Source of the DNA: Planctomycetaceae bacterium
GTDB lineage: Bacteria > Planctomycetota > Planctomycetia > Planctomycetales > Planctomycetaceae
Assembly (NCBI GenBank): GCA_024742875.1
Contig: JANSXP010000032.1
Span: 1 to 64,000, forward strand
Reading direction: 5' to 3'
Length of the DNA: 64,000 nucleotides
The position numbers and the translations under genes are program-made. Position 1 is the first letter of the stretch. Every line of letters starts with the position of its first letter. Under the pieces are notes generated by a model. That model made no database searches. It was not told where the DNA came from and worked only from the letters and a program-made list of their open reading frames with translations. This document shows, piece by piece, positions 1 through 64,000 of the stretch.

Positions 1-2922
<2,922 letters not shown>

Positions 2923-3173
2923 TGAGATCGTCTCTCCGTGATTTTGGCGGTCTGATCTCTATTGTCGTCAACCTGCACACCGGGTTCAATTCGGTGGACA
3001 GGATCGTTTGCAAACGGGGCCAGCCGCCCGTTTTTGGTGAAGTTGTTCTGAGATTGTCGAGAGATTCCAGGTCGTGTCATCCAAACCGCGGGTCCAGCCG
3101 TTGACACAGAATCCGCTGGCGAGCGATTCGCACCGCACGCCATTGTGCAAAACCACTGTTGGGAGATTCGAAT

Positions 3174-3905
3174 ATGGATCCGGTAACCGCTCAGATCACG
3201 TTTGGCGTGATCCTCTCCGTGATGGTGCTGGCCTGGGCCGTATCGCTCCGCAAGGCGTCGCTGATGGGCCGTCAGTCCCCGGCCACTGACGAAGACCCCT
3301 TTGCTCCACTGACGTTCGAACCATCGTCTGAGTCAGCCACCAAGTCCGGCGATGGAGTTCGCAACAGCCAGACCGTACGTGGTCGGATGGAAGACGTCAG
3401 CCTTGCGATTGTCGATCAGTTTACCAGGACGGCTGTTCCGGGAAACTTTGCCACGATTTTTGAAGTGACCGAGGCGACCAGTGAGAAGGTGGTGGTCCGC
3501 AAGACGGGCCCCCTGATGTGCAATCAGCCCACCGGGATGTACTTCAGTGAGGCCGAATTTGATCTGCGTCAACTGGGTGACGATGTCGTTGAGGTGTCTT
3601 ATCAACTGGGATTTGAACGCTTCAGAAAACGCGTACGGACCGTCTGTCTGGGATTGATTGTGGGCGTGACCCTGCCGGTGATGATCATCGCCGGTTTCGT
3701 GATCTGGTTTCTGGTGGTCAGCAGTGAAAATCCGGGCGTTCGCTGGCAGGTGTTCCAGACGCTGCAGCTGACGCATTTGATCTGGCCCCCCTTTCTGCTG
3801 ATTTGGATGTACGGCAGCGGGCAGACGCACTCCAATACCTACGTGTCCAACATGCTGCGGGCGTTGCGCCCGGCCGATTTTTCCGTGAGTGAAGTGCGCC
3901 GGTAA
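3174..3905 (+). CDS. Hypothetical membrane protein
   Basis: A 243-residue protein I do not recognise. The ATG at 3174 is preferred over the in-frame TTG at 3159 because GGGAGA at 3161-3166 is well spaced for it. A hydrophobic segment at residues 6-25 is followed by a soluble region of about 120 residues. Two further hydrophobic segments follow (about 155-180 and 200-215, the latter containing WPPFLLIWMYG). The layout suggests an inner-membrane protein with one cytoplasmic or periplasmic domain between anchors. It stands divergent from dnaE, followed on the same strand by two DUF1559-like genes. No catalytic motif is visible and no function is proposed. Confidence 0.7.
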   Translation: MDPVTAQITFGVILSVMVLAWAVSLRKASLMGRQSPATDEDPFAPLTFEPSSESATKSGDGVRNSQTVRGRMEDVSLAIVDQFTRTAVPGNFATIFEVTEATSEKVVVRKTGPLMCNQPTGMYFSEAEFDLRQLGDDVVEVSYQLGFERFRKRVRTVCLGLIVGVTLPVMIIAGFVIWFLVVSSENPGVRWQVFQTLQLTHLIWPPFLLIWMYGSGQTHSNTYVSNMLRALRPADFSVSEVRR

Positions 3906-4046
3906 CGGGCACTCGTATTGACGGGGCTTTGACCGACCCGGTTGCCTGCGGGAAGCCCGGAATCGGCTGGCAACCGCGACTTGCCAGACAAATTTGCTCT
4001 CAGGTCGGGTCAAGTGAGCGTCCACTATGCGAATCGGAGCCGCCAG

Positions 4047-4760
4047 ATGAACGACAGTCCCTACGAGGTGCGAGTGACAGAAGACGGCGGAGCCCCCCGC
4101 AGACCACTGTCGTGCTTTGCAGTCGCACTGGGGGGAGTTGGAATCGTTGTGTTGCTCGTTGTGTTCCTCATGCCGTTTCAACGTTCTGCCGGACCAGCCG
4201 CATGGAAAACAAAACACCGCAACCAGTTGAAGCAGATCTGGCTGGCATTGGAGTGCTATCGTGACGTGCACGCAGGGGAGCTTCCGCCCGTTTTTACCGT
4301 GGACGAACAGGGGCAGCCGCTGCACAGCTGGAGAACGCTGATTCTGCCATACCTGGGACACCAGGAACTGTACGATCAAATCGAGCTGTCCCTGCCGTGG
4401 AATCATCCGAAAAATCGTGCAGTTGCCGGCTCCATGGAGTCGTACTGCAGTGACTATTCCGACGTAGCGGAGGGAATGACAAGATATCACGCGGTCTGGA
4501 ATACAGACATCCGTTGGTTTGAAAGGAGAGCCGAGGACGGCCGGTTGGAAAAGTCCATCCTGCTGGCTGAAGTAGATCCCGAACGGGCGGTGCACTGGAT
4601 GCGGCCGGAGGACACGGCTGCCGAGTTTCTGTCGGATCCCGACTCATTCAGTGAGCTCCCTGATGGCGAGGTGCAGGCAATTTGTCGCGATGGCCGCGTC
4701 ATCTCCTGCGAAGCCGATGAACTGACCGCGCGGCCCGTGCGACCTGAAGAAATTGACTGA
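4047..4760 (+). CDS. DUF1559-like membrane-anchored protein, first of a tandem pair
   Basis: 237 residues. After a short polar N-terminus comes one transmembrane segment (about residues 22-45). A DUF1559-type core then begins with a conserved NQLKQIWLALECYRDVH block, followed by LPPVF and HSWRTLILPYLGHQELYDQI, all typical of this planctomycete-expanded family. Unlike canonical members it has no GFTLIELL prepilin leader, so it should be a plain membrane-anchored or exported protein rather than a pseudopilin. The ATG at 4047 was chosen because the frame upstream of it looks non-coding. The next gene starts 17 bases after its stop and is a clear paralogue, so the two are probably co-transcribed. 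Function of the family is unknown. Confidence 0.8.
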   Translation: MNDSPYEVRVTEDGGAPRRPLSCFAVALGGVGIVVLLVVFLMPFQRSAGPAAWKTKHRNQLKQIWLALECYRDVHAGELPPVFTVDEQGQPLHSWRTLILPYLGHQELYDQIELSLPWNHPKNRAVAGSMESYCSDYSDVAEGMTRYHAVWNTDIRWFERRAEDGRLEKSILLAEVDPERAVHWMRPEDTAAEFLSDPDSFSELPDGEVQAICRDGRVISCEADELTARPVRPEEID

Positions 4761-4777
4761 CAGTTTGGGAGCAGCCC

Positions 4778-5563
4778 ATGTCAAACGAGAGCCCTTTTGA
4801 ACCACCGCGGGCGGCAGACACGACCGATCAGGTGCTGCCATCGAGCGTCATGCTGGCTGAGCGAATTGCGGTGCTGATGAAGTCTTCCGTCAAAATCGGT
4901 CTGGTGCTGCTGTTTGTTGCCGGCTTCGCGTGGCTGTTGTTTCTACCAGCGGTGCGCAACGTCCGACCAGTCAGGATGCGCACCCAGTCGCTGAACAACA
5001 TCCGCAATATTGCACTCGCCGTTCATAACTATGCCGCTGAGCATCGCGGGCAGATGCCACCGGCCTATACCGTGGATGCGGCAGGCCATCGACTGCACAG
5101 CTGGCGTGTTCTGTTGCTGCCGTATCTTGACGAACAGGCGCTCTATGACTGCATTGATCTGAGCAAGCCATGGGACCATCCGGACAACGCTGAACCTGCT
5201 GCCTCTATGCCGTGGGTCTTTGCGGCTCCTGGTGAGGAGCAAAGCCAGCTGACCAGCTACATGGCACTCACCGGATCTGACGCCGCGTTTGGCGAAGTGC
5301 CACGCGATATTGGCACAGCAGACAGTCGCACCCTGATGCTGACGGAAGTGCCGTCAGCCGATCGGGTGCCGTGGATGAAGCCGGTCGACAATGGCGTAGA
5401 GTTTCTGCTGGGAATGCGGGGCAGATCTGACGTGCCTCATGCTGGCATGGTGTGCGTGGCATTACAGGACGGTTCCTGTCGGCCGCTGTCTCAGAAGATT
5501 GACCGGCAGGTTCTCAGGCAGCTGATCAGTGTTTCGGGCTCGAAACAGTCGCTGGAGTTCTGA
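4778..5563 (+). CDS. DUF1559-like membrane-anchored protein, second of a tandem pair
   Basis: 261 residues, paralogous to the preceding gene. It carries the same blocks in the same order: NNIRNIALAVHNYAAEH, MPPAYTVDAAG, LHSWRVLLLPYLDEQALYD and PWDHPDN. A single transmembrane segment (about residues 35-55, VGLLLFVAGF-like composition) precedes the core and there is no prepilin leader. GGGAG upstream of the ATG is a plausible ribosome site. The last 38 bases overlap the 3' end of the convergent DUF2306 gene. The pair looks like a local duplication that has diverged. What the proteins do is not known. Confidence 0.8.
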   Translation: MSNESPFEPPRAADTTDQVLPSSVMLAERIAVLMKSSVKIGLVLLFVAGFAWLLFLPAVRNVRPVRMRTQSLNNIRNIALAVHNYAAEHRGQMPPAYTVDAAGHRLHSWRVLLLPYLDEQALYDCIDLSKPWDHPDNAEPAASMPWVFAAPGEEQSQLTSYMALTGSDAAFGEVPRDIGTADSRTLMLTEVPSADRVPWMKPVDNGVEFLLGMRGRSDVPHAGMVCVALQDGSCRPLSQKIDRQVLRQLISVSGSKQSLEF

Positions 5564-6287
5564 CGCTGCCGCCCTGCCCTGCGGACGTCTGTCGCAATTG
5601 AAATTCGCAGATGGTCAGAGGTCCCAGCCAGCACAGCCAGGCCGACAGCGGGTAGGACCACGTCACGCTGAGGCCGGCGATGGTCGCCATACCTCCCAGC
5701 ACACGCAGCACGATGGCCGAACACAGCAGCACATAGTTACGCAGCATCCACCGCTGATGGGCGGCCAGTTGACGCCGAACGGCCATTCGCCAGCCCGCCA
5801 GGCACGTGATCGCCGTTGCGACGGCCAGGCATCCAAACGCCAGTCCCGCGACCAGTCCGGTTTCTGTCCTTTGGGCCATCAGCAGTCCACCGGGGGTCAG
5901 CAGCAGCAGGACCAGCGCGACCTGAATTTTTCCCAGGGTGCGATGAAGTCGGGGCAATCGCTGGCGGGTACGTCGATGCAGCAGGATCAGTCCAAACAGC
6001 AGTGTCGCTGGCCCGGCCAGAATGTGGGCATAAAAAGCGACGTGATAGCCGTCAAAGAAATATGACTTTCGGCCGGTCAGAAACACGGACTGAAAATCCG
6101 GCGGGAAATAGCGTGTGTAGGTGGCGGTGATCTGAATGGCAGATTTGATGACGAACAGGACGGTCAGCAACTGCAGCCACCACATCAATGAGATGCCGCC
6201 GGCAAAAGTCCGCGACGCAGGCCCTGCTGTCTTCGCTCTGCTATCCGGGGCCTTGCATTCAAACCCCACTGCTGATTTTTTGTTCAT
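5526..6287 (-). CDS. DUF2306 family membrane protein
   Basis: 253 residues. Hydrophobic segments follow a polar N-terminus: about 35-55, 80-103, 125-140, 148-168 and 185-225. The family signature is visible as YVAFYAHILAGPATLLFGL-like and LHRTLGKIQV blocks, then AAHQRWMLRNYVLL, with conserved histidines facing the membrane. This matches the uncharacterised DUF2306 family of polytopic proteins. The ATG at 6287 has GGGAA about nine bases upstream. The 3' end overlaps the convergent DUF1559-like gene by 38 bases. Function is unknown; the conserved His residues hint at cofactor or metal binding, but that is inference. Confidence 0.75.
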   Translation of the reverse strand: MNKKSAVGFECKAPDSRAKTAGPASRTFAGGISLMWWLQLLTVLFVIKSAIQITATYTRYFPPDFQSVFLTGRKSYFFDGYHVAFYAHILAGPATLLFGLILLHRRTRQRLPRLHRTLGKIQVALVLLLLTPGGLLMAQRTETGLVAGLAFGCLAVATAITCLAGWRMAVRRQLAAHQRWMLRNYVLLCSAIVLRVLGGMATIAGLSVTWSYPLSAWLCWLGPLTICEFQLRQTSAGQGGSVRTPATVSSPKH

Positions 6288-6485
6288 TGGTGCTATTCCC
6301 CCGTTATTGCGGCGGACTTTGGTTCAGCGTCTCGATATGCAGGACAAGCCGGAACTTTGCCGGGATCGCGACCGCGATCGTGGCCCAACGTGTACGCAAA
6401 ATGCCGTCATCAACGGCCGCAACCTCATGTACCACTCGGGAAAGGGGACCGGTACTGGCAACCAATTGAACTACGGGGTCGAGAA

Positions 6486-7433
6486 ATGAACAATCTAAAG
6501 ACACTGATTTTGCTCGCTGCGGTCAGCGTGGCAATGCCAACATCCTTGTCGCCTGCTTTTGCGCAGGAGCAGCCACCACCGCCCGGTGGGGAATCGGGGG
6601 ATGGCGGCGCGGGCGAGCCGGGAGCAGAAGATCCGGCAACCGACGATCCGAGTGGTGGAGACTCGGGCGGTGATCCCCCCGACGGTCCGGATGGTCCGGG
6701 AGCAGACGAACCGGGCAGTGATGGTCCTGGCGGTGGTCCGGACGGCCCTGGAGATTCGAATCCCACACCAGTCGCCGATTGTCCGGTGAAAAAGACGGCC
6801 AATTTCCCCATCGGTGGCGGCAACAGCCTGTGCCTGTTCCAAACGGAAGCCTGCGGCACGGCGCCGCGAGTGCGGGCGACCGGTTTTCATGCGTGCGACA
6901 AGCTGGAATGCTCCTGCACGGGCAACACGTGCTACGGTCAGAATACGACGCACCCGAGCAGCGGCGCTCCCCCTGTGCTGCCGCTGAACTTCATGGCCAA
7001 CGCCAGGAAACTTCCGTGGGTCGTCCCCATCGCCAACACGCTGGTCCAGGGGGCCACCGGGCAGATCACCACTTTTGGTGTTGGTGATTACAAGGTGAAG
7101 TATCTGAAAGTGTTGCGGCTGCAGTCACCGGCCGGCCAGCAGTACTTCGCGCTGTTCAAGGTGTTCAAAGGGGACGATGCTGCTGATCTGGGTGACGACT
7201 ATGAAGAAACGGACGGTTTCGTGGGGGTACGCGTCAGTGCCCTGTCCGCAGCGCCGGCTGGTGGCTATCTCGATCTCGATTCCGCCTCGCCCACGCACTT
7301 TCAAAAACTGCAGAAGTTTGTCAACGATGACGGGACTCCCGGGTACGTGCGGGAGGCGGGCGCCAAACTGCCCATCGCCAGTGGCCCAACCACGTCAGAA
7401 ACCTGGTTTCATCTGTACGGCACTGTGCTGTAA
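6486..7433 (+). CDS. Secreted protein with acidic Pro/Gly/Asp linker
   Basis: 315 residues, not recognised. A clear Sec signal peptide ends at an AFA-like site near residue 26. It is followed by about 65 residues of low-complexity Gly/Asp/Pro/Glu sequence built on DGPDGPG-type motifs, then a globular domain of about 220 residues. That domain starts with a Cys-rich segment (six or more cysteines within about 45 residues, including a CSCTGNTC cluster). This suggests disulphides outside the cytoplasm and an extended, possibly calcium-binding, spacer. The ATG at 6486 is preferred over the upstream in-frame starts because it begins the signal peptide directly. It is a lone gene between a DUF2306 gene and a terminator at 7540. 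Confidence 0.75.
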   Translation: MNNLKTLILLAAVSVAMPTSLSPAFAQEQPPPPGGESGDGGAGEPGAEDPATDDPSGGDSGGDPPDGPDGPGADEPGSDGPGGGPDGPGDSNPTPVADCPVKKTANFPIGGGNSLCLFQTEACGTAPRVRATGFHACDKLECSCTGNTCYGQNTTHPSSGAPPVLPLNFMANARKLPWVVPIANTLVQGATGQITTFGVGDYKVKYLKVLRLQSPAGQQYFALFKVFKGDDAADLGDDYEETDGFVGVRVSALSAAPAGGYLDLDSASPTHFQKLQKFVNDDGTPGYVREAGAKLPIASGPTTSETWFHLYGTVL

Positions 7434-7459
7434 GCCTCAACCAGCGTTCGACTGGGCCA

Positions 7460-7526
7460 CAGACGACCGCTACCGTCAGACGACCGCTACCGTCAGGCGA
7501 TCGCTGGATGTCAGGTGACCGCTGAC
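7460..7526. repeat. 17-base tandem repeat, two exact and two decayed copies
   Basis: CAGACGACCGCTACCGT occurs exactly at 7460-7476 and 7477-7493. It is followed by two degenerate copies (CAGGCGATCGCTGGATG and TCAGGTGACCGCTGACC). It lies between the stop of the secreted-protein gene and the terminator. Confidence 0.75.
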
Positions 7527-7539
7527 CAGATCCAAAATG

Positions 7540-7576
7540 AAACGCCCACAACGTGGATTCGTTGCGGGCGTTTTCT
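7540..7576. terminator. Strong hairpin terminator
   Basis: AAACGCCCACAACG at 7540-7553 pairs with CGTTGCGGGCGTTT at 7560-7573 across a 6-base loop. There is one mismatch in 14 pairs, and the U-rich end sits on the plus strand. It sits between convergent genes and can end the secreted-protein transcript. Read on the minus strand it also has a U-rich tail, so it may serve the kinase gene too. Confidence 0.8.
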
Positions 7577-7617
7577 GTTGAGCGCGATCTGACGTTTCTG
7601 AGTGGTCCGGACTGTGG

Positions 7618-9774
7618 CTACCGACACACCCGCCAGCCAAACCACTTGTACTGCTGGTAGGTTTCTGACTGCACAAACTGGCTGGGTGCGATGACCGTGA
7701 TGCGTGTTTTGGGGCTGAACTGCGTATTCGTCACGTTGCCCACGAGTTCCGCCGGGACTCCCCGCGCTTCCACCATCTCGGGGATCTGCCGCATCACACG
7801 CGGGTCAATCACAGTGGGCTCCAGCCCAAATTTTTCCGGGTAGACCACCGTGTAAGACATCGAGGTTGAGTCCGTGTATTCGCCAAGGCTGAAGTACAGA
7901 TTGCGGATGCCGTCGGTGGTGGTGTCAGGGGTTGCCGCCGTGGTGGACAGCACCGTCCAGTCGTCAACGGAGTCCACAACGGCTTTGCTGCCCGACGGAA
8001 ACTCGGTGGTTCCCCCGTTGGTTGCCGCGTATTCCCATTCGTGACACGTTGGCAGACGTGTCCCACTCAGTTCGCAGTAGAGCCTGGCCACGTCAACGTG
8101 AAATCCGCGAATCGGATCGTCATCGTTTAGATAGTCGAGGTTGCCAAAGCGTCCCAGCAGGATCGACAGGTACGTGCTGTCGCCGCCGGATTTCAATGGC
8201 TGGTTGAGCACCTGCTTAAACCGCGCCACGGAGACTTCGTTGACGCCGATGCGAAAATCGTCGACTGCCGCCACATGCCGGGCCTCGATCCCCTTTTTGC
8301 TGTAGCCAAAACTGGCTCGTCCACCGCGAATGGCAATGGTCGCATCGACAATGTCGTCATCGTGAAACAGATCGAACGGCTGCAGGATCACTCGCCCATC
8401 GTCAATCGTCCAGGAGGAATGAGGATACAGCTGTTCCAGAGACGGATGGTCGGCCGCCTCAGGCACGGTTCTCCAGACCACGTGACGTGCGCCTTTGTCG
8501 TTCCGGGCAGACACACGATAAAAGCCAGGTATCACCCAGGTGGTCTCTCCGCTTCGCCCCTGAGCCTTGAACTGCGACCGATGCGGGATCAGCAGAAAAT
8601 CGTCGTAGCGTTCCCACAGAATTTTGGCCGTGGGATCGCTGACGGAAATCTGAACAGCGATGGAGCCCGCCGGCGGCGTTCCACTTTGCAGCGTGGACCA
8701 CCCGATGACAGCGGCCGTCAGGACCAGCAGGAAGGAGGTCAGTCTGTTGCGCCGCACTGTCTTCACAGCGATGTCCAGCACACTGGCAGGACGCGCGATG
8801 ATGGGCTTGTTGTCAACAAATCGCTGCAGGTCATCGGCCATCTCACGGGCCGACTGATAGCGATCCTCCTGTGACTTTTCGAGCGCTTTCAGACAGATGG
8901 TCTGCAGATCGCGCGGCACTTTGGGATTGATGCGTCGCGGTGGTTTGGGCTCGGTGTGCAGAATGTGATGCAGCACCGTGTGCGAGCTTCCCGCTGTGAA
9001 CGGTCGTCGCTCAGTCAGCATTTCGTAGAGAATGACGCCCACTGCATAGACGTCTGTGCGGCCGGACAGCGACTGCACCTCCCCCCGCGCCTGCTCGGGG
9101 GCCATGTAGCCGATGGTGCCGACAATATGGCCGGATTTGGTCACCGTGACTTCGTCGGGCAGTTCGCGCCGCGCCAAACCGAAATCGGCCACATACGGTT
9201 CATTGCTGCCGTCCAGCAGGATGTTGCCGGGTTTAATATCCCGGTGGATGATCTGTTTGTCGTGAAAAAAAGCAATCGCATTCAAGATGCGAATCAGCAG
9301 CCTTGCCATTTCCTCAAAGCTGATGGGATAAGCCCGCAGAAATTCCCGCAGCGTGATCCCTTCAATGTACTGACAGGCGATATAGATGGAGTCGTTGTGC
9401 TGACCGATTTCATGCACGCTGACCACGTTGGGGTGTGCTATCGCGGCCGCAGCGCGGGCTTCCCTCAAAAACAGTTTGGAGGAGTCTCCTCTCAGGTCGC
9501 GGCCACGGGGAATCTTCAACGCGACCTGTCGTTCGAGTTCGGTATCCCACGCCAGATAGACGGCGCCAAATGTCCCTTCGCCAAGCATGCGACGGATTTC
9601 GAAATGATCGATCCGCTGGCCGGCAGCGATGGCGATTTCCGTGTCTTCCTGTGAGATCAGATTGAACTGACTGTGGCAGGAGGGGCACGTGATTACGTCC
9701 TGAGTCTCTTCCGTCGCATCGGCAGAGTCGTCGATCCGGACTTGCTGCAGACAATTGGGACAGCGAAATCGCAT
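7618..9774 (-). CDS. Zinc-ribbon Ser/Thr protein kinase with FGE/sulfatase-modifying-like C-terminal domain
   Basis: 718 residues from the ATG at 9774; the frame extends further upstream but the conserved part starts here. Domain order: an N-terminal zinc ribbon (CPNC at 5-8, CPSC at 30-33) and a complete Hanks-type kinase. The kinase has the GEGTFGAVY loop at 65-73, VALK lysine 87, HRDIKPGNILLD at 177-188, DFG at 197-199 and GTIGYMAPEQARG. A single transmembrane helix follows at about 345-362, then an extracytoplasmic region ending in an FGE/SUMF1-like fold (RLPTCHEWEYAA block, terminal GWRVCR). Catalytic kinase residues are intact, so it is probably active. The FGE-like part lacks an obvious active-site cysteine pair and is more likely a sensor or binding module. 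This one-component receptor kinase type is common in planctomycetes. Substrate unknown. Confidence 0.9.
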   Translation of the reverse strand: MRFRCPNCLQQVRIDDSADATEETQDVITCPSCHSQFNLISQEDTEIAIAAGQRIDHFEIRRMLGEGTFGAVYLAWDTELERQVALKIPRGRDLRGDSSKLFLREARAAAAIAHPNVVSVHEIGQHNDSIYIACQYIEGITLREFLRAYPISFEEMARLLIRILNAIAFFHDKQIIHRDIKPGNILLDGSNEPYVADFGLARRELPDEVTVTKSGHIVGTIGYMAPEQARGEVQSLSGRTDVYAVGVILYEMLTERRPFTAGSSHTVLHHILHTEPKPPRRINPKVPRDLQTICLKALEKSQEDRYQSAREMADDLQRFVDNKPIIARPASVLDIAVKTVRRNRLTSFLLVLTAAVIGWSTLQSGTPPAGSIAVQISVSDPTAKILWERYDDFLLIPHRSQFKAQGRSGETTWVIPGFYRVSARNDKGARHVVWRTVPEAADHPSLEQLYPHSSWTIDDGRVILQPFDLFHDDDIVDATIAIRGGRASFGYSKKGIEARHVAAVDDFRIGVNEVSVARFKQVLNQPLKSGGDSTYLSILLGRFGNLDYLNDDDPIRGFHVDVARLYCELSGTRLPTCHEWEYAATNGGTTEFPSGSKAVVDSVDDWTVLSTTAATPDTTTDGIRNLYFSLGEYTDSTSMSYTVVYPEKFGLEPTVIDPRVMRQIPEMVEARGVPAELVGNVTNTQFSPKTRITVIAPSQFVQSETYQQYKWFGWRVCR

Positions 9775-9967
9775 GGGCGAAAACCGTGGCAGGGAAGGTG
9801 TCGTAGCGGCACGTCGACATAGCGTAGTCGACTCGCTGGTCAAAGGCACGCGATGGTTTGTACGCCCGGGCCGTTCAGGTCACTTTGAAGCCGTCCCCCT
9901 CCCTGAATCGGGAGAGGGCTTTCGTCGTGGAGACGGCCACAGCCATGCGGGCCGCAGGGGCTGTCAT

Positions 9968-10381
9968 TCAGGCGGAATGACTCTGCAGCGAGTGCGATGC
10001 TGGCTCTGTGAGTGCTCTTTCTGCATCGGTCAGGCAGGCCGCGTGCTGCAGGCAACTGCCTTCGCCCGCGTGTCGCTCCAGCAACAGTAGTTGTCGCATG
10101 AGCTGCATCAGCTGTTCAGAAAGTCCACAGATCACCATGCGGCCGCCCGCCGCACGGATACGCATCGACAGTTTCAGCATGGTGCCAACAAACAGTGATC
10201 CAAAGAATGTCGTCTGCTCCAGGTCCAGAATCATCTGCGGAGCGCCCACCTCCATGATGTGCCGACAGATGGTGTTGTAGTCGTGGCGAAAGTCGGAGTA
10301 GTGCGGGGTTGAGATTTCGCCGCAGAAACGGACGAGGAGGCGGTGGGAGTTGACGCAGATTTCTGCTCGATAATCGGACAT
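9968..10381 (-). CDS. STAS-domain protein (anti-sigma factor antagonist-like)
   Basis: 137 residues from the ATG at 10381, which begins MSDYRAEICV with AGG upstream. The longer open frame before it looks non-coding. The pattern is that of an STAS fold. A short strand is followed by RLLVRFCGEIS, then QMILDLEQTTFFGSLFVGTMLKL, where the phospho-acceptor loop would lie (TTFFGS in place of the usual DxS). RAAGGRMVICGLSEQLMQLM then gives the last strand and helix. Such proteins switch partners with anti-sigma factors or kinases, or act in phosphorelays. The serine in the loop is kept. No anti-sigma partner is encoded nearby. The C-terminal 25 residues are a variable tail. Confidence 0.75.
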   Translation of the reverse strand: MSDYRAEICVNSHRLLVRFCGEISTPHYSDFRHDYNTICRHIMEVGAPQMILDLEQTTFFGSLFVGTMLKLSMRIRAAGGRMVICGLSEQLMQLMRQLLLLERHAGEGSCLQHAACLTDAERALTEPASHSLQSHSA

Positions 10382-10676
10382 GAGGGGGTTCCTGTGTCTG
10401 GATGCCCAGTCAACCTGCGCGCGGCACAGATTTTCCGTTCTGGTGAAGCTGGCATTCCGCAGTTGAGCGCTCGTCTGCAAAGCCGACACTCCTGGATCGA
10501 GGTCGCCGCGAACCGTCCGCCAGAGATCTCTACGAATCATCGTTTCATGCGGGGAACTGCTCCATCGGCCGTCAGTTTGAGGCACGTTTGAGGAATTTGG
10601 GGCATTCTTTGCGTGACTTAGAGCAATCGGGCGACTTGGTAGAAGACGTTCGAGGGATTCGTCACAATGCCAGCCG

Positions 10677-12518
10677 ATGGCACGCGCCGCGCGACGATTT
10701 TCCGTGCGACGTCAGTTGGGATCAGGATTCTTGAGCAGCGGATCACACTACACAGTACTGGCAAGGCGGTTTCGGCCTCAGGCGTTTGACGATGTCGTGG
10801 GGCAGGAACACGTCGCGCAAGCGCTGCGCAATGCGATCCGCGCAAACCGTGTGGCCCATGCGTATCTGTTCACTGGTGCCCGTGGGGTCGGCAAGACGTC
10901 CACCGCCCGAATTCTGGCCAAGGCGCTGAACTGTCCTCATGTGAAAGACGGTGTCCCCTGCAATCAGTGCGATGTTTGTGAGGCAGTTTCCGCCGGCGAC
11001 GACGTCGACGTGCTGGAAATCGACGGCGCCTCCAATCGTGGTATCGAAGACATTCGGTCGCTGCGAGCGAATGTACGCTCGATGTCGATGGGAGGCCGGT
11101 TCAAGCTCTACATTATCGACGAAGTTCACATGCTGACGCGGGAGGCGTTTAATGCGCTTCTGAAGACGCTGGAAGAACCGCCCGCGATGGTCAAGTTTGT
11201 GTTCTGCACGACGGAGCCCAACAAGGTACCGGACACCATTCTGTCACGCTGTCAGCGGTTTGATTTCAGCGCTATTGGTGAAGAGTCGATCGGTCAGCGT
11301 CTGCGGGAAATTGCAGCTGCGGAGGGCTTTGAGGTTGAGGACGATGCCATTGAACTGGTGGCGCGTCGAGCGCGGGGATCGATGCGGGACAGCCAGTCGC
11401 TGTTTGACCAGCTGCTGGCGTTCAGCGACGGCGTGGTGCGTGCCGCTGACGTGCACCGCATGCTCGGAACGGCCAGCGACGAGTTACTCTGCTCGCTGTT
11501 TGATGCCGTCTCGCAGCATCGCCCGGGTGAGGTGCTGAATCTGCTGGAGTCGGCCCTCAACTCTGGTGTTCAGGCGGGCGAAATGCTCGATCAGTGCATC
11601 AGCTATGTTCGCGATATGATGGTCACTCTCAGCGGCGGTGCGACTGTGGCACTCGCCAGCGTGGCGGGCAGCCTGAGGCCTGCGGTTACGGAGCAGGCCA
11701 CCAGGCTGACATTGCCCAACATCATGGCTGGTTTTCAGATTCTGTCAGAAGCGAAAGGCAGAATGCTGCGCAGCACATTTGCTCGTGTGCTCCTGGAAAT
11801 GGCTCTCGTGCAGGTGGCACTGCTGGAGGATCTGAGTGCCATCAGCGGGCTGTTGTCCGGAAATCTGCCAGCCCTGCCGGCCGGAGCGGCTGCACCGGCC
11901 GTGACAGACACCGCTTCCGCTGGGGATGACGAAAAAAAAAATGACATAGAACCGGCCACTGAGGAGCCCAATCCCCCTGAAGACGTCACGCCAGCTGGCC
12001 CGGCATTCGAGTTTTCCCCCGAGAATCAGGCGCGCCTACTGGCGGAAGTAATTGATAAGGCAGCCTTTACGTTGTCCACGGCGTTGAAGTCCGTGAGTGC
12101 AATAGCAATTTCCGGGCCAAACGGTCTAGAAATACAAGTCGGTGACTCCTATGATTTCCAGCGACGGGTGATTGAGCAGCATGAAAACCGCTCAGCCATT
12201 CAGTCCATTGTGGAACGTCTGACTGGGATTGATCCGGTGATCACAGTGAAAACTGTGGTGTCACCGGCAGGTGAGAAGCCTGTGACAGGTCCGGCAACGG
12301 CTCCAGCGGAAGCCTCACCGCGTCCGGTGGCCGCTGAGCGGCGGCAGGATCCTCCGCGGGTCAAAGGTCCGGCGAGACTGCGGGAACGAAAAGACGTCGA
12401 TCCGGAGCAGGACGCCTTCGTTCAGCAGGTGGTTGCCACGTTTGAGGCGCGTGTTGTGCGAGTGACGGATGCCCCCGTTCGACGGGGGACAGTCCCTGAG
12501 AATTCGGAAGAAAGTTGA
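10677..12518 (+). CDS. dnaX: DNA polymerase III subunits gamma/tau
   Basis: Clamp-loader ATPase, up to 613 residues. Conserved sequence begins at YTVLARRFRPQ (residue 25), so the Arg-rich first residues may not be translated. An in-frame TTG at 10731 is an alternative start; neither has a clear ribosome site. Seen: Walker A GARGVGKTSTA, a zinc module (four Cys in the CPHVKDGVPCNQCDVC stretch), the Walker B-like IDEVHML, and the TTEPNKVPDTILSRCQRF sensor region. After residue 418 the reading frame crosses a run of ten A residues (see separate entry). The remaining ~190 residues are the tau-specific tail. It heads a dnaX-ybaB-recR cluster, a widely conserved arrangement, with only 36 bases to ybaB. 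Confidence 0.95.
   Translation: MARAARRFSVRRQLGSGFLSSGSHYTVLARRFRPQAFDDVVGQEHVAQALRNAIRANRVAHAYLFTGARGVGKTSTARILAKALNCPHVKDGVPCNQCDVCEAVSAGDDVDVLEIDGASNRGIEDIRSLRANVRSMSMGGRFKLYIIDEVHMLTREAFNALLKTLEEPPAMVKFVFCTTEPNKVPDTILSRCQRFDFSAIGEESIGQRLREIAAAEGFEVEDDAIELVARRARGSMRDSQSLFDQLLAFSDGVVRAADVHRMLGTASDELLCSLFDAVSQHRPGEVLNLLESALNSGVQAGEMLDQCISYVRDMMVTLSGGATVALASVAGSLRPAVTEQATRLTLPNIMAGFQILSEAKGRMLRSTFARVLLEMALVQVALLEDLSAISGLLSGNLPALPAGAAAPAVTDTASAGDDEKKNDIEPATEEPNPPEDVTPAGPAFEFSPENQARLLAEVIDKAAFTLSTALKSVSAIAISGPNGLEIQVGDSYDFQRRVIEQHENRSAIQSIVERLTGIDPVITVKTVVSPAGEKPVTGPATAPAEASPRPVAAERRQDPPRVKGPARLRERKDVDPEQDAFVQQVVATFEARVVRVTDAPVRRGTVPENSEES
11931..11951 (+). other. A10 slippery site inside dnaX, probable tau/gamma switch
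   Basis: Bases 11932-11941 are ten consecutive A, read in frame as GAA AAA AAA AAT. One extra A, or a -1 ribosomal shift, gives GAA AAA AAA AAA TGA. One fewer A gives AAA ATG ACA TAG. Either event therefore ends the protein at about residue 422-423 of 613, right after the conserved ATPase and collar region. A GGGGA motif sits about six bases upstream. The arrangement closely resembles the Thermus thermophilus dnaX slippage site, which makes gamma by transcriptional slippage on nine A. Use of this site is inferred, not shown. Confidence 0.7.
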
Positions 12519-12554
12519 TGCGGCACATGTGGCCGCAGGAAATGAGGTCACGGA

Positions 12555-12908
12555 ATGTTTGATCAGCTGAAAAATCTGGGTTCGATGATGCAGCAGGCGA
12601 AGCAGATGCAAAGCCGCATGGCTGAAGTGAAGGAAAAAGTGGCCGAGATGCGGGTGGAAGGCATCGCGGGCGGAGAAATGGTCCGCGTGGAAGCCACTGG
12701 AGATCTGCGGATTATTGGCGTCCACATTGATCCGTCTCTACTCGAAACCGGTGACCGCGAAATGCTGGAGGAGCTGGTTTCTTCCGCCACCAACCAGGCG
12801 CTGCAAAAGGCCAAAGAAGCGGCGGCGAACGCCATGCAGGAAGTGGCTGGTGGTATGGACATTCCCGGGCTGAGCGACGCGATGTCGAAGTTTGGACTCG
12901 GTGGATAG
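12555..12908 (+). CDS. ybaB: YbaB/EbfC family nucleoid-associated protein
   Basis: 117 residues, the usual size. The family pattern is clear: MFDQLKNLGSMMQQAKQMQ followed by a helical stretch, then VRVEATGDLRIIGVHIDPSLL. The C-terminal helix is rich in Ala/Lys (NQALQKAKEAAANAMQEV). These small dimeric proteins bind DNA and are almost always encoded between dnaX and recR, as here. GAGG eight bases before the ATG is a good ribosome site. It is probably co-transcribed with dnaX (36-base gap) and recR (100-base gap). Confidence 0.93.
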   Translation: MFDQLKNLGSMMQQAKQMQSRMAEVKEKVAEMRVEGIAGGEMVRVEATGDLRIIGVHIDPSLLETGDREMLEELVSSATNQALQKAKEAAANAMQEVAGGMDIPGLSDAMSKFGLGG

Positions 12909-13008
12909 TTGATGCAGTGGCGTTGCTGCGACGCAGAAGGCCTGGTGTCTTTTTCGTCCTGCCGCCGCACACACAACGGAAACGGACATTCGACTGGAGG
13001 CCCGACGG

Positions 13009-13635
13009 ATGGCAGGAATGAAACGAGAGACAAGCGACCACCCCTATGGCGCGAGCGTAGGCCGATTGATCGACGAGTTTAATCGCCTGCCCGGCATCGG
13101 TCGCAAGTCTGCAGAGCGGCTGAGCAACTACATTCTTTCCTGCCGACCCGCTGAGGCCAACGCGCTGGCGGATGCGATCCGAGCCGTCAAAAGCAATGTT
13201 CACAAATGCACGACCTGTTTCAATCTGACGGAGAGCGATCCCTGCGATCTGTGCAAAGATGCCCGACGAGATGGCACCGTGGTCTGTGTTGTGGAGCAAC
13301 CGCGTGATGTGGTGGCGCTGGAAGCCAGTGGGGCTTTTACCGGTAAGTATCACGTGCTGGGAGGGAGGATTGCTCCACTTGAAGGGATCGGGCCGGAGAA
13401 CCTGACGATCAACCAGTTGGTGAGACGCGTACGCAAAGAAGGCGTCCGTGAGATCGTTATGGCCACCAATCCCACGCTGGAAGGTGATGGAACTGCATTG
13501 TTCATCACCAATCTACTGGAAAACGACGATGTAAAGATTACACGCCTGGCACGCGGAATCGCGTCCGGCAGCGTACTGGAATTTGCCAACCGGGAAATGC
13601 TGGCTGATGCTCTGCGCGGGCGTCAGTCGTTCTGA
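13009..13635 (+). CDS. recR: Recombination mediator protein RecR
   Basis: 208 residues. It acts with RecO (and RecF) in loading RecA at gaps. Seen: the helix-hairpin-helix block [15 protein letters not shown]; the four-cysteine zinc finger CTTC...CDLC around residues 67-84; a Toprim domain starting [14 protein letters not shown]; and the family's [16 protein letters not shown] and [13 protein letters not shown] blocks. GGAGG is eight bases from the ATG at 13009, which fixes this start over the internal ATG three codons later. Third gene of the dnaX-ybaB-recR cluster. Confidence 0.96.
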
Positions 13636-13744
13636 TGTTACTGATTTCGATTCTACTGCTTTAAGGGACAAGCTGGCGACAAACGAAGTGACACTTGTGG
13701 GCACCGCGTTTGCAGTGCACTGATTCACAGGTGAAGCGGGTTCC

Positions 13745-15292
13745 ATGACGGGGCCCGAGACCAGTGGGAACTATTCCGACATGCATCTCAATATCTCTCA
13801 GCAAATGAAAATGAGCCAGCAGATGAAGCTGGCTCCGCGGATGATCCAGTCCATGGAAATTCTGCAGCTGAACATGATGGCGCTGAATGAGCGCATCGAG
13901 CAGGAGATGGTCGAAAACGTCACTTTGGAAATGGTGGATAAAGAACGCGAGCAAACGCCTGCCACCGAGGCCGACGCTGCGACGGCAAAAACGGACGATA
14001 CGCCGGACCTGAAGAAAGACGTTGAAGAACGCGAACTCGTGACGGAGTCGGACAAAAGCAATGAGTCCGATTTCGAACGTCTGCTGGAAATCAGTTCAGA
14101 CTGGCCCGAAGACAACGTTAGTTTTGGTGGTGCTCAGCCATCGGCCAATCAGGTGGCCGACAGCATGGATCGTCAGCATGACGCCATGGCCAACACGCTC
14201 GCTCGTCCTCAGTCCATCCACGAGTACCTGCTGGAGCAGTTCAGCTTCAATTCAGTCGAGGAGCCCCAGCGTCAGTTTGGCGAATATCTCATTCAGCACC
14301 TGGATCACAATGGCCGCCTGCAGAGTCTGCTGGCAGAGGTTTGTCAGCAGTTCAATCGGGTGTACGACTGCAACGTCACCAATGAGCAGGCCGAAGACGT
14401 TCTGAGGATGATTCAGCAGCTGGATCCTCCCGGAGTCGGCGCGCGCGACCACAGCGAAATGCTGTTGCTGCAGATTACCGATAACATGCCGTTTCACGAG
14501 GTGATGCGGGTGCTGGTGCGGGATCATCTGGAAGACATCGCTTTCAATCGTCTGCCCGTCATCCAGAAGGCGACCGGCTATTCCATCGACATGATCAAAG
14601 TGGGGATTGAGCAGATCCAGACGCTCAATCCGTATCCGGGGCGCGGCTTTGAGCAGCGTCCGGTGCAGCGCATCACTCCCGACCTGGCTTTGGAAAAAGA
14701 CGACAAGGGAAATTACGTGGTGCGGCTGCTGGATGAGTACGTTCCCGAGCTGCGCATCAGCCCCCGCTACATCCGCATGCTGCAGGAAAATCCGACAGCG
14801 GAAACGCGGGAGTGGATCAAGAAAAAGGTGGAGTCTGCCAAGTGGCTGATTGATTCGATCGAACAGCGTTACAGCACTGTCAAAAAAGTGGCACAGCAGA
14901 TTATTGATCACCAGAAGGAGTTTCTGGAGAAGGGGCCCGAGTTTATTGCCCCACTCAAGATGCAGCAAATTGCTGATCGCGTTGGCGTGCACGTGACCAC
15001 CGTTTCCCGTGCGGTTGATGAGAAGTGGATTCAAACGCCCCGCGGGCTGTTCCCTCTGAAAAGGTTCTTTGGCGGTGGAACCCAGACAGCCAGCGGAGAA
15101 GAAGTTGCCTGGGACACCATTCGCATTAAACTGCAGGAGCTGATCGACGGCGAAGACAAGGCGAAGCCGCTCAGCGACGATGCGCTTGTTGAGGCCCTGT
15201 CAAAACAGGGCCTGAAGCTGGCCCGCCGTACGATCACCAAGTATCGCAAGCAGATGAACATTCCCAGTTCCCGACAGCGGCGGGAATACTAA
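13745..15292 (+). CDS. rpoN: RNA polymerase sigma-54 factor
   Basis: 515 residues. Region I is the Gln/Met-rich stretch SQQMKMSQQMKLAPRMIQSM, which contacts the activator. An acidic region II follows (about residues 65-125). Then come the core-binding domain (LLEQFSFNS, DPPGVGARD) and the helix-turn-helix DNA-binding part (IADRVGVHVTTVSRAV). The C-terminal RpoN box is intact (ARRTITKYRKQMNIPSSRQRR). The ATG at 13745 adds 12 residues before a second possible start at 13781; the choice is uncertain. Dependent promoters need bacterial enhancer-binding proteins, none of which lies in this window. Confidence 0.96.
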   Translation: MTGPETSGNYSDMHLNISQQMKMSQQMKLAPRMIQSMEILQLNMMALNERIEQEMVENVTLEMVDKEREQTPATEADAATAKTDDTPDLKKDVEERELVTESDKSNESDFERLLEISSDWPEDNVSFGGAQPSANQVADSMDRQHDAMANTLARPQSIHEYLLEQFSFNSVEEPQRQFGEYLIQHLDHNGRLQSLLAEVCQQFNRVYDCNVTNEQAEDVLRMIQQLDPPGVGARDHSEMLLLQITDNMPFHEVMRVLVRDHLEDIAFNRLPVIQKATGYSIDMIKVGIEQIQTLNPYPGRGFEQRPVQRITPDLALEKDDKGNYVVRLLDEYVPELRISPRYIRMLQENPTAETREWIKKKVESAKWLIDSIEQRYSTVKKVAQQIIDHQKEFLEKGPEFIAPLKMQQIADRVGVHVTTVSRAVDEKWIQTPRGLFPLKRFFGGGTQTASGEEVAWDTIRIKLQELIDGEDKAKPLSDDALVEALSKQGLKLARRTITKYRKQMNIPSSRQRREY

Positions 15293-15506
15293 GCGGGGAA
15301 CAGCGCTGTCCTGTCTGTCGCAGGACACGCAGTCTGGCTCCCCGGCTGTCCGTTCTCTCAGTGTTTCCGCGACCACAGGACGCGCCGCTACAGGACGCAT
15401 CCGGTTCCCTCGAATTGCTATCACATGGCAAAAAAGTCGGGGTGACAATCTGATTTTCGCCCGATTAGAATTTCCCGATCAGCAATCTCGTAAGCAGGAG
15501 ACGGCC

Positions 15507-15725
15507 ATGTCGGATTCCGGGTTTGTCAACGTCGCTGAAATCGGCACCGCTGCCGGTCGAGTCTGGGAGTTTCTGCACCAGCATGGTCCGACGTCCGTGC
15601 ATCGGATGGCCAGTCACCTCGATTTGACGCGTGATGTGCTGCTGCAGGCCATCGGATGGCTCGCGCGGGAAGACAAATTGTGCTTCCAGCGCGCCAGTCG
15701 GGGACGGCTCATCGGTTTGAAGTAG
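15507..15725 (+). CDS. Small winged-helix protein (DUF2582-like)
   Basis: 72 residues with an AGGAGA ribosome site seven bases before the ATG. It reads as one winged helix-turn-helix: GRVWEFLHQHGPTSVHRMA, then LDLTRDVLLQAIGWLARED as the recognition helix, and LCFQRASRGRLIGL as the wing. This matches the DUF2582 type of tiny DNA-binding domain that occurs alone in many anaerobes and planctomycetes. It follows rpoN by 214 bases on the same strand. Its target is unknown. Confidence 0.75.
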   Translation: MSDSGFVNVAEIGTAAGRVWEFLHQHGPTSVHRMASHLDLTRDVLLQAIGWLAREDKLCFQRASRGRLIGLK

Positions 15726-15847
15726 GTCCCGGTCCCGGTCCTGGCACGACCAGCGCTGTGCAAAAAACGGGGCCGTAACGCTTCACCCCCCGACCGGTCA
15801 CCGGCGCAGCAGAGCGTGCTGGTGGAAGCCACTTTTCGATTGACCGC

Positions 15848-17227
15848 TTACTTCTTCTTTTTCTTTCGGCCGAATGACCAGAACGATGACGGTTCGTGGG
15901 CTGCCGCGAAGTATTCCCTCGCGCGTCGCACGACATCGGGATGCAGAGCGGCCACATCGTTGTCTTCCCCGATGTCCGCATCCAGTTGATATAGCTCAAT
16001 TCCGTCTTTCTGGTCGACACCGCTGAGGTTCAGTTGAACGGCCTTCCAGTTTCCAAACCGAACCGCTCGCTTGCCGCCACGTTCATAGAATTCCCAGTAC
16101 AGGTATTCATGCTCAGGTTGCTCGCCCTGCCCCAGCAGTTCCGGCACCAGACTTAGTCCGTCGATACCTGCCGGGATTTTGGTGTCCGCCAGTTCGCAGA
16201 AGGTTGGCAACATATCCCAGTGGGCGCTCACATGCTGTGAGATACTTCCGGGCGCGATCTGTCCGGGCCAGCGTGCAATCAGCGGCGCGCGAATTCCGCC
16301 TTCATAGACGTCCCGTTTGTGCCCCTTCAGTGGCCCATTGCTGTCAAAAAACAGCGGGTCATGGCCCCCTTCTTTGTGAGGTCCGTTATCGCTGGACAGC
16401 ATGACAATCGTGTTTTCATCGATTTTCAATTCCTGCAGCAAAGCCATCAACTCCCCCACCCCGTCATCCATATGCGTCATCATGGCGGCGAAGGCGGCGA
16501 TGGGATTGCGCACCTGTGGACCGGAGTACCGTCCGATCTTTGAATTGAACTGCGAAAACTTCCTGCGCCAGACCTCCATCAAATCGTCCGGGGCGTGCAT
16601 TGCGGCATGCGGGATGGTAAGCGGCAGGAACGCAAAGAAAGGCCGATCTTTGTTGTCACGAACAAACTGGAGTGCTTCATCCATGATCAGTGGCGCCGTG
16701 TAGGTTTTACCATCCAGAGGCTCGCGAACCCTGTTCCGCCACAGGTGGGTGGGGTAATAGTTATGTGCCTGTCGCTGACAGTTGTAGCCATAGAACAAGT
16801 CAAAGTGCTCGGCCGGATCACTGGGAGATCCGGGTGCTCCCAGTCCCCATTTTCCGAAAGCGCCGGTTGTGTAGCCGGCCGTTTTCAACAGGCGGGGGAT
16901 GGTCACGATATCTGCCGGCATGGCGGCCTGCCCTTCCGGCTTGACCTCGCGATTGCCGCGCACGTAACTGTGTCCTGTGTGCACGCCCGTCATCAGGCAG
17001 CAGCGCGTGGGCGCGCAGACGGTCGACCCGGAGTAGTGGTCCGTGAATCGCATGCCCTCAGCAGCCAGCTGATCAATATGGGGGGTGGCAAATTTTGTCT
17101 GCCCATAGCAGGACAGGTCTCCGTAGCCGGCATCATCCAGCAGGATGTAGATGATGTTGGGACGATCTGCGGCTGTAACCAGTGGCAGAAAACAGCAGAC
17201 GAGCAGGACAGACAGCAGACGCTTCAT
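15848..17227 (-). CDS. Secreted sulfatase (arylsulfatase type)
   Basis: 459 residues from the ATG at 17227, which directly begins a signal peptide (cleavage after VTAA near residue 20). Metal-binding DDAGYGDLSCYG follows, then the Cys-type sulfatase signature CAPTRCC with the formylglycine cysteine at residue 71. Further on are GKWGLG, the PFFAFLPLTIPHAAMHAP block and SSDNGPHKEGGHD. It should hydrolyse sulfate esters, most likely of algal polysaccharides, in the periplasm after maturation by a separate formylglycine enzyme. The C-terminus ends in five lysines after SFGR, which is unusual. The frame is open upstream through a hydrophobic stretch (see 17228-17428). Specificity cannot be read from sequence. 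Confidence 0.92.
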   Translation of the reverse strand: MKRLLSVLLVCCFLPLVTAADRPNIIYILLDDAGYGDLSCYGQTKFATPHIDQLAAEGMRFTDHYSGSTVCAPTRCCLMTGVHTGHSYVRGNREVKPEGQAAMPADIVTIPRLLKTAGYTTGAFGKWGLGAPGSPSDPAEHFDLFYGYNCQRQAHNYYPTHLWRNRVREPLDGKTYTAPLIMDEALQFVRDNKDRPFFAFLPLTIPHAAMHAPDDLMEVWRRKFSQFNSKIGRYSGPQVRNPIAAFAAMMTHMDDGVGELMALLQELKIDENTIVMLSSDNGPHKEGGHDPLFFDSNGPLKGHKRDVYEGGIRAPLIARWPGQIAPGSISQHVSAHWDMLPTFCELADTKIPAGIDGLSLVPELLGQGEQPEHEYLYWEFYERGGKRAVRFGNWKAVQLNLSGVDQKDGIELYQLDADIGEDNDVAALHPDVVRRAREYFAAAHEPSSFWSFGRKKKKK

Positions 17228-17428
17228 CGTGATCCGTTCTTTGGCGATGGGAAGATCAGGAGCACCCACAGGGGCGAAAACAAAAGCGACAATGACAAAG
17301 ATTGCCAGAATCGCAAGGCAGCCCGCGAGGCCCCACCAGCTTTTCTTCTGATGTGCGGGGGGGCTGGCTGGCTCGGGGGCCCATTGACCCGATGAAAACA
17401 TGCTTCGGCCGTCTGCCCCCGGCGGCAC
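17228..17428 (-). other. In-frame upstream extension of the sulfatase with a transmembrane-like stretch
   Basis: The 67 codons before the sulfatase start are open and in frame. They encode a planctomycete-like membrane motif: polar QKKSWWG followed by about 20 hydrophobic residues (LAGCLAILAIFVIVAFVF). No ribosome site precedes the possible ATG at 17401, and a second, genuine signal peptide follows. It is either a remnant of a small membrane-protein gene fused in frame to the sulfatase frame, or a chance open frame. The remaining gap up to rpmE2 (17429-17867) holds no gene I can support. Confidence 0.35.
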
Positions 17429-17867
17429 ACACGGTCGCTGTCAGAGGAAGCAGTCGGGAGCTTTTTCCACCAAACCTACTGAGGACCAGCGGACAGGCGC
17501 TCTTTATCAACAAGTCGCCTTTCGAGATCCGATGCGGATCCGGAAGTGGGACTGAGCCAGTCTCTGAGGGAAATCTGGTGTCGTCGGCCCAATCGCGATC
17601 GTTTGCCCAGCGACGTCTGGCTGTGCCAAAATAAGAAAAAGCACGCTGGGAGGGGTGATTGGTCCGAAAATCGCCGAATTTCGGCTGCGGATCAGCCATT
17701 TTGGGCAACTCCGCGTGTCATTTGTGAAGGAGTGGGTTTTTGCTTGCCGATCTGACTACTCAGCCTTAGACTCCGCAACTTCGAAATTTCTGACAGATTC
17801 ATTTCTCGGCAGTGCCCGAGAGCCGGTGTACTCGCCACTGGCTGGCAGCTGCTGAAAGGCCCTCACC

Positions 17868-18164
17868 ATGCAAAAAGACATTCATCCGGAATATCGGGAT
17901 GTCATCTTCCAGGACACGTCAGACGGTACCCGCTTTCTGATCAAGTCGACCATCAAGTGCAAGGAAACCGGCACCTGGGAGGACGGCAACGAATATCCAC
18001 TGTTCAAAGTCGAAATCAGCTCGGCCTCACACCCGTTTTATACCGGCAAGATGAAGTTTGTTGACTCCGCCGGTCGCGTTGAAAAGTTCCAGAAGAAGTA
18101 CAACTGGGGCAACGTTGGCAAGACGGAAGAAGCCAAGCAGGAAGAATCAGAAGCGGCCAAATAG
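17868..18164 (+). CDS. rpmE2: 50S ribosomal protein L31, type B
   Basis: 98 residues. Signature blocks: [14 protein letters not shown], then [38 protein letters not shown] and a short charged tail. The typical zinc-binding CxxC pair of type A L31 is absent, which marks the zinc-independent type B form. The start codon follows GAAAGG about ten bases upstream. It precedes prfA by 127 bases, with a terminator in between, so the two are likely separate units or partly linked by read-through. L31 next to prfA is a common arrangement. Confidence 0.95.
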
Positions 18165-18189
18165 CAACGCTGATCGAAAATTTCACAGG

Positions 18190-18226
18190 GGACGCGCGCG
18201 GTATTCCGCGGGCGTCCTTTGTTTTT
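18190..18226 (+). terminator. Terminator of rpmE2
   Basis: GGACGCGCGCGG at 18190-18201 pairs with CCGCGGGCGTCC at 18206-18217 around a TATT loop. There is one G-G mismatch in twelve pairs, and TTTGTTTTT follows. Confidence 0.85.
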
Positions 18227-18291
18227 GACGGCCCGTCAAACCTCATCGATTTGCTCTGTCCACGCTCTGACCACTTTCCAAGGACGCCGCT

Positions 18292-19365
18292 ATGTTTCCC
18301 AGTCTGGAAGCCAAACGAGAACGCCACGACGAACTGGCAAAACTGCTGGAAGATCCGGAGATCACTTCCAACATCGATAAGCTTCTGGAGATCCAGAAGG
18401 AAATGGGAGGCCTGGCCAAGGTGGCCAAAGCCGTCGTGGAGTTTCATGAGATCGAAGGCGATATTGAGGCGGCGAAGATGATGGTCGATGAGGAGACCGA
18501 CGCCGACTCCAAAGCCTACGCTCAGGAGGAACTGAATGAACTGGTGGCCCGTCGCGACGCGATGGCCACGGAACTGGAAGATCTGGCAACAGCCGGCGAT
18601 TCGATTACCCGAGGGTCGCTGATTCTTGAAATCCGTGCAGGCACAGGCGGAGACGAAGCTGCGTTATTCGCGAAGAACCTGTACGACATGTACATGAAGT
18701 ATTCGGAAGTCAACGGCTGGAAGGTGGAACTGCTGGAAGTCAACTTTACGGAACTGGGCGGTATCAAAGAGGCGGTGTGCTCGATCTCCGGTGAGGGCGC
18801 CTATCATAAACTGCAGTTTGAAAGTGGGGGCCACCGGGTCCAGCGGGTTCCCGAAACGGAAACTCAGGGGCGCGTCCACACCAGCGCGGCGACTGTCGCT
18901 GTGCTGCCGGAAGCGACCGACGTAGAAATCGACATCAAGCCGGAAGACCTGCAGGTTGACACCATGCGCGCCGGAGGGCCGGGCGGTCAGAAGGTGAACA
19001 AAACGGAAAGCGCAGTGCGGATGACGCACCTTCCCACCGGCATTGTGGTGAAGATTCAGGACGAAAAGAGCCAGCACAAGAACCGTGCCAAGGCGCTGCG
19101 TGTCTTGAAAAGTCGCATCCTCGAGCACGAGCAGGGACAGGCCAATGCGGCGCGTGCCGAGGCGCGTCGGACTCTGGTGGGGTCGGGGGACCGCAGCCAG
19201 AGGATTCGTACCTACAATTACCCACAGAACCGCATTACCGACCACCGATGTGGACTTTCCATTCACAAGCTTGATCGCATTATCACGGGCGAAATGAGTG
19301 AGTTGATTGAGGGACTGGTGGAATTTGATCGCCAGGAGCGGCTGAAGGGCAATCGCGGCGATTAA
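18292..19365 (+). CDS. prfA: Peptide chain release factor 1
   Basis: 357 residues. It recognises UAA/UAG and triggers peptide release. Seen: an N-terminal coiled-coil-like domain; the tripeptide anticodon element within [18 protein letters not shown] (PET in the PxT position, so RF1 rather than RF2); and the catalytic GGQ within [18 protein letters not shown] around residues 226-240. C-terminal [16 protein letters not shown] is also present. No frameshift site exists, as expected for RF1. prmC, whose product methylates the GGQ glutamine, starts 98 bases downstream, so the two are functionally paired. Confidence 0.97.
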
Positions 19366-19463
19366 TCGCCCGTCGTGGCCTGTGTGTGGTGCGGTGGAAT
19401 CTGCTACAGTTTCAGCGCTGCGGTATGTCCTGTTCCGAACCGCGCATCGCGTTCGAGAACCCC

Positions 19464-20354
19464 ATGACTGATCCCGCCGCCACGAACGATGTCTGGACCG
19501 TGCAGAGAATTCTGCAGTGGACGACCGGATACCTGACTGAACGAGGGGTGGAATCCGCACGACTTGAAGCGGAACTGCTGCTTGCCCACGCCCGAGAGTG
19601 TCAGCGAATCAACCTCTACACGGATCTCAACGTCCCGCTGACCGACGAAGAACGCAGCCGCATGCGAGGCTACGTGAAGCGGCGGTCGCAGCGAGAGCCA
19701 CTGGCTTATATCACCGGCAATCGGGAATTTTATGGGCGGGACTTTTGTGTCGGTCCTGGTGTTTTGATCCCCCGGCCGGAAACTGAAACGCTGATTGATG
19801 TGTGTCTGGATTTGATTCCCGAACAGGCCGCAGCGGACATTTGTGAAGTGGGATTTGGCTCCGGCTGTATCTGCACCACACTGGCCCGACAGCGCAGTCA
19901 GCTGAGAGTCTACGCCACGGATGTCTCGCCGGAGGCGATGACCTTCGCCCGTCGTAACACGCAGGAACACGATGTGGAGGATCGCGTGACCCTGCTGGCG
20001 GGAGAGGGCTTCATGCCGCTGGCAGACGCTGGTGTGCAGCAACTGCAGGGAATCGTCAGCAATCCGCCCTACGTTCGTGAGGATGAAATGTCCGGGCTGG
20101 AGCCCGAGGTTGCCGAGCATGAGCCCTCGCTGGCGCTGGTGTCCGGTGCCGACGGCCTGGATCTGATTCGCCGTCTGATCCCGGAATCTGTCAGTCTGCT
20201 GCAGCCCGGTGGCTGGATGGCAATGGAACTGGATCCCGCTCAGGCGGCCACGGTGGCCGCTCTGTTTGGTGAAAGCGGTTTTGAAAACGTCAGAATTCAT
20301 GCGGACCTGAATGGTCAGGATCGCATCGTGTCCGCCTGCCGGCCTGGCGACTAG
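19464..20354 (+). CDS. prmC: Release factor glutamine methyltransferase
   Basis: 296 residues from the ATG at 19464. It uses S-adenosylmethionine to methylate the glutamine of the release-factor GGQ motif. Seen: helical N-terminus ending REPLAYITGNREFYGRDF; VGPGVLIPRPETETL, which is family-specific; the SAM loop EVGFGSGCICTTLA (with F in place of the common G/T); and the substrate-binding NPPYV. It is sandwiched between prfA and murA, and only 16 bases separate its stop from the murA start, so co-transcription is very likely. Confidence 0.95.
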   Translation: MTDPAATNDVWTVQRILQWTTGYLTERGVESARLEAELLLAHARECQRINLYTDLNVPLTDEERSRMRGYVKRRSQREPLAYITGNREFYGRDFCVGPGVLIPRPETETLIDVCLDLIPEQAAADICEVGFGSGCICTTLARQRSQLRVYATDVSPEAMTFARRNTQEHDVEDRVTLLAGEGFMPLADAGVQQLQGIVSNPPYVREDEMSGLEPEVAEHEPSLALVSGADGLDLIRRLIPESVSLLQPGGWMAMELDPAQAATVAALFGESGFENVRIHADLNGQDRIVSACRPGD

Positions 20355-20370
20355 GTCAACGGAGAGCCGC

Positions 20371-21735
20371 ATGGATCTGCTGCAGGTGTCAGGAGGACGA
20401 CCGCTGGTTGGAACGGTTCGCGTCGACGGGGCGAAAAACTCGGCGCTGCCGATCATGGCGGCCACTTTGGCCATTGGCGACATGGTGGAACTGCGCAGCA
20501 TTCCAGATCTGGTGGACGTGCGAACGATGAGGTCGCTGCTGCTTTCGCAGAATGCAGACGTCTCGTCTCTGCAGGATGGATGTCTGCGGATTCATGCCGG
20601 TCGAGCCGGCGGCAAAGTGGCGCACTATGATCTCGTACGGCAGATGCGGGCAGGTATCTGTGTTCTGGGGCCCCTGCTGACACGATTTGGCCGTGCGTGC
20701 GTTTCTCTGCCAGGCGGCTGCAACATTGGTCATCGCCCCGTTGATCTGCATTTGAAGGCGCTGGTGGCGATGGGGGCCGATGTGCGGATCGAAAACGGTT
20801 ACATCGTGGCCGAGTGCGAACGACTTCAGGGGGCTCAGATTGACCTTGAGGGCCCGTTCGGATCGACGGTCACCGGCACGTGCAATGTTATGGTAGCCGC
20901 GACGCTGGCGCGTGGTCGGACGGTTATTCAGAACGCCGCGCTGGAGCCGGAAGTGACTGACCTGGCCGCTTTCCTGCAGCGAGCAGGGGCCGTGATTCAC
21001 GGACACGGCACATCTGTCATTGAGATCGAGGGGCAGGAAGAACTGTCTGGCTGTTCGTACACAGTGATGCCCGACCGCATTGAAGCGGCCACGCTGGCGG
21101 TGGCAGCGGTCACGACGCGCGGAGAGATCTGCATCAGCAACGCCCCGGTCAGCAGCATGCAGGCAACGCTGGACGTGCTCTCACAGGTGGGCGCGTGCAT
21201 TGATGAATCCACATCTGGTCTTCGTGTGAGCGGCACGGGGCAACTGCGAGCGACGCGATTTGTCGCTCGCCCCTTTCCCGGGGTTCCCACAGACTGCCAG
21301 GCCCAACTGATGGCTCTGCTTACGACTGTGGAAGGCCAGAGCGAGGTGGCGGACGCCGTCTTTCCAGAACGCTTTATGCACGTGTCCGAGTTGATGCGAA
21401 TGGGCGCGCAGATCGTGCAGCAGCACGGTGAGGCCACAATTTACGGAGGGCGTCCCTTGGGTGGGGCCGACGTGATGGCCTCAGACCTGCGGGCCAGTGC
21501 GGCACTCGTCATTGCGGCTCTTGCCGCGTCCGGAACGACGTGGATTCAGAGGATCTATCATCTGGACCGTGGCTACGTTCGGCTGGAGGACAAACTTCGC
21601 GGCCTGGGAGCCGACGTTCACCGAGTCTCCCAGTCAGAATTGCGAACGCCCCACTATCTGATGTCGGACCATCGCAATCGCCCGTCGATTAACGAAAAAG
21701 GGTCTGGTGCCGCGACGGACCAGACCCCTGAGTGA
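20371..21735 (+). CDS. murA: UDP-N-acetylglucosamine 1-carboxyvinyltransferase
   Basis: 454 residues from the ATG at 20371, with GGAGAG upstream. It catalyses the first committed step of peptidoglycan precursor synthesis, in the cytoplasm. DGAKNSALP carries the conserved Lys/Asn. The active-site loop LPGGCNIGHRPVDLH holds Cys117, equivalent to E. coli Cys115 (the fosfomycin target). PGVPTDCQAQLMAL and the RIYHLDRGYVRLEDKLR C-terminal block are also intact. The last ~30 residues after RGLGADVHRVSQ extend past the usual end of the family. Their DNA forms a terminator hairpin for the convergent gene. Presence of MurA together with LysA supports a peptidoglycan-making planctomycete. Confidence 0.95.
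   Translation: MDLLQVSGGRPLVGTVRVDGAKNSALPIMAATLAIGDMVELRSIPDLVDVRTMRSLLLSQNADVSSLQDGCLRIHAGRAGGKVAHYDLVRQMRAGICVLGPLLTRFGRACVSLPGGCNIGHRPVDLHLKALVAMGADVRIENGYIVAECERLQGAQIDLEGPFGSTVTGTCNVMVAATLARGRTVIQNAALEPEVTDLAAFLQRAGAVIHGHGTSVIEIEGQEELSGCSYTVMPDRIEAATLAVAAVTTRGEICISNAPVSSMQATLDVLSQVGACIDESTSGLRVSGTGQLRATRFVARPFPGVPTDCQAQLMALLTTVEGQSEVADAVFPERFMHVSELMRMGAQIVQQHGEATIYGGRPLGGADVMASDLRASAALVIAALAASGTTWIQRIYHLDRGYVRLEDKLRGLGADVHRVSQSELRTPHYLMSDHRNRPSINEKGSGAATDQTPE
21692..21727 (-). terminator. Terminator on the minus strand inside the murA 3' end
   Basis: GGGTCTGGT (21700-21708) pairs perfectly with ACCAGACCC (21719-21727). On the minus strand the hairpin is followed by TTTTTC (complement of 21694-21699), a classic intrinsic terminator. 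It lies 47 bases beyond the stop of the minus-strand gene at 21775 and within murA codons. The plus strand has no U-run after it. Confidence 0.75.
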
Positions 21736-21774
21736 CGAATTTGAACTGACCAGACGCCAGCGTGACTCTGTCTG

Positions 21775-22242
21775 TTAGTGGTCACACTTTTCGCAGCGGT
21801 TGTCCTGACTTCGCAGCAGGTACGAAGGGCCGTATGGCGAACTGCCATTGCCCAGCACATACGGCGTGTATTCCATTCGGAATGAGTCGCAGGGACGCGC
21901 GAAAAGATGGCCGAAACCGCGGGGACGGAACGGGTCTTTGGCGCAACGCTGGTATTTGGTCAGCGTGGCGGCTTTCGGGCGGTGCCAATGGGTGTAGTTC
22001 TGGAACGGCAGAGCAAAATGCTTGTAGCCGTGTCCGGGTGAGTGTGGGCTGCCCATGTCCGGCATTCGTCGATACTGATCGAAGCCATTCACTTGGTTGC
22101 CAACGGGACAGGTGTTGCAGGCTTCCTGAGCGACTGTATGCGTCTTCTGTGCAGACACTGTGTCGCTGTCTTCAGCGATGGCGTGGGTGTGTCCGGCCAG
22201 AATCGCCAGGACAAAAACAGCGAGCGGGGTAGGCAAACGCAT
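21775..22242 (-). CDS. Small secreted protein with Cys pairs
   Basis: 155 residues, not recognised. The ATG at 22242 begins a signal peptide (RLPTPLAVFVLAILAGHTHA) and has GGAG nine bases upstream, so the longer open frame before it is not used. The mature part is rich in Tyr, Pro, His, Gly and Arg. It contains ACNTCP near its start, a lone Cys in the middle (YQRCAKD), one in RPCDSF, and CEKCDH at the very end, suggesting metal binding or disulphides. It is convergent with murA, whose 3' end contains its terminator. Possible envelope or spore-coat-like role is speculation only. Confidence 0.7.
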   Translation of the reverse strand: MRLPTPLAVFVLAILAGHTHAIAEDSDTVSAQKTHTVAQEACNTCPVGNQVNGFDQYRRMPDMGSPHSPGHGYKHFALPFQNYTHWHRPKAATLTKYQRCAKDPFRPRGFGHLFARPCDSFRMEYTPYVLGNGSSPYGPSYLLRSQDNRCEKCDH

Positions 22243-22642
22243 CCTGCATTTCTCCGCGAAGTAAAAGGAAGTTGGGCAATCCATTCGCCCGGTTATCGGA
22301 GTGATCGACTGCTCTTCGAGGCATGCTGAGCCGGATGATCCCCCAAGCCGCATTACGCGTATGGGCGGGGTGGTCCCGAGGATCGTGCTGGTTGTAGGTC
22401 TGCGTCTCCTCCCGCAGCTTCGCTGATCGGAAAAGTCGATTTCCTCGTCTGATCTTTGCGGACCCGGATTTCTGGGGGCGAGATCCGGACGCCCATTTGG
22501 CAAAAGCTCAGTAAAAAACGGGTGTTTAGGGAGATCAGCGTGCCTGCTCTGCTAATGTTAGATGGGGACAAATCGGGCCGTTTTGCCCAGTCTCCGTCAT
22601 CACCCTTCGCAGACGCTACAAATCGAACCGCAGGGCTGTGGA
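22243..22642. other. Divergent intergenic region
   Basis: 400 bases between the divergent small secreted protein and fabH. It should carry both promoters. I see no convincing promoter boxes, RNA gene or repeat, and the short open frames crossing it have no coding character. Confidence 0.5.
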
Positions 22643-23806
22643 ATGAACCCGCAAAACTCGATCGCACCGGAATCGACCGAGAATGCTCGACCGGCAGCTG
22701 CGGCCCCTCAAGCCGAACAGCCGGCTCCACCGGCGGCAGCGCCTACAGCAACACCCGCCGAATCCGCTGTGCCCAGGAAGGTCAGCGAACCGCGAGTTCT
22801 GTTTAAAGGATCACAGCGCACGAATCGGGTCACCGGTGTCGGGATCAGCGGTATCGGCAGCTATGTGCCTGATCTGGTTGTTACCAACGCGGAACTGGAA
22901 AGCCGTTACGGATTTGAGCCAGGCTGGGTCGAGAAACGGACGGGAATCCTCGAGCGTCGCTATGCGGCCGATGATGAAGGAACCAGCGATCTGGCAGTGA
23001 AAGCTGCCAGAAAAGCAATGCAGTCAGCCGGTATTGGTCCGGCGGATGTTGATCTGCTGCTTGTGGGGACATTCACCCCCGATTTCACCTGCCCGTCAAC
23101 GGCCTGTCTCGTCCAGGATAAGCTGGGACTGGATGCTCCGGCGGTCGACCTGCAGGCGGCCTGCAGTGGGTTCATGTACGCACTGGCGACGGGCGCTCAG
23201 TTTGTCGCCACAGGAAATGCTCAGAACGCCCTGGTCATTGGCGCGGACGTCAATAGTCGGATCGTCGAGCCCGCCGACCAGGGCACTGCGCCTTTGTTTG
23301 GAGACGGGGCTGGTGCTGTTGTGCTGACTCCCGGAAGTGATGAGCAGGGACTGATCTGCTACCAATTGGGGGCCGATGGGTCTGGCGGCTGTATGCTCGA
23401 TCGACCGGTCGGTGGAACGGCCCGTCCGATCACACCAGAGCTGATCGCGTCGGGACAGCACTATTTGAAAATGGATGGACGCAACGTCTTCAAGTGGGCC
23501 ATCAAAGCCGTCACTGAAACGATTCGCACGGTCATTGATCGCGCCTCGGTCAACGTTGATGACGTAAAGCTGTTTGTACTCCATCAGGCCAACATCCGGA
23601 TCATTGACCATGCCATGGATGTGCTGGGGATTCCGTCCGAAAAAGTCTGCAATAATCTGGAGCGTGTTGGCAACACGTCCGCCGCATCGATCCCTCTGGC
23701 TCTGGACGAAGCGGCACGCACCCACGGACTGGAGCCCGGTGACCTGGTCCTGATGTGTGGTTTCGGTGCCGGGCTGACCTGGGGCACGGGACTGTTTCGG
23801 TGGTAG
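22643..23806 (+). CDS. fabH: Beta-ketoacyl-ACP synthase III with N-terminal Ala/Pro extension
   Basis: 387 residues. It condenses acetyl-CoA (or a branched starter) with malonyl-ACP to begin fatty-acid synthesis. The catalytic triad is complete: Cys174 in QAACSGFMYAL, His in VLHQANIRIID, and Asn in NNLERVGNTSAASIP. The final GFGAGLTWG block is also present. The conserved enzyme starts only around residue 65 (GVGISGIGSYVPD). Before it lie about 60 residues rich in Ala, Pro, Gln and Glu, with no signal-peptide character. Counting from E. coli Cys112 confirms an extension of about 62 residues. A later start is possible, but no good one with a ribosome site is visible. No other fab gene is adjacent. 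Confidence 0.93.
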   Translation: MNPQNSIAPESTENARPAAAAPQAEQPAPPAAAPTATPAESAVPRKVSEPRVLFKGSQRTNRVTGVGISGIGSYVPDLVVTNAELESRYGFEPGWVEKRTGILERRYAADDEGTSDLAVKAARKAMQSAGIGPADVDLLLVGTFTPDFTCPSTACLVQDKLGLDAPAVDLQAACSGFMYALATGAQFVATGNAQNALVIGADVNSRIVEPADQGTAPLFGDGAGAVVLTPGSDEQGLICYQLGADGSGGCMLDRPVGGTARPITPELIASGQHYLKMDGRNVFKWAIKAVTETIRTVIDRASVNVDDVKLFVLHQANIRIIDHAMDVLGIPSEKVCNNLERVGNTSAASIPLALDEAARTHGLEPGDLVLMCGFGAGLTWGTGLFRW

Positions 23807-23977
23807 TCGGTTGCACCTGATCGCCTTCCTGCGTTCCCCCCCGGGGTCTTCACCGCCAAATATTCTGATCCGGCCAGAGCCGGTCTGATGTGAGAATGCT
23901 GGTCTGGCCGTCCGCCACATTACGTGAGTGCTGCGTTTGTGACTGACTTCAAAGACGGCAATCGACCGTCGGCCGTG

Positions 23978-24793
23978 CTAGTCTTCCGACGTGCGGTTGT
24001 TCTTGCGGCCGGAGCGGAAGTATCGTTTCGACTCGTTGATGGCGGTCCGCCGTGTGGTGAAGCGGACCCACAGACTCAACAGATAATTTCGCCAGCCTGG
24101 AATGATATACTGCCGGCGGCGTTCCAGCGCGGTCAGCGCCGTTCGCACCACCTTAAACGGCGTTTGTGAGGTGTGCTTGTCGAGCCATCCGGGCGCACCG
24201 GCGACATCGAAAAACTCGGTGCGCGTGACGCCTGGGCACAGTGCCAGCACGGTGACCCCGCGACTGCGAGCTTCCGCCCAGAGGGCTTCGCTGAAATGCA
24301 GCACAAAAGATTTGGATGCCGCATAGGCACCCATAAAGGCCACGGGTTGAAAGGCGGCAACAGATGCCAGATTGATAATGGCGCCGTGGCCCCGTTCCAG
24401 CATGCCCGGCAGGACCCGATAGGTTAGATCGGTCAGGGTGAGGATATTGAGTGACAGCATCCGCTGAACGTCTTCCGGGCTGGTGCCCTCAATCTCCCCG
24501 ATACGACCGACACCCGCGTTGTTCACCAGCAATTCCACGTTGACACCCAGCTTTTCCACTTCCTCCATCAGACGTCGGGAGGCATCCGGCTCGGCGAGGT
24601 CAACGGTCACGATGTGGCAGTTGGTGCCGTGCTTGGTCAGCAGGTCCTGAGCGAGTGTGTTCATCGGATCGGTGCGACGGGCCGCGAGGATCAGGTGCAT
24701 CCCCCGCCCAGCCAGTCGCGCAGCAAACTCAGCACCGATGCCTGAGGAGGCACCGGTCACAAGCGCCCAGCGATCGTTGTACGTATCGAGCAA
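23978..24793 (-). CDS. Short-chain dehydrogenase/reductase
   Basis: 271 residues, starting at a TTG (24793) with AAAGG about nine bases upstream; no ATG fits. Classical SDR features: NAD(P)-binding TGASSGIGAEFA at residues 14-25, followed by Arg residues (AARRTD) that favour NADP; NNAGVG; catalytic Ser in INLASVAAF and YAASKSF; and PGVTRTEF. The C-terminal 60 residues after ALTALERRRQYIIPG carry a weak hydrophobic patch and a basic tail (RSGRKNNRTSED), as in membrane-associated SDRs of the YqjQ/DltE type. Substrate unknown. It is divergent from nnrE. Confidence 0.87.
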   Translation of the reverse strand: MLDTYNDRWALVTGASSGIGAEFAARLAGRGMHLILAARRTDPMNTLAQDLLTKHGTNCHIVTVDLAEPDASRRLMEEVEKLGVNVELLVNNAGVGRIGEIEGTSPEDVQRMLSLNILTLTDLTYRVLPGMLERGHGAIINLASVAAFQPVAFMGAYAASKSFVLHFSEALWAEARSRGVTVLALCPGVTRTEFFDVAGAPGWLDKHTSQTPFKVVRTALTALERRRQYIIPGWRNYLLSLWVRFTTRRTAINESKRYFRSGRKNNRTSED

Positions 24794-24946
24794 CCTGGTG
24801 AAACCTTTGCGCTGCGGCTGTGCTGCGTGACTTCATCTCGCAGTGGTCGTATCCTACCAGTTTAGTGCAGTTCGTCATCAGACTGCGTCTGATTCGCACT
24901 TTTCAGAGTATCCCCCCGCCTTTTTTCCGCTTTCCAACGGGCATTC

Positions 24947-25693
24947 ATGTCAAAGCAGCGAAATGAGCCTTTTGGGGGACCTGTGGCAGACTCCGGTGAG
25001 CCGCTCGTTTTTACGCGACAGCAGATTCGATCGCTGGACGCGGCAGCTGTCGAGGAGCTGGGAATCTCCAGTCTGGTGCTCATGGAAAACGCGGCCCGAG
25101 GACTCGCTGATGTGCTGATAGACAATTTGGGATGCGTCGATTCTTCGTCGAGACGGATCCTGATTGTGTGCGGCCCGGGCAATAACGGAGGAGATGGACT
25201 GGCGCTCAGACGGCAGTTGTCAGCTCGCGGCTGTGATGCCACCGCACTGCTGTTGTCGGCAGGAAAACGGCTGTCTGACGATGCGCGGGCCAACAGTGAC
25301 ATTCTGATCTGTGGCGGCATGCCCGCTGTTGACTGCGAACTGGAACTGCTGCGACAGAAGCTGGCCTCGTTGCAGCCGCAGGACATCATTGTGGACTGTC
25401 TGCTGGGGACGGGGGTGCGGGGGGCGCCCACGAGTCCCTTCTCCGAGGCTATCGAAGCCATCAACAAGACGCCCGCGCGCGTGCTGTCGGCGGATGTGCC
25501 GTCTGGTCTCGACTGCCAGAGTGGATCGGCCGCTGGAGCCTGCATTCGTGCCGACATGACGGTGTCGTTTGCTGGCCTCAAAAGTGGATACCTGATTTCC
25601 ACTGCGCGGCCCTGGCTGGGTGAAGTGCGTGTGGCTCACATTGGACTGCCGGAATCCTGGGTGCGCCGCTTTCATGCACGCACGTGCGACTGA
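24947..25693 (+). CDS. nnrE: NAD(P)H-hydrate epimerase (YjeF N-terminal type)
   Basis: 248 residues. It epimerises damaged R-NAD(P)HX to the S form for repair. Seen: RSLDAAAVEELGISSLVLMENAARG, the nucleotide/phosphate loop VCGPGNNGGDGLALRR, the catalytic region VDCLLGTG, then VPSGLDCQSG and KSGYL. It is the epimerase domain only; in many bacteria this is fused to the ADP-dependent dehydratase (NnrD), which is absent from this window. The first ~20 residues are not conserved. The next gene begins 30 bases downstream. Confidence 0.9.
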   Translation: MSKQRNEPFGGPVADSGEPLVFTRQQIRSLDAAAVEELGISSLVLMENAARGLADVLIDNLGCVDSSSRRILIVCGPGNNGGDGLALRRQLSARGCDATALLLSAGKRLSDDARANSDILICGGMPAVDCELELLRQKLASLQPQDIIVDCLLGTGVRGAPTSPFSEAIEAINKTPARVLSADVPSGLDCQSGSAAGACIRADMTVSFAGLKSGYLISTARPWLGEVRVAHIGLPESWVRRFHARTCD

Positions 25694-25723
25694 CACTTAT
25701 GACCTCATCGCGGGGACGACACC

Positions 25724-26581
25724 GTGGACCACACGATCAAAGTCATGACGTTTAACATCTGGCGTGGTGGCGTCCGTGGCGGGCAGCCGCTGTCACAGTC
25801 TGCCGAAGTCATGCAGCATGCGGACATCATCGGCGTTCAGGAGACGTATGACGGCGACACGGACAGCAGCGCGGCCATTGCGTCAATGCTCCGCTGGCAC
25901 CATTTTGATCAGGGTGGTCGCACGTCCGTGATCAGTCGTTTTCCCATCACCAGAGCGACGCCGGGGCGCTGGGGTGTCTTTGTGAAACCGGAGGGAGCGG
26001 ATGAAGTCTGCGTACTGAACTGCCACCTGGCGGCTTCGCCCTACCAACCCTATCAACTGCTCCGTATTCCCTATGGTGAGGCCCCTTTTATCCGCACAGA
26101 ACTGGAGGCCATTGCCTGGGCCAATCGAGCGCGCGGACGGCAGCTGGACCGCCTGCTGTCAGAACTGACGGTGGTCAAAGCGTCAGGTACGCCGTTCGTC
26201 GTGACGGGAGATTTTAATGAACCGTCACATCTGGACTGGACGCAGGCGGCCGCAAAACAGGGACTGCATCCGCTGCGGGTGCGGTATCCTGCCAGTCGCA
26301 GGATGCAGGCTGCGGGAGCGACCGACTGCTACCGCGCTGTTTATTCAGACCCCACTGACCGCACGGGCTTCACCTGGACACCGACCACACAACCTGAAGA
26401 TCCCGGCGATCATCATGATCGGATTGACTTCGTTTACTGCAGTCCTCAGTTCAAAGTGCTGGCCGCTGCCGTGGCTGGTGAGACAGAAACCAACGCACAG
26501 ATCGTCGTCTCGCCATGGCCGTCTGATCATCGGGCCGTGATGGCCAGTCTCACGTGGCGCTCCGGCCAGACGCCTGCGTAA
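25724..26581 (+). CDS. Endonuclease/exonuclease/phosphatase family protein
   Basis: 285 residues, starting at a GTG (25724) preceded by GGGGA. The EEP fold is recognised by TFNIWRGG, the metal-ligand glutamate in GVQETYD, SRFPI, the catalytic TGDFNEP, and the terminal SDHRAVMASL histidine. There is no signal peptide, so it should act in the cytoplasm, unlike many secreted family members. Such enzymes cleave phosphodiesters in DNA, RNA, phospholipids or nucleotides; the substrate here cannot be assigned. It is probably in one unit with nnrE, followed by a terminator. Confidence 0.87.
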   Translation: MDHTIKVMTFNIWRGGVRGGQPLSQSAEVMQHADIIGVQETYDGDTDSSAAIASMLRWHHFDQGGRTSVISRFPITRATPGRWGVFVKPEGADEVCVLNCHLAASPYQPYQLLRIPYGEAPFIRTELEAIAWANRARGRQLDRLLSELTVVKASGTPFVVTGDFNEPSHLDWTQAAAKQGLHPLRVRYPASRRMQAAGATDCYRAVYSDPTDRTGFTWTPTTQPEDPGDHHDRIDFVYCSPQFKVLAAAVAGETETNAQIVVSPWPSDHRAVMASLTWRSGQTPA

Positions 26582-26587
26582 CAAAAA

Positions 26588-26632
26588 GACGCCCTCGATC
26601 CAGACCATTCGGTCGTTCGAGGGCGTCCTTTG
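26588..26632. terminator. Bidirectional hairpin terminator
   Basis: GACGCCCTCGA (26588-26598) pairs perfectly with TCGAGGGCGTC (26617-26627). The plus strand continues CTTTG, and the minus strand continues TTTTTG, so it suits both convergent genes, better for the minus-strand DUF1559 gene. Confidence 0.85.
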
Positions 26633-26668
26633 ATGTCGAGTGATTCCACCTGAGTGGTGGGACGGCAT

Positions 26669-27586
26669 TTAGAATTCGCCGATCACTTCACCACCGTTGA
26701 TGGTCGCCAGCGAATGGTAAACGCCCGTGTCGATGTTCTCGCTAATGAATCGCACAGATCCGTCTCCCAGGGTGAACTGCGCGCCGCCAGTGTGGCGGCT
26801 GCCGAAATCATCAAAATGTGCGGATGGGTCGTTCGGCACATGGTCGGCTGAACCCAGAATACGCTGGAAGGCTTCTTCCCCTTCGGACACCATGCCAGGC
26901 CAGGTAGAGAACCAGCCCAGCAAAGGCTCTGTGCGGCGTTCTCCGAGCATCAGTGTGTTGGTGGTGCCGTCGGTGATGTCGCGGATACGGACTTTGCTGT
27001 TGTGATACATCATCCCGTCACCCTCGCATTGCCCGTTGGCCTTAACGGGGGCTGTACCTGGCGCGTTTTCACAGCCATCCAGTTCCTCTGTTCCGAATAC
27101 GCCGATGTAGTTGGCAGTCGGCAGACGCGCGAGAACGGTGCCTGGCGATCCTTCTTCTTCGATATTCCAAAAGTCAGTCTTAGGGTCTGAGGGGCACTGG
27201 AAAGCGGGCAGCACGTTTTCGAGGTACGCCACATTGGCCGGGTCATGAATGGCGAGGCTGGGATTAAACAGCTCGAACAGATTGTTCTGTTCGATGTAAG
27301 GCAGAATCATGGTTCCCCAGCCTGCACCGTTCAGTCCGTCGTGAGCGCTCTGAACTCCGGCGTCCACAGCTATCCAGCCGGACGGAAAACAACGATGGAC
27401 GTCGTGGTAATTATGAAGCGCCAGGCCCAGCTGTTTCAGGTTGTTCTTACACTGGGTGCGGCGGGCCGCTTCACGTGCCTGCTGCACAGCGGGAAGCAGC
27501 AGAGCGATCAAAATGGCGATGATTGCAATCACCACCAGCAATTCAATCAGAGTGAATCCACGCTGTCGTGAATTTCGTGTACGCAT
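26669..27586 (-). CDS. DUF1559 protein with prepilin-type leader
   Basis: 305 residues from the ATG at 27586, with GGAGAGAC upstream. A short basic leader (RTRNSRQRG) precedes FTLIELLVVIAIIAILIALLLP, the type IV prepilin cleavage and methylation signal, so it should be processed by a prepilin peptidase after the glycine. The DUF1559 core follows at once: CKNNLKQLGLALHNYHDVH, FPSGW and MILPYIEQNNLFEL. The C-terminal GGAQFTLGDGSVRFISENID box is the H-x9-DG motif of the family. Planctomycetes have many such pseudopilin-like proteins with unknown function. No other pilus gene lies next to it. It is convergent with the EEP gene. Confidence 0.93.
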   Translation of the reverse strand: MRTRNSRQRGFTLIELLVVIAIIAILIALLLPAVQQAREAARRTQCKNNLKQLGLALHNYHDVHRCFPSGWIAVDAGVQSAHDGLNGAGWGTMILPYIEQNNLFELFNPSLAIHDPANVAYLENVLPAFQCPSDPKTDFWNIEEEGSPGTVLARLPTANYIGVFGTEELDGCENAPGTAPVKANGQCEGDGMMYHNSKVRIRDITDGTTNTLMLGERRTEPLLGWFSTWPGMVSEGEEAFQRILGSADHVPNDPSAHFDDFGSRHTGGAQFTLGDGSVRFISENIDTGVYHSLATINGGEVIGEF

Positions 27587-27850
27587 GATAAGTCTCTCCA
27601 CGATGAATCGGGTCGGATGGACACGATTCGGGTATGAAATGGGAACGAAGACAGGCGGGGCCGACTCGGATGGCGAAGACTCGCCTCGTCCAGAGCCTGA
27701 CCGGAAAGGGAGTGGAATGCGTCGCTCACAATCACGCGCAGGGGCCACTCGAAGGTCGCGTTATCAGGAGAGCAGCGCGTGCTCCGAGCCAGTTGGTGCG
27801 GGGCTACCGCAGTTTGGCGGTGTCGCAGCGCTGCTTTTGACGCGTTCGAT

Positions 27851-28261
27851 TCAGGCCGTTGCGGGCGGCCCGCGGGACTCACCGGGGGTCAGGAGCTGAC
27901 CGCACTCGGCTTCCGAAAAGTGGGGGATTCGATGCTGCACATGCTCCGAAAACTCGGGAACTGCGAACACCGTTGTCTGCGTGGGGGTCATGGCCAGCAC
28001 AGAGCAAACAGAACACTCGTGCTCATCATGCCCCTGAGGCCGGGTGTCATGTGATGGAGCCGAGGAGTCGTCTGAATCAGTAACTTCGTGCTCACAGCCA
28101 AAGCTGCAAACGAACGTTTTCGACGCGGCTGCTGCATGCTGGCAGCATTCTTCACCCAGCTGATGATGGTGCAGCGAATTTCCACAGACCAGCGTCAGCA
28201 AAGCCAGCATCGATGCGATGCGGCCTGATCTGCCCGGGATGTTGCTGACGAATCGAATCAA
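27851..28261 (-). CDS. Small Cys/His-rich exported protein
   Basis: Up to 136 residues; not recognised. The longest frame begins with TTG at 28261. The ATG at 28210 (start of the hydrophobic MLALLTLVC segment) is an alternative and would leave 119 residues; neither has a clear ribosome site. A signal-peptide-like stretch is followed by CGNSLHHHQLGEECCQHAA, then CSFGCEHE, an Asp/Ser/His-rich linker, and HECSVCSVLA. The pattern of paired Cys with many His suggests metal binding outside the cytoplasm, like DUF2946-type proteins, but that link is tentative. Confidence 0.55.
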   Translation of the reverse strand: MIRFVSNIPGRSGRIASMLALLTLVCGNSLHHHQLGEECCQHAAAASKTFVCSFGCEHEVTDSDDSSAPSHDTRPQGHDEHECSVCSVLAMTPTQTTVFAVPEFSEHVQHRIPHFSEAECGQLLTPGESRGPPATA

Positions 28262-28696
28262 GGGAGTGAGATGCGGATTTCTGTCGAAAAGTCGAGGCCC
28301 GACTCATTCACAGTACAACTCTGGCAGCTTATTGGTCAACGGAGTTTGGGAAACTTTGCCGGTTATTTCCGATTCAACATTCGGCCTGTGGGATGGCCAA
28401 CGAGGCGACTGCCAATACGTCCAATACGTTGTTTCTCGTCATCATTACGAGTTCAACTGTGGGGATTAGCATCATTGTGACAGATTTGTCGATGGAATCA
28501 GCTGCAACGTCACGCCCCTGCATCCGGCACGATGCTGCTGACCGGAACCTCAATGGGCGGGTCTTCGTGACATTGGGCGACTTTTCCGCATGTGCCAGCG
28601 CGGGTGAGCCAGGGTGCATTTGAGAAGTTCTGCCGTCCGTAACGATTCGTTAAACATCGATGGAGCGGAACTTTTACCCTCAACGTGGAAATCACC
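28262..28696. other. Intergenic region without a supported gene
   Basis: 435 bases, more AT-rich than the surroundings, upstream of both the Cys/His-rich gene and the 51-residue gene. Probably a divergent promoter region. A 76-codon open frame (28393-28623) has a hydrophobic stretch but no ribosome site or family resemblance. I see nothing else. Confidence 0.45.
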
Positions 28697-28852
28697 ATGT
28701 TTCAGCAACTGAAATCAGGCTTCATGCAGTGGAGCTTTGAGGTCACCAACTACCTGCGTGCAGAAGTCGTTGATCTTGAGCCGCACGAGTACTGCGTTCT
28801 GGCCACCTTCACCATTGCCATTGGCTTTGTCCTGTTGTCCGGACGCCGATAG
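28697..28852 (+). CDS. 51-residue single-pass membrane protein
   Basis: A short gene with ATG at 28697, TAG at 28850-28852, and GTGGAAA eight bases upstream. The product has an amphipathic N-terminal half (MFQQLKSGFMQWSFEVTNY), a charged stretch (AEVVDLEPHEY) and one transmembrane helix (CVLATFTIAIGFVLLSG) ending in two arginines. This order looks designed rather than random. It recalls small planctomycete membrane proteins with an xEPHEY-TM-RR layout, although I cannot name a family. No neighbour suggests a role. Confidence 0.55.
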   Translation: MFQQLKSGFMQWSFEVTNYLRAEVVDLEPHEYCVLATFTIAIGFVLLSGRR

Positions 28853-29013
28853 CCGACAGCGTCTCTCTCCCGAGTGCAGCTCTGGTGAGGCAATGCGATG
28901 TGCGCTCGTCTGCTGAGATGACTGCGCGCGTTGTTGCGTTCCTGATGATCCTGCCGCCTGGCAGCCAGACGCCTTCAGGCGGATGTTGAGCCGGACCCGC
29001 GTCCGTCCGGGAT

Positions 29014-30906
29014 CTATTGCGGAATCAGTGTGCGAGCAAATTTTCGCATACTCGCGCGTTCTTCAGCGGACAGCAGAGGCCCCGGAACATCCTGCAGGCG
29101 GAGCTGGTCATGAAACGTCAGTTCCGACAGTGGTTCCGGAAAGAACCAGACACCCGGGAAGCGGTTGCGGACGACTGCCGTTCGCGCTTCGTCACGCGGC
29201 GGGCCGTAGATCACAATGGGAATCTCACGCGTACGAAAGTCGGCTCGCAGATTGGCAACAGTGCTGGCCGCATCCCAGCGTAGCGCATTGCTGTGCAGCA
29301 GGACCAGTTCGCATGACATCTGCTGGGTTGCTTCGACAAAGCCTGCCGATCCGCTGCTGGTCGTCACGGCACTATAAGACTGGCTGAGGGGGCTGTCTTT
29401 CCGGCTGCGGGCCTGCTGCAGTTGTTCGATACTGATGCCCAGTTCAACGGCGAGACCACCATCGGTTGGCGGAGCTCCGGTGCTCATACGGACTGCATTG
29501 CCCGCAGATTCCAGAAGACTGGTTCCTGCCACCGCAGCGGAGGACAGTCCTTCCCCTCTGCGAGAGTCAATCACCACAGCTTCGTTATTTAATGCGGCTG
29601 CACCGAACACCGTAATCAGCTGATCAATGCGGTGGTCTTTCACGCCGATCGCATTCACCATCCCACTGCCCAGCAGCCGGACGCGGGTGTCGCCGGCAAT
29701 CAGGAGCGGACGGTGCAATCCTGGGTTGTCCCGCAGCACGGCCAGTGCGGTGGAGGTGTCAACCAGCAGTTCCAGAATGGCCGAAGGACTGCCGCTGCTG
29801 ATCGCCATTTCCAGAGCCACCGCATCGACAGAACCTGCTGTGGCGGACGCCGCCTGGCCCTGCAGGCTGGCGGCATCGATGTTTGGCCACCGCGACGGAT
29901 AACCTTTCTGCGCCGCTGCACAGACTTTCTGCGCGGCGAGGCAATATTCACTGTCCGGGGCAATCGCCAATGCGTTGTCCACCAGCTGCACAGCCCGCGC
30001 CAGCGATGCCACACCGAAGTTCAGGTTCTCGGCGCTCATTCGTCCACCCAGTTGCCGATCGACACGAAGGGCGGATTCCGTCGGAAACCGGGTGTCAATC
30101 TGTTTGATCAGCTGCAGTGCCTCATTCACCAGCAGATCGACGGCAGCTCCGTCTGAAGCCATCTCCACAGGATGACGCGAGGTGAGTTTTTGAACGGCCG
30201 CTTTGGCGACGGCAGCAATCTCCGCGTCCTGGGCGAAGGCAAATGGCAGCACATCACGGGCCATCTGTTCATCCCGTGCTTTTCCCAGCAGCTGGAGAAT
30301 TCGGATCTGTCCAGGCGTGTCCGCCGCCGGGAGTTCGGCCAGCAGGCCAAACCGAAACCGGCGGGCGTGTCGTTTCAGAATCTGATCGGCGACGGCGCCC
30401 TGCGGACTGTTCGTGTCAGCCTTCAGCAGAGGGGCGGCCGCCGCGCTTTGTGCAGAGAGGATTCGCAGGATGGCATCTTTTTCGGTGGTTGTGCTGGTGC
30501 CCAGCTGTTCGATGAGTCTTTCAACAGTGGATGCGGAGGCTGGCTCCCGCAGGCTTGCCTCGTTGATGAGTCGCAGCAGCTGACGCCCCGCTGGTGCCAG
30601 CGAAGGGTTGGCACTCAGATCCAGAAACGTCCCGATACCAAACTCCTGCCGCAGCTGCAGCAGTGTGTTTGCGCCGGGCTGGTTGTCGACGAGTTCCTGC
30701 AGGTAGCCCAAAGCCAGATCAGATCGCCCCAGTGATTCGGCAATCACGGCCCCCCGCACGCGCTTGGAAGGGGTTTCCGGCGGAAACTGAAACAGGTCGT
30801 CCCCTTCCTCCAGCTGTCCGAAAGCGGGAAGTGTCAACAGCAGCGCCACGAGGCCGGTGGACAGTCGAAGGACGCGGGATTTGCAGTTCGGCCAAAGTGA
30901 AAGCAT
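29014..30906 (-). CDS. Secreted repeat protein with C-terminal receiver-like domain
   Basis: 630 residues from the ATG at 30906, which begins a signal peptide ending at PAFG near residue 30. The first ~340 residues are helical and repetitive (ALGYLQELVDNQPGAN, LLRLINEASL, ILQLLGKARDEQMARDVLPFA), consistent with HEAT/TPR-like scaffolding. From about residue 430 the pattern becomes that of a response-regulator receiver fold. QLITVFGAAALNNEAVVIDS would be strand 1/2, CELVLLHSNALRWDA (532 on) would be strand 3, and REIPIVIYGPPRDE would be strand 4. The usual phospho-Asp (LLD) is replaced by His (LLH), so it would be a pseudo-receiver. A receiver-like domain behind a signal peptide is odd. Function unknown. 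Confidence 0.75.
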   Translation of the reverse strand: MLSLWPNCKSRVLRLSTGLVALLLTLPAFGQLEEGDDLFQFPPETPSKRVRGAVIAESLGRSDLALGYLQELVDNQPGANTLLQLRQEFGIGTFLDLSANPSLAPAGRQLLRLINEASLREPASASTVERLIEQLGTSTTTEKDAILRILSAQSAAAAPLLKADTNSPQGAVADQILKRHARRFRFGLLAELPAADTPGQIRILQLLGKARDEQMARDVLPFAFAQDAEIAAVAKAAVQKLTSRHPVEMASDGAAVDLLVNEALQLIKQIDTRFPTESALRVDRQLGGRMSAENLNFGVASLARAVQLVDNALAIAPDSEYCLAAQKVCAAAQKGYPSRWPNIDAASLQGQAASATAGSVDAVALEMAISSGSPSAILELLVDTSTALAVLRDNPGLHRPLLIAGDTRVRLLGSGMVNAIGVKDHRIDQLITVFGAAALNNEAVVIDSRRGEGLSSAAVAGTSLLESAGNAVRMSTGAPPTDGGLAVELGISIEQLQQARSRKDSPLSQSYSAVTTSSGSAGFVEATQQMSCELVLLHSNALRWDAASTVANLRADFRTREIPIVIYGPPRDEARTAVVRNRFPGVWFFPEPLSELTFHDQLRLQDVPGPLLSAEERASMRKFARTLIPQ

Positions 30907-31372
30907 CTGCCAGGCTCTCGGGAGGAGATTCTCGGGGTTAAACACAGCCACGTCATTTTGAGAGCCACGAAATGGCAAGTCCAGAACTGGTTTGCAGTTC
31001 GGCGACCGTTTCTGATTGCCTGCCGTCGGTGCGCAAGACACGACCGGACATGCCCTCATCGTCTGTCTGATCATCGACGCAATGCCGGGAAGCGATTGGA
31101 CGACAAAGGCCTCCCCGCCGCGAAGAGGGCAACTCGCAGACTTCTGTAGCGAATTTGCCACCGAATTTGCCGATTTTGCGGGCTCGCGTCAATTCCCGCG
31201 ATCAGCCATAGACAGCGTGAGCAGAGGGCATGGAGCGGTTCAAATTGCAGTTTGCGGAAGATTCCTGATTGCGCTGCGATTCTGCCGGAGCTGATGTCAC
31301 TTACTGCAGTGGGCTGATACACTGAATGTCCCGCATGATAGTCCCACCTTCGGTCTGACGAGTCCCGCTGCC
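30907..31372. other. Divergent intergenic region
   Basis: 466 bases between the secreted repeat protein and the DUF1549/1553 gene. The frames across it have no coding signature. It should hold the promoters of both genes, but no box stands out. Confidence 0.45.
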
Positions 31373-33937
31373 ATGACTTGTTCCCAGCCACGATACTGTA
31401 CGGCCCTGCTCGTCCTGGGCATCGCTCATATTCAGTGCGTCTCGTCCTGTTTGGCGGACGACGACGGAATCGAATTCTTCGAAAACAACATCCGACCGAT
31501 TCTTGTCGATCACTGCTACGAGTGTCACTCGTCGGAAACCGACGAACCGGCTGGAGGGCTGCTGCTGGACACTCGCGATGGAATCCGCGAAGGCGGAGAA
31601 ACGGGGCCGGCCGTGGTGCCCGAAGACGTCGACGAAAGCCTGCTGATTTCCGCAATCGAATACAGCGATCTGGAAATGCCTCCAGACGAAAAACTGGATG
31701 ATGAGATCATTGCCCAGTTTCGCGAGTGGATCGAAATGGGGGCGCCTGATCCACGAGATGGCGAAGATGACGAGCCGTCCGACATGGCGGCCGAACCCCC
31801 AGCGACCGAACCACTCTGGTCACTGCAGCCGCTGGTGCCTCACACTCCTCCGCAGGCAGTGGACTGGTCGCGGTCAGTCGTGGATCAGTTTGTTTTCGAG
31901 CGAATGAAGCAGGCTGGACTGCAACCGGCTCGCCAGGCAGATCCTGTCGTACTGCTGCGTCGGCTGTCGTTTGATCTGGTCGGACTGCCGCCAGAGCAAA
32001 AAGACATTCACGATCTCCATGCCACCGCGGATGAGCGGCGAAATGAGTTTTTTGCGCAGTATGTCGACAGGCTGCTCGCATCGCCGCAGTATGGCGAACG
32101 GTGGGCACGCCACTGGCTGGATGTCGCCCGCTATGGGGAGTCCGCCGGATCCAGTCGCGATGTGCTGATGCTGTATTCGTGGCGATACCGGGACTACGTG
32201 ATTGACGCCTTCAACGGCGATATACCCTGGCCCGATTTCGTCCGTCAGCAGGTGGCCGGTGATCTGCTGCCGGCAGACACTGATGAGGAGCGTCGCCGCA
32301 ATCTGGTGGCGACGGGGTTGCTGGCCATTGGCTCCAAATCACTCAACGGCGGCAACCTGACGCTGGATATTGCCGATGATCAGATTGACGTGGTCAGCAA
32401 AGCGTTCATGGGACTCACCGTCAGTTGTGCTCGCTGCCACGATCACAAGTTTGATCCGATTCCCACGGCAGACTACTACGCGCTGGCGGGCATTTTTCGT
32501 AACACCCAGACGTTTTACGGAGGCAGTACACGTCGGCCGGGGACACTCAACGATCGCATGAAGGTCTACTTTCCACTGTCTGCAGAGTTTGCCGACCATG
32601 TGGACGACGTGCGGAAGATCAACGCAGAGGTGGCCCGCCTGACTAAAAAACTCAACCCGGTCAAAAAGCGAACACAGGCCATTGAAAAACGACTTCCGAA
32701 AGACTGGAAGACCCTGCTGAATACGATGGAGGCCGCCGACACTAACGCCGAGGGCGAGTCCGACGTCGATACGAACGCCCGCAAGTCGCCGTCAATTTCA
32801 GCCGATGTCCGCAAGCAGCTGAACCTCTATCGAAAAACCATGGCAGAGATGCAGGATCTGAGCAGTCAGATTCGCACGGCTCGGCAACAGCTGGCTGAAC
32901 TGCCCGATCCGTCGTTTGCGTTCGCGGTCAAAGAGACGGCCAAACCGCGCGACTTTCCGATTCAAATTCGTGGAGACCGCACGAAGGCCGGAGATGTTGT
33001 GCCGCGAGGATTTCTCTCCTGCATCAGCGGACCGCAAGTCGCCGAGATTCCGGCAGGGGAAAGTGGACGACGCCAGCTGGCACAATGGCTCGCTCATCCG
33101 GACCATCCGCTGACATCACGTGTGATCGTCAATCGTGTCTGGCAGCATCTTTTTGGTGTCGGGCTTGTGGAAACGTCCAACAATTTCGGAGAATCCGGCA
33201 GCCGCCCCACTCACCCCGAACTGCTCGATTTTCTGGCATTGAAATTCCAAAACGAACATCGGGGCTCTTTAAAGACCCTCATCCGCGAACTGGTCCTCAC
33301 CGCCACATACCAGCAGTCTGTTGATGGCCGTGAGGCTGGCTGGGACACGGATCCCTCCAACACGCTGTACTGGCGAGCCAACAGACGTCGGCTGGAAGCG
33401 GAAGCCATTCGTGACGCCATGCTGCACGCGGCAGGCCGGCTGGACCTGAACCGCCCGGAAGGCTCTCTCGTGCAGCAGGTGGGTGAAGGGGAAGTGGGGC
33501 GCAACATTGATACAAAACCGCTGGAGCAGTCTTTCCCTCACCGCAGCGTTTATCTGCCCGTGATTCGCGGGCTGCTGCCCGAGTTTCTGAAAGTGTTTGA
33601 TTTTCCGGAACCCAGTAATCCCATCGCCCGACGCAGCGTGACCAACGTCCCCACCCAGTCCCTGTTTTTGATGAACAGTCCGTTTGTAATGGCTCAGGCT
33701 CAGGCCGCCGCCGAACTCATTTGTGAGGCGGCCAGCGATTCTTCCCAGCGCTGCGTCCTGTTGTGGGAACGCTGTCTCAGTCGCCGTCCGACAGCTGCCG
33801 AGATCAGGATGGCGAACTCCTTCCTGGCAGAGTGGGAGACCACGACTGCCGATGGGAATACCACCGTCGGGCCGGACGCCTGGACGGCCCTGACGCTCAG
33901 TGTGATGGGTTCTGCCGAATTTCGATTTGTGGATTGA
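31373..33937 (+). CDS. Cytochrome c/DUF1549/DUF1553 protein
   Basis: 854 residues. A signal peptide (cleavage after SCLA near residue 28) is followed by a planctomycete cytochrome-c-type domain with one heme motif CYECH (residues 48-52) and a distal MPP. DUF1549 begins around residue 163 (VVDQFVFERMKQAGL, RRLSFDLVGLPP, RWARHWLDVARYGES). A coiled-coil-like Lys/Glu-rich insert lies at about 410-510. DUF1553 starts near residue 575 (HPLTSRVIVNRVWQHLFG) and includes NPIARRSVTNVPTQSLFLMNSP. These large periplasmic proteins are a hallmark of planctomycetes and are nearly always next to a DUF1501 gene, as here (nine bases downstream). Biochemical role is unproven. A link to sulfated-polysaccharide use is only inferred from genomic association. 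Confidence 0.93.
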   Translation: MTCSQPRYCTALLVLGIAHIQCVSSCLADDDGIEFFENNIRPILVDHCYECHSSETDEPAGGLLLDTRDGIREGGETGPAVVPEDVDESLLISAIEYSDLEMPPDEKLDDEIIAQFREWIEMGAPDPRDGEDDEPSDMAAEPPATEPLWSLQPLVPHTPPQAVDWSRSVVDQFVFERMKQAGLQPARQADPVVLLRRLSFDLVGLPPEQKDIHDLHATADERRNEFFAQYVDRLLASPQYGERWARHWLDVARYGESAGSSRDVLMLYSWRYRDYVIDAFNGDIPWPDFVRQQVAGDLLPADTDEERRRNLVATGLLAIGSKSLNGGNLTLDIADDQIDVVSKAFMGLTVSCARCHDHKFDPIPTADYYALAGIFRNTQTFYGGSTRRPGTLNDRMKVYFPLSAEFADHVDDVRKINAEVARLTKKLNPVKKRTQAIEKRLPKDWKTLLNTMEAADTNAEGESDVDTNARKSPSISADVRKQLNLYRKTMAEMQDLSSQIRTARQQLAELPDPSFAFAVKETAKPRDFPIQIRGDRTKAGDVVPRGFLSCISGPQVAEIPAGESGRRQLAQWLAHPDHPLTSRVIVNRVWQHLFGVGLVETSNNFGESGSRPTHPELLDFLALKFQNEHRGSLKTLIRELVLTATYQQSVDGREAGWDTDPSNTLYWRANRRRLEAEAIRDAMLHAAGRLDLNRPEGSLVQQVGEGEVGRNIDTKPLEQSFPHRSVYLPVIRGLLPEFLKVFDFPEPSNPIARRSVTNVPTQSLFLMNSPFVMAQAQAAAELICEAASDSSQRCVLLWERCLSRRPTAAEIRMANSFLAEWETTTADGNTTVGPDAWTALTLSVMGSAEFRFVD

Positions 33938-33946
33938 GAGGTCGCT

Positions 33947-35359
33947 GTGACAGAGATTCTGACAACACCCTGCTCTCGTCGGTCGGCCCTGTCTTCGGCC
34001 ACGTGTGGATTCGGGTATCTGGCGTTCGCGCAGATGGCGGCCGCCGAATCGCGTTCGTCAAGTGCCACCGATGCGAAGGCCACCGCGCGGCCGAGTGCTC
34101 TGGCTCCCCGCGAACCTCACTTTGCGTCGCGGGCCAAACGACTGATCTTTCTGCACATGCGTGGCGGTCCGTCCGCAATGGAAACATTCGAGCCGAAGCC
34201 GGAACTCGACAAAAGAGCGGGAGAGAAAGCGAAGGGAAATCGACGTCTGACACCGTCTCACTGGGCGTGGAAACGTCGTGGTGACAGTGGTCTGTGGGTG
34301 TCCGACTTGCTGCCGTATCAGGCTGAGGTGGCCGATGAATTGTGCGTGCTGTCCGGCATGCACACGGACATTTCCAATCACACGCCCGCCATGCTGCAGT
34401 TGCACACCGGCAGTTTTCAGTTCACCCGCCCTTCGCTGGGTGCGTGGGTGCTGTATGGTCTGGGAACAGAAAACAGTGACCTGCCCGGTTTCGTCAGTTT
34501 GTGTCCGCCCGTGATTAACGGTGGCGCCAACAACTATGGCTCTGCCTTTTTGCCGGCCGTGTATCAGGGAGTCGCGCTGGCGGACATCAAGACGCCCATC
34601 AAAGATGCGAAGATTCGCAACCTGCAGAATCCTCACCTGACAACGGTACAGCAGCGACGCCAGCTGGATCTGGTGCAGGCCATGAACACGGGTCTGGCAA
34701 ACGCCAATCCACAGGACACCCGCATTGGAGGCGTGATCGAATCCTATGAACGCGCCTTTCGGATGCAGACCGCGCTGCCGGATGTCATGGATCTGAGTCA
34801 GGAAACCCAGGCCACACTGGATATGTACGGCATTGGTGAGGGCAGGCCGAGTGATAACTTTGGTCGGCAGTGTCTGATTGCCCGCCGCATGATTGAGGCG
34901 GGTGTGCGGCACGTGGAATGCTGCGATGAATTCTGGGATCAGCACAGCGCGCTGACGCGTGGTCACGAAGCACGGGCCGCGTCTGTGGATCAGGGGTCTG
35001 CGGCGCTGATCAAAGACCTGCGACAGCGGGGGTTACTGGATGACACACTCGTTGTCTGGGGAGGAGAGTTCGGCCGCACTCCGGACACGGCGAAAAAAGA
35101 TCTCGATGGTCGCGACCACAATGCCAATGGCTACACGATGTGGCTCGCCGGCGGTGGCACGAAGGGCGGAATCCGCTACGGAGCGACCGATGAACTGGGC
35201 TACAAAGCGGTGGAAGGTCGTGTCCACCTGCATGATCTGCACGCCACAGTCCTGCATTTGATGGGGCTGGACCATACTAAACTCACCTACCGCTATGCCG
35301 GTCGTGACTTCCGGCTGACCGATGTGCATGGCCGCGTCGTGCAGGATGTGTTGGCTTGA
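33947..35359 (+). CDS. DUF1501 protein with twin-arginine-like leader
   Basis: 470 residues, GTG start at 33947 with GAGAGG six bases upstream. The N-terminus SRRSALSSATCGFGYLAFAQ resembles a Tat signal, common in this family. The DUF1501 core shows RAKRLIFLHMRGGPS, METFEPKPELD, SGMHTDISNHTPAMLQLHTG, LVVWGGEFGRTPD, GRDHNANGYTMWLAGGG and the closing LHDLHATVLHLMGLDH. This is an alkaline-phosphatase/sulfatase-like fold, but whether it is a hydrolase is not established. It forms an almost certain operon with the DUF1549/1553 gene. The two are expected to work together in the periplasm. Confidence 0.93.
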   Translation: MTEILTTPCSRRSALSSATCGFGYLAFAQMAAAESRSSSATDAKATARPSALAPREPHFASRAKRLIFLHMRGGPSAMETFEPKPELDKRAGEKAKGNRRLTPSHWAWKRRGDSGLWVSDLLPYQAEVADELCVLSGMHTDISNHTPAMLQLHTGSFQFTRPSLGAWVLYGLGTENSDLPGFVSLCPPVINGGANNYGSAFLPAVYQGVALADIKTPIKDAKIRNLQNPHLTTVQQRRQLDLVQAMNTGLANANPQDTRIGGVIESYERAFRMQTALPDVMDLSQETQATLDMYGIGEGRPSDNFGRQCLIARRMIEAGVRHVECCDEFWDQHSALTRGHEARAASVDQGSAALIKDLRQRGLLDDTLVVWGGEFGRTPDTAKKDLDGRDHNANGYTMWLAGGGTKGGIRYGATDELGYKAVEGRVHLHDLHATVLHLMGLDHTKLTYRYAGRDFRLTDVHGRVVQDVLA

Positions 35360-35565
35360 TGACACATTGCCGTTGAGCGACGTGATTTTGGCAAAACGGC
35401 CGAACCTGGCAGAATTCCCGGGAACCTGAGTCCCGGTTTGCGGATCTGCCGAAACGGGGACCGCGGCCAGTTGCATTGCTGGCGGCCGCTTTTCAAACTG
35501 CCTTCCCAGATTTTCCACCAGACGACCGACCGTTCATCGGCCGATGAACGATATGGAATGAAGTT

Positions 35566-36831
35566 ATGTCCAGCGTGAAGCCACTGCCCTTCGACGAAGC
35601 CACCGTTCGAGCCATTGCCGAAAAGTACCCAACGCCGTTCTACCTGTACGACGAAAAGGGAATTCGGGAAACCTGCCGCACGCTGAACAAAGCGTTCGCC
35701 TGGAGCGAGGGTTTCAAAAACTATTTTGCCGTTAAGGCGACACCCAATCCGCACATTCTGGAAATCGTCAAATCAGAAGGCCTGGGAGGAGACTGCTCCA
35801 GTAAGGCCGAGCTGATTCTCAGCGAAACGGTGGGACTCACGGGCGAGGACATCATGTTCACGTCTAACAATACGCCTGTAGAAGAATACCGGGCCGCCAA
35901 AGATTTGGGGGCGGTACTGAACCTGGACGACATCAGCCACATTGAATACGTCGATGAACATCTGGGACTGCCCGATCTGGTTTCCTTTCGATTCAATCCG
36001 GGACCAGCCCGCACGGGAAATGTGATCATTGGCAATCCCTCTGAGGCCAAATACGGGTTCACGGAAGAACAGCTGTTCGAGGGTTACCGTATGCTGCAGC
36101 AGCGAGGTGTGAAGCGTTTTGCCCTGCACACCATGGTGGCCAGCAATGAACTGGATGGCAGTTTCTTTGTGGAAACGGCGCGGATGCTGTTTGATCTGGC
36201 GATTCGCATCCACAAAGAACTGGGTATTCGCATTGAGTTTGTCAACCTGGGTGGTGGTATTGGGATCCCCTATCGGCCCGAGGAAGGGCCCGTGGATCTG
36301 ATGGCCCTGGGACGCAATATTGAGAAGCTGTACCAGGAAATGATCGTGCCAGCAGATCTGCATCCGCTGCGAGTCGTGCTGGAAAACGGACGCATGGTGA
36401 CCGGGCCACACGGCTATCTGGTGACAGAGTGTATTCATCACAAACACATCTATCGGGACTACGTGGGCGTGGATGCATCTATGGCCAACCTGATGCGCCC
36501 GGGGATGTATGGCGCCTATCACCACATCAGTGTGCTGGGCAAAGAAAATGCGCCACACGACCGAGTGGTGGATGTGGTTGGTTCGCTGTGTGAAAACAAC
36601 GATAAGTTTGCCATCGAACGTTCGCTGCCCGAAATTGAACGTGGCGATCTGCTCGTCATTCACGATTCCGGCGCGCACGGTCATGCGATGGGTTTCCAGT
36701 ACAACGGAAAGCTTCGCAGTGCGGAACTTCTGCTGAAGGAAAACGGCGAGGTTGAACTGATTCGTCGCGCCGAAACCTATGAAGACTATTTCGCCACCGT
36801 CGACTTCGCGCCGTTTGCCGTGCCGCAGTAG
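35566..36831 (+). CDS. lysA: Diaminopimelate decarboxylase
   Basis: 421 residues. This PLP enzyme makes lysine from meso-diaminopimelate, the last step of the pathway. The PLP lysine is in YFAVKATPN (near residue 58), followed by GLGGDCSSKAELI. The PLP-phosphate loop is GGGIGIPY. ENGRMVTGPHGYLVTE carries the substrate Arg region, and GSLCENNDKFA holds the active-site Cys from the partner subunit. The stop TAG (36829-36831) lies in the first unit of a 15-base tandem repeat, in which all later units read TCG at that place. A lone gene with no dap neighbours. Confidence 0.94.
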   Translation: MSSVKPLPFDEATVRAIAEKYPTPFYLYDEKGIRETCRTLNKAFAWSEGFKNYFAVKATPNPHILEIVKSEGLGGDCSSKAELILSETVGLTGEDIMFTSNNTPVEEYRAAKDLGAVLNLDDISHIEYVDEHLGLPDLVSFRFNPGPARTGNVIIGNPSEAKYGFTEEQLFEGYRMLQQRGVKRFALHTMVASNELDGSFFVETARMLFDLAIRIHKELGIRIEFVNLGGGIGIPYRPEEGPVDLMALGRNIEKLYQEMIVPADLHPLRVVLENGRMVTGPHGYLVTECIHHKHIYRDYVGVDASMANLMRPGMYGAYHHISVLGKENAPHDRVVDVVGSLCENNDKFAIERSLPEIERGDLLVIHDSGAHGHAMGFQYNGKLRSAELLLKENGEVELIRRAETYEDYFATVDFAPFAVPQ

Positions 36832-36908
36832 TTCGTGCCGCAGTCGTTCGTGCCGCAGTCGTTCGAGCCGCAGTCGTTCGAGCCGCAGTCGTTCGTGCGG
36901 CAGTCGTT
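36819..36908. repeat. 15-base tandem repeat, six units, across the lysA stop codon
   Basis: Six contiguous units of CGTGCCGCAGTCGTT (36819-36833, then every 15 bases to 36908), with point changes (CGAGCCG in units 4-5, CGTGCGG in unit 6). Unit 1 has CAGTAG where the others have CAGTCG, and this A makes the lysA stop. Read through in the lysA frame, the repeat would encode pentapeptides of the type FVPQS up to a TGA at 36952-36954. Confidence 0.9.
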
Positions 36909-36961
36909 CGTGCGATTGACGCAGATCGATGAGGCCGTTGGCCGAATGCTGTGAGCTTCGG

Positions 36962-38884
36962 CTAGGGGGCCAGCGGCTGGCCAAAGTCCGCCTGTCGTGA
37001 GGGTTGATGGCGGATTTGAATCACGCCTCTCTGCTTTTGCTGCAGTTCTTTCAGGTGCAGCAGCAAAATCCGGCGGACTTCCGCCACGGAATCCGGGTGT
37101 CGATGCGCCTCACTGTGGCTGGCAGGCACTCGTATCTCCGACGTCACGTTGTCACGGTGGGCGCTGCGAAAGGTGACGACGCCGTCTGTCATATTGGTGA
37201 CAGACCTTCCTTTGCTGACCCCCACAATGTTGTGATGCGCCACTGCGTCCGGCAATTTTGTCTGGGAGACGAGTCGCAGCACGGCTGAGTTTTTGTTGAG
37301 CGAATCCACGCTGGTGCGGGACGTAAACATGCGATCCCAGAAGTTCTGGTTGTTCTGCTGGTAGATCAATTCGCTGAGCTGAGACGTCATGTTGGGTAGA
37401 CTGATCAGTGAGCCGCTGAGCCAGCGGGTAAAGCGATTGGCGTAGCCACTGCCGTTGAAGGGACTGGCAATCGTCACGATGCGATCCACAGAGTCGTCTC
37501 CTTCGAAGAAGAAAACACGCTGAATTTCCTCACGTGTGGCTTCGTCTGCGGCAAACTCGGCAACGGGAACACGACTCATGGCGTTCCACAGCTTGTCTTC
37601 GCTGTCGATCGTCAGAAGATACGACATCAGTCCCCCCATGCTGTGTCCGACGACCACCATCTGGTCAAGTTTGGCGTTGCGACCGTGGGGATCGCACTGC
37701 ATGCGCAGTTCCTTCAGACGCTCTCGCAGTCCGGCGGCGGCAAACGTGAGCGGCTGTCCGGTGGGATACAGGTAGAACCAGAACTGGTACTTCTCCCGCA
37801 GAATCGGATCGCTTTGCAGGTCGTTGAACATCTCCATCCATGTGACCGGACTGGACCAGATGCCGTGCACCATCAAAACGGGGATGCGATTGGGGTCATA
37901 AGGCTGCACCATATACAGCCCTTCCAGATCCTGAGCCTTGTCGACACGGAGAAAGGCAAACGTATCCAGCAGCGACTTGCGGGGATCTGTCAAAAACCAG
38001 GCCAGCGGTGTGCTGATGTCTGTCTGCAGTGGCAGAAAGTTGCCCGCCACAGCCAGGCCTTCGGATTCCCGTCCATCATACACCTCCAGTTTGGCCGCGC
38101 TGTTGTCATACGCGGAGTCAAATCGCAGCACGGCTGTCACAGGATAGCTGAGCCCCTCAGCGTAGTACCCCTCCAGCGGATGCTGCGTCTTGGCCCGCTT
38201 CACAATCAGCGGCGTGCCGATACCGTCGGATGTGTGTCGAGATCGCAGGTTCTTGATCTCGTAGTCCGACACAAAGCGAAACTCCCCCAACTGGTCCATC
38301 GTCAGGCCCGGACTGGGGTGAGGGATTTCAAATTCAATAATCCGATCACTCAGTGGCAGCTGCACGGGCTCACCCAGGCGACACTGACCGGCACTGCGGA
38401 GCATGCGCAGAAAACTCTCCACGCTGGTGTTGTAGACTTCAGCCGTCTGACGGTGTGGCGGCGTGTTGGGATCCACCACGCGCCCGCCTTCCAGTGGGTC
38501 CGTCAGATATCTCCAGCTGAAGCGGGCGGCGTCCAGACACAGCTCCATCGCCAGAGGACGGTCCTTGCTGCGGGCCTCTTCGGATGCCAGGTAGCTGATT
38601 TCCGAAGCCGCATGCAGTGCTTCCCGGTGCCGGCCCGTGCCAATCTGGCGTCTGGCATGATGCAGCATGTGCGCGAAATTCGCCCCCCCCTGGTAGGACG
38701 TCTGCTGCATGAACTGCCGAGTCCGCTCACTGACAGATGCGCCTCCAAAGGCCGTGCGGGTCAGCCGTTCCATGATGGGATTCGGCGGTTTTTCGCGCAG
38801 CTCGACAAACTGCACGGTCGTGCAGCCGCAGATCGGTAGCAGAACGCACGTCAGGAAAATCAGATGCTGTCTGCGGGCAGACAT
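36962..38884 (-). CDS. Lipoprotein alpha/beta hydrolase (lipase-like)
   Basis: 640 residues from the ATG at 38884. The N-terminus ends in LPICGC, a lipobox, so the mature protein should be lipid-anchored at Cys21. The first ~330 residues have no domain I recognise and look partly helical (HAASEISYLASEEAR). The C-terminal half is an alpha/beta hydrolase: VLMVHGIWSSPVTW (oxyanion region), the nucleophile elbow VVVGHSMGGLMSYLL, TIASPFNGSGYANRF, and a likely catalytic His near PASHSEAHRHPD. A lipase or esterase at the outer membrane or periplasm is the best reading. The lone gene is divergent from the DUF2079 gene. Confidence 0.82.
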   Translation of the reverse strand: MSARRQHLIFLTCVLLPICGCTTVQFVELREKPPNPIMERLTRTAFGGASVSERTRQFMQQTSYQGGANFAHMLHHARRQIGTGRHREALHAASEISYLASEEARSKDRPLAMELCLDAARFSWRYLTDPLEGGRVVDPNTPPHRQTAEVYNTSVESFLRMLRSAGQCRLGEPVQLPLSDRIIEFEIPHPSPGLTMDQLGEFRFVSDYEIKNLRSRHTSDGIGTPLIVKRAKTQHPLEGYYAEGLSYPVTAVLRFDSAYDNSAAKLEVYDGRESEGLAVAGNFLPLQTDISTPLAWFLTDPRKSLLDTFAFLRVDKAQDLEGLYMVQPYDPNRIPVLMVHGIWSSPVTWMEMFNDLQSDPILREKYQFWFYLYPTGQPLTFAAAGLRERLKELRMQCDPHGRNAKLDQMVVVGHSMGGLMSYLLTIDSEDKLWNAMSRVPVAEFAADEATREEIQRVFFFEGDDSVDRIVTIASPFNGSGYANRFTRWLSGSLISLPNMTSQLSELIYQQNNQNFWDRMFTSRTSVDSLNKNSAVLRLVSQTKLPDAVAHHNIVGVSKGRSVTNMTDGVVTFRSAHRDNVTSEIRVPASHSEAHRHPDSVAEVRRILLLHLKELQQKQRGVIQIRHQPSRQADFGQPLAP

Positions 38885-39148
38885 GACAGGCAAATCAGGG
38901 TGAGAGGCGGGACGCCAGAGAAAAATGACGGGAAGGTTGGAGCTTGCGTTCCAGATGGGGTAGCGTCCTCCGGGCGAACGCGGGGCCAATCCACGCTGGG
39001 GTGGCCATCAGCAGAGTAGACTCCCGCAGACCCCAATTTCGGTCAATGTCAGTGTGGAAAGCTGGGGTGACTGGGCCTTTTTGCAAACACAGAGATTACG
39101 ACGACGTAGGAAACCACGTCCCCTGTCCTGATCGGATTCCCTGTAGAC

Positions 39149-41248
39149 ATGAGCACTTCTGCCAATGCACGACTGTCTGCCCCGCCCCGGCGATCCGTTT
39201 CGAGCGGGCCGTGGCTCGTGCTTCTGCCGCTGGTTTTTCTGGGATCGGTCGTCACGATTCAGTTGTGGTTCACCAGTCCGCTGCTGGCGGCGGGACTGTG
39301 GCCGGCAGACATCCACGAAATTGTGCTCCTGTGGCTTGGGGGCACACTGGAGCCGTCGTTGACGGGCGACGCGGACTATCGGTTGCCATTCGTTTCGGTT
39401 CTGCTGCGAATGGCGCTGGTGCTGACGCTGGGGCTCCTGCCGGCTGTCGTCCGTCATCGCGCGGTGTTGCCGCTGCTGCGGCCTCTCACCTGGTCGCTGC
39501 TGATTCCCTGTGTCTGGTGGATGATCTGGCTGGTCGGGGATTTGGGTGTGGAGTTTGCGGCGCAACTGGCGGCCGGTGCGGCTCCGCTGTTTCTGACGGG
39601 TACCGCAGCCGTGCTGGTCTGGTTGTGTGTGGACCGTTTCCTGTTTAAAGCGGAGCCGTCAATCGCGGTCGGTGCAGCCGATACAGAATCCGCCGCACCA
39701 CGACGAGGGGGACCCGAGCCGGCGTCCGTGCGTCATGGCTGGCCGCTGTGGACGCTTGTTATTGCGGCAGTCGCATGGACGGGCGTGTCCTTCTGGATGA
39801 ACGCTCGTCTGTACGCAGAGCTGTTCATTCCGCACGGTGATTCGGCCATGTACGAAGAACATCTCTGGAACGTATGGCACGGCAAAGGATTTCGCAGCTA
39901 TCTGGATCAGGGCCTGTTTCTGGGGGAGCACATTCAGGTGATTCATCTGGGGCTGCTGCCGCTGCACATGATCTGGCCGTCCCACCTGCTGCTGGAACTG
40001 GCGGAAAGTGTCGCCCTGGCCAGTTGCTCCCTGCCCATTTATCTGGGGATCAGGCGGCGCACGGGCAGTGCGATGGCCGGGCTGTCGATCGGGCTGGCCT
40101 GGCTGTTTTATTTCCCGATGCATTTTCTGGACATCGCCATCGATCAGAAGACATTTCGTCCGCTGGCGCTGGGACTGCCATTTCTGTTTTGGCTGGTTGA
40201 ATGCACGGAGCGAAAAAAATACCGCTGGGCAACGGTCTGTCTGCTGCTGGCCCTCAGTGCCAAAGAGGACGTGGCCCTGATCAGTGGTCCTCTGTTGATG
40301 GTCCTGGGAACACTGGCGTGGAAAAAAGAAAAACGCTGGAGTCGTGAGGTTGCCATGCCACTGCTGATGGGCGTTGGCTCACTCGTGTATCTGGTGCTCG
40401 CGGTGCTGGTGGTCATTCCCTGGTTTCGCTCGGGGGAGGTGGTGCACTACAGCCGTTATTTCGGAGATCTGGGTAACTCTCCCGGTGAACTGGTGAAGAC
40501 GGCGATTTCCGACCCTCTGCGGGTTGTGCGACAGGCGGCCACGGCGCAAACGGTACTCTACGTCCTGATATTCTGTGGACCGCTGGCGCTGCTGCCGCTG
40601 AAACGCTGGCTGCCACTGTCGGCGGGCGTGCTCACATTTGGCATGCTGGCTCTGCTGCAGTTCGGCGATTCTTCCGGGCTTCCCCCCGTGCCCTATCATC
40701 ATTTTCACGCGCCGCTGCTGGTGGTGATTTTTTGGGCGCTGGCCTGCGCTGTAACCGATCCGCAGCCACCAAAGTCGTTCCGCTCAGCGAATTCCGCCCG
40801 TCTGGGGCTGCTCGTCTTTCTACTGTGCGCTGGCACCGGACTGACTGGCTCTCTCATGCCCTGGGGCGTTTCCTTCTGGTCGTCGCAAACGGGTTTTGGC
40901 TATGCCCGCCTGTTCGCACCACAGGATGAGGAACAGCGTAATCGCGCTGCGATGGCGGATCGGATTGAAAAACTGATCCCTATGGACGCGCGGGTCGCAG
41001 CCACCGACTTTATTCACACGCGGCTGACCCATCGTGAACGCAGTTATGACTACAGTGAGTATCTGCGGAAGGTGAACAACTATCAGCCGGGCGTTCCGCC
41101 GGACACGGACTACATTGTGATCGACCGTCGTCACCGCTACAGCATCTATCGTGAGCCGTCTGATGTTCCGGAGATTGCTCGGACAGACGAATGGGAACTA
41201 CTGCCCGATGACACGAATGGCGCCTATTTTGTGCTCCGGCGACGGTGA
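39149..41248 (+). CDS. DUF2079 polytopic membrane protein
   Basis: 699 residues with about a dozen hydrophobic segments. The family signature is clear: HGDSAMYEEHLWNVWHGKGF, then GLFLGEHIQVIHLGLLPLH, LAIDQKTFRPLALGLPFLF-like and the KEDVALISGPL motif after helix 8. The C-terminal ~90 residues form a soluble domain (IPMDARVAATDFIHTRLTHRE, YIVIDRRHR). The first four hydrophobic segments (residues 20-170) are an extra N-terminal block before the conserved part. DUF2079 proteins resemble GT-C glycosyltransferases in layout, so transfer of a sugar from a lipid carrier is plausible but unproven. Confidence 0.85.
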   Translation: MSTSANARLSAPPRRSVSSGPWLVLLPLVFLGSVVTIQLWFTSPLLAAGLWPADIHEIVLLWLGGTLEPSLTGDADYRLPFVSVLLRMALVLTLGLLPAVVRHRAVLPLLRPLTWSLLIPCVWWMIWLVGDLGVEFAAQLAAGAAPLFLTGTAAVLVWLCVDRFLFKAEPSIAVGAADTESAAPRRGGPEPASVRHGWPLWTLVIAAVAWTGVSFWMNARLYAELFIPHGDSAMYEEHLWNVWHGKGFRSYLDQGLFLGEHIQVIHLGLLPLHMIWPSHLLLELAESVALASCSLPIYLGIRRRTGSAMAGLSIGLAWLFYFPMHFLDIAIDQKTFRPLALGLPFLFWLVECTERKKYRWATVCLLLALSAKEDVALISGPLLMVLGTLAWKKEKRWSREVAMPLLMGVGSLVYLVLAVLVVIPWFRSGEVVHYSRYFGDLGNSPGELVKTAISDPLRVVRQAATAQTVLYVLIFCGPLALLPLKRWLPLSAGVLTFGMLALLQFGDSSGLPPVPYHHFHAPLLVVIFWALACAVTDPQPPKSFRSANSARLGLLVFLLCAGTGLTGSLMPWGVSFWSSQTGFGYARLFAPQDEEQRNRAAMADRIEKLIPMDARVAATDFIHTRLTHRERSYDYSEYLRKVNNYQPGVPPDTDYIVIDRRHRYSIYREPSDVPEIARTDEWELLPDDTNGAYFVLRRR

Positions 41249-41283
41249 TCGCTGTCGCCACGTATCTGGAAAAACCAGCGCGC

Positions 41284-41322
41284 AAAAAAAGGTCGCCACG
41301 AAACCCGCATTTCGTGACGACC
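41284..41322 (-). terminator. Terminator, minus strand, hairpin 1 of 3
   Basis: GGTCGCCACGAAA (41291-41303) pairs with TTTCGTGACGACC (41310-41322) with one mismatch. On the minus strand the hairpin is followed by TTTTTTT. It terminates the secretin gene, whose stop lies about 140 bases upstream on that strand. Confidence 0.85.
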
Positions 41323-41381
41323 GGACCCCATCACCGTTCACAGGGAACGATGAGGAACGACTCGAGAATTCAGGCGTTGCT

Positions 41382-41450
41382 CCCGTCCGGTCAGACCGCA
41401 CCTGAGCCGGACGGGAATATGTCAGTCGGAACCCGCATTGCCCGACTGAC
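41382..41450. other. Two further perfect hairpins downstream of the secretin gene
   Basis: CCCGTCCGG (41382-41390) pairs with CCGGACGGG (41407-41415), and GTCAGTCGG (41421-41429) pairs with CCGACTGAC (41442-41450). Neither has a U-run. The loop of the last hairpin and that of the terminator at 41291 share ACCCGCATT. Together they form a structured 3' UTR for the secretin mRNA. Confidence 0.65.
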
Positions 41451-41459
41451 GTCGCCTGA

Positions 41460-44400
41460 TTACTGCAAGCCCGAACTTCCCAGGATCAGTTCCTCCTCCT
41501 CTTCGTGAATAATGATGCGAGGCGTGACCATCAGCATGACGCTTTCCGTCTCACGACCCACACCACTGTTCTTGAACAGTCGGCTGACATAAGGAATCTT
41601 GTTGAGAATTGGCACACCGGCCATGTTGCGTCCTTCACGCAGGCGTTTGATACCGCCAAGCAGTACCGTGCCACCGTCCGGAACACTGACCGTTGTGATC
41701 ACTGAGATGGTTTCCTGAACTGGCTGCTGAACAGTCAGCGTTCCACCACCTCCGGCACCAGCCTGACCGGCCTGACCGCCCTGGCCACCGATGCCACCGC
41801 CGCCGGCACCACCGATGCCACCGCCGCCACCACCACCGCCGCCGAAGCCGCCCTGGCCGCCGATACCACCGAAGCCACCGCCGAAGCCGCCGCCTCCGAT
41901 GCCACCGCCGCCGCCGCCGAAGCCGCCACCGCCGCCGATGCCGCCACCACCGATACCACCGCCACCGATACCACCGCCGCCGATACCGCCACCACCACCG
42001 ATGGCTCCACCACCCGCACCGCCAGAGGCGAACGAGAAGGTGAATACGTCAACGACGTTGTTAAAGGTTGGTCCCAGTGACAGTCGCACGAAGCGTCGGT
42101 CTGCGGAAATCACGGCCACAACCTGCAGCGTAATTCCGTCCTGAATCTGGGTGATGATTGGCTGGAAGCCGACAGCTCCAGTACCCACGACGGGAATCAG
42201 ACCGACCACGAATGGTCGCGAGGCCACGTCGATGATGGTTGCCTGCTGGCCGTTGAACAGTGTCACCTTCGGAGCGAACATCACGTTGGCTCGTTCATCC
42301 GCCTGAGCGGCCTGGATGAAGAAGAAGGCTTCAATGTCACTCAGGATGGCCATACCAACCTGAATACCGGCGTCCGGGTTGAAGTTACCAAAGTCTGGTA
42401 CACCCAGTTCGAAGGAACCCTGTCGGAACTGAATGTCGTAGTCTTCCGTGAAGGCGTCCGGGCTGGACAGACCAACCGTCTGGCCGCTGAAGTCATCGCG
42501 GGGCGAGTTGACTCGTGTCAGCGGGTCGAACAGCAGGCTCTGTGCACCCTGCTGGCCGCCCTGGTTGTTACCAGCGAGGTCACCGTTGGCACCACCGCCA
42601 CCACCGCCGCCGCCACCGCCGCCGCCTGGGAAGGTCAGCTGGCGAGAACCGAAGGCCGGTGTTCCTGGAGGATCACCCAGTGAGTCCTGTACGTTGAAGT
42701 CGAAGTCGACACCAATCCGCTCGAAGAATCGATCGGATACACTGATGAAGCGAACTTCCACAGTCACCTGCAGGTCCTGCAGCTTTCGCAGCTGGCCCAG
42801 CAGTTCCACAATCTGGTCGTGCACTTTTGGTGTCTGACGAATCACGAGTGACAGCGTGTTTTCGTTGCCGCTCATGTCACCGCCGCCCCCTTCGGTTCCC
42901 CAGGAACCAGGTTCGACGGTTGTTCGGATCAGATCAATCAGGCCGGAGAAGTCCGCACGGTTGCTGCCGTTGACGGTTTCTCGTCCCGTGCGAGGCATGC
43001 CGTTGCCACCAATGCTGACAGACAGGTCATCTGCCACCTGGTACATACCGTAGGGTGACTGACTGTTCAGAGCCGCACTGTCCAGAGGATTGTTCGGCAT
43101 GTTCAGTCCCAGTGGAACGACGAGGTCGGCCACCGGATAAACCTCGGTGTCAAACCGCAGGTCCTGCTCCAGTCGGTTGGTGATCTTCAGGACTTCGTTG
43201 TCGATGTCGTAGACCAGGCCACCCGCCTGATCAAGCAGCAGGTTCAAAGCACTTTCCAGCTTGATGTCGTTCACGTCGATGCTGACCGACATGTCGGCCA
43301 TCAGGCCTTCGGTTTCAATTGCCCGGGTGTCCAGAGCGATGTTGATCCCGTGCGTGACGGCAATGTGTCGGATGACGTCCGTCAGCGGTTGATTGTGAAA
43401 GTGCAGAGAAACGGTCTTGTGCAGACTTTCTTCAATGCGTCGTTCGCTTTCGGTGCGTGTGCGTGACGAGGCGTTGCTGTAGCGCGACTTGCGTCGGGCA
43501 CTCAGTTCCCGCCACGATGTGACATCACCAAAGTCGTAGTCATTGATGGAGCGAGCGAACGCTTCATCCACACTGTTCAGAGCCTGCAGGCCAATCTCGG
43601 CTTTCTTCTCCTTGGTCTCTTCAATCCACGCCACCTGCTTTTTCAGCCTGGCTTTTTCCACCATGATGCTGGACTCCGGAAGATCGGGATCCAGATCGTA
43701 GGCTTTCTTGGCGATCAATTCGGCTTCGGCGTAGCGTCGCTGGTCCAGCAGTTCGTTGAACTGATTGGTCAGGTCGGCAAACTCCTGCTCGATGCGAATC
43801 TGATTGTCAATCTGAGACTTGATCTGCTCACGTACGTTCTGGTTGCGTCGCTCATTGGCGATGATCGGGGCACGCAGTTCCAGATAGCTGTTGACGTCTT
43901 TTTCAGCACGCTGGAGATGACTCATCAGCACGCGTGTGGATTCTTCCGGCAGCTGAGCTTCCGTGACAGAGTCCATGGTGCGTTTCAGAACGGCCAGAGC
44001 TTCGTCACCGTCTTTTTCCTTCAGGCGTGAGGCACGGAAGGTTGAGTTCAGAACTTCCGTCCGCAGTCGGCTGAAGCGAACATCCAGGTCATTGGCAGTT
44101 TCCACGAGAGGATCCATTTCCGCCATGGGATCCATATTGGGAGGTGTTGGAGGAGCCGCAGTCACCTGCTCCTGACTGGTCAGGGCAATGCTGCCGGTCG
44201 TCTCGAGGTCACCAATGGCAACCACACCGTCGGGAACGGCAGCAGCGGGAGTGACGTCAACGGGTGTGGACTCCGCAAACGGATTCACTTCGTTGACCGT
44301 GTTCTGAGCAACAGCCTGTCCGGCAAACGGATTGGCACCGCTTTGTGCCTCAACCGCCCGCTGCACGTCAGCCAGCACCAGTTCCGGACGATCGTCCATC

Positions 44401-45422
44401 AGGCCATAGGTGACATTCAGGCCGCTGGCCTGCTGTGCCATTGTGCGAGCTTCCTGCAGACGTCCGTCATTCATTGCTGAACGAGCCTGCTGCAGCAGTT
44501 GCTGAGCCTGAACCGATGTGTTGTCCGGTGTGGTTGGAGCAGCGTCGAACGCCACAGCGGGTACAGCACCAGCCTGAGACAGGCGAGCCACTTCGCGACG
44601 AATGGTTTCCGGAGAGTCCTCAAACAGTTCGTAAGTGGCATCCAGTGAGTCAGCCTGTGTGGCCAGTTCGGAAGCCAGTTTCAGATTTCCTGCGCCGATC
44701 GCCGCTTTGGCCTGATGCAGCAGTGTCTTCGCCTGCCCATAAGCTTTGCTCGGATCAACGGGCTCAATGGTGGTTCCATCCGCCATAAAGGTGGTGGTGC
44801 CGTCCATCTGATCAACTTCTGCCAGCAGTTCTTCCGGCTTCTTGTCCCAGAGGCCCCAGGCGACATTCATGCTGCGAGCCTGCATGGCGCGAGCACGGGC
44901 CGTCGTGTAATCACCTTTGTTCAGGGCGATCCGGGCTTCCTGCATCAGGCGGGTGGCCTTGTGCTTGTTGATCATCTCCAGACTGGCGTTTTCCGGCAGC
45001 GGGGGAAGCTCGGGTACAACTTCCTGGAACGCGTCCTCTGAAAAGAACGGATCGTTCTCGTCTGTGGCGTCGTCTGCAGAAGACCAGTCGCCGCCATCCG
45101 CGACTGCGAATGGGTTAGGCGCTGTGCCGGATGCCTGAGCATCCAGTTCTGCCAGAAACTCGTCCGGCGTCTGTTCGCCTGGCTCCCACGTGCCGGACAG
45201 CGAAGCGGCGGTTTCCGCCATACGCCGTGCGGCTTCAAAGTTGCCGTTGCGAGCATGCTGCCTCGCGTCGTTCATGAATCGTCTTGCGACAGATCCGTAA
45301 CCGTCTGCCGTGGCAGACTCCGTCTGAGCTGACAAGATCCGTGATGGGTCACCGCCGCTGAATAAATGCAGCGACGCGGCCATCACCGAGATGCAAGCTA
45401 TGAATCCGATGGCCTTTTGCAC
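41460..45422 (-). CDS. Large secretin-like outer-membrane protein with N-terminal repeats
   Basis: 1,320 residues, starting at a GTG (45422) with an excellent AAGGAGG eight bases upstream. It opens directly into a signal peptide (QKAIGFIACISVMAASL). Four copies of a ~44-residue helical repeat follow at about 53-96, 163-206, 237-280 and 313-356. Each carries AR..A..G....AR..A..A..L..T/V.. and ends in a P-E-x-x-L-A-E/D-V block. A coiled-coil region follows (about 430-680), then an STN/secretin N domain (LHFHNQPLTDVIRHIAVTHG). The secretin core comes next, with its closing VPDGGTVLLGGIKRLREG (1247 on) and GVPILNKIPYVSRLFKN. Two Gly-runs are inserted, the larger of ~95 residues at 1133-1227. Planctomycete type II/IV-pilus-like secretin; export partners are not in the window. 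Confidence 0.92.
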   Translation of the reverse strand: MQKAIGFIACISVMAASLHLFSGGDPSRILSAQTESATADGYGSVARRFMNDARQHARNGNFEAARRMAETAASLSGTWEPGEQTPDEFLAELDAQASGTAPNPFAVADGGDWSSADDATDENDPFFSEDAFQEVVPELPPLPENASLEMINKHKATRLMQEARIALNKGDYTTARARAMQARSMNVAWGLWDKKPEELLAEVDQMDGTTTFMADGTTIEPVDPSKAYGQAKTLLHQAKAAIGAGNLKLASELATQADSLDATYELFEDSPETIRREVARLSQAGAVPAVAFDAAPTTPDNTSVQAQQLLQQARSAMNDGRLQEARTMAQQASGLNVTYGLMDDRPELVLADVQRAVEAQSGANPFAGQAVAQNTVNEVNPFAESTPVDVTPAAAVPDGVVAIGDLETTGSIALTSQEQVTAAPPTPPNMDPMAEMDPLVETANDLDVRFSRLRTEVLNSTFRASRLKEKDGDEALAVLKRTMDSVTEAQLPEESTRVLMSHLQRAEKDVNSYLELRAPIIANERRNQNVREQIKSQIDNQIRIEQEFADLTNQFNELLDQRRYAEAELIAKKAYDLDPDLPESSIMVEKARLKKQVAWIEETKEKKAEIGLQALNSVDEAFARSINDYDFGDVTSWRELSARRKSRYSNASSRTRTESERRIEESLHKTVSLHFHNQPLTDVIRHIAVTHGINIALDTRAIETEGLMADMSVSIDVNDIKLESALNLLLDQAGGLVYDIDNEVLKITNRLEQDLRFDTEVYPVADLVVPLGLNMPNNPLDSAALNSQSPYGMYQVADDLSVSIGGNGMPRTGRETVNGSNRADFSGLIDLIRTTVEPGSWGTEGGGGDMSGNENTLSLVIRQTPKVHDQIVELLGQLRKLQDLQVTVEVRFISVSDRFFERIGVDFDFNVQDSLGDPPGTPAFGSRQLTFPGGGGGGGGGGGGANGDLAGNNQGGQQGAQSLLFDPLTRVNSPRDDFSGQTVGLSSPDAFTEDYDIQFRQGSFELGVPDFGNFNPDAGIQVGMAILSDIEAFFFIQAAQADERANVMFAPKVTLFNGQQATIIDVASRPFVVGLIPVVGTGAVGFQPIITQIQDGITLQVVAVISADRRFVRLSLGPTFNNVVDVFTFSFASGGAGGGAIGGGGGIGGGGIGGGGIGGGGIGGGGGFGGGGGGIGGGGFGGGFGGIGGQGGFGGGGGGGGGIGGAGGGGIGGQGGQAGQAGAGGGGTLTVQQPVQETISVITTVSVPDGGTVLLGGIKRLREGRNMAGVPILNKIPYVSRLFKNSGVGRETESVMLMVTPRIIIHEEEEELILGSSGLQ

Positions 45423-46076
45423 TTGGACATCCTCCTTGAAGACAGGTTCAGCAAAGACCGTCCTGTCTTGCTGACACTTGGATGTCGTTCGGGGGCGAAC
45501 GACAGTGTGAAAGTCAATTTCTGGTGTTTGTTTGGTTGACGTGGTTCGCGAAGGAACCTCTGAAATACTGCCCCGCAGACCCACGGCAAACCGCGCGTCA
45601 TAACAGCATGTGTGGGGTTGATAATCTCAGGATTCAGCCAGCGTCAAGACGACCGCAACCCCTCCTGGCCGTGTTTTTTTTGCATTTGCAGGAGGTTGGT
45701 ATCACACCGGCACGCCCTGCCGGACGCCGCCCTCCACACGCTACTGCACGCCGGATGCATGGGCCCGAATGCATGCAGGAATCGCCGAATCATGCGTCCC
45801 ATTGGCAGGCCGGCTGATTGGGGCTGCGTCGATTGTCCGCACGCTGCCCCGTTTTTCGTGTGATGGCTGTGCGGGCATGATTTCCAGCGGCAATCGAGCG
45901 GACGTCGCCATTGTGTCGCAAGGCCAATCGGGAAAAAAAATCGACGATCCGTCTGTGCCGCCCTCAGGACGGTCGTGGCTTGACGGCTTTTTTCGCTGAA
46001 CTACCGTTCGTGTGCTCATCACGACACAGGTCGCCGGTGAGTCGTCAGCAGACTTTTTTTGACAGGATTGATTGCC
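45423..46076. other. Divergent intergenic region of the secretin and thioesterase genes
   Basis: 654 bases with no gene I can support; an opposing open frame (45741-46631) is antisense to the thioesterase. It contains two perfect small hairpins. CCTCCTG (45661-45667) pairs with CAGGAGG (45689-45695), hiding an SD-like sequence, and CCGGCA (45707-45712) pairs with TGCCGG (45718-45723). Promoters must lie here, but no box is convincing. Confidence 0.5.
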
Positions 46077-46481
46077 GTGTCGACTCCTCTCCACGAGCAC
46101 GAAATTGAACTGCGTGTGCGATACAACGAAACAGATGCGATGGGATTTCTGCACCATTCCAACTATCTGGCATACTTTGAAGTGGGCAGAACGGAGCTGT
46201 TTCGCGCACAGGGGGGCAGCTACCGCAGGATGGAAGAACTGGGCCTGTTTTTTGTCGTTGCGCGGATCGATGTGCGGTTCAAAAGGCCGGCTCGCTACGA
46301 CGACGTTTTGTGTCTCAATACACGCATCAAGACGCAGTCTCCCGCCAAACTGGTGCACGAATATCGCCTGCAGCGCGGCGAAGAACTGCTGACAACAGCG
46401 GAATCCGTCATTGCTTGCGTCAATCGGGATGGAGAATTGCAGGCAATCCCGGCCGATCTGACGGATTTGACGCGTATGTAA
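46077..46481 (+). CDS. Acyl-CoA thioesterase of the YbgC/FadM (hot-dog) type
   Basis: 134 residues, GTG start at 46077 with AGGA nine bases upstream. The 4HBT signature is clear: VRYNETDAMGFLHHSNYLAY, with the catalytic Asp, followed by FEVGRTELFRAQG. RIDVRFKRPARYDDVLCLNT and the final AESVIACVNRDGELQAIP follow. Such enzymes hydrolyse short acyl-CoA or acyl-ACP thioesters in the cytoplasm. In many bacteria YbgC is linked to the tol-pal genes, but here it is alone. Substrate not assignable. Confidence 0.88.
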   Translation: MSTPLHEHEIELRVRYNETDAMGFLHHSNYLAYFEVGRTELFRAQGGSYRRMEELGLFFVVARIDVRFKRPARYDDVLCLNTRIKTQSPAKLVHEYRLQRGEELLTTAESVIACVNRDGELQAIPADLTDLTRM

Positions 46482-46622
46482 GAAAATCTGGTAAACTGGG
46501 CAGGATAATTGACGTTTTCCGGTCCTGTTGATTAGGTTACCCGGTGAGTTTTGGGGATGCGGCCGATAAGTCACGTCTGATGATCCCCAGTCAACGTTCA
46601 CTGAATGTAGAAAGACAAGTCC

Positions 46623-47072
46623 ATGCGTCACATTATGCTCCTGGCCATCGCTGGCCTGATGGCACTGGCACCTGCAGCAGAAGCTGAAGCAGGTCGTCGC
46701 TGCCGCCCTTGCCGTCCGTGCAAGACCAAATGCGTCAAAGTTCGCTGCAAGCGCGTTAAGTGCAAGCCAGCCTGTGCTTCTCCCTGTGAAGCGCCTGCTG
46801 CCAGCTGCTGCTCAACTCCAGCACCAGCCTGTTCTTCATGCTCAGCGTGCTCGACACCAGCACCATGCTCAACTGGCTGCTCTTCCTGCTCAACGGGTTG
46901 CTCTTCCTGCGGTACTGCTTCTGGCTGTGCCAGCGGTGGCTGCCCAGTAGCAACGCCTGCTCCTGCTGCGGAAACTCCCGCTCCCGAGCCAGCTCCGGAA
47001 CCAGTCGACGCTCCTGCTCCTCCCGCAGAAGACGCTCCAGCGCCTCCCGCAGAGTCTGCTCCCAAGGCGTAA
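46623..47072 (+). CDS. Cys-rich exported protein with Pro/Ala tail
   Basis: 149 residues. Signal peptide MRHIMLLAIAGLMALAPAAEA, then a mature part in three zones. The first is basic with C-x2-C-x-P pairs and KCVKVRCKRVKCKPAC. The second, about 55 residues, is built of Ser/Cys/Thr/Gly motifs (CSSCSACST, GCSSCSTGCSSCG). The third is a ~45-residue Ala/Pro/Glu tail. About a third of the middle zone is cysteine, so heavy disulphide cross-linking or metal binding outside the cytoplasm is expected. Similar Cys-rich proteins are thought to build insoluble planctomycete cell-wall protein, but that is inference. It ends in a good terminator. Confidence 0.8.
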   Translation: MRHIMLLAIAGLMALAPAAEAEAGRRCRPCRPCKTKCVKVRCKRVKCKPACASPCEAPAASCCSTPAPACSSCSACSTPAPCSTGCSSCSTGCSSCGTASGCASGGCPVATPAPAAETPAPEPAPEPVDAPAPPAEDAPAPPAESAPKA

Positions 47073-47105
47073 CGAACAGCGAACGATTCGCTTTGAAGTT
47101 AAGAT

Positions 47106-47129
47106 GGCGGCAGGGATGTCGCCTTTTTT
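47106..47129 (+). terminator. Terminator of the Cys-rich gene
   Basis: GGCGGC (47106-47111) pairs with GTCGCC (47118-47123) over a 6-base loop, followed by six T (47124-47129). Confidence 0.75.
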
Positions 47130-47186
47130 CATGCGCAGAAACCGGCGCGCTGTACAGAGACCGACGGGTCTGGATCTAATGCCGCC

Positions 47187-48953
47187 ATGGTTCCACAGAG
47201 ACTAATTCTGTTGCTCGCGATTGCCAGTTGGCTGGCGGGCATACAGACTGCGCGGTCGGCGAGCCTGCATCCGATTTCCCATACGGATGCCTGGGTCCGC
47301 GTGACTGACCGCGTTGATGTGCGGCTGAACATCTTCCTGGACGACGTCCTGCGGTACGAGGGGCTGCTCCAGAATGACCCTGATCAACTGCCGCGTGATT
47401 CTGTTGCTCAGGCCATCGAAAACTACGACCGCCGCGTGGTCCGGCAGCTGCTGATATTCGACGCGCAGGGACGCCCGCTGCGCGGGGAGCTGACCGCCCG
47501 TCCCACCTGGCGAGCAACAGCCGATCAGGTCGATCTGCGGGCCAACGATCTCCTGAAGCTCACATGGAAAATTCGCTATTTGCCCACACATGATGCAGAG
47601 CTTTCTTTGTTGACCTTTGAGCATCAGTTTACCCATCCGGAACTGCCTGCGCCCGGCGAACTGCGGCTGCACGTTCAGCATCAGGCTACTTCACGACGAC
47701 TGGACGCCGTCGTGCCGCCGGGACGTCCCCACGTGCTGCATCTGCCCGCGGATCGCAGCGCCGTGACTGGGCGGGATCTGAACCTCATGCAGGTGCGGAT
47801 GATCCTGACGGCCGGCCAGGTCAGTGTGGAATTCATGGCGCCCGCGGAATTGATGAATGCCGCCTTGCCGGCAGAACCCAGCGCCTCGGTATGGTCCCTC
47901 GACGAACGGCAGGACTTCTTCCGTCAATGGGCCAGTGAGAATGTGTCCGCTCGTTTGAACGGCGGCGTTGTGAAAGCCGGGCAGATAACCGTGGAGTTTC
48001 CGGAGTTGTCCCCGGAGCGACGGGCGGACAGCGCGACGCAGTCCACAGGACTGACGGAGCCGGCGCACTGGCGGACACGATTGGTTGGAATTCGAATCGT
48101 TTATCCCCGCCCTGGGCGCATTGAGTCTTTCGCCCTTGCCGTTCAGTCATGGCCCGTTCGGTTTGATGATGTCGTCTGGGAGCGAATTACGCCAGACGGC
48201 CAGACTTCGTCTCTGATTTCCGCGACCCCGGGAGAAGGCCCGGTCTTCGCCAGCGAATGGTTTCCGGATGCAGTCAGGCCCGACAGTCAGTCGGTCGGGA
48301 ATATGCCACAGCAGTGGCAGTTGCAGTACTCGGAGCCGAATTCCTGGGGGCGGCTGACTGCCGGGGGGCTGGTCGCCGTCTGGCTGCTGTTGCTTGGACT
48401 CCGGTGGCAATCGCTAACAGCAAACCTGACGTCGCTGGTCGCTGTGTCCGTGCTGCTGCTCGCCACGGCGGGGTACTCTGCGACGCGCGCGACTTACCGT
48501 GTCGCCGCTGGTGATGTAAGGCGGTATTTGCAGTCTGCGCTCACGCAAATCTACACGTCGCTGCAGTGGAATGACGATCGAGCGGTCGTGGAGGTGCTTT
48601 CGGCATTCATGGAGCCCGATGTGACCGAGCAGACATTTCTGTCGGCGATTGGCTCTCTTGCGGCTGATTCCCACGAGCCGGTGACCACTGTTCTGGAGTT
48701 GCAGGTTGTGCAGGTGGACGTGCGGCCGTCCCCAGTCCCGGGGCGACTGCAGTGCGATTGCCAGTGGCACGTCAGCGTGATGATTGACCACTGGGGGCAT
48801 GCACACCAGCGGCAGCTGAAGCTGTCGGGAACCCTGGATCTGGTCCGGTCGGCAGACACCTGGCGAATTCGTGAATTCCGGCCGCAGACGGCCCGGTTCT
48901 CGGAAAGCCAGGCCGATTCTGCTGACAATATCTCCGACCTCGCAGGAGCATGA
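47187..48953 (+). CDS. Membrane-anchored exported protein of unknown function
   Basis: 588 residues, not recognised. Signal peptide MVPQRLILLLAIASWLAGIQTARS, then an extracytoplasmic region of about 370 residues that looks beta-rich (VDVRLNIFLDDVLRY, ELRLHVQHQATSRRLD). Two transmembrane helices follow at about 392-410 and 415-432 (GGLVAVWLLLLGLRW, LTSLVAVSVLLLATAGY). A cytoplasmic or periplasmic tail of about 150 residues begins YRVAAGDVRRYLQSAL and contains TTVLELQVVQVDVRP. No catalytic motif is visible. The ATG lacks a ribosome site. It precedes the twin PQQ genes by 215 bases and may belong with them. Confidence 0.7.
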   Translation: MVPQRLILLLAIASWLAGIQTARSASLHPISHTDAWVRVTDRVDVRLNIFLDDVLRYEGLLQNDPDQLPRDSVAQAIENYDRRVVRQLLIFDAQGRPLRGELTARPTWRATADQVDLRANDLLKLTWKIRYLPTHDAELSLLTFEHQFTHPELPAPGELRLHVQHQATSRRLDAVVPPGRPHVLHLPADRSAVTGRDLNLMQVRMILTAGQVSVEFMAPAELMNAALPAEPSASVWSLDERQDFFRQWASENVSARLNGGVVKAGQITVEFPELSPERRADSATQSTGLTEPAHWRTRLVGIRIVYPRPGRIESFALAVQSWPVRFDDVVWERITPDGQTSSLISATPGEGPVFASEWFPDAVRPDSQSVGNMPQQWQLQYSEPNSWGRLTAGGLVAVWLLLLGLRWQSLTANLTSLVAVSVLLLATAGYSATRATYRVAAGDVRRYLQSALTQIYTSLQWNDDRAVVEVLSAFMEPDVTEQTFLSAIGSLAADSHEPVTTVLELQVVQVDVRPSPVPGRLQCDCQWHVSVMIDHWGHAHQRQLKLSGTLDLVRSADTWRIREFRPQTARFSESQADSADNISDLAGA

Positions 48954-49168
48954 TTGCGGCTGCCGCACGGGGGGTGGTTGATTGAATTCGTGGGGCACTC
49001 GAATACACTTAACAGCAGCGAGACGGGGGCTTTGCGGAACTGAGGAAACGATTCAGCGTTGCCACCGCTCCTTCTCGCCCCTGCCTGCCTGTTCTACCTC
49101 CCCAACACCCCTCGCCTCTGTCGTCTCCATTGCGGCATACTGTTCACTTGACATCAGGACTAAACGAA

Positions 49169-51373
49169 ATGCGTAACCTCTGTGTGTTGATTGTTGCGGT
49201 GGCATCCACCTCAGCAATCGCAGCTGACTGGCCTTCATGGCGCGGTCCCGAGCACAACGGCATCTGCCGTGAAACGGGACTTGTAGAAACCTGGGACTAC
49301 GAAAATGGGACCAATGTCCTGTGGGAGTCCAATGTCGGTGGCCGTGCGGCTCCGATTGTCATGAACGGGCGAATCTACCTGCAGTGCCGAACAGAACACG
49401 ATGTGAGCACAGGCAGCAAAGAGCTGATCGACGCTCAGGAGCAGGTCATCTGCCGCGACGCCGCCACTGGTGATGTCATCTGGGTCGACCGCTTCAACGT
49501 GTTTCAGACTGACATCCCGGCTCCTCGTGTGGGCTGGGCGGCGATGGCCGGAGACACAGAGACGGGCAACGTTTACATGCACTCCGTCAGCGGCCTGCTG
49601 CGATGCTACGACGCCGACGGAAAGGTCCAGTGGGAACACTCACTGTTTGAAGAGTACGGCAAGATCTCCGGCTATGGTGGTCGAACGCAGGCTCCATTGA
49701 TCGACGAAGATCGTGTGGTTGTGGGCTTTTTCGGTTTGAACTGGGGCCGCACCAAGGCACCGCCACCGAAGATGACCTACTACTGCTTTGACAAGAAAAC
49801 GGGCGAGCTGCTGTGGACGTCTCCGGTTGGTGGTGGTCCCTTCGATACCAACTACTCGGTCGCCACCATTGGCGTGGTCGATGGTCAGCGTCTGCTGGTC
49901 GGTGGGGGAGCAGATGGTGGCGTGCACGCCATTAATGCTCGCACGGGTGAGCCCGTCTGGTCGTTCCGAATGTCCAAGCGTGGTCTGAATGCCTCACCTG
50001 TCATCGATGGCAATATGGTTTACATCTCGCATGGTGAAGACAACATTGACAATCTGGAGTTTGGCCGCATTCAGTGCATCAATGCCGTCGGCACGGGCGA
50101 CATCACCGAGACAAACAACGTCTGGCGTGTGGATGGTGTGAAAGCCGGCTACACGGCGCTGGTTGTCAAAGACGGCATCCTGTATGTCATTGCGGACACC
50201 GGTAAGCTGCACGCTTATGACAGCAAATCCGGCGAAGAACTGTGGGAATACAGTTTGGGAACCGTGGGCAAAGGGTCTCCCATCTGGGCCGATGGCAAGA
50301 TCTACGCCATGGAGGTGAATGGCAATATTCACATCCTCAAGCCCAGCCGTGAAAAATGTGAATCTCTGGCGTCGGTGCAGCTGAAGGCCAGCAATGGCGA
50401 CGGTCTTGACGAAATCTATGCCACGCCCGCCATTTCGGACGGTCGTGTGTTCTTCGTGACACGTGACCGCACCATCTGCATTGGCAACGAAAACGCTGGT
50501 AAAAAACAGGACGTGGAAATCCCGGCTCTCGTGGAAGCTGATGGCGGTTCGGATGTGGCCACGATTCGCGTACGTCCGTTTGAGCAGGCGTTCATTGGGG
50601 GCGGTGAGATTGATTACAGGGTTATGGGATACAACAAGCTGGGGCAGCTGATTGGAGAAGTCGATGCCGAGCTGACGCTGAGCGAAGGCTGGCAGGGCGC
50701 TAAGCTCGACGGTTTGCAGCTGACGATTGGCAAAGACGCGCCTGAACAGGGCGGCGAAGTCATGGTCAAGTATGGCGATGTCTCCACCTTTGCGCGTGTG
50801 CGAAACTTTCCGCCGCTGCCATGGAAGTGGGACTTCGAAGGCTACAAGCCCAAGCAGGTTGCCCCGACATGGATCAACGCGTTCCTGAAGCTGCAGCCCA
50901 ATTCCATCGGCGACACGATGGCGCTGAAACGCTCGCCCGGTAAGGGCCGACCCAGTACGTACTTCTGGCTGGGGCTGCCCGACATGAAGGGGTACACGGT
51001 TCAGGCAGACGTATATATGACAGAGCAGAAACGCAAGCTGCCAAACATGGGTGTGACCGTTCAGCGCTACAACATTATTTTGAAAGGCAACACCAGCAAG
51101 TTTGGTGTGCAAAGCTGGGCCCCCCATCTGCGGATGGCGAAGGAAGTCCGTTACCGCTCGGATCCTGACACCTGGTACACGGTGAAAGCGACCGTGCAGC
51201 TGAAGGAAGACGGCGCTCACGTGCTGGGCAAAGTCTGGAAACGCGGTGAAGCAGAGCCGGAAGAATGGACCATTGAGGCGGTTGACCCGCACCCCAACAT
51301 GACGGGCGCCCCGGGGCTGTATATGTACACACTGGCCGACGGTTACTTCGACAATGTGATTGTCACCGAGTAA
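49169..51373 (+). CDS. Secreted PQQ-type beta-propeller protein with extra C-terminal domain
   Basis: 734 residues from the ATG at 49169, which starts a signal peptide ending at AIAA near residue 19. The mature part begins [19 protein letters not shown], the usual opening of planctomycete PQQ-like propellers. Repeated blades carry the W-docking pattern [38 protein letters not shown] and [13 protein letters not shown]. After the propeller (about residue 455) lie about 280 further residues, ending in a concanavalin-like sandwich pattern ([29 protein letters not shown]). Probably a periplasmic substrate-binding or scaffold protein; no heme or dehydrogenase metal site is evident. Only 44 bases separate it from a second propeller gene. 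Confidence 0.88.
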
Positions 51374-51417
51374 CCCCGTTCTCCGAACACAGAATTAGTT
51401 CTTCAAGGAAATCATCA

Positions 51418-53328
51418 ATGAAAATAGTCTTTGAAAAATCAGCGTGGCTGCTGACAGCGGCACTGCTGATCAGCGGCTGCGGAGAACCTCAGACGGCCGA
51501 TCCGGCAGACGTCTCAGAGCCGGAAGTCGAATCCGGCAGTGGCGTCGGTGGCGGTCTGCTGGAGGAAGATCTGGGCGAACCGGAACCAATGGAATCTGAG
51601 CCGGCCGAAGAGCCCGCGCCGTCCGAATCGGCGGATGCCGGTGTGGAAGCGGCACCTGCTGACGCTGTCGCCACCGTTGATCCGGAAACCCTGCTCGGAG
51701 CAGCGGCTGTCGCCGGCACAAAGCCAGCAGCCGAACCAGCTCCTGAGCCTGAGCCTGAGGTGAAGCCGGAACCTGCAGCCGAGCCCGAACCTGCAGCCGA
51801 GCCCGAACCTGCTGCCGAGCCCGAACCTGCTGCGGAGCCAAATACCGCAGTTGCTGCCGGCGACTGGTCCATGTGGGGCGGCACGCCGTCGCGCAACATG
51901 GTGAATTCAGCAACCGGCCTGGACTTCAGTTTTGATCCTGACGCCAAAACCAACCTCGTGTGGTCGGCACCGCTTGGCTCTCAGACCTACGGTAACCCCA
52001 TCGTGGCCGAAGGCCGCGTGCTGGTCGGCACCAACAACGGTGGTGAATATCGTGAACAGCACAAAGGTGACCGCGGCTGTCTGCTGTGCTTCGACGAGAA
52101 GAAGGGCACGTTCCTCTGGCAGCTTACCCGCGAAAAGCTGCCGCAGGGTCGTGTGAACGACTGGCCCGAGCAGGGCATTTGCTCCACGCCGTGTATCGAG
52201 AATGGTCGCGTCTACGTGGCCACCAACCGCTGTGAGCTGATGTGCATTGACCTGAATGGTTTTCACGATGGTGAAAACAACGGCCCTTACAAAGACGAAG
52301 TCGATACCGAAAAAGAAGATGCCGACATCATCTGGTCTCTGGACATGATTGATGAGTTGGGCGTGTTCCCACACAACCTGGCGACCAGCTCGCCCGTCAT
52401 TCACGGTGACATGATTTTCCTGCTCACCTCCAATGGTGTGGACGAAGCTCACCTGGAAGTGCCCTCGCCGCGTGCTCCCTGCTTTATCGCTGTGAACAAG
52501 AACACGGGTGAGGTGATCTGGGAAGACAACTCTCCGGCTCTGGATTCCAAAGCGCCCGCTCCTTTTGACAACATTCTCCACGGTCAGTGGGGCTCGCCTG
52601 CTCTGGGCGAAGTCAACGGCAAGCTGCAGGTGTTCATGCCGGGCGGTGATGGTGTGCTCTACACGTATGACGCCATGACGGGCGATCTGCTGTGGTGGTT
52701 TGACCTGAACCCCAAAGAATCAGCGTGGGAACTGGGTGGCCGTGGTACTCGCAACGCCATCATTTCCACCCCCGTCTTCCACGAAAACAGCGTGCTGCTT
52801 TCGGTGGGCCAGGACCCGGAACACGGGGAAGGCGTTGGCCACTTCTACCGCATTGACGCCACCAAAATGGGTGACGTGAGCCCACAGATCGCAGATGGCG
52901 ATGGCTGGAAGGACAACCCCAACAGCGCAGAGATCTGGCACTACGGTGGCATTGACGAAGATGGCAGCATCACGGGAGAGAAGAACGGACTTATCTACCG
53001 TCGGACCATTTCAACTGTCTCGATCTCTGATGGACTGGTTTATGCTCCGGACCTGAGCGGATTTCTGCACTGCGTCGATTTCAAGACAGGTGAGAAGAAA
53101 TGGGTCTATGACACATTCGCAGCTGTCTGGGGTTCTCCAATGGTGGTCGATGGTCACGTTCTGCTCGGTGACGAAGACGGCGAACTGGTCCTGCTGGAAG
53201 CCGGGCCGGAGCTGAAAGAACTGGAAACCAAGATTTTCAATTCTTCCATCTACAGTACGCCAACGATTGCCAATGGCATGATGTTCGTGTCGGATCGATC
53301 GCAGCTGTACGCATTCAAGGTCAAATAG
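51418..53328 (+). CDS. Lipoprotein PQQ-type beta-propeller
   Basis: 636 residues. The N-terminus ends in LISGCG, a lipobox, placing the lipidated Cys at about residue 21. A low-complexity Glu/Pro/Ala linker of some 110 residues follows (it holds an 18-base DNA repeat, 51775-51840, reading AAEPEP). From about 145 the protein is a propeller ([66 protein letters not shown]). It is the second half of a likely operon with the secreted propeller just upstream, followed by a strong terminator. Both probably act outside the cytoplasm on the same process, which cannot be named. Confidence 0.88.
51775..51840 (+). repeat. 18-base in-frame repeat, lipoprotein linker
   Basis: About 3.7 copies of GCAGCCGAGCCCGAACCT encode repeated AAEPEP in the lipoprotein linker. 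Confidence 0.8.
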
Positions 53329-53377
53329 CGGACCCTTCAGGATACGGCAGCAGTTCGGCTGCTGATGTGCCTGCCGC

Positions 53378-53414
53378 GGCCCGACCATCATTCCGGTGGT
53401 TGGGCCGTTTTTTT
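53378..53414 (+). terminator. Terminator of the twin-propeller operon
   Basis: GGCCCGACCA (53378-53387) pairs with TGGTTGGGCC (53397-53406), including one G-U pair, and G plus seven T follow. Confidence 0.9.
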
Positions 53415-53519
53415 GCGCCCTGTTGTCGATGCTGTTCTGGCCTGTTCGGCCTCTGCGAATAGAATGACGTGCGTTGTGTGTTGGGCTCGATTCTCACTTT
53501 CAACCAGAATGAGACTGCC

Positions 53520-54293
53520 ATGAATGGCGTGCTGATATTCTTGACCAATCTGTTGTGCCTTGCCGGCAGCGGCCTCATGCCGCAGCCCCAACAGCAGGAG
53601 ACGGATGCGAAGATTGATCATCAGCAGATTGAAGCGCCCTTCCAGAGGCTGCTGCGGGACACTCAGGGTGACGCCAGGACCTCAAAACAGGTGTCCCTGT
53701 ATTCGCAGCGGGGAGATGCCCTGTTTTTCACCGGACAGTACAACAAGGCCGTTGCGTCGTATAAAAAGATGGTTGAGCTGCGGCCCTCGCTGGATGCATC
53801 CCACTGGCGACTGGGCATTGCACTGTTCTTTGCCAATCGGGCTGACGACGCCGTGCAGCAGTTTGAGAAGTATCATGCGTTTGATGATGTGGATCGCGAA
53901 AACGGCATTTGGAGATACCTGTCACAGTATCGGGCCACGGATGCTCAGACGGCAAAGAAGGAACTGCTGCGTTACGAGAAAGACGACCGCGAACCATTTC
54001 CTGCCGTCTATCGCCTGTTCGACGGCTCGCTGACGCCCGAGCAGGCACTGGCGAAGATTCCCAGGGATCTGCCCGCTGCCGAACGCGACAAGAGACTCTT
54101 TTACACAGAGCTGTATATCGGCCTGCATCTTGTCGTGCAGAAGCAAACGAAGCAGGCGATTCCTTTTCTGCGGCGCGCTTCTTTGCGGAAGTGGCCGCAA
54201 ACTGCCGGCGGTGGTCCGCGGTGGATGTGGCATGTCGGACGTGTACAGCTGAAAGACCTTCTGGCCAAATCCGGAAAGCAGGAAGACAGGTGA
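53520..54293 (+). CDS. Exported TPR-like protein
   Basis: 257 residues from the ATG at 53520, which begins a signal peptide (MNGVLIFLTNLLCLAGSGLM). Helical repeat sequence follows: YSQRGDALFFTGQYNKAVAS, YKKMVELRPSLDASHWRLGI and ALFFANRADDAVQQFEKYHAF are two to three TPR units. The rest (ATDAQTAKKELLRYEKDD, GLHLVVQKQTKQAIPFLRRA) is also helical. It is a protein-interaction module outside the cytoplasm, of unknown partner. It is separated from the propeller operon by a strong terminator. Confidence 0.75.
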   Translation: MNGVLIFLTNLLCLAGSGLMPQPQQQETDAKIDHQQIEAPFQRLLRDTQGDARTSKQVSLYSQRGDALFFTGQYNKAVASYKKMVELRPSLDASHWRLGIALFFANRADDAVQQFEKYHAFDDVDRENGIWRYLSQYRATDAQTAKKELLRYEKDDREPFPAVYRLFDGSLTPEQALAKIPRDLPAAERDKRLFYTELYIGLHLVVQKQTKQAIPFLRRASLRKWPQTAGGGPRWMWHVGRVQLKDLLAKSGKQEDR

Positions 54294-54466
54294 AGACTCA
54301 GTCATTGTGTCCGCGCCATTCTTCTGATTGCGGGCGCACCGCTGGGCATGCCGCGCATTGAGATACAGCGGACGTTTAAGGTCCAGGCGACGTTGAGGCA
54401 CGTCGCGCGGTGACGGGCGGGCAGCACGCTTGCCGCCGGGGAGGCATTGCGCTGCCCGGCCATTTC

Positions 54467-54509
54467 CATTCGGCAATGACCGTTCGGCAATAACTATTCG
54501 GCAAACGGC
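54467..54509. repeat. Threefold ~14-base repeat (TTCGGCAA core)
   Basis: CATTCGGCAATGAC, CGTTCGGCAATAAC and TATTCGGCAAACGG follow one another. Confidence 0.75.
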
Positions 54510-54645
54510 ATCCAGACCCACGCAGTTGCCGTCACCGTTGAGGTGGCCGTGTCGCATCTCATTCATCGTACATCGGCCAGGGAAAGGCCCGGCAGCTGCA
54601 GACGGCTCCTGTCGGCAAAGAAACCAGTCGTTGGGAAAGGATCGC

Positions 54646-54690
54646 CTGCGTCCGCTGCTGCGTCCGCTGCTGCGCCCGCTGACGCCGACG
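54646..54690. repeat. 12-base CTGCGTCCGCTG-type tandem repeat
   Basis: About three copies of a CTGCGTCCGCTG unit lie in tandem, the last changed to CTGCGCCCGCTG, then decaying into GACGCCGACGCC. Confidence 0.6.
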
Positions 54691-54894
54691 CCTGCTGACC
54701 GCTCGTCGTGAGCGTTCGATTGCTTATCTGGGAGAGGATCACATGGAACAGCGTGCCATGAGGTTGTCGACAGCACGCGTGGATGAGGCGGTGTCTGCCT
54801 GTCAGCCAGCGACTGCACACGGACGGTGCGCTCGCGTGGGGCCGGGCGTCCGCCTGCAACTGTTTGACGTCGTGATTGTCAGGCAGGACTCCAG

Positions 54895-56091
54895 TCAGCC
54901 GGCGTCTGAGGCCAGAGGATCGACCAGCATCATGTTGTCGCGATGCACGACTTCGCCGTAAGGAACATGTCCCAGGATCGAAGGCAATTCGGCCGATTTG
55001 CGGCCGGCGATGCTTTGGATTTCGTCTGACGAGTAATTGACCAGGCCGCGGGCGATCACGGTGCCCTGCTGATCGGCGATGTCGACAGAGGCTCCCTGAG
55101 CAAACGTGTGGTTGACGCTGCGAATGCCGACGGCCAGCAAAGAGCGGCCCTGCGTCGTGAGCGCTCGCACGGCGCCATCATCAACGGTGATCCGTCCGGC
55201 CGGCTGAGCGGCCAGTGCAATCCAGCGTTTCCACGCGGGAATGGACTCGCCTCGGGCCACAAACACGGTGCCGACGTCCTGACCGGCCGCGATTTTGTCC
55301 AGAATACCTGGCGCCCGACCATTGGCCAGGATCACACTCTCCCCCGTGGACACCGCATTCAGAATCGCCTTCAGTTTGGTGGCCATCCCACCACGACCGC
55401 GAGAACTGGTGGTGCCCGTCACATGCTGCAGCAGTGATTCGCCTGGCTGCTCCACTGTGGAAATCAGGCGACTGTTGGGACTGTCGGGACTGCCATCAAA
55501 CAGGCCGTCAATGCTGGACAGAATCACCATCAGCGGGCGCGGGACCAGCGTCGCGATCATCGACGCCAGTTGATCGTTGTCACCCACAGCGATCTCATCC
55601 ACGCTGATGCTGTCGTTTTCATTGATAACGGGAATCAGACCGAAATCGAACAGGGCGCGGACCGTGTTGCGAACATTCAGGTAGCGGGAGCGATGCCGAA
55701 AGTCGTCGATGGTCAGCAGCAACTGGGCCACCTGCAGGCTCTGGCGATGAAAGGCATCTCCCCAGGTTTTCATCAGGTGGGTCTGGCCCGAAGCCGCGGC
55801 CGCCTGCAGTTCCGGTAGTGACTGCGGTCGCTCGGTCAGATTCAGAATGCCCAGTCCGGCCGCCACGGCACCACTGCTGACAATCACGACTTTTCGTCCC
55901 GATTGAATCAGCCGCCCCACCTGTCCGGCAAGGTCCACCACCCGCTCCACATCCAGCGTGTCGTCGTCCCGGGCCAGCACATTGGAGCCGATCTTTACGA
56001 TGACAGTCTGCGACTGAGCAAACAGTTCAGTCCGAAGCGGTGTGGGCCGGGATGTCGGGTCGGATGCGAAAGAATCAGTTGGCGTGGTCAC
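54895..56091 (-). CDS. proB: Glutamate 5-kinase
   Basis: 398 residues. It phosphorylates glutamate as the first step of proline synthesis. Seen: VIVKIGSNVLA, VVIVSSGAVAAGLGIL, IPVINENDSISVDEI, NDQLASMIATLVPRPL and GRGGMATKLKAIL of the amino-acid kinase domain, then a C-terminal PUA domain (RITVDDGAVRALTTQGRSLL). The start is a GTG at 56091 whose last two bases and the next one form the TGA of the gene upstream (GTGA overlap). It is therefore translationally coupled to an unrelated-looking secreted protein. proA is not in the window. The coupling of a housekeeping enzyme to an envelope operon is unusual. Confidence 0.94.
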   Translation of the reverse strand: MTTPTDSFASDPTSRPTPLRTELFAQSQTVIVKIGSNVLARDDDTLDVERVVDLAGQVGRLIQSGRKVVIVSSGAVAAGLGILNLTERPQSLPELQAAAASGQTHLMKTWGDAFHRQSLQVAQLLLTIDDFRHRSRYLNVRNTVRALFDFGLIPVINENDSISVDEIAVGDNDQLASMIATLVPRPLMVILSSIDGLFDGSPDSPNSRLISTVEQPGESLLQHVTGTTSSRGRGGMATKLKAILNAVSTGESVILANGRAPGILDKIAAGQDVGTVFVARGESIPAWKRWIALAAQPAGRITVDDGAVRALTTQGRSLLAVGIRSVNHTFAQGASVDIADQQGTVIARGLVNYSSDEIQSIAGRKSAELPSILGHVPYGEVVHRDNMMLVDPLASDAG

Positions 56092-57764
56092 TTTGCTTTT
56101 TGTTCAGCCAGTTGTTTGATCTTCTGGATTTCCGCATTACGAGCGTTCCGGCGTTCATCACTGAAGAAGTTGTTCACCGTACTTTCGATGCCGTTGCACT
56201 GATTTTTGATCAGTCGCGTCCCCAGCCGTTTTTTCTCTGCTTTCGACATCGCGGCCACCCGAATGTTGCTGATCCGTTCGAGGAACTCATTCTTCGATGG
56301 TACAGCGTCGTATCGGTTAAACAACGCTGTGACTTCTTCGGTATTGCCGTCGCCTGCCAGTTTTTTGGCACGAGCCAGCAGCACCCCTCTCAGGGCGATT
56401 GCATCAATCAGATCATCAGCCAGTAACTGCAGTTCGCCTTCCACTTCCAGCCGGACAGAATCATCAGGCAGCTGAATGGTGTCAAAGGGAATCAGGCCAG
56501 GAGCGTAGGGTACACGCGCCAGCAGCGACGTGCCGCTGTAAACACGAATCCAGAACGTGGGATGGTTTTCCCGACGCTGGATGATCACCTCACCATTGCG
56601 ATCGCTGACCAGTTTGGTCTGCTCACCGTCTTCCTCGTCCTTGTAATAGAGCTGATAGGCCAGTGCCAGACGATGGGAGATCAGGGGCTTGTCGGGGCGA
56701 GATCGCAGGACCAGTCGCACGCGACTTTCGTCTGCGGTGGCCCGCTGACGCACGGCAAAATGCTCCTGACTGCGACCCTTGCCGCCAAACGGCGAAATCC
56801 TGGGATTCAGGTGTGTCAGGTAGAACGCTTCCACCAGACCGCGAGAAACTTCCGTGTCGACTCTCAGAACTTTCAGGTACGTCAGCGTGATGGCTTTCAG
56901 TCCCTGCAGAGCACGCGGATTGCGGCGTTCCATCTGCCGAATAAACGGACGCAGCACGTCACCTTCCTGCACCTGAGTGGCGGAAGGATCGGGGGGAATG
57001 ATTTCACCGGCCTGTGTCTGCATCACCATGGTGGCGCGATTGTCATCCCCGTCAATTCTTCGTTGAAACAGCAGACACGGGCGAAAACTGTCACGCAGCA
57101 ACCGCGTGATGGTGGGAGCCAGCAGCGAGTAAGACACCACCTGCTCAGAGTAGCTGGCTGTGATTTCATGGATTCTCAGATCCGCTTCGCGTACCGCGAC
57201 CAGAAAGCCATTGCTGTGATTCTCCACCGAGACCAGGAACACCTTGTGCCAGTCGATTTCTGTGTAGCGTTCCGACAGACCGTCCCATGTAATGCTCTCC
57301 AGCTTCTGCCGATTGCCCGGCGACAGCCAGAGACTGTCTTCCACTGCCTGATCCCAGACATCGCCGTACATACGCTCGATGGCGCGGTCAATGTCGGCGA
57401 TCAGCTGTGTACGCAAACGTTCCTCCGGCAGGCAGTCCGGTGCGAATCCCGTGGTCACCAGCACTTCATACGGGCGAATCTTGAACGGCAGCTGTTCCGC
57501 GGGTACAGCCGGAGCTGCGGGGGCAGCTTTTTCATCGCCCTGCTCTGCGGATGTCGTGTTGTCTTCCGCCGTCGACTGTTTGGCGGGCTGATCCGCCGGA
57601 ACGGCGGGCTGATCCGCCGGAACGGCGGGCTGATCCGCCGGAACGGCGGGCTGCTGGGCACCCGGGGTTTCCTGGGCGCCGACGGAGGGCAGCAAACTAC
57701 AGATGAGCAGACCACAAAGAGCGAAACGGTGAATGTGGAGCCCGAGAAAAGAAGTTTCAGTCAT
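56088..57764 (-). CDS. Secreted protein of unknown function, coupled to proB
   Basis: 558 residues from the ATG at 57764, which overlaps the stop of the gene before it by four bases (ATGA). A signal peptide (TSFLGLHIHRFALCGLLICS) is followed by a low-complexity linker with three exact copies of AVPADQP (a 21-base DNA repeat at 57587-57649). About 450 residues follow with no family I recognise. Beta-rich stretches occur (FKIRPYEVLVTTGFAPD, VFLVSVENHSNGFLVAVRE), and a Lys/Arg-rich helical C-terminus (ERRNARNAEIQKIKQLAEQ). The tight spacing says it works with the SBP-like protein upstream. Confidence 0.8.
   Translation of the reverse strand: MTETSFLGLHIHRFALCGLLICSLLPSVGAQETPGAQQPAVPADQPAVPADQPAVPADQPAKQSTAEDNTTSAEQGDEKAAPAAPAVPAEQLPFKIRPYEVLVTTGFAPDCLPEERLRTQLIADIDRAIERMYGDVWDQAVEDSLWLSPGNRQKLESITWDGLSERYTEIDWHKVFLVSVENHSNGFLVAVREADLRIHEITASYSEQVVSYSLLAPTITRLLRDSFRPCLLFQRRIDGDDNRATMVMQTQAGEIIPPDPSATQVQEGDVLRPFIRQMERRNPRALQGLKAITLTYLKVLRVDTEVSRGLVEAFYLTHLNPRISPFGGKGRSQEHFAVRQRATADESRVRLVLRSRPDKPLISHRLALAYQLYYKDEEDGEQTKLVSDRNGEVIIQRRENHPTFWIRVYSGTSLLARVPYAPGLIPFDTIQLPDDSVRLEVEGELQLLADDLIDAIALRGVLLARAKKLAGDGNTEEVTALFNRYDAVPSKNEFLERISNIRVAAMSKAEKKRLGTRLIKNQCNGIESTVNNFFSDERRNARNAEIQKIKQLAEQKAK
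57587..57649 (-). repeat. 21-base tandem repeat, three exact copies
   Basis: GCTGATCCGCCGGAACGGCGG occurs at 57587-57607, 57608-57628 and 57629-57649, encoding the AVPADQP peptide three times in the secreted protein. Confidence 0.9.
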
Positions 57765-60328
57765 GGTTTCACCAGCCAACGTTCGATGTCCTGATAAACG
57801 CTCAGCGGACGTGCTGCAAATCCGGCGATGTTGCGCTGTAAAGCGATATAGGAGTCCAGCTCCCACAGCGGTATGATGAACGCTTGCGCGGCGATCTGAC
57901 GGTGGATGCGAAACAGACGTGTTTCGGCATCTTTAAAGCTCGTCGCGTAATCCAGATTGATCAGCTCCTGTCTCATCCAGTCTGGATAGCCCGACAGTCG
58001 ATCGACGTCAAACTTGTCGTCGGTCAGCATCAGACCCCACAGATCCAGCAGTGGTTCCTGCATGCGGACTGTGCGATACATCAGGTCCCAGTCGTCATCT
58101 CCCAGCTTATCACCGGGGGAATCTGACGGAATCAGTTCGATGTCATATTCCAGCAGCCGCCAGCGTTTGATCAGCTGTTCGGCGGCCAGCATCGAGACTT
58201 CGTCTGATGGGCAGATCATTCGCAGTCTGGGAAGTTCAATGTCTGCTGCACAGGCACGGATCTGTGCGGCGTTATCGATGCGGAAAGCTTCTTCGTCCCA
58301 GTCTTCCTTTGCAGCCAGCGCGGCCGCTTTGGCATCGGCCACAAACTGCTGCTTGACTGGCACTCGCAGCTGTTCGCGGGCCGCCAGTCGGAGCAGGTAA
58401 GACAGATACAAATCATAGGTGGGAGGATCCACAAGTGGGCTGTTGGCATAGCTGCCCGAACGCCACGGAGCGCTGGCAGGTCGGCCGTACTTCATTTCGG
58501 GATCCCGCAGAATGACTTTCTTCAGCAGGTTTTCCCGATCGACACCAAACGAAAGACCGCGTCGCAGCTGAGCACTGCGGACCGTTTCGGAGTACGGGTT
58601 GAACACAATCACGTCCGTTCGCGGGATCGCGTACTGCTGCACAAAAGCCAGACCCGACCCTTTGAAAATGTCAATCTCCCACGGCCGCAGTTCGGGCAGC
58701 ACGTCGACTTCACGCCGACGAAATGCCTGAATCTCGTCGTGACGGTCCGTGTATTTTGTTTCGATGATTTCAGCGACGTGGTACTGCGTGGGAATCAGGC
58801 CGTCCGGCTCCGGCACCACGCGGCGATAGATTCGCTGCTGCGGCTGGTTGTCGGCCAGTTGAAATCGCGTGGACAGCAGGTCTGCCGAGTCGTTCTGCAG
58901 AGTGACTTCCGAGTCGACGGGAAATCGAAACAGGGCTTCCAGATTCATCGGCACTCGATTGAAGCTGATGTTCAGCTCTCGCGGTGATCGCACCGAAAAC
59001 GCCTTTACGAATGACGCCAGTCGCGGATTGAACGAGGGCAGATCGGGATTCAGCAGGTTGTTCAGCGCACCGGCCACCTGATTGGCGGTCAGGACCGGCT
59101 GGCTGCGAAAATAGGGTCGTGTTTCCTTGAGCGTAAACACGACCTCGCGGCCCAGGTCCGTGGGGTCCCAGATGTCAAAAAACGAGGACTGATAGTACGT
59201 CAGTTCGTCAGCCGAGGCGGCTTCGAACAGTGACACCGTGGTCAGGTTTTCGTGTCGCAGCTCGGCGCTTTGTGGCACGGGCGAGACGTTCTGCTCGCCG
59301 GAAAAACGACGCACGGCCACACGCAGCGTCTGGTAGCGACTCAGGTAGCGGGAGACTTCGGCAATTTCATTGGACGAAAGGTCCGCCCAGATGCGGCGGG
59401 CTTCCCGTGCGGCATCCGCCGCAGAGCGGTGTTCGCCGCTGTCAGCCAGTCGCCTTGCTTCGGTCAGGTACTCGAGTGATTTGCCACGCAGCTGAGTGGT
59501 CCACTTGCTCACCACAGAATGCTGCGGGAAGTAGCGGGACAGTCGCTTAAGAAGGTATTGCCCTTTGTTGTATTGGTCTGCCGCAATGGCGTCTGCCACC
59601 AGACCATCAATCGTCCGGCCCATCAGGACGGGCAGCTGCTCGTTGGCCAGGTTTCGCTGAGCCAGTTCGTCCATCAGAGCGAGCGCCGCATACGGTTCGT
59701 TCTCGTCCAGCTTCAGCTGAGCTTCGGTGATCAGCAGATTGTCAAACCTCGGTGTGGACTCTTCCCAGTTAGGGGCCCGGCGATCGACCACCAGCATCAT
59801 CTGGTAAGCTCGGGCGATCTCCCCCTGATCCAGCAACTCATCCACGCGCCACAGCATCAGTCGCTCAAAAGAAATGACTTTCTGGACCTGATTGAGCGGC
59901 AGCAGCAGGTCTTCGGCCTGGTTTTCGGGCAGACTCAGTGTCAGCTTTCGTAACTGCTCCAGGCGATTGCGACGGGCCGTGCGTTCCTCACGACTGCCGC
60001 CCCGCTGGCCTTCCAGTTTCGTGCGTTCGGCTTCAATTTTCTTCAGGGTGTCCGGGCGGGGGTACACAGGTGTGGACACGATCACGCGATCGTCCTTCAG
60101 GACAATCCAGTCCACTTCATCCCCACTGTCAGCCGCGTCCATCAGATCCTTGAAGCTGGGGATCTGCTGCATCATCTCGTCGATTTTCGGCAGCTCATCG
60201 TCCTGCGCCCGGACGGGCACAGTCAACAGCACGTTCAGCGTGACAAACGCGACCATGGCAGAGACTGTGGTACGACACCTCGCGGCGGTACGCACCTGAG
60301 GCGAAAATTCTGCTGACTGCTTCGTCAT
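57761..60328 (-). CDS. Solute-binding-protein family 5-like protein with helical N-terminal region
   Basis: 855 residues from the ATG at 60328 (the frame extends upstream but this starts the signal peptide, ending VRA near residue 42). Residues 45-330 are mostly helical, with a coiled-coil-like Arg/Glu stretch (EERTARRNRLEQLRKL) and TPR-like blocks. From about 335 to the end it follows the family 5 (oligopeptide/nickel) periplasmic binding-protein pattern. Typical blocks are FDIWDPTDLGREVVFTLKE, PVLTANQVAGALNNLL, VIVFNPYSETVRSAQLRRGL, then SFGVDRENLLKKVIL, and a C-terminal QAFIIPLWELDSYIALQ. No ABC permease or ATPase gene is nearby. It therefore probably binds a ligand for sensing or for another machine. 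The gene after it overlaps by four bases. Confidence 0.85.
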   Translation of the reverse strand: MTKQSAEFSPQVRTAARCRTTVSAMVAFVTLNVLLTVPVRAQDDELPKIDEMMQQIPSFKDLMDAADSGDEVDWIVLKDDRVIVSTPVYPRPDTLKKIEAERTKLEGQRGGSREERTARRNRLEQLRKLTLSLPENQAEDLLLPLNQVQKVISFERLMLWRVDELLDQGEIARAYQMMLVVDRRAPNWEESTPRFDNLLITEAQLKLDENEPYAALALMDELAQRNLANEQLPVLMGRTIDGLVADAIAADQYNKGQYLLKRLSRYFPQHSVVSKWTTQLRGKSLEYLTEARRLADSGEHRSAADAAREARRIWADLSSNEIAEVSRYLSRYQTLRVAVRRFSGEQNVSPVPQSAELRHENLTTVSLFEAASADELTYYQSSFFDIWDPTDLGREVVFTLKETRPYFRSQPVLTANQVAGALNNLLNPDLPSFNPRLASFVKAFSVRSPRELNISFNRVPMNLEALFRFPVDSEVTLQNDSADLLSTRFQLADNQPQQRIYRRVVPEPDGLIPTQYHVAEIIETKYTDRHDEIQAFRRREVDVLPELRPWEIDIFKGSGLAFVQQYAIPRTDVIVFNPYSETVRSAQLRRGLSFGVDRENLLKKVILRDPEMKYGRPASAPWRSGSYANSPLVDPPTYDLYLSYLLRLAAREQLRVPVKQQFVADAKAAALAAKEDWDEEAFRIDNAAQIRACAADIELPRLRMICPSDEVSMLAAEQLIKRWRLLEYDIELIPSDSPGDKLGDDDWDLMYRTVRMQEPLLDLWGLMLTDDKFDVDRLSGYPDWMRQELINLDYATSFKDAETRLFRIHRQIAAQAFIIPLWELDSYIALQRNIAGFAARPLSVYQDIERWLVKP

Positions 60329-60434
60329 GCGATGCTCTTTCAACACTCCAGAAGTCTTCACAGCCGTTTGGCCTTTCGAACAATGCACCGGCTCTAAAGC
60401 ATCGATCGCCTGCGGGCCAGGCCCGTCAGAACAT

Positions 60435-63400
60435 CTAGTTGACAATGTCTTCCACACTGTACAGGCTGCCGTCGAGTCCAATGACGATCAGTGAGGAGCC
60501 AACAACGATCGGACCTCGCTGTGCCTGCTGGCCGAGCTGGATCGTCCTGTTCGTGGCGTTGCCGCTGGCGTCCAGCAGCATCACTGTGCCATCAGAAAGG
60601 CAGATGACGAAGCCGCCGCCATTGACCGAAACAGGAGCACCGACCAGAAAACGACCATTCAGGTCGATGCCTCCGGTCTGCTGGAGCCCACTGGCGGCCG
60701 AATACACCTGCAGTTTTTTGCGTCGCACCTGCACAAAGAAGTGTCCGTTGGACGCTGTTGGGGCAGCACTGGGGACACCGCCCAGCGAGACTTCAGCAAG
60801 AATCTCCAGTGTGGCTGTCGACATCAGCTGCAGGTTGCCCTCGGACGTCGCTGCACACAGATATTCGCCGTCCACAGCAGGGGCAAAGTCGACCGTTTGA
60901 CTCAGCGGTGTTTTGCTGACTTCAAACAGATGCGGCGATGGACTGGTGCGATACTCCACACGGATGGCTTCGTTGCTGCCCGTGATGGCCAGAGCCTGAA
61001 TGTCGCTGAGGGCCACCAGGGACTTCCAGGAAGCCTGCCCCTGCACACTTTGTGCAGCCCGATAATCCTCGACGCGACCGCGACGATCGGCCGTCAGGTG
61101 CAGGCGACCGGGGACCGCCACTAAAGCCCCCTGCCCCATCGACACAGGTTCGGTTTCAGGTGTGCCAGGGAGCGACCACTTTTGTTCCAGCTGTCCGGAG
61201 GTCGTAAATGTCCACAGCGAAGGCTCGTCGCCACCGCAGTAGGACACGGTGCGACCATCCCGCAGCGTGGTGCCGCCGATCTGGTCCTGCAGTTTCTCAG
61301 GAATGTTGTAGCGACTGATGCGATCAGTGATGAATTCGCCGCTCTGAATTTTGGCCAGCGGAATTCGGAACACTTCACCAAAGTCACCCACGGCAATCAT
61401 TGATTCGCGTGAGTCTGACGGTCCGGCGGCCACAACATTGGTGCCAATGACGGTTCGCCACTGTCCCACCATCTGCTGCGGGTCAACTTTGGTGAAAAAG
61501 ACGGACGAAGAAAACGACTCGTTTGTCGTGACAAACACGTTTTGATCGAGGAACTGAATCGGCTGCAGATGCTGCCCTTCGGCCGCGATTTCAGAATCCA
61601 GTTCCAGCGCGTTTGTTCTTAGTCGGAATTTTCGCAGGTCCTGACCGGCCATCCACAGCTGTCCGCCGGGGCCAGCTCGCAGAAAGGTCCGGGAAATGGT
61701 GGCGTTTTCCAGCTGATTGGCGCCTTTGCGTGAAATCGGCGGATTAGCATCCACCTGATCGTCCACACTGAAGGCCGTGACGCGCTGCGGCGTGGAAGGC
61801 ACAAACAGGTCCGGGCCCCGCAGCAGGCACTCTCCGGTGACCTGACCTTCGACGTATTCTTCATAGACAGACGTCAGGCCTCCGTCGTCTGCCAGTCGCA
61901 AAACCCGCAGACGGCAGCGTTCCGCTTCGTTGTCGCAAATCAGATACACGCCCCCCATGGTCAGGATGGGAGCTTCGATGCTGCCGATCTCATGCGGGAC
62001 GTATGACACCTTTTTGCATTCCAGCGGATTGATGCTCAGCGTATAGACAACCGAACTGTCGCCGGCGATCAGCATATGTTTCTTGTCCGCCGCAATGGCG
62101 GGTGGTCCCACAATCCCCCGCTGGAAACGAACCTTCGCCACTGCACGACCTGTGCCGACAGAAATCTGCCACAGTTCGCTGGCCTCGGCCGTGACGGTGG
62201 TCAGGTAGATCTGCTGCTGAAAAACAATCGGACGTCCTTCCGGCGGGGGAATCTTCTGCCGCCAGATCAGACTGCCGTCTTTCTGGTCGAGCATCATCAG
62301 TTCCTCTGTCACCGTCCGATAGACGAGCAGCGCCGGACGAGACGCATCGACCGTCATTGGCGTAAAGGCCTGTCGCTGACCTAGGTTCTGCCCCAGATTG
62401 CGTTTCCACAGCGGCTGTCCGGTCTCAGAATCCAGCCCGTAACAACTGTCCACGCCGACAGCAAATACCCGTCGTCCCTGAGACACCTGATCAACGGTCG
62501 CCTGCGTTCGCAGTGCCAGCGAGGCCGACTTTCGCAGGTCTGAGGTGGCGTCTTCGGTGGCGGCATCCACCCCCAGCTTTTCGGCGGATGTGAGTTCCAG
62601 CTCTTTCGTGAGGATCTCCTGCAGGACTTTGGCGACATCTGCATCTTTGCTGAGAATCGGGTAACGCGTCACCAGGCTTTCCCGTGACTTAAACGCGCCC
62701 GCCATGTCGCCCACTTCGATGAAGCCACGGATTTCCTTCACGGCCGAATCGAGTACATTCTGTTTCAAAATGGCGGCTTCCGCTTTGTCCTGCAGCCGTC
62801 GAATTTCTTCCGTCAGTGAGATGGGAATGTCTTCCGCGGAAAACTGTTCCATCAGCTTGGCGGCCGCTCGACTGTCATCCAGCGGTTCCTGCTCACGCTG
62901 ATCTTCGGCAACGATGGCCCCCACCCGAGCGAAGTGCTCTGAGAAACGACGCACGTCTTCTCGCTCTTCGGCAAAGGACGGGTAATCGCGACACACCGAG
63001 ATAAACTCGGTCAGTTCCTCCATCGCCTCCTTCACGCCGCTGGGCGTGAAGGATTCGGCTGCGACAAACTTGAGCACCTTGGACTTGTGCTTGCCGATCC
63101 GAGCTGCTTCTTCGTACTCCCCGTCAGGGTAGGACTCCAGAAACTTCTCGAAAAGGATTTCGGCTTCCGGATAGGCCTTCTGCTTCAGCTTGTCAGCGGC
63201 CGCATTGAACGCCCGCTGCTCACTGGCAGACAGCAGCATGATGAAAAATACGAGAGCCAGCACGGCCAGTCCGGCGATGGCCCCCGCCATCACCATGACG
63301 AACGGCGACTTCCGGACTTCTTCCTCACCCGGACGAGACGCCCCGCCCTTCAGGCGATCGCCGAATTCCGTGAGGCGACCACGCTGCAGCTGTTTGCGAC

Positions 63401-63551
63401 CGCGATCGATTTCTGCTTCGTCCTCGTCGACTTCCTCGACATCTTCGACATCGTCAAACTCATCGACTTCTTCAATGTCGTCGTCCAGTTCTTCGATTTC
63501 TTCGTAGTCGTCGTAATCTTCGTAGTCATCTGCCGGCACGTGAGCACCCAA
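60435..63551 (-). CDS. Membrane-anchored PQQ-type propeller with acidic cytoplasmic tail
   Basis: Up to 1,038 residues. The open frame starts at a TTG (63551); a GTG four codons later is equally possible, and neither has a clear ribosome site. Residues 8-50 are almost all Asp, Glu, Tyr and Val (an acidic tract). A basic stretch and one transmembrane helix follow at about 84-107 (VMVMAGAIAGLAVLALVFFIML). A helical, TPR-like segment comes next (EILFEKFLESYPDGEYEEAARIG). PQQ-like repeats run to the end (GLDSETGQPLWKRNLGQ, DQKDGSLIWRQKI). Topology: acidic tail inside, propeller outside. It lies 56 bases downstream of exbD and 106 bases upstream of the SBP-like gene. Confidence 0.85.
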   Translation of the reverse strand: MGAHVPADDYEDYDDYEEIEELDDDIEEVDEFDDVEDVEEVDEDEAEIDRGRKQLQRGRLTEFGDRLKGGASRPGEEEVRKSPFVMVMAGAIAGLAVLALVFFIMLLSASEQRAFNAAADKLKQKAYPEAEILFEKFLESYPDGEYEEAARIGKHKSKVLKFVAAESFTPSGVKEAMEELTEFISVCRDYPSFAEEREDVRRFSEHFARVGAIVAEDQREQEPLDDSRAAAKLMEQFSAEDIPISLTEEIRRLQDKAEAAILKQNVLDSAVKEIRGFIEVGDMAGAFKSRESLVTRYPILSKDADVAKVLQEILTKELELTSAEKLGVDAATEDATSDLRKSASLALRTQATVDQVSQGRRVFAVGVDSCYGLDSETGQPLWKRNLGQNLGQRQAFTPMTVDASRPALLVYRTVTEELMMLDQKDGSLIWRQKIPPPEGRPIVFQQQIYLTTVTAEASELWQISVGTGRAVAKVRFQRGIVGPPAIAADKKHMLIAGDSSVVYTLSINPLECKKVSYVPHEIGSIEAPILTMGGVYLICDNEAERCRLRVLRLADDGGLTSVYEEYVEGQVTGECLLRGPDLFVPSTPQRVTAFSVDDQVDANPPISRKGANQLENATISRTFLRAGPGGQLWMAGQDLRKFRLRTNALELDSEIAAEGQHLQPIQFLDQNVFVTTNESFSSSVFFTKVDPQQMVGQWRTVIGTNVVAAGPSDSRESMIAVGDFGEVFRIPLAKIQSGEFITDRISRYNIPEKLQDQIGGTTLRDGRTVSYCGGDEPSLWTFTTSGQLEQKWSLPGTPETEPVSMGQGALVAVPGRLHLTADRRGRVEDYRAAQSVQGQASWKSLVALSDIQALAITGSNEAIRVEYRTSPSPHLFEVSKTPLSQTVDFAPAVDGEYLCAATSEGNLQLMSTATLEILAEVSLGGVPSAAPTASNGHFFVQVRRKKLQVYSAASGLQQTGGIDLNGRFLVGAPVSVNGGGFVICLSDGTVMLLDASGNATNRTIQLGQQAQRGPIVVGSSLIVIGLDGSLYSVEDIVN

Positions 63552-63607
63552 CTGTTATGTGTTGTTCAGTGATTGGTTCCAGGCTGACACAGGCATGTCA
63601 GCGTCCG

Positions 63608-64000
63608 TTAGTTGATCTCTTCGATTTTGGGATTGATCTTGTCGAATCCCGCCTGTGCGGCGGCGTCTGCCACCACGATTCGGCGTTCGTGCAGGGAATC
63701 CGGATCGATCCTCAGCAGCAGTTCCGCAGATTCCGAAGATGATCGCTCATTCTTCAAAGCGCTGACCACGGCATCGTACGAGGGGCATTCCACATCGTTG
63801 ACCCAGATCGTGTTGTCGGGGTAAATCGTCGCTTCCACAGAAGCGATGTCTTCCGGAGGAGACACAGTCGTGGCCGCTTCGTCAGACTTTGGTGGATCAG
63901 CGTCAATCTTCTTCTGCAGATTGAAAGAGGCCGTGATCATGAAGAAGATCAGCAACAGGAATGTCACATCCACCATCGGTGTCAGGTCCATTTCCTCAAA
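63608..64000 (-). CDS. exbD: ExbD/TolR-type biopolymer transport protein (5' end cut by window edge)
   Basis: 131 codons are visible; the frame is open through base 64000. The ExbD signature is complete: EEMDLTPMVDVTFLLLIFF has the proton-pathway Asp within the single transmembrane helix. A periplasmic domain follows (VEATIYPDNTIWVND, LLRIDPDSLHERRIVVADAA). The ATG at 63991 is internal by homology (the family has a short cytoplasmic stretch before it), so the true start lies outside the window. ExbD works with an ExbB/TolQ-type channel, expected just upstream on this strand. It appears to lead the operon that includes the propeller, the SBP-like protein, the unknown secreted protein and proB. 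Confidence 0.93.
   Translation of the reverse strand, partial: FEEMDLTPMVDVTFLLLIFFMITASFNLQKKIDADPPKSDEAATTVSPPEDIASVEATIYPDNTIWVNDVECPSYDAVVSALKNERSSSESAELLLRIDPDSLHERRIVVADAAAQAGFDKINPKIEEIN

Follow-up and report, generated by a model that had tools for sequence, protein, structure and literature searches.

In Escherichia coli, dnaX is recoded by a −1 ribosomal frameshift at A_AAA_AAG, assisted by a Shine-Dalgarno sequence and a stem-loop; tau contacts the polymerase and the helicase through its tail. To our knowledge, Thermus is the one organism for which transcriptional slippage of dnaX is usually cited. In Thermus thermophilus, slippage on a run of nine A's gives gamma (Larsen et al. 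2000, as described in PMC1088944, PMC5009743, PMC4320859), and it has been suggested that two lysine tRNAs may explain why Thermus uses slippage over ribosomal shifting (PMC5009743). Two-ORF dnaX genes with 7-10 A's have been reported from Chlorobi and others (Chlorobium, Chloroherpeton) using GeneTack (PMC3711429), and in Caulobacter crescentus gamma is produced from DnaX by proteolysis (PMC5009743).

We analyzed a stretch of 64,000 nucleotides from a Planctomycetaceae bacterium (hereafter the window), in which one gene was identified as dnaX by its profile matches to TIGR02397 and to PF13177, PF22608, and PF12169 (Table 1). We take the gene order to be dnaX-ybaB-recR, the ybaB/ebfC-like name being given by recognition. 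Positions 11930-11949 read CG AAAAAAAAAA TGACATAG, with A's occupying 11932-11941, the A10 to which the first-pass annotation had drawn attention. The frame of the ORF passes through the run as GAC GAA AAA AAA AAT GAC ATA GAA. With one A added it becomes GAA AAA AAA AAA TGA, with a stop immediately after the run, and with one A removed it becomes GAA AAA AAA ATG ACA TAG, with a stop two codons further than in the TGA case, so both shifted readings end as had been proposed. Counted from the ATG at 10677, the predicted short products are 422 amino acids (45.4 kDa, ending in DDEKKK) with one A added and 423 amino acids (45.5 kDa, ending in DDEKKMT) with one A lost, in agreement with the earlier estimate of residue 422-423; full-length DnaX is 613 amino acids and 66.0 kDa on the same count. 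Because same-genus relatives align only from residue 19, translation probably begins at the TTG at 10731 instead of this ATG, which would give short products of 404 and 405 amino acids (43.4-43.5 kDa) and a full-length protein of 595. The first-pass annotation had also placed the end of the short product at the border between the clamp-loader part and the tau tail. The clamp-loader domains stop about 35 residues upstream of the run, at residue 380-387 (TIGR02397 to 380, PF12169 to 387).

Table 1. Features of the dnaX locus, in window coordinates
Feature	Position	Strand	Basis or remark
dnaX, tau (full length) and gamma-like (short) products	10677..12518	+	ORF; TIGR02397 dnaX_nterm 431 bits, PF12169
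TTG, likelier start codon (ORF residue 19)	10731..10733	+	Inferred from same-genus alignment
Clamp-loader part, domains I-III, common to both products	10731..11837	+	PF13177, PF22608, PF12169 to residue 387
Hypervariable linker preceding the run	11838..11931	+	Same-genus alignment
GGGGA	11922..11926	+	Not conserved, probably no role
A10, candidate slippage tract	11932..11941	+	Sequence; A9/A10 in 55/70 class members
TGA, stop with one A added (or −1 ribosomal shift)	11942..11944	+	Sequence
TAG, stop with one A lost (or two added)	11947..11949	+	Sequence
Tau-only tail; needs templated A number (or ±3)	11942..12515	+	Protein conserved in relatives
Downstream gene, ybaB/ebfC-like	12555..12908	+	ORF; named by recognition

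This organization most closely resembles that of Thermus thermophilus. In both, tau is encoded in frame in one ORF, at least nine A's follow the clamp-loader part, stops that end a gamma-like product lie close by whichever way the frame shifts, and the genome has two tRNA-Lys (here CTT and TTT). The window differs in that it comes from an unrelated phylum, carries A10 in a run conserved class-wide with A9 and A10 alternating, and has slippage as a prediction. The window dnaX shows all of the sequence features of Thermus-type slippage that were tested. The two-ORF genes found by GeneTack share the A-run at the same junction and the recoding between gamma and tau, and theirs is the layout of the inverted f59 and f11 genes described below (L177, L294, L299, L147, and others). 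In contrast, the window gene is a single ORF holding tau in the template frame, not one with gamma in the template frame and tau reached only by a shift, and is thus of a type that two-ORF searches miss. Escherichia coli makes the same products at the same place in the gene; however, the window has no AAG heptamer and no conserved Shine-Dalgarno sequence or stem-loop, and stops appear to be selected in both frames. Caulobacter crescentus reaches the same outcome, a short DnaX, at another level of control.

To see how far the run is conserved, we collected dnaX from 58 related genomes, from the rest of the phylum, and from named contigs, taking one genome per species, many of them MAGs; named relatives in the window's class include Gemmata, Schlesneria, and Aporhodopirellula. 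Within a linker defined as residues 394 to 480, A9 or A10 was present in 55 of 70 class dnaX genes, with families f1-f6 all represented, and in 47 of 60 when named contigs, some of which possibly repeat species, were excluded. Run lengths in the linker were bimodal, with runs of 4-6 (and one A7), no A8, and then 39 runs of A9 and 18 of A10, and none of the 70 genes had a run of at least seven A's upstream of the linker. The seven dnaX genes that could be read in the genus, counting that of the window, all carry A10, and in their alignment the run is an island within an otherwise hardly alignable linker. The residues that it encodes vary (KKN, KKT, KKS, KKK), as does its phase (0, 1, 2), which indicates that the nucleotides and not a peptide are under conservation. 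Shuffling codons within the linker gave 0.28 genes with at least A9, and synonymous resampling gave 4.67 (maximum 11). By these comparisons, the A-run is conserved across the class and is not due to chance, and the early remark that a random A10 would be unlikely here holds for the class as a whole. In the window, the dnaX run is the sole tract of at least A9 (two overlapping matches versus 0.2 expected; 4 of 100 shuffled windows had as many A9 matches), and the 8.18 Mb genome, both strands counted, has seven tracts of at least A10, this one among them. At other loci returned by searches for A9 and A10, most tracts lay close to the edge of an ORF, within a short frame, or on the strand opposite an open frame. 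The tract in dnaX therefore stands out, yet it is not the only internal coding one, as L265 has an internal A9.

The run was absent from the tested linker in 15 of the 70 class genes, including L030, which has A9 further on; class members without an A9/A10 run include L031, L036, L038, L042, L049, L050, L052, L056, L060, L062, L063, and L064. On the tree, the genes without the run (13 of 60 class genes) sit at scattered tips, with 13 changes among 60 rows, suggesting that gamma made through an A-run is dispensable. We scanned the run-less members for homopolymers and A/T heptamers as substitute signals and found nothing convincing, though L042 has an A7 with a −1 stop five codons on; proteolysis as in Caulobacter could operate in these relatives. 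A9 or A10 also occurs far downstream in some dnaX genes (L198 at q548, L098 at q514, L121 at q546, L030 at q546), mostly with close stops in both shifted frames. In L198, L098, and L121 such runs would trim only the end of tau, and that of L030 appears to sit in a longer linker. Separately, dnaX is split between contigs in G029 (C366/C388) and G024 (C830/C60), with N-terminal fragments that stop near residue 152, next to a YIIDEVHM motif, where an insertion or intein possibly broke the assembly.

The stops behind the run were closer than expected in both shifted frames. Across class genes, the first stop reached with one A more lay a median of 2 codons past the run, compared with 14 when the downstream codons were shuffled, and the first stop with one A less lay at a median of 4 codons, compared with 21; none of 200 shuffled replicates reached either median. 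This argues strongly that close stops are selected in both shifted frames. Such selection fits slippage of variable size, as a −1 ribosomal shift requires a stop in only one frame. The alignment of relatives that the first-pass annotation had put forward as a check thus returned both a conserved run and stops enriched in the two alternate frames, which supports the Thermus-like slippery run that it had proposed for a gamma-like form.

Further evidence comes from f59, a more distant family in an order of the same phylum, in which each of the 19 genomes read has A9, A10, or (once) A12 at the dnaX junction. Ten of these genes (L349, L350, L353, L355, L356, L357, L360, L361, L362, L364) have tau in frame, and a changed A number leads to gamma, like the window. 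The other nine (L348, L351, L352, L354, L358, L359, L363, L365, L366) are inverted: the template frame stops 4-12 codons past the start of the run, the shifted frame is open for about 150-280 codons, and tau needs a shift. A search of the order yielded L294 and L299 as further inverted members; L177 and L365 are one and the same gene. Homology links the shifted tails of L177, L294, and L299 to one another and to tau tails that relatives encode in frame (composition-corrected E values as low as 1e-8 in the latter comparison). The inverted genes are unable to make tau without a shift, and we regard them as strong indirect support for slippage at runs of this kind. In L354 (A12), the long frame is reached only by losing one A or gaining two, so a −1 ribosomal shift cannot give its long product, although this is a MAG whose homopolymer may be miscounted. 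Outside f59, L147 (= L306; G061, family f11, GC 0.69) has A10 followed by a stop in the template frame, with the +1 A frame open for 173 codons. Its tail showed no homology to other tau tails, bar a weak match to one f15 tail, so its inverted layout is read from the open frame.

We therefore consider it very probable that the A10 tract serves programmed transcriptional slippage and so yields a gamma-like DnaX. RNA polymerase copying the T10 template would add or drop A's in part of the dnaX transcripts. Messages with 10 (or 10 ± 3n) A's would be read through to tau, and the remainder would meet a stop 0-2 codons past the run, giving a clamp-loader subunit that keeps domains I-III and is without the tail. 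The patterns that favor slippage are the conservation and exclusive position of the tract, the enrichment of stops in two frames, the absence of ribosomal stimulators, and the relatives whose tau depends on a shift at such a run; slippage in vivo, the ratio of tau to gamma, and the role of gamma are inferred.

The main competing reading is that the short form arises not by RNA polymerase but by E. coli-like −1 ribosomal frameshifting on A_AAA_AAA inside the run. We judge it improbable, though every A9 or A10 run contains this heptamer, the stop reached with one A added, which is also the stop of a −1 shift, is the closer of the two on average (median 2 versus 4 codons), and this route, with A7 runs, seems to be the one taken by f9, a family of the same phylum. 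The usual stimulators, however, are missing. At the window site, there is no A_AAA_AAG in frame (GAA AAA AAA AAT instead) and the downstream sequence forms no stem-loop (z = +1.9), and across the 55 class sites neither Shine-Dalgarno sequences (at least 5 nt in 2% versus 7% of controls) nor 3′ structures (mean z 0.15; all hairpin z-scores from mononucleotide shuffles) were enriched. Hairpins upstream or downstream of the A-runs, considered as stimulators, were rejected as reflecting composition only. The GGGGA that precedes the window run by five bases had been suggested as a ribosomal component, but it is private to the window genome, being absent even from same-genus relatives, and that suggestion is not supported. 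A −1 shift also leaves unexplained why stops in the other frame are equally strongly selected. It further sits poorly with runs of 9-10 and not 7 (at f9 sites the run is A7 and only the −1 frame holds the tail), with the frame of L354, subject to the same caution about its homopolymer, and with the two tRNA-Lys of the window genome. Ribosomal shifting through A_AAA_AAA may nonetheless contribute a minor share in A9/A10 runs.

Three other explanations seem to us barely credible. That the run is incidental, a product of a lysine-rich linker or of chance from which no short form is made, might be argued from the poor constraint on the linker and from the relatives without a run, but 0.3-4.7 genes in the null models against 55 seen, the bimodal lengths, and the stops in both frames statistically refute chance and lysine codon use for the class. 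Nor is the tract at all likely to be a phase-variation site acting as a DNA-level contingency. Long homopolymers do mutate, and A9, A10, and in f59 A12 all occur; yet length stays at 9-10 across families, every class member preserves the reading frame, and losing tau is expected to be lethal. A homopolymer error of sequencing or assembly is conceivable in that many of the genomes are MAGs, but the run is present in single-contig genomes (G004, G008, G011, G020, G025) and in named contigs of Gemmata sp. IIL30 and Aporhodopirellula aestuarii, and is always in frame in the class. This refutes such an error for the class, while single inverted cases such as L354 could be affected.

Other dnaX genes of the phylum carry candidate −1 signals of different kinds. 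In f9, the template frame of 17 of 19 readable genes ends right after A_AAA_AAA (A7, in constant phase) plus 0-1 codon and a stop; the remaining two have G_GGA_AAA (L300, L329), and a long −1 frame stays open in every gene except one that runs off its contig. The motif G_GGA_AAA_GC(C/A)_TGA is common to L153, L162, and L165 (f9) and L303 (f72), each preceded at about 8-10 bases by GGAG or GGAGG and followed by a hairpin. L329-L347 and L300 (f9) and L303 (f72) are thus candidates for E. coli-like −1 frameshifting in an inverted layout, with tau made by the shift. In f15 dnaX (L310-L328; also L161, L163, L166, L168, L170, L174, L179), the template frame ends at about residue 410. All 18 readable f15 genes have C_CCN 0-1 codon before the stop (three codons in one gene), as CCT in nine, CCC in seven, and CCG in two, and most have a strong hairpin after it (GGGCCGG...CCGGCCC). 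The −1 frame carries a tau-like tail (HPLVQ..KRF.ADI..REP) conserved among genera, and alignment of the hairpin gave a short consensus stem only, with weak support from covariation. We propose f15 as a candidate −1 frameshift cassette on proline codons; C_CCU and C_CCC are among the tetramers that shift in E. coli given a stimulator (PMC4066793).

Outside the phylum, L211 and L219 (labelled Bacteroidetes) and L260 (labelled Omnitrophota) carry A9 or A10 at the corresponding point of dnaX and meet a stop soon after it in either shifted frame. These are probable cases of slippage; the same signal occurs in 4 of 67 named dnaX rows outside the phylum. A literature search covering non-subscription papers found no description of dnaX slippage in planctomycetes, so a slippage-type dnaX is likely new for this group, as the first-pass annotation had suspected. 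The new fact would be that the Thermus-type design of dnaX is conserved across a class.

Taken as a whole, the phylum may well keep dnaX dependent on recoding, with the template frame itself of little consequence, a view toward which we lean: lineages with A9-A12 would alternate as to which of tau and gamma is in frame, with RNA polymerase supplying the other product, and others would use ribosomal −1 cassettes (A_AAA_AAA or G_GGA_AAA; C_CCN with a hairpin). If this is true, a single phylum answers one demand for two products in at least three ways. Annotation pipelines will tend to call the inverted dnaX genes truncated or frameshifted, and the switch of layout within one family would offer natural pairs for studying the function of gamma and the degree of slippage required. 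Selection on the signal extends through a class of environmentally important bacteria, and together with the scattered members in other phyla this speaks for a short DnaX being of use well outside E. coli.
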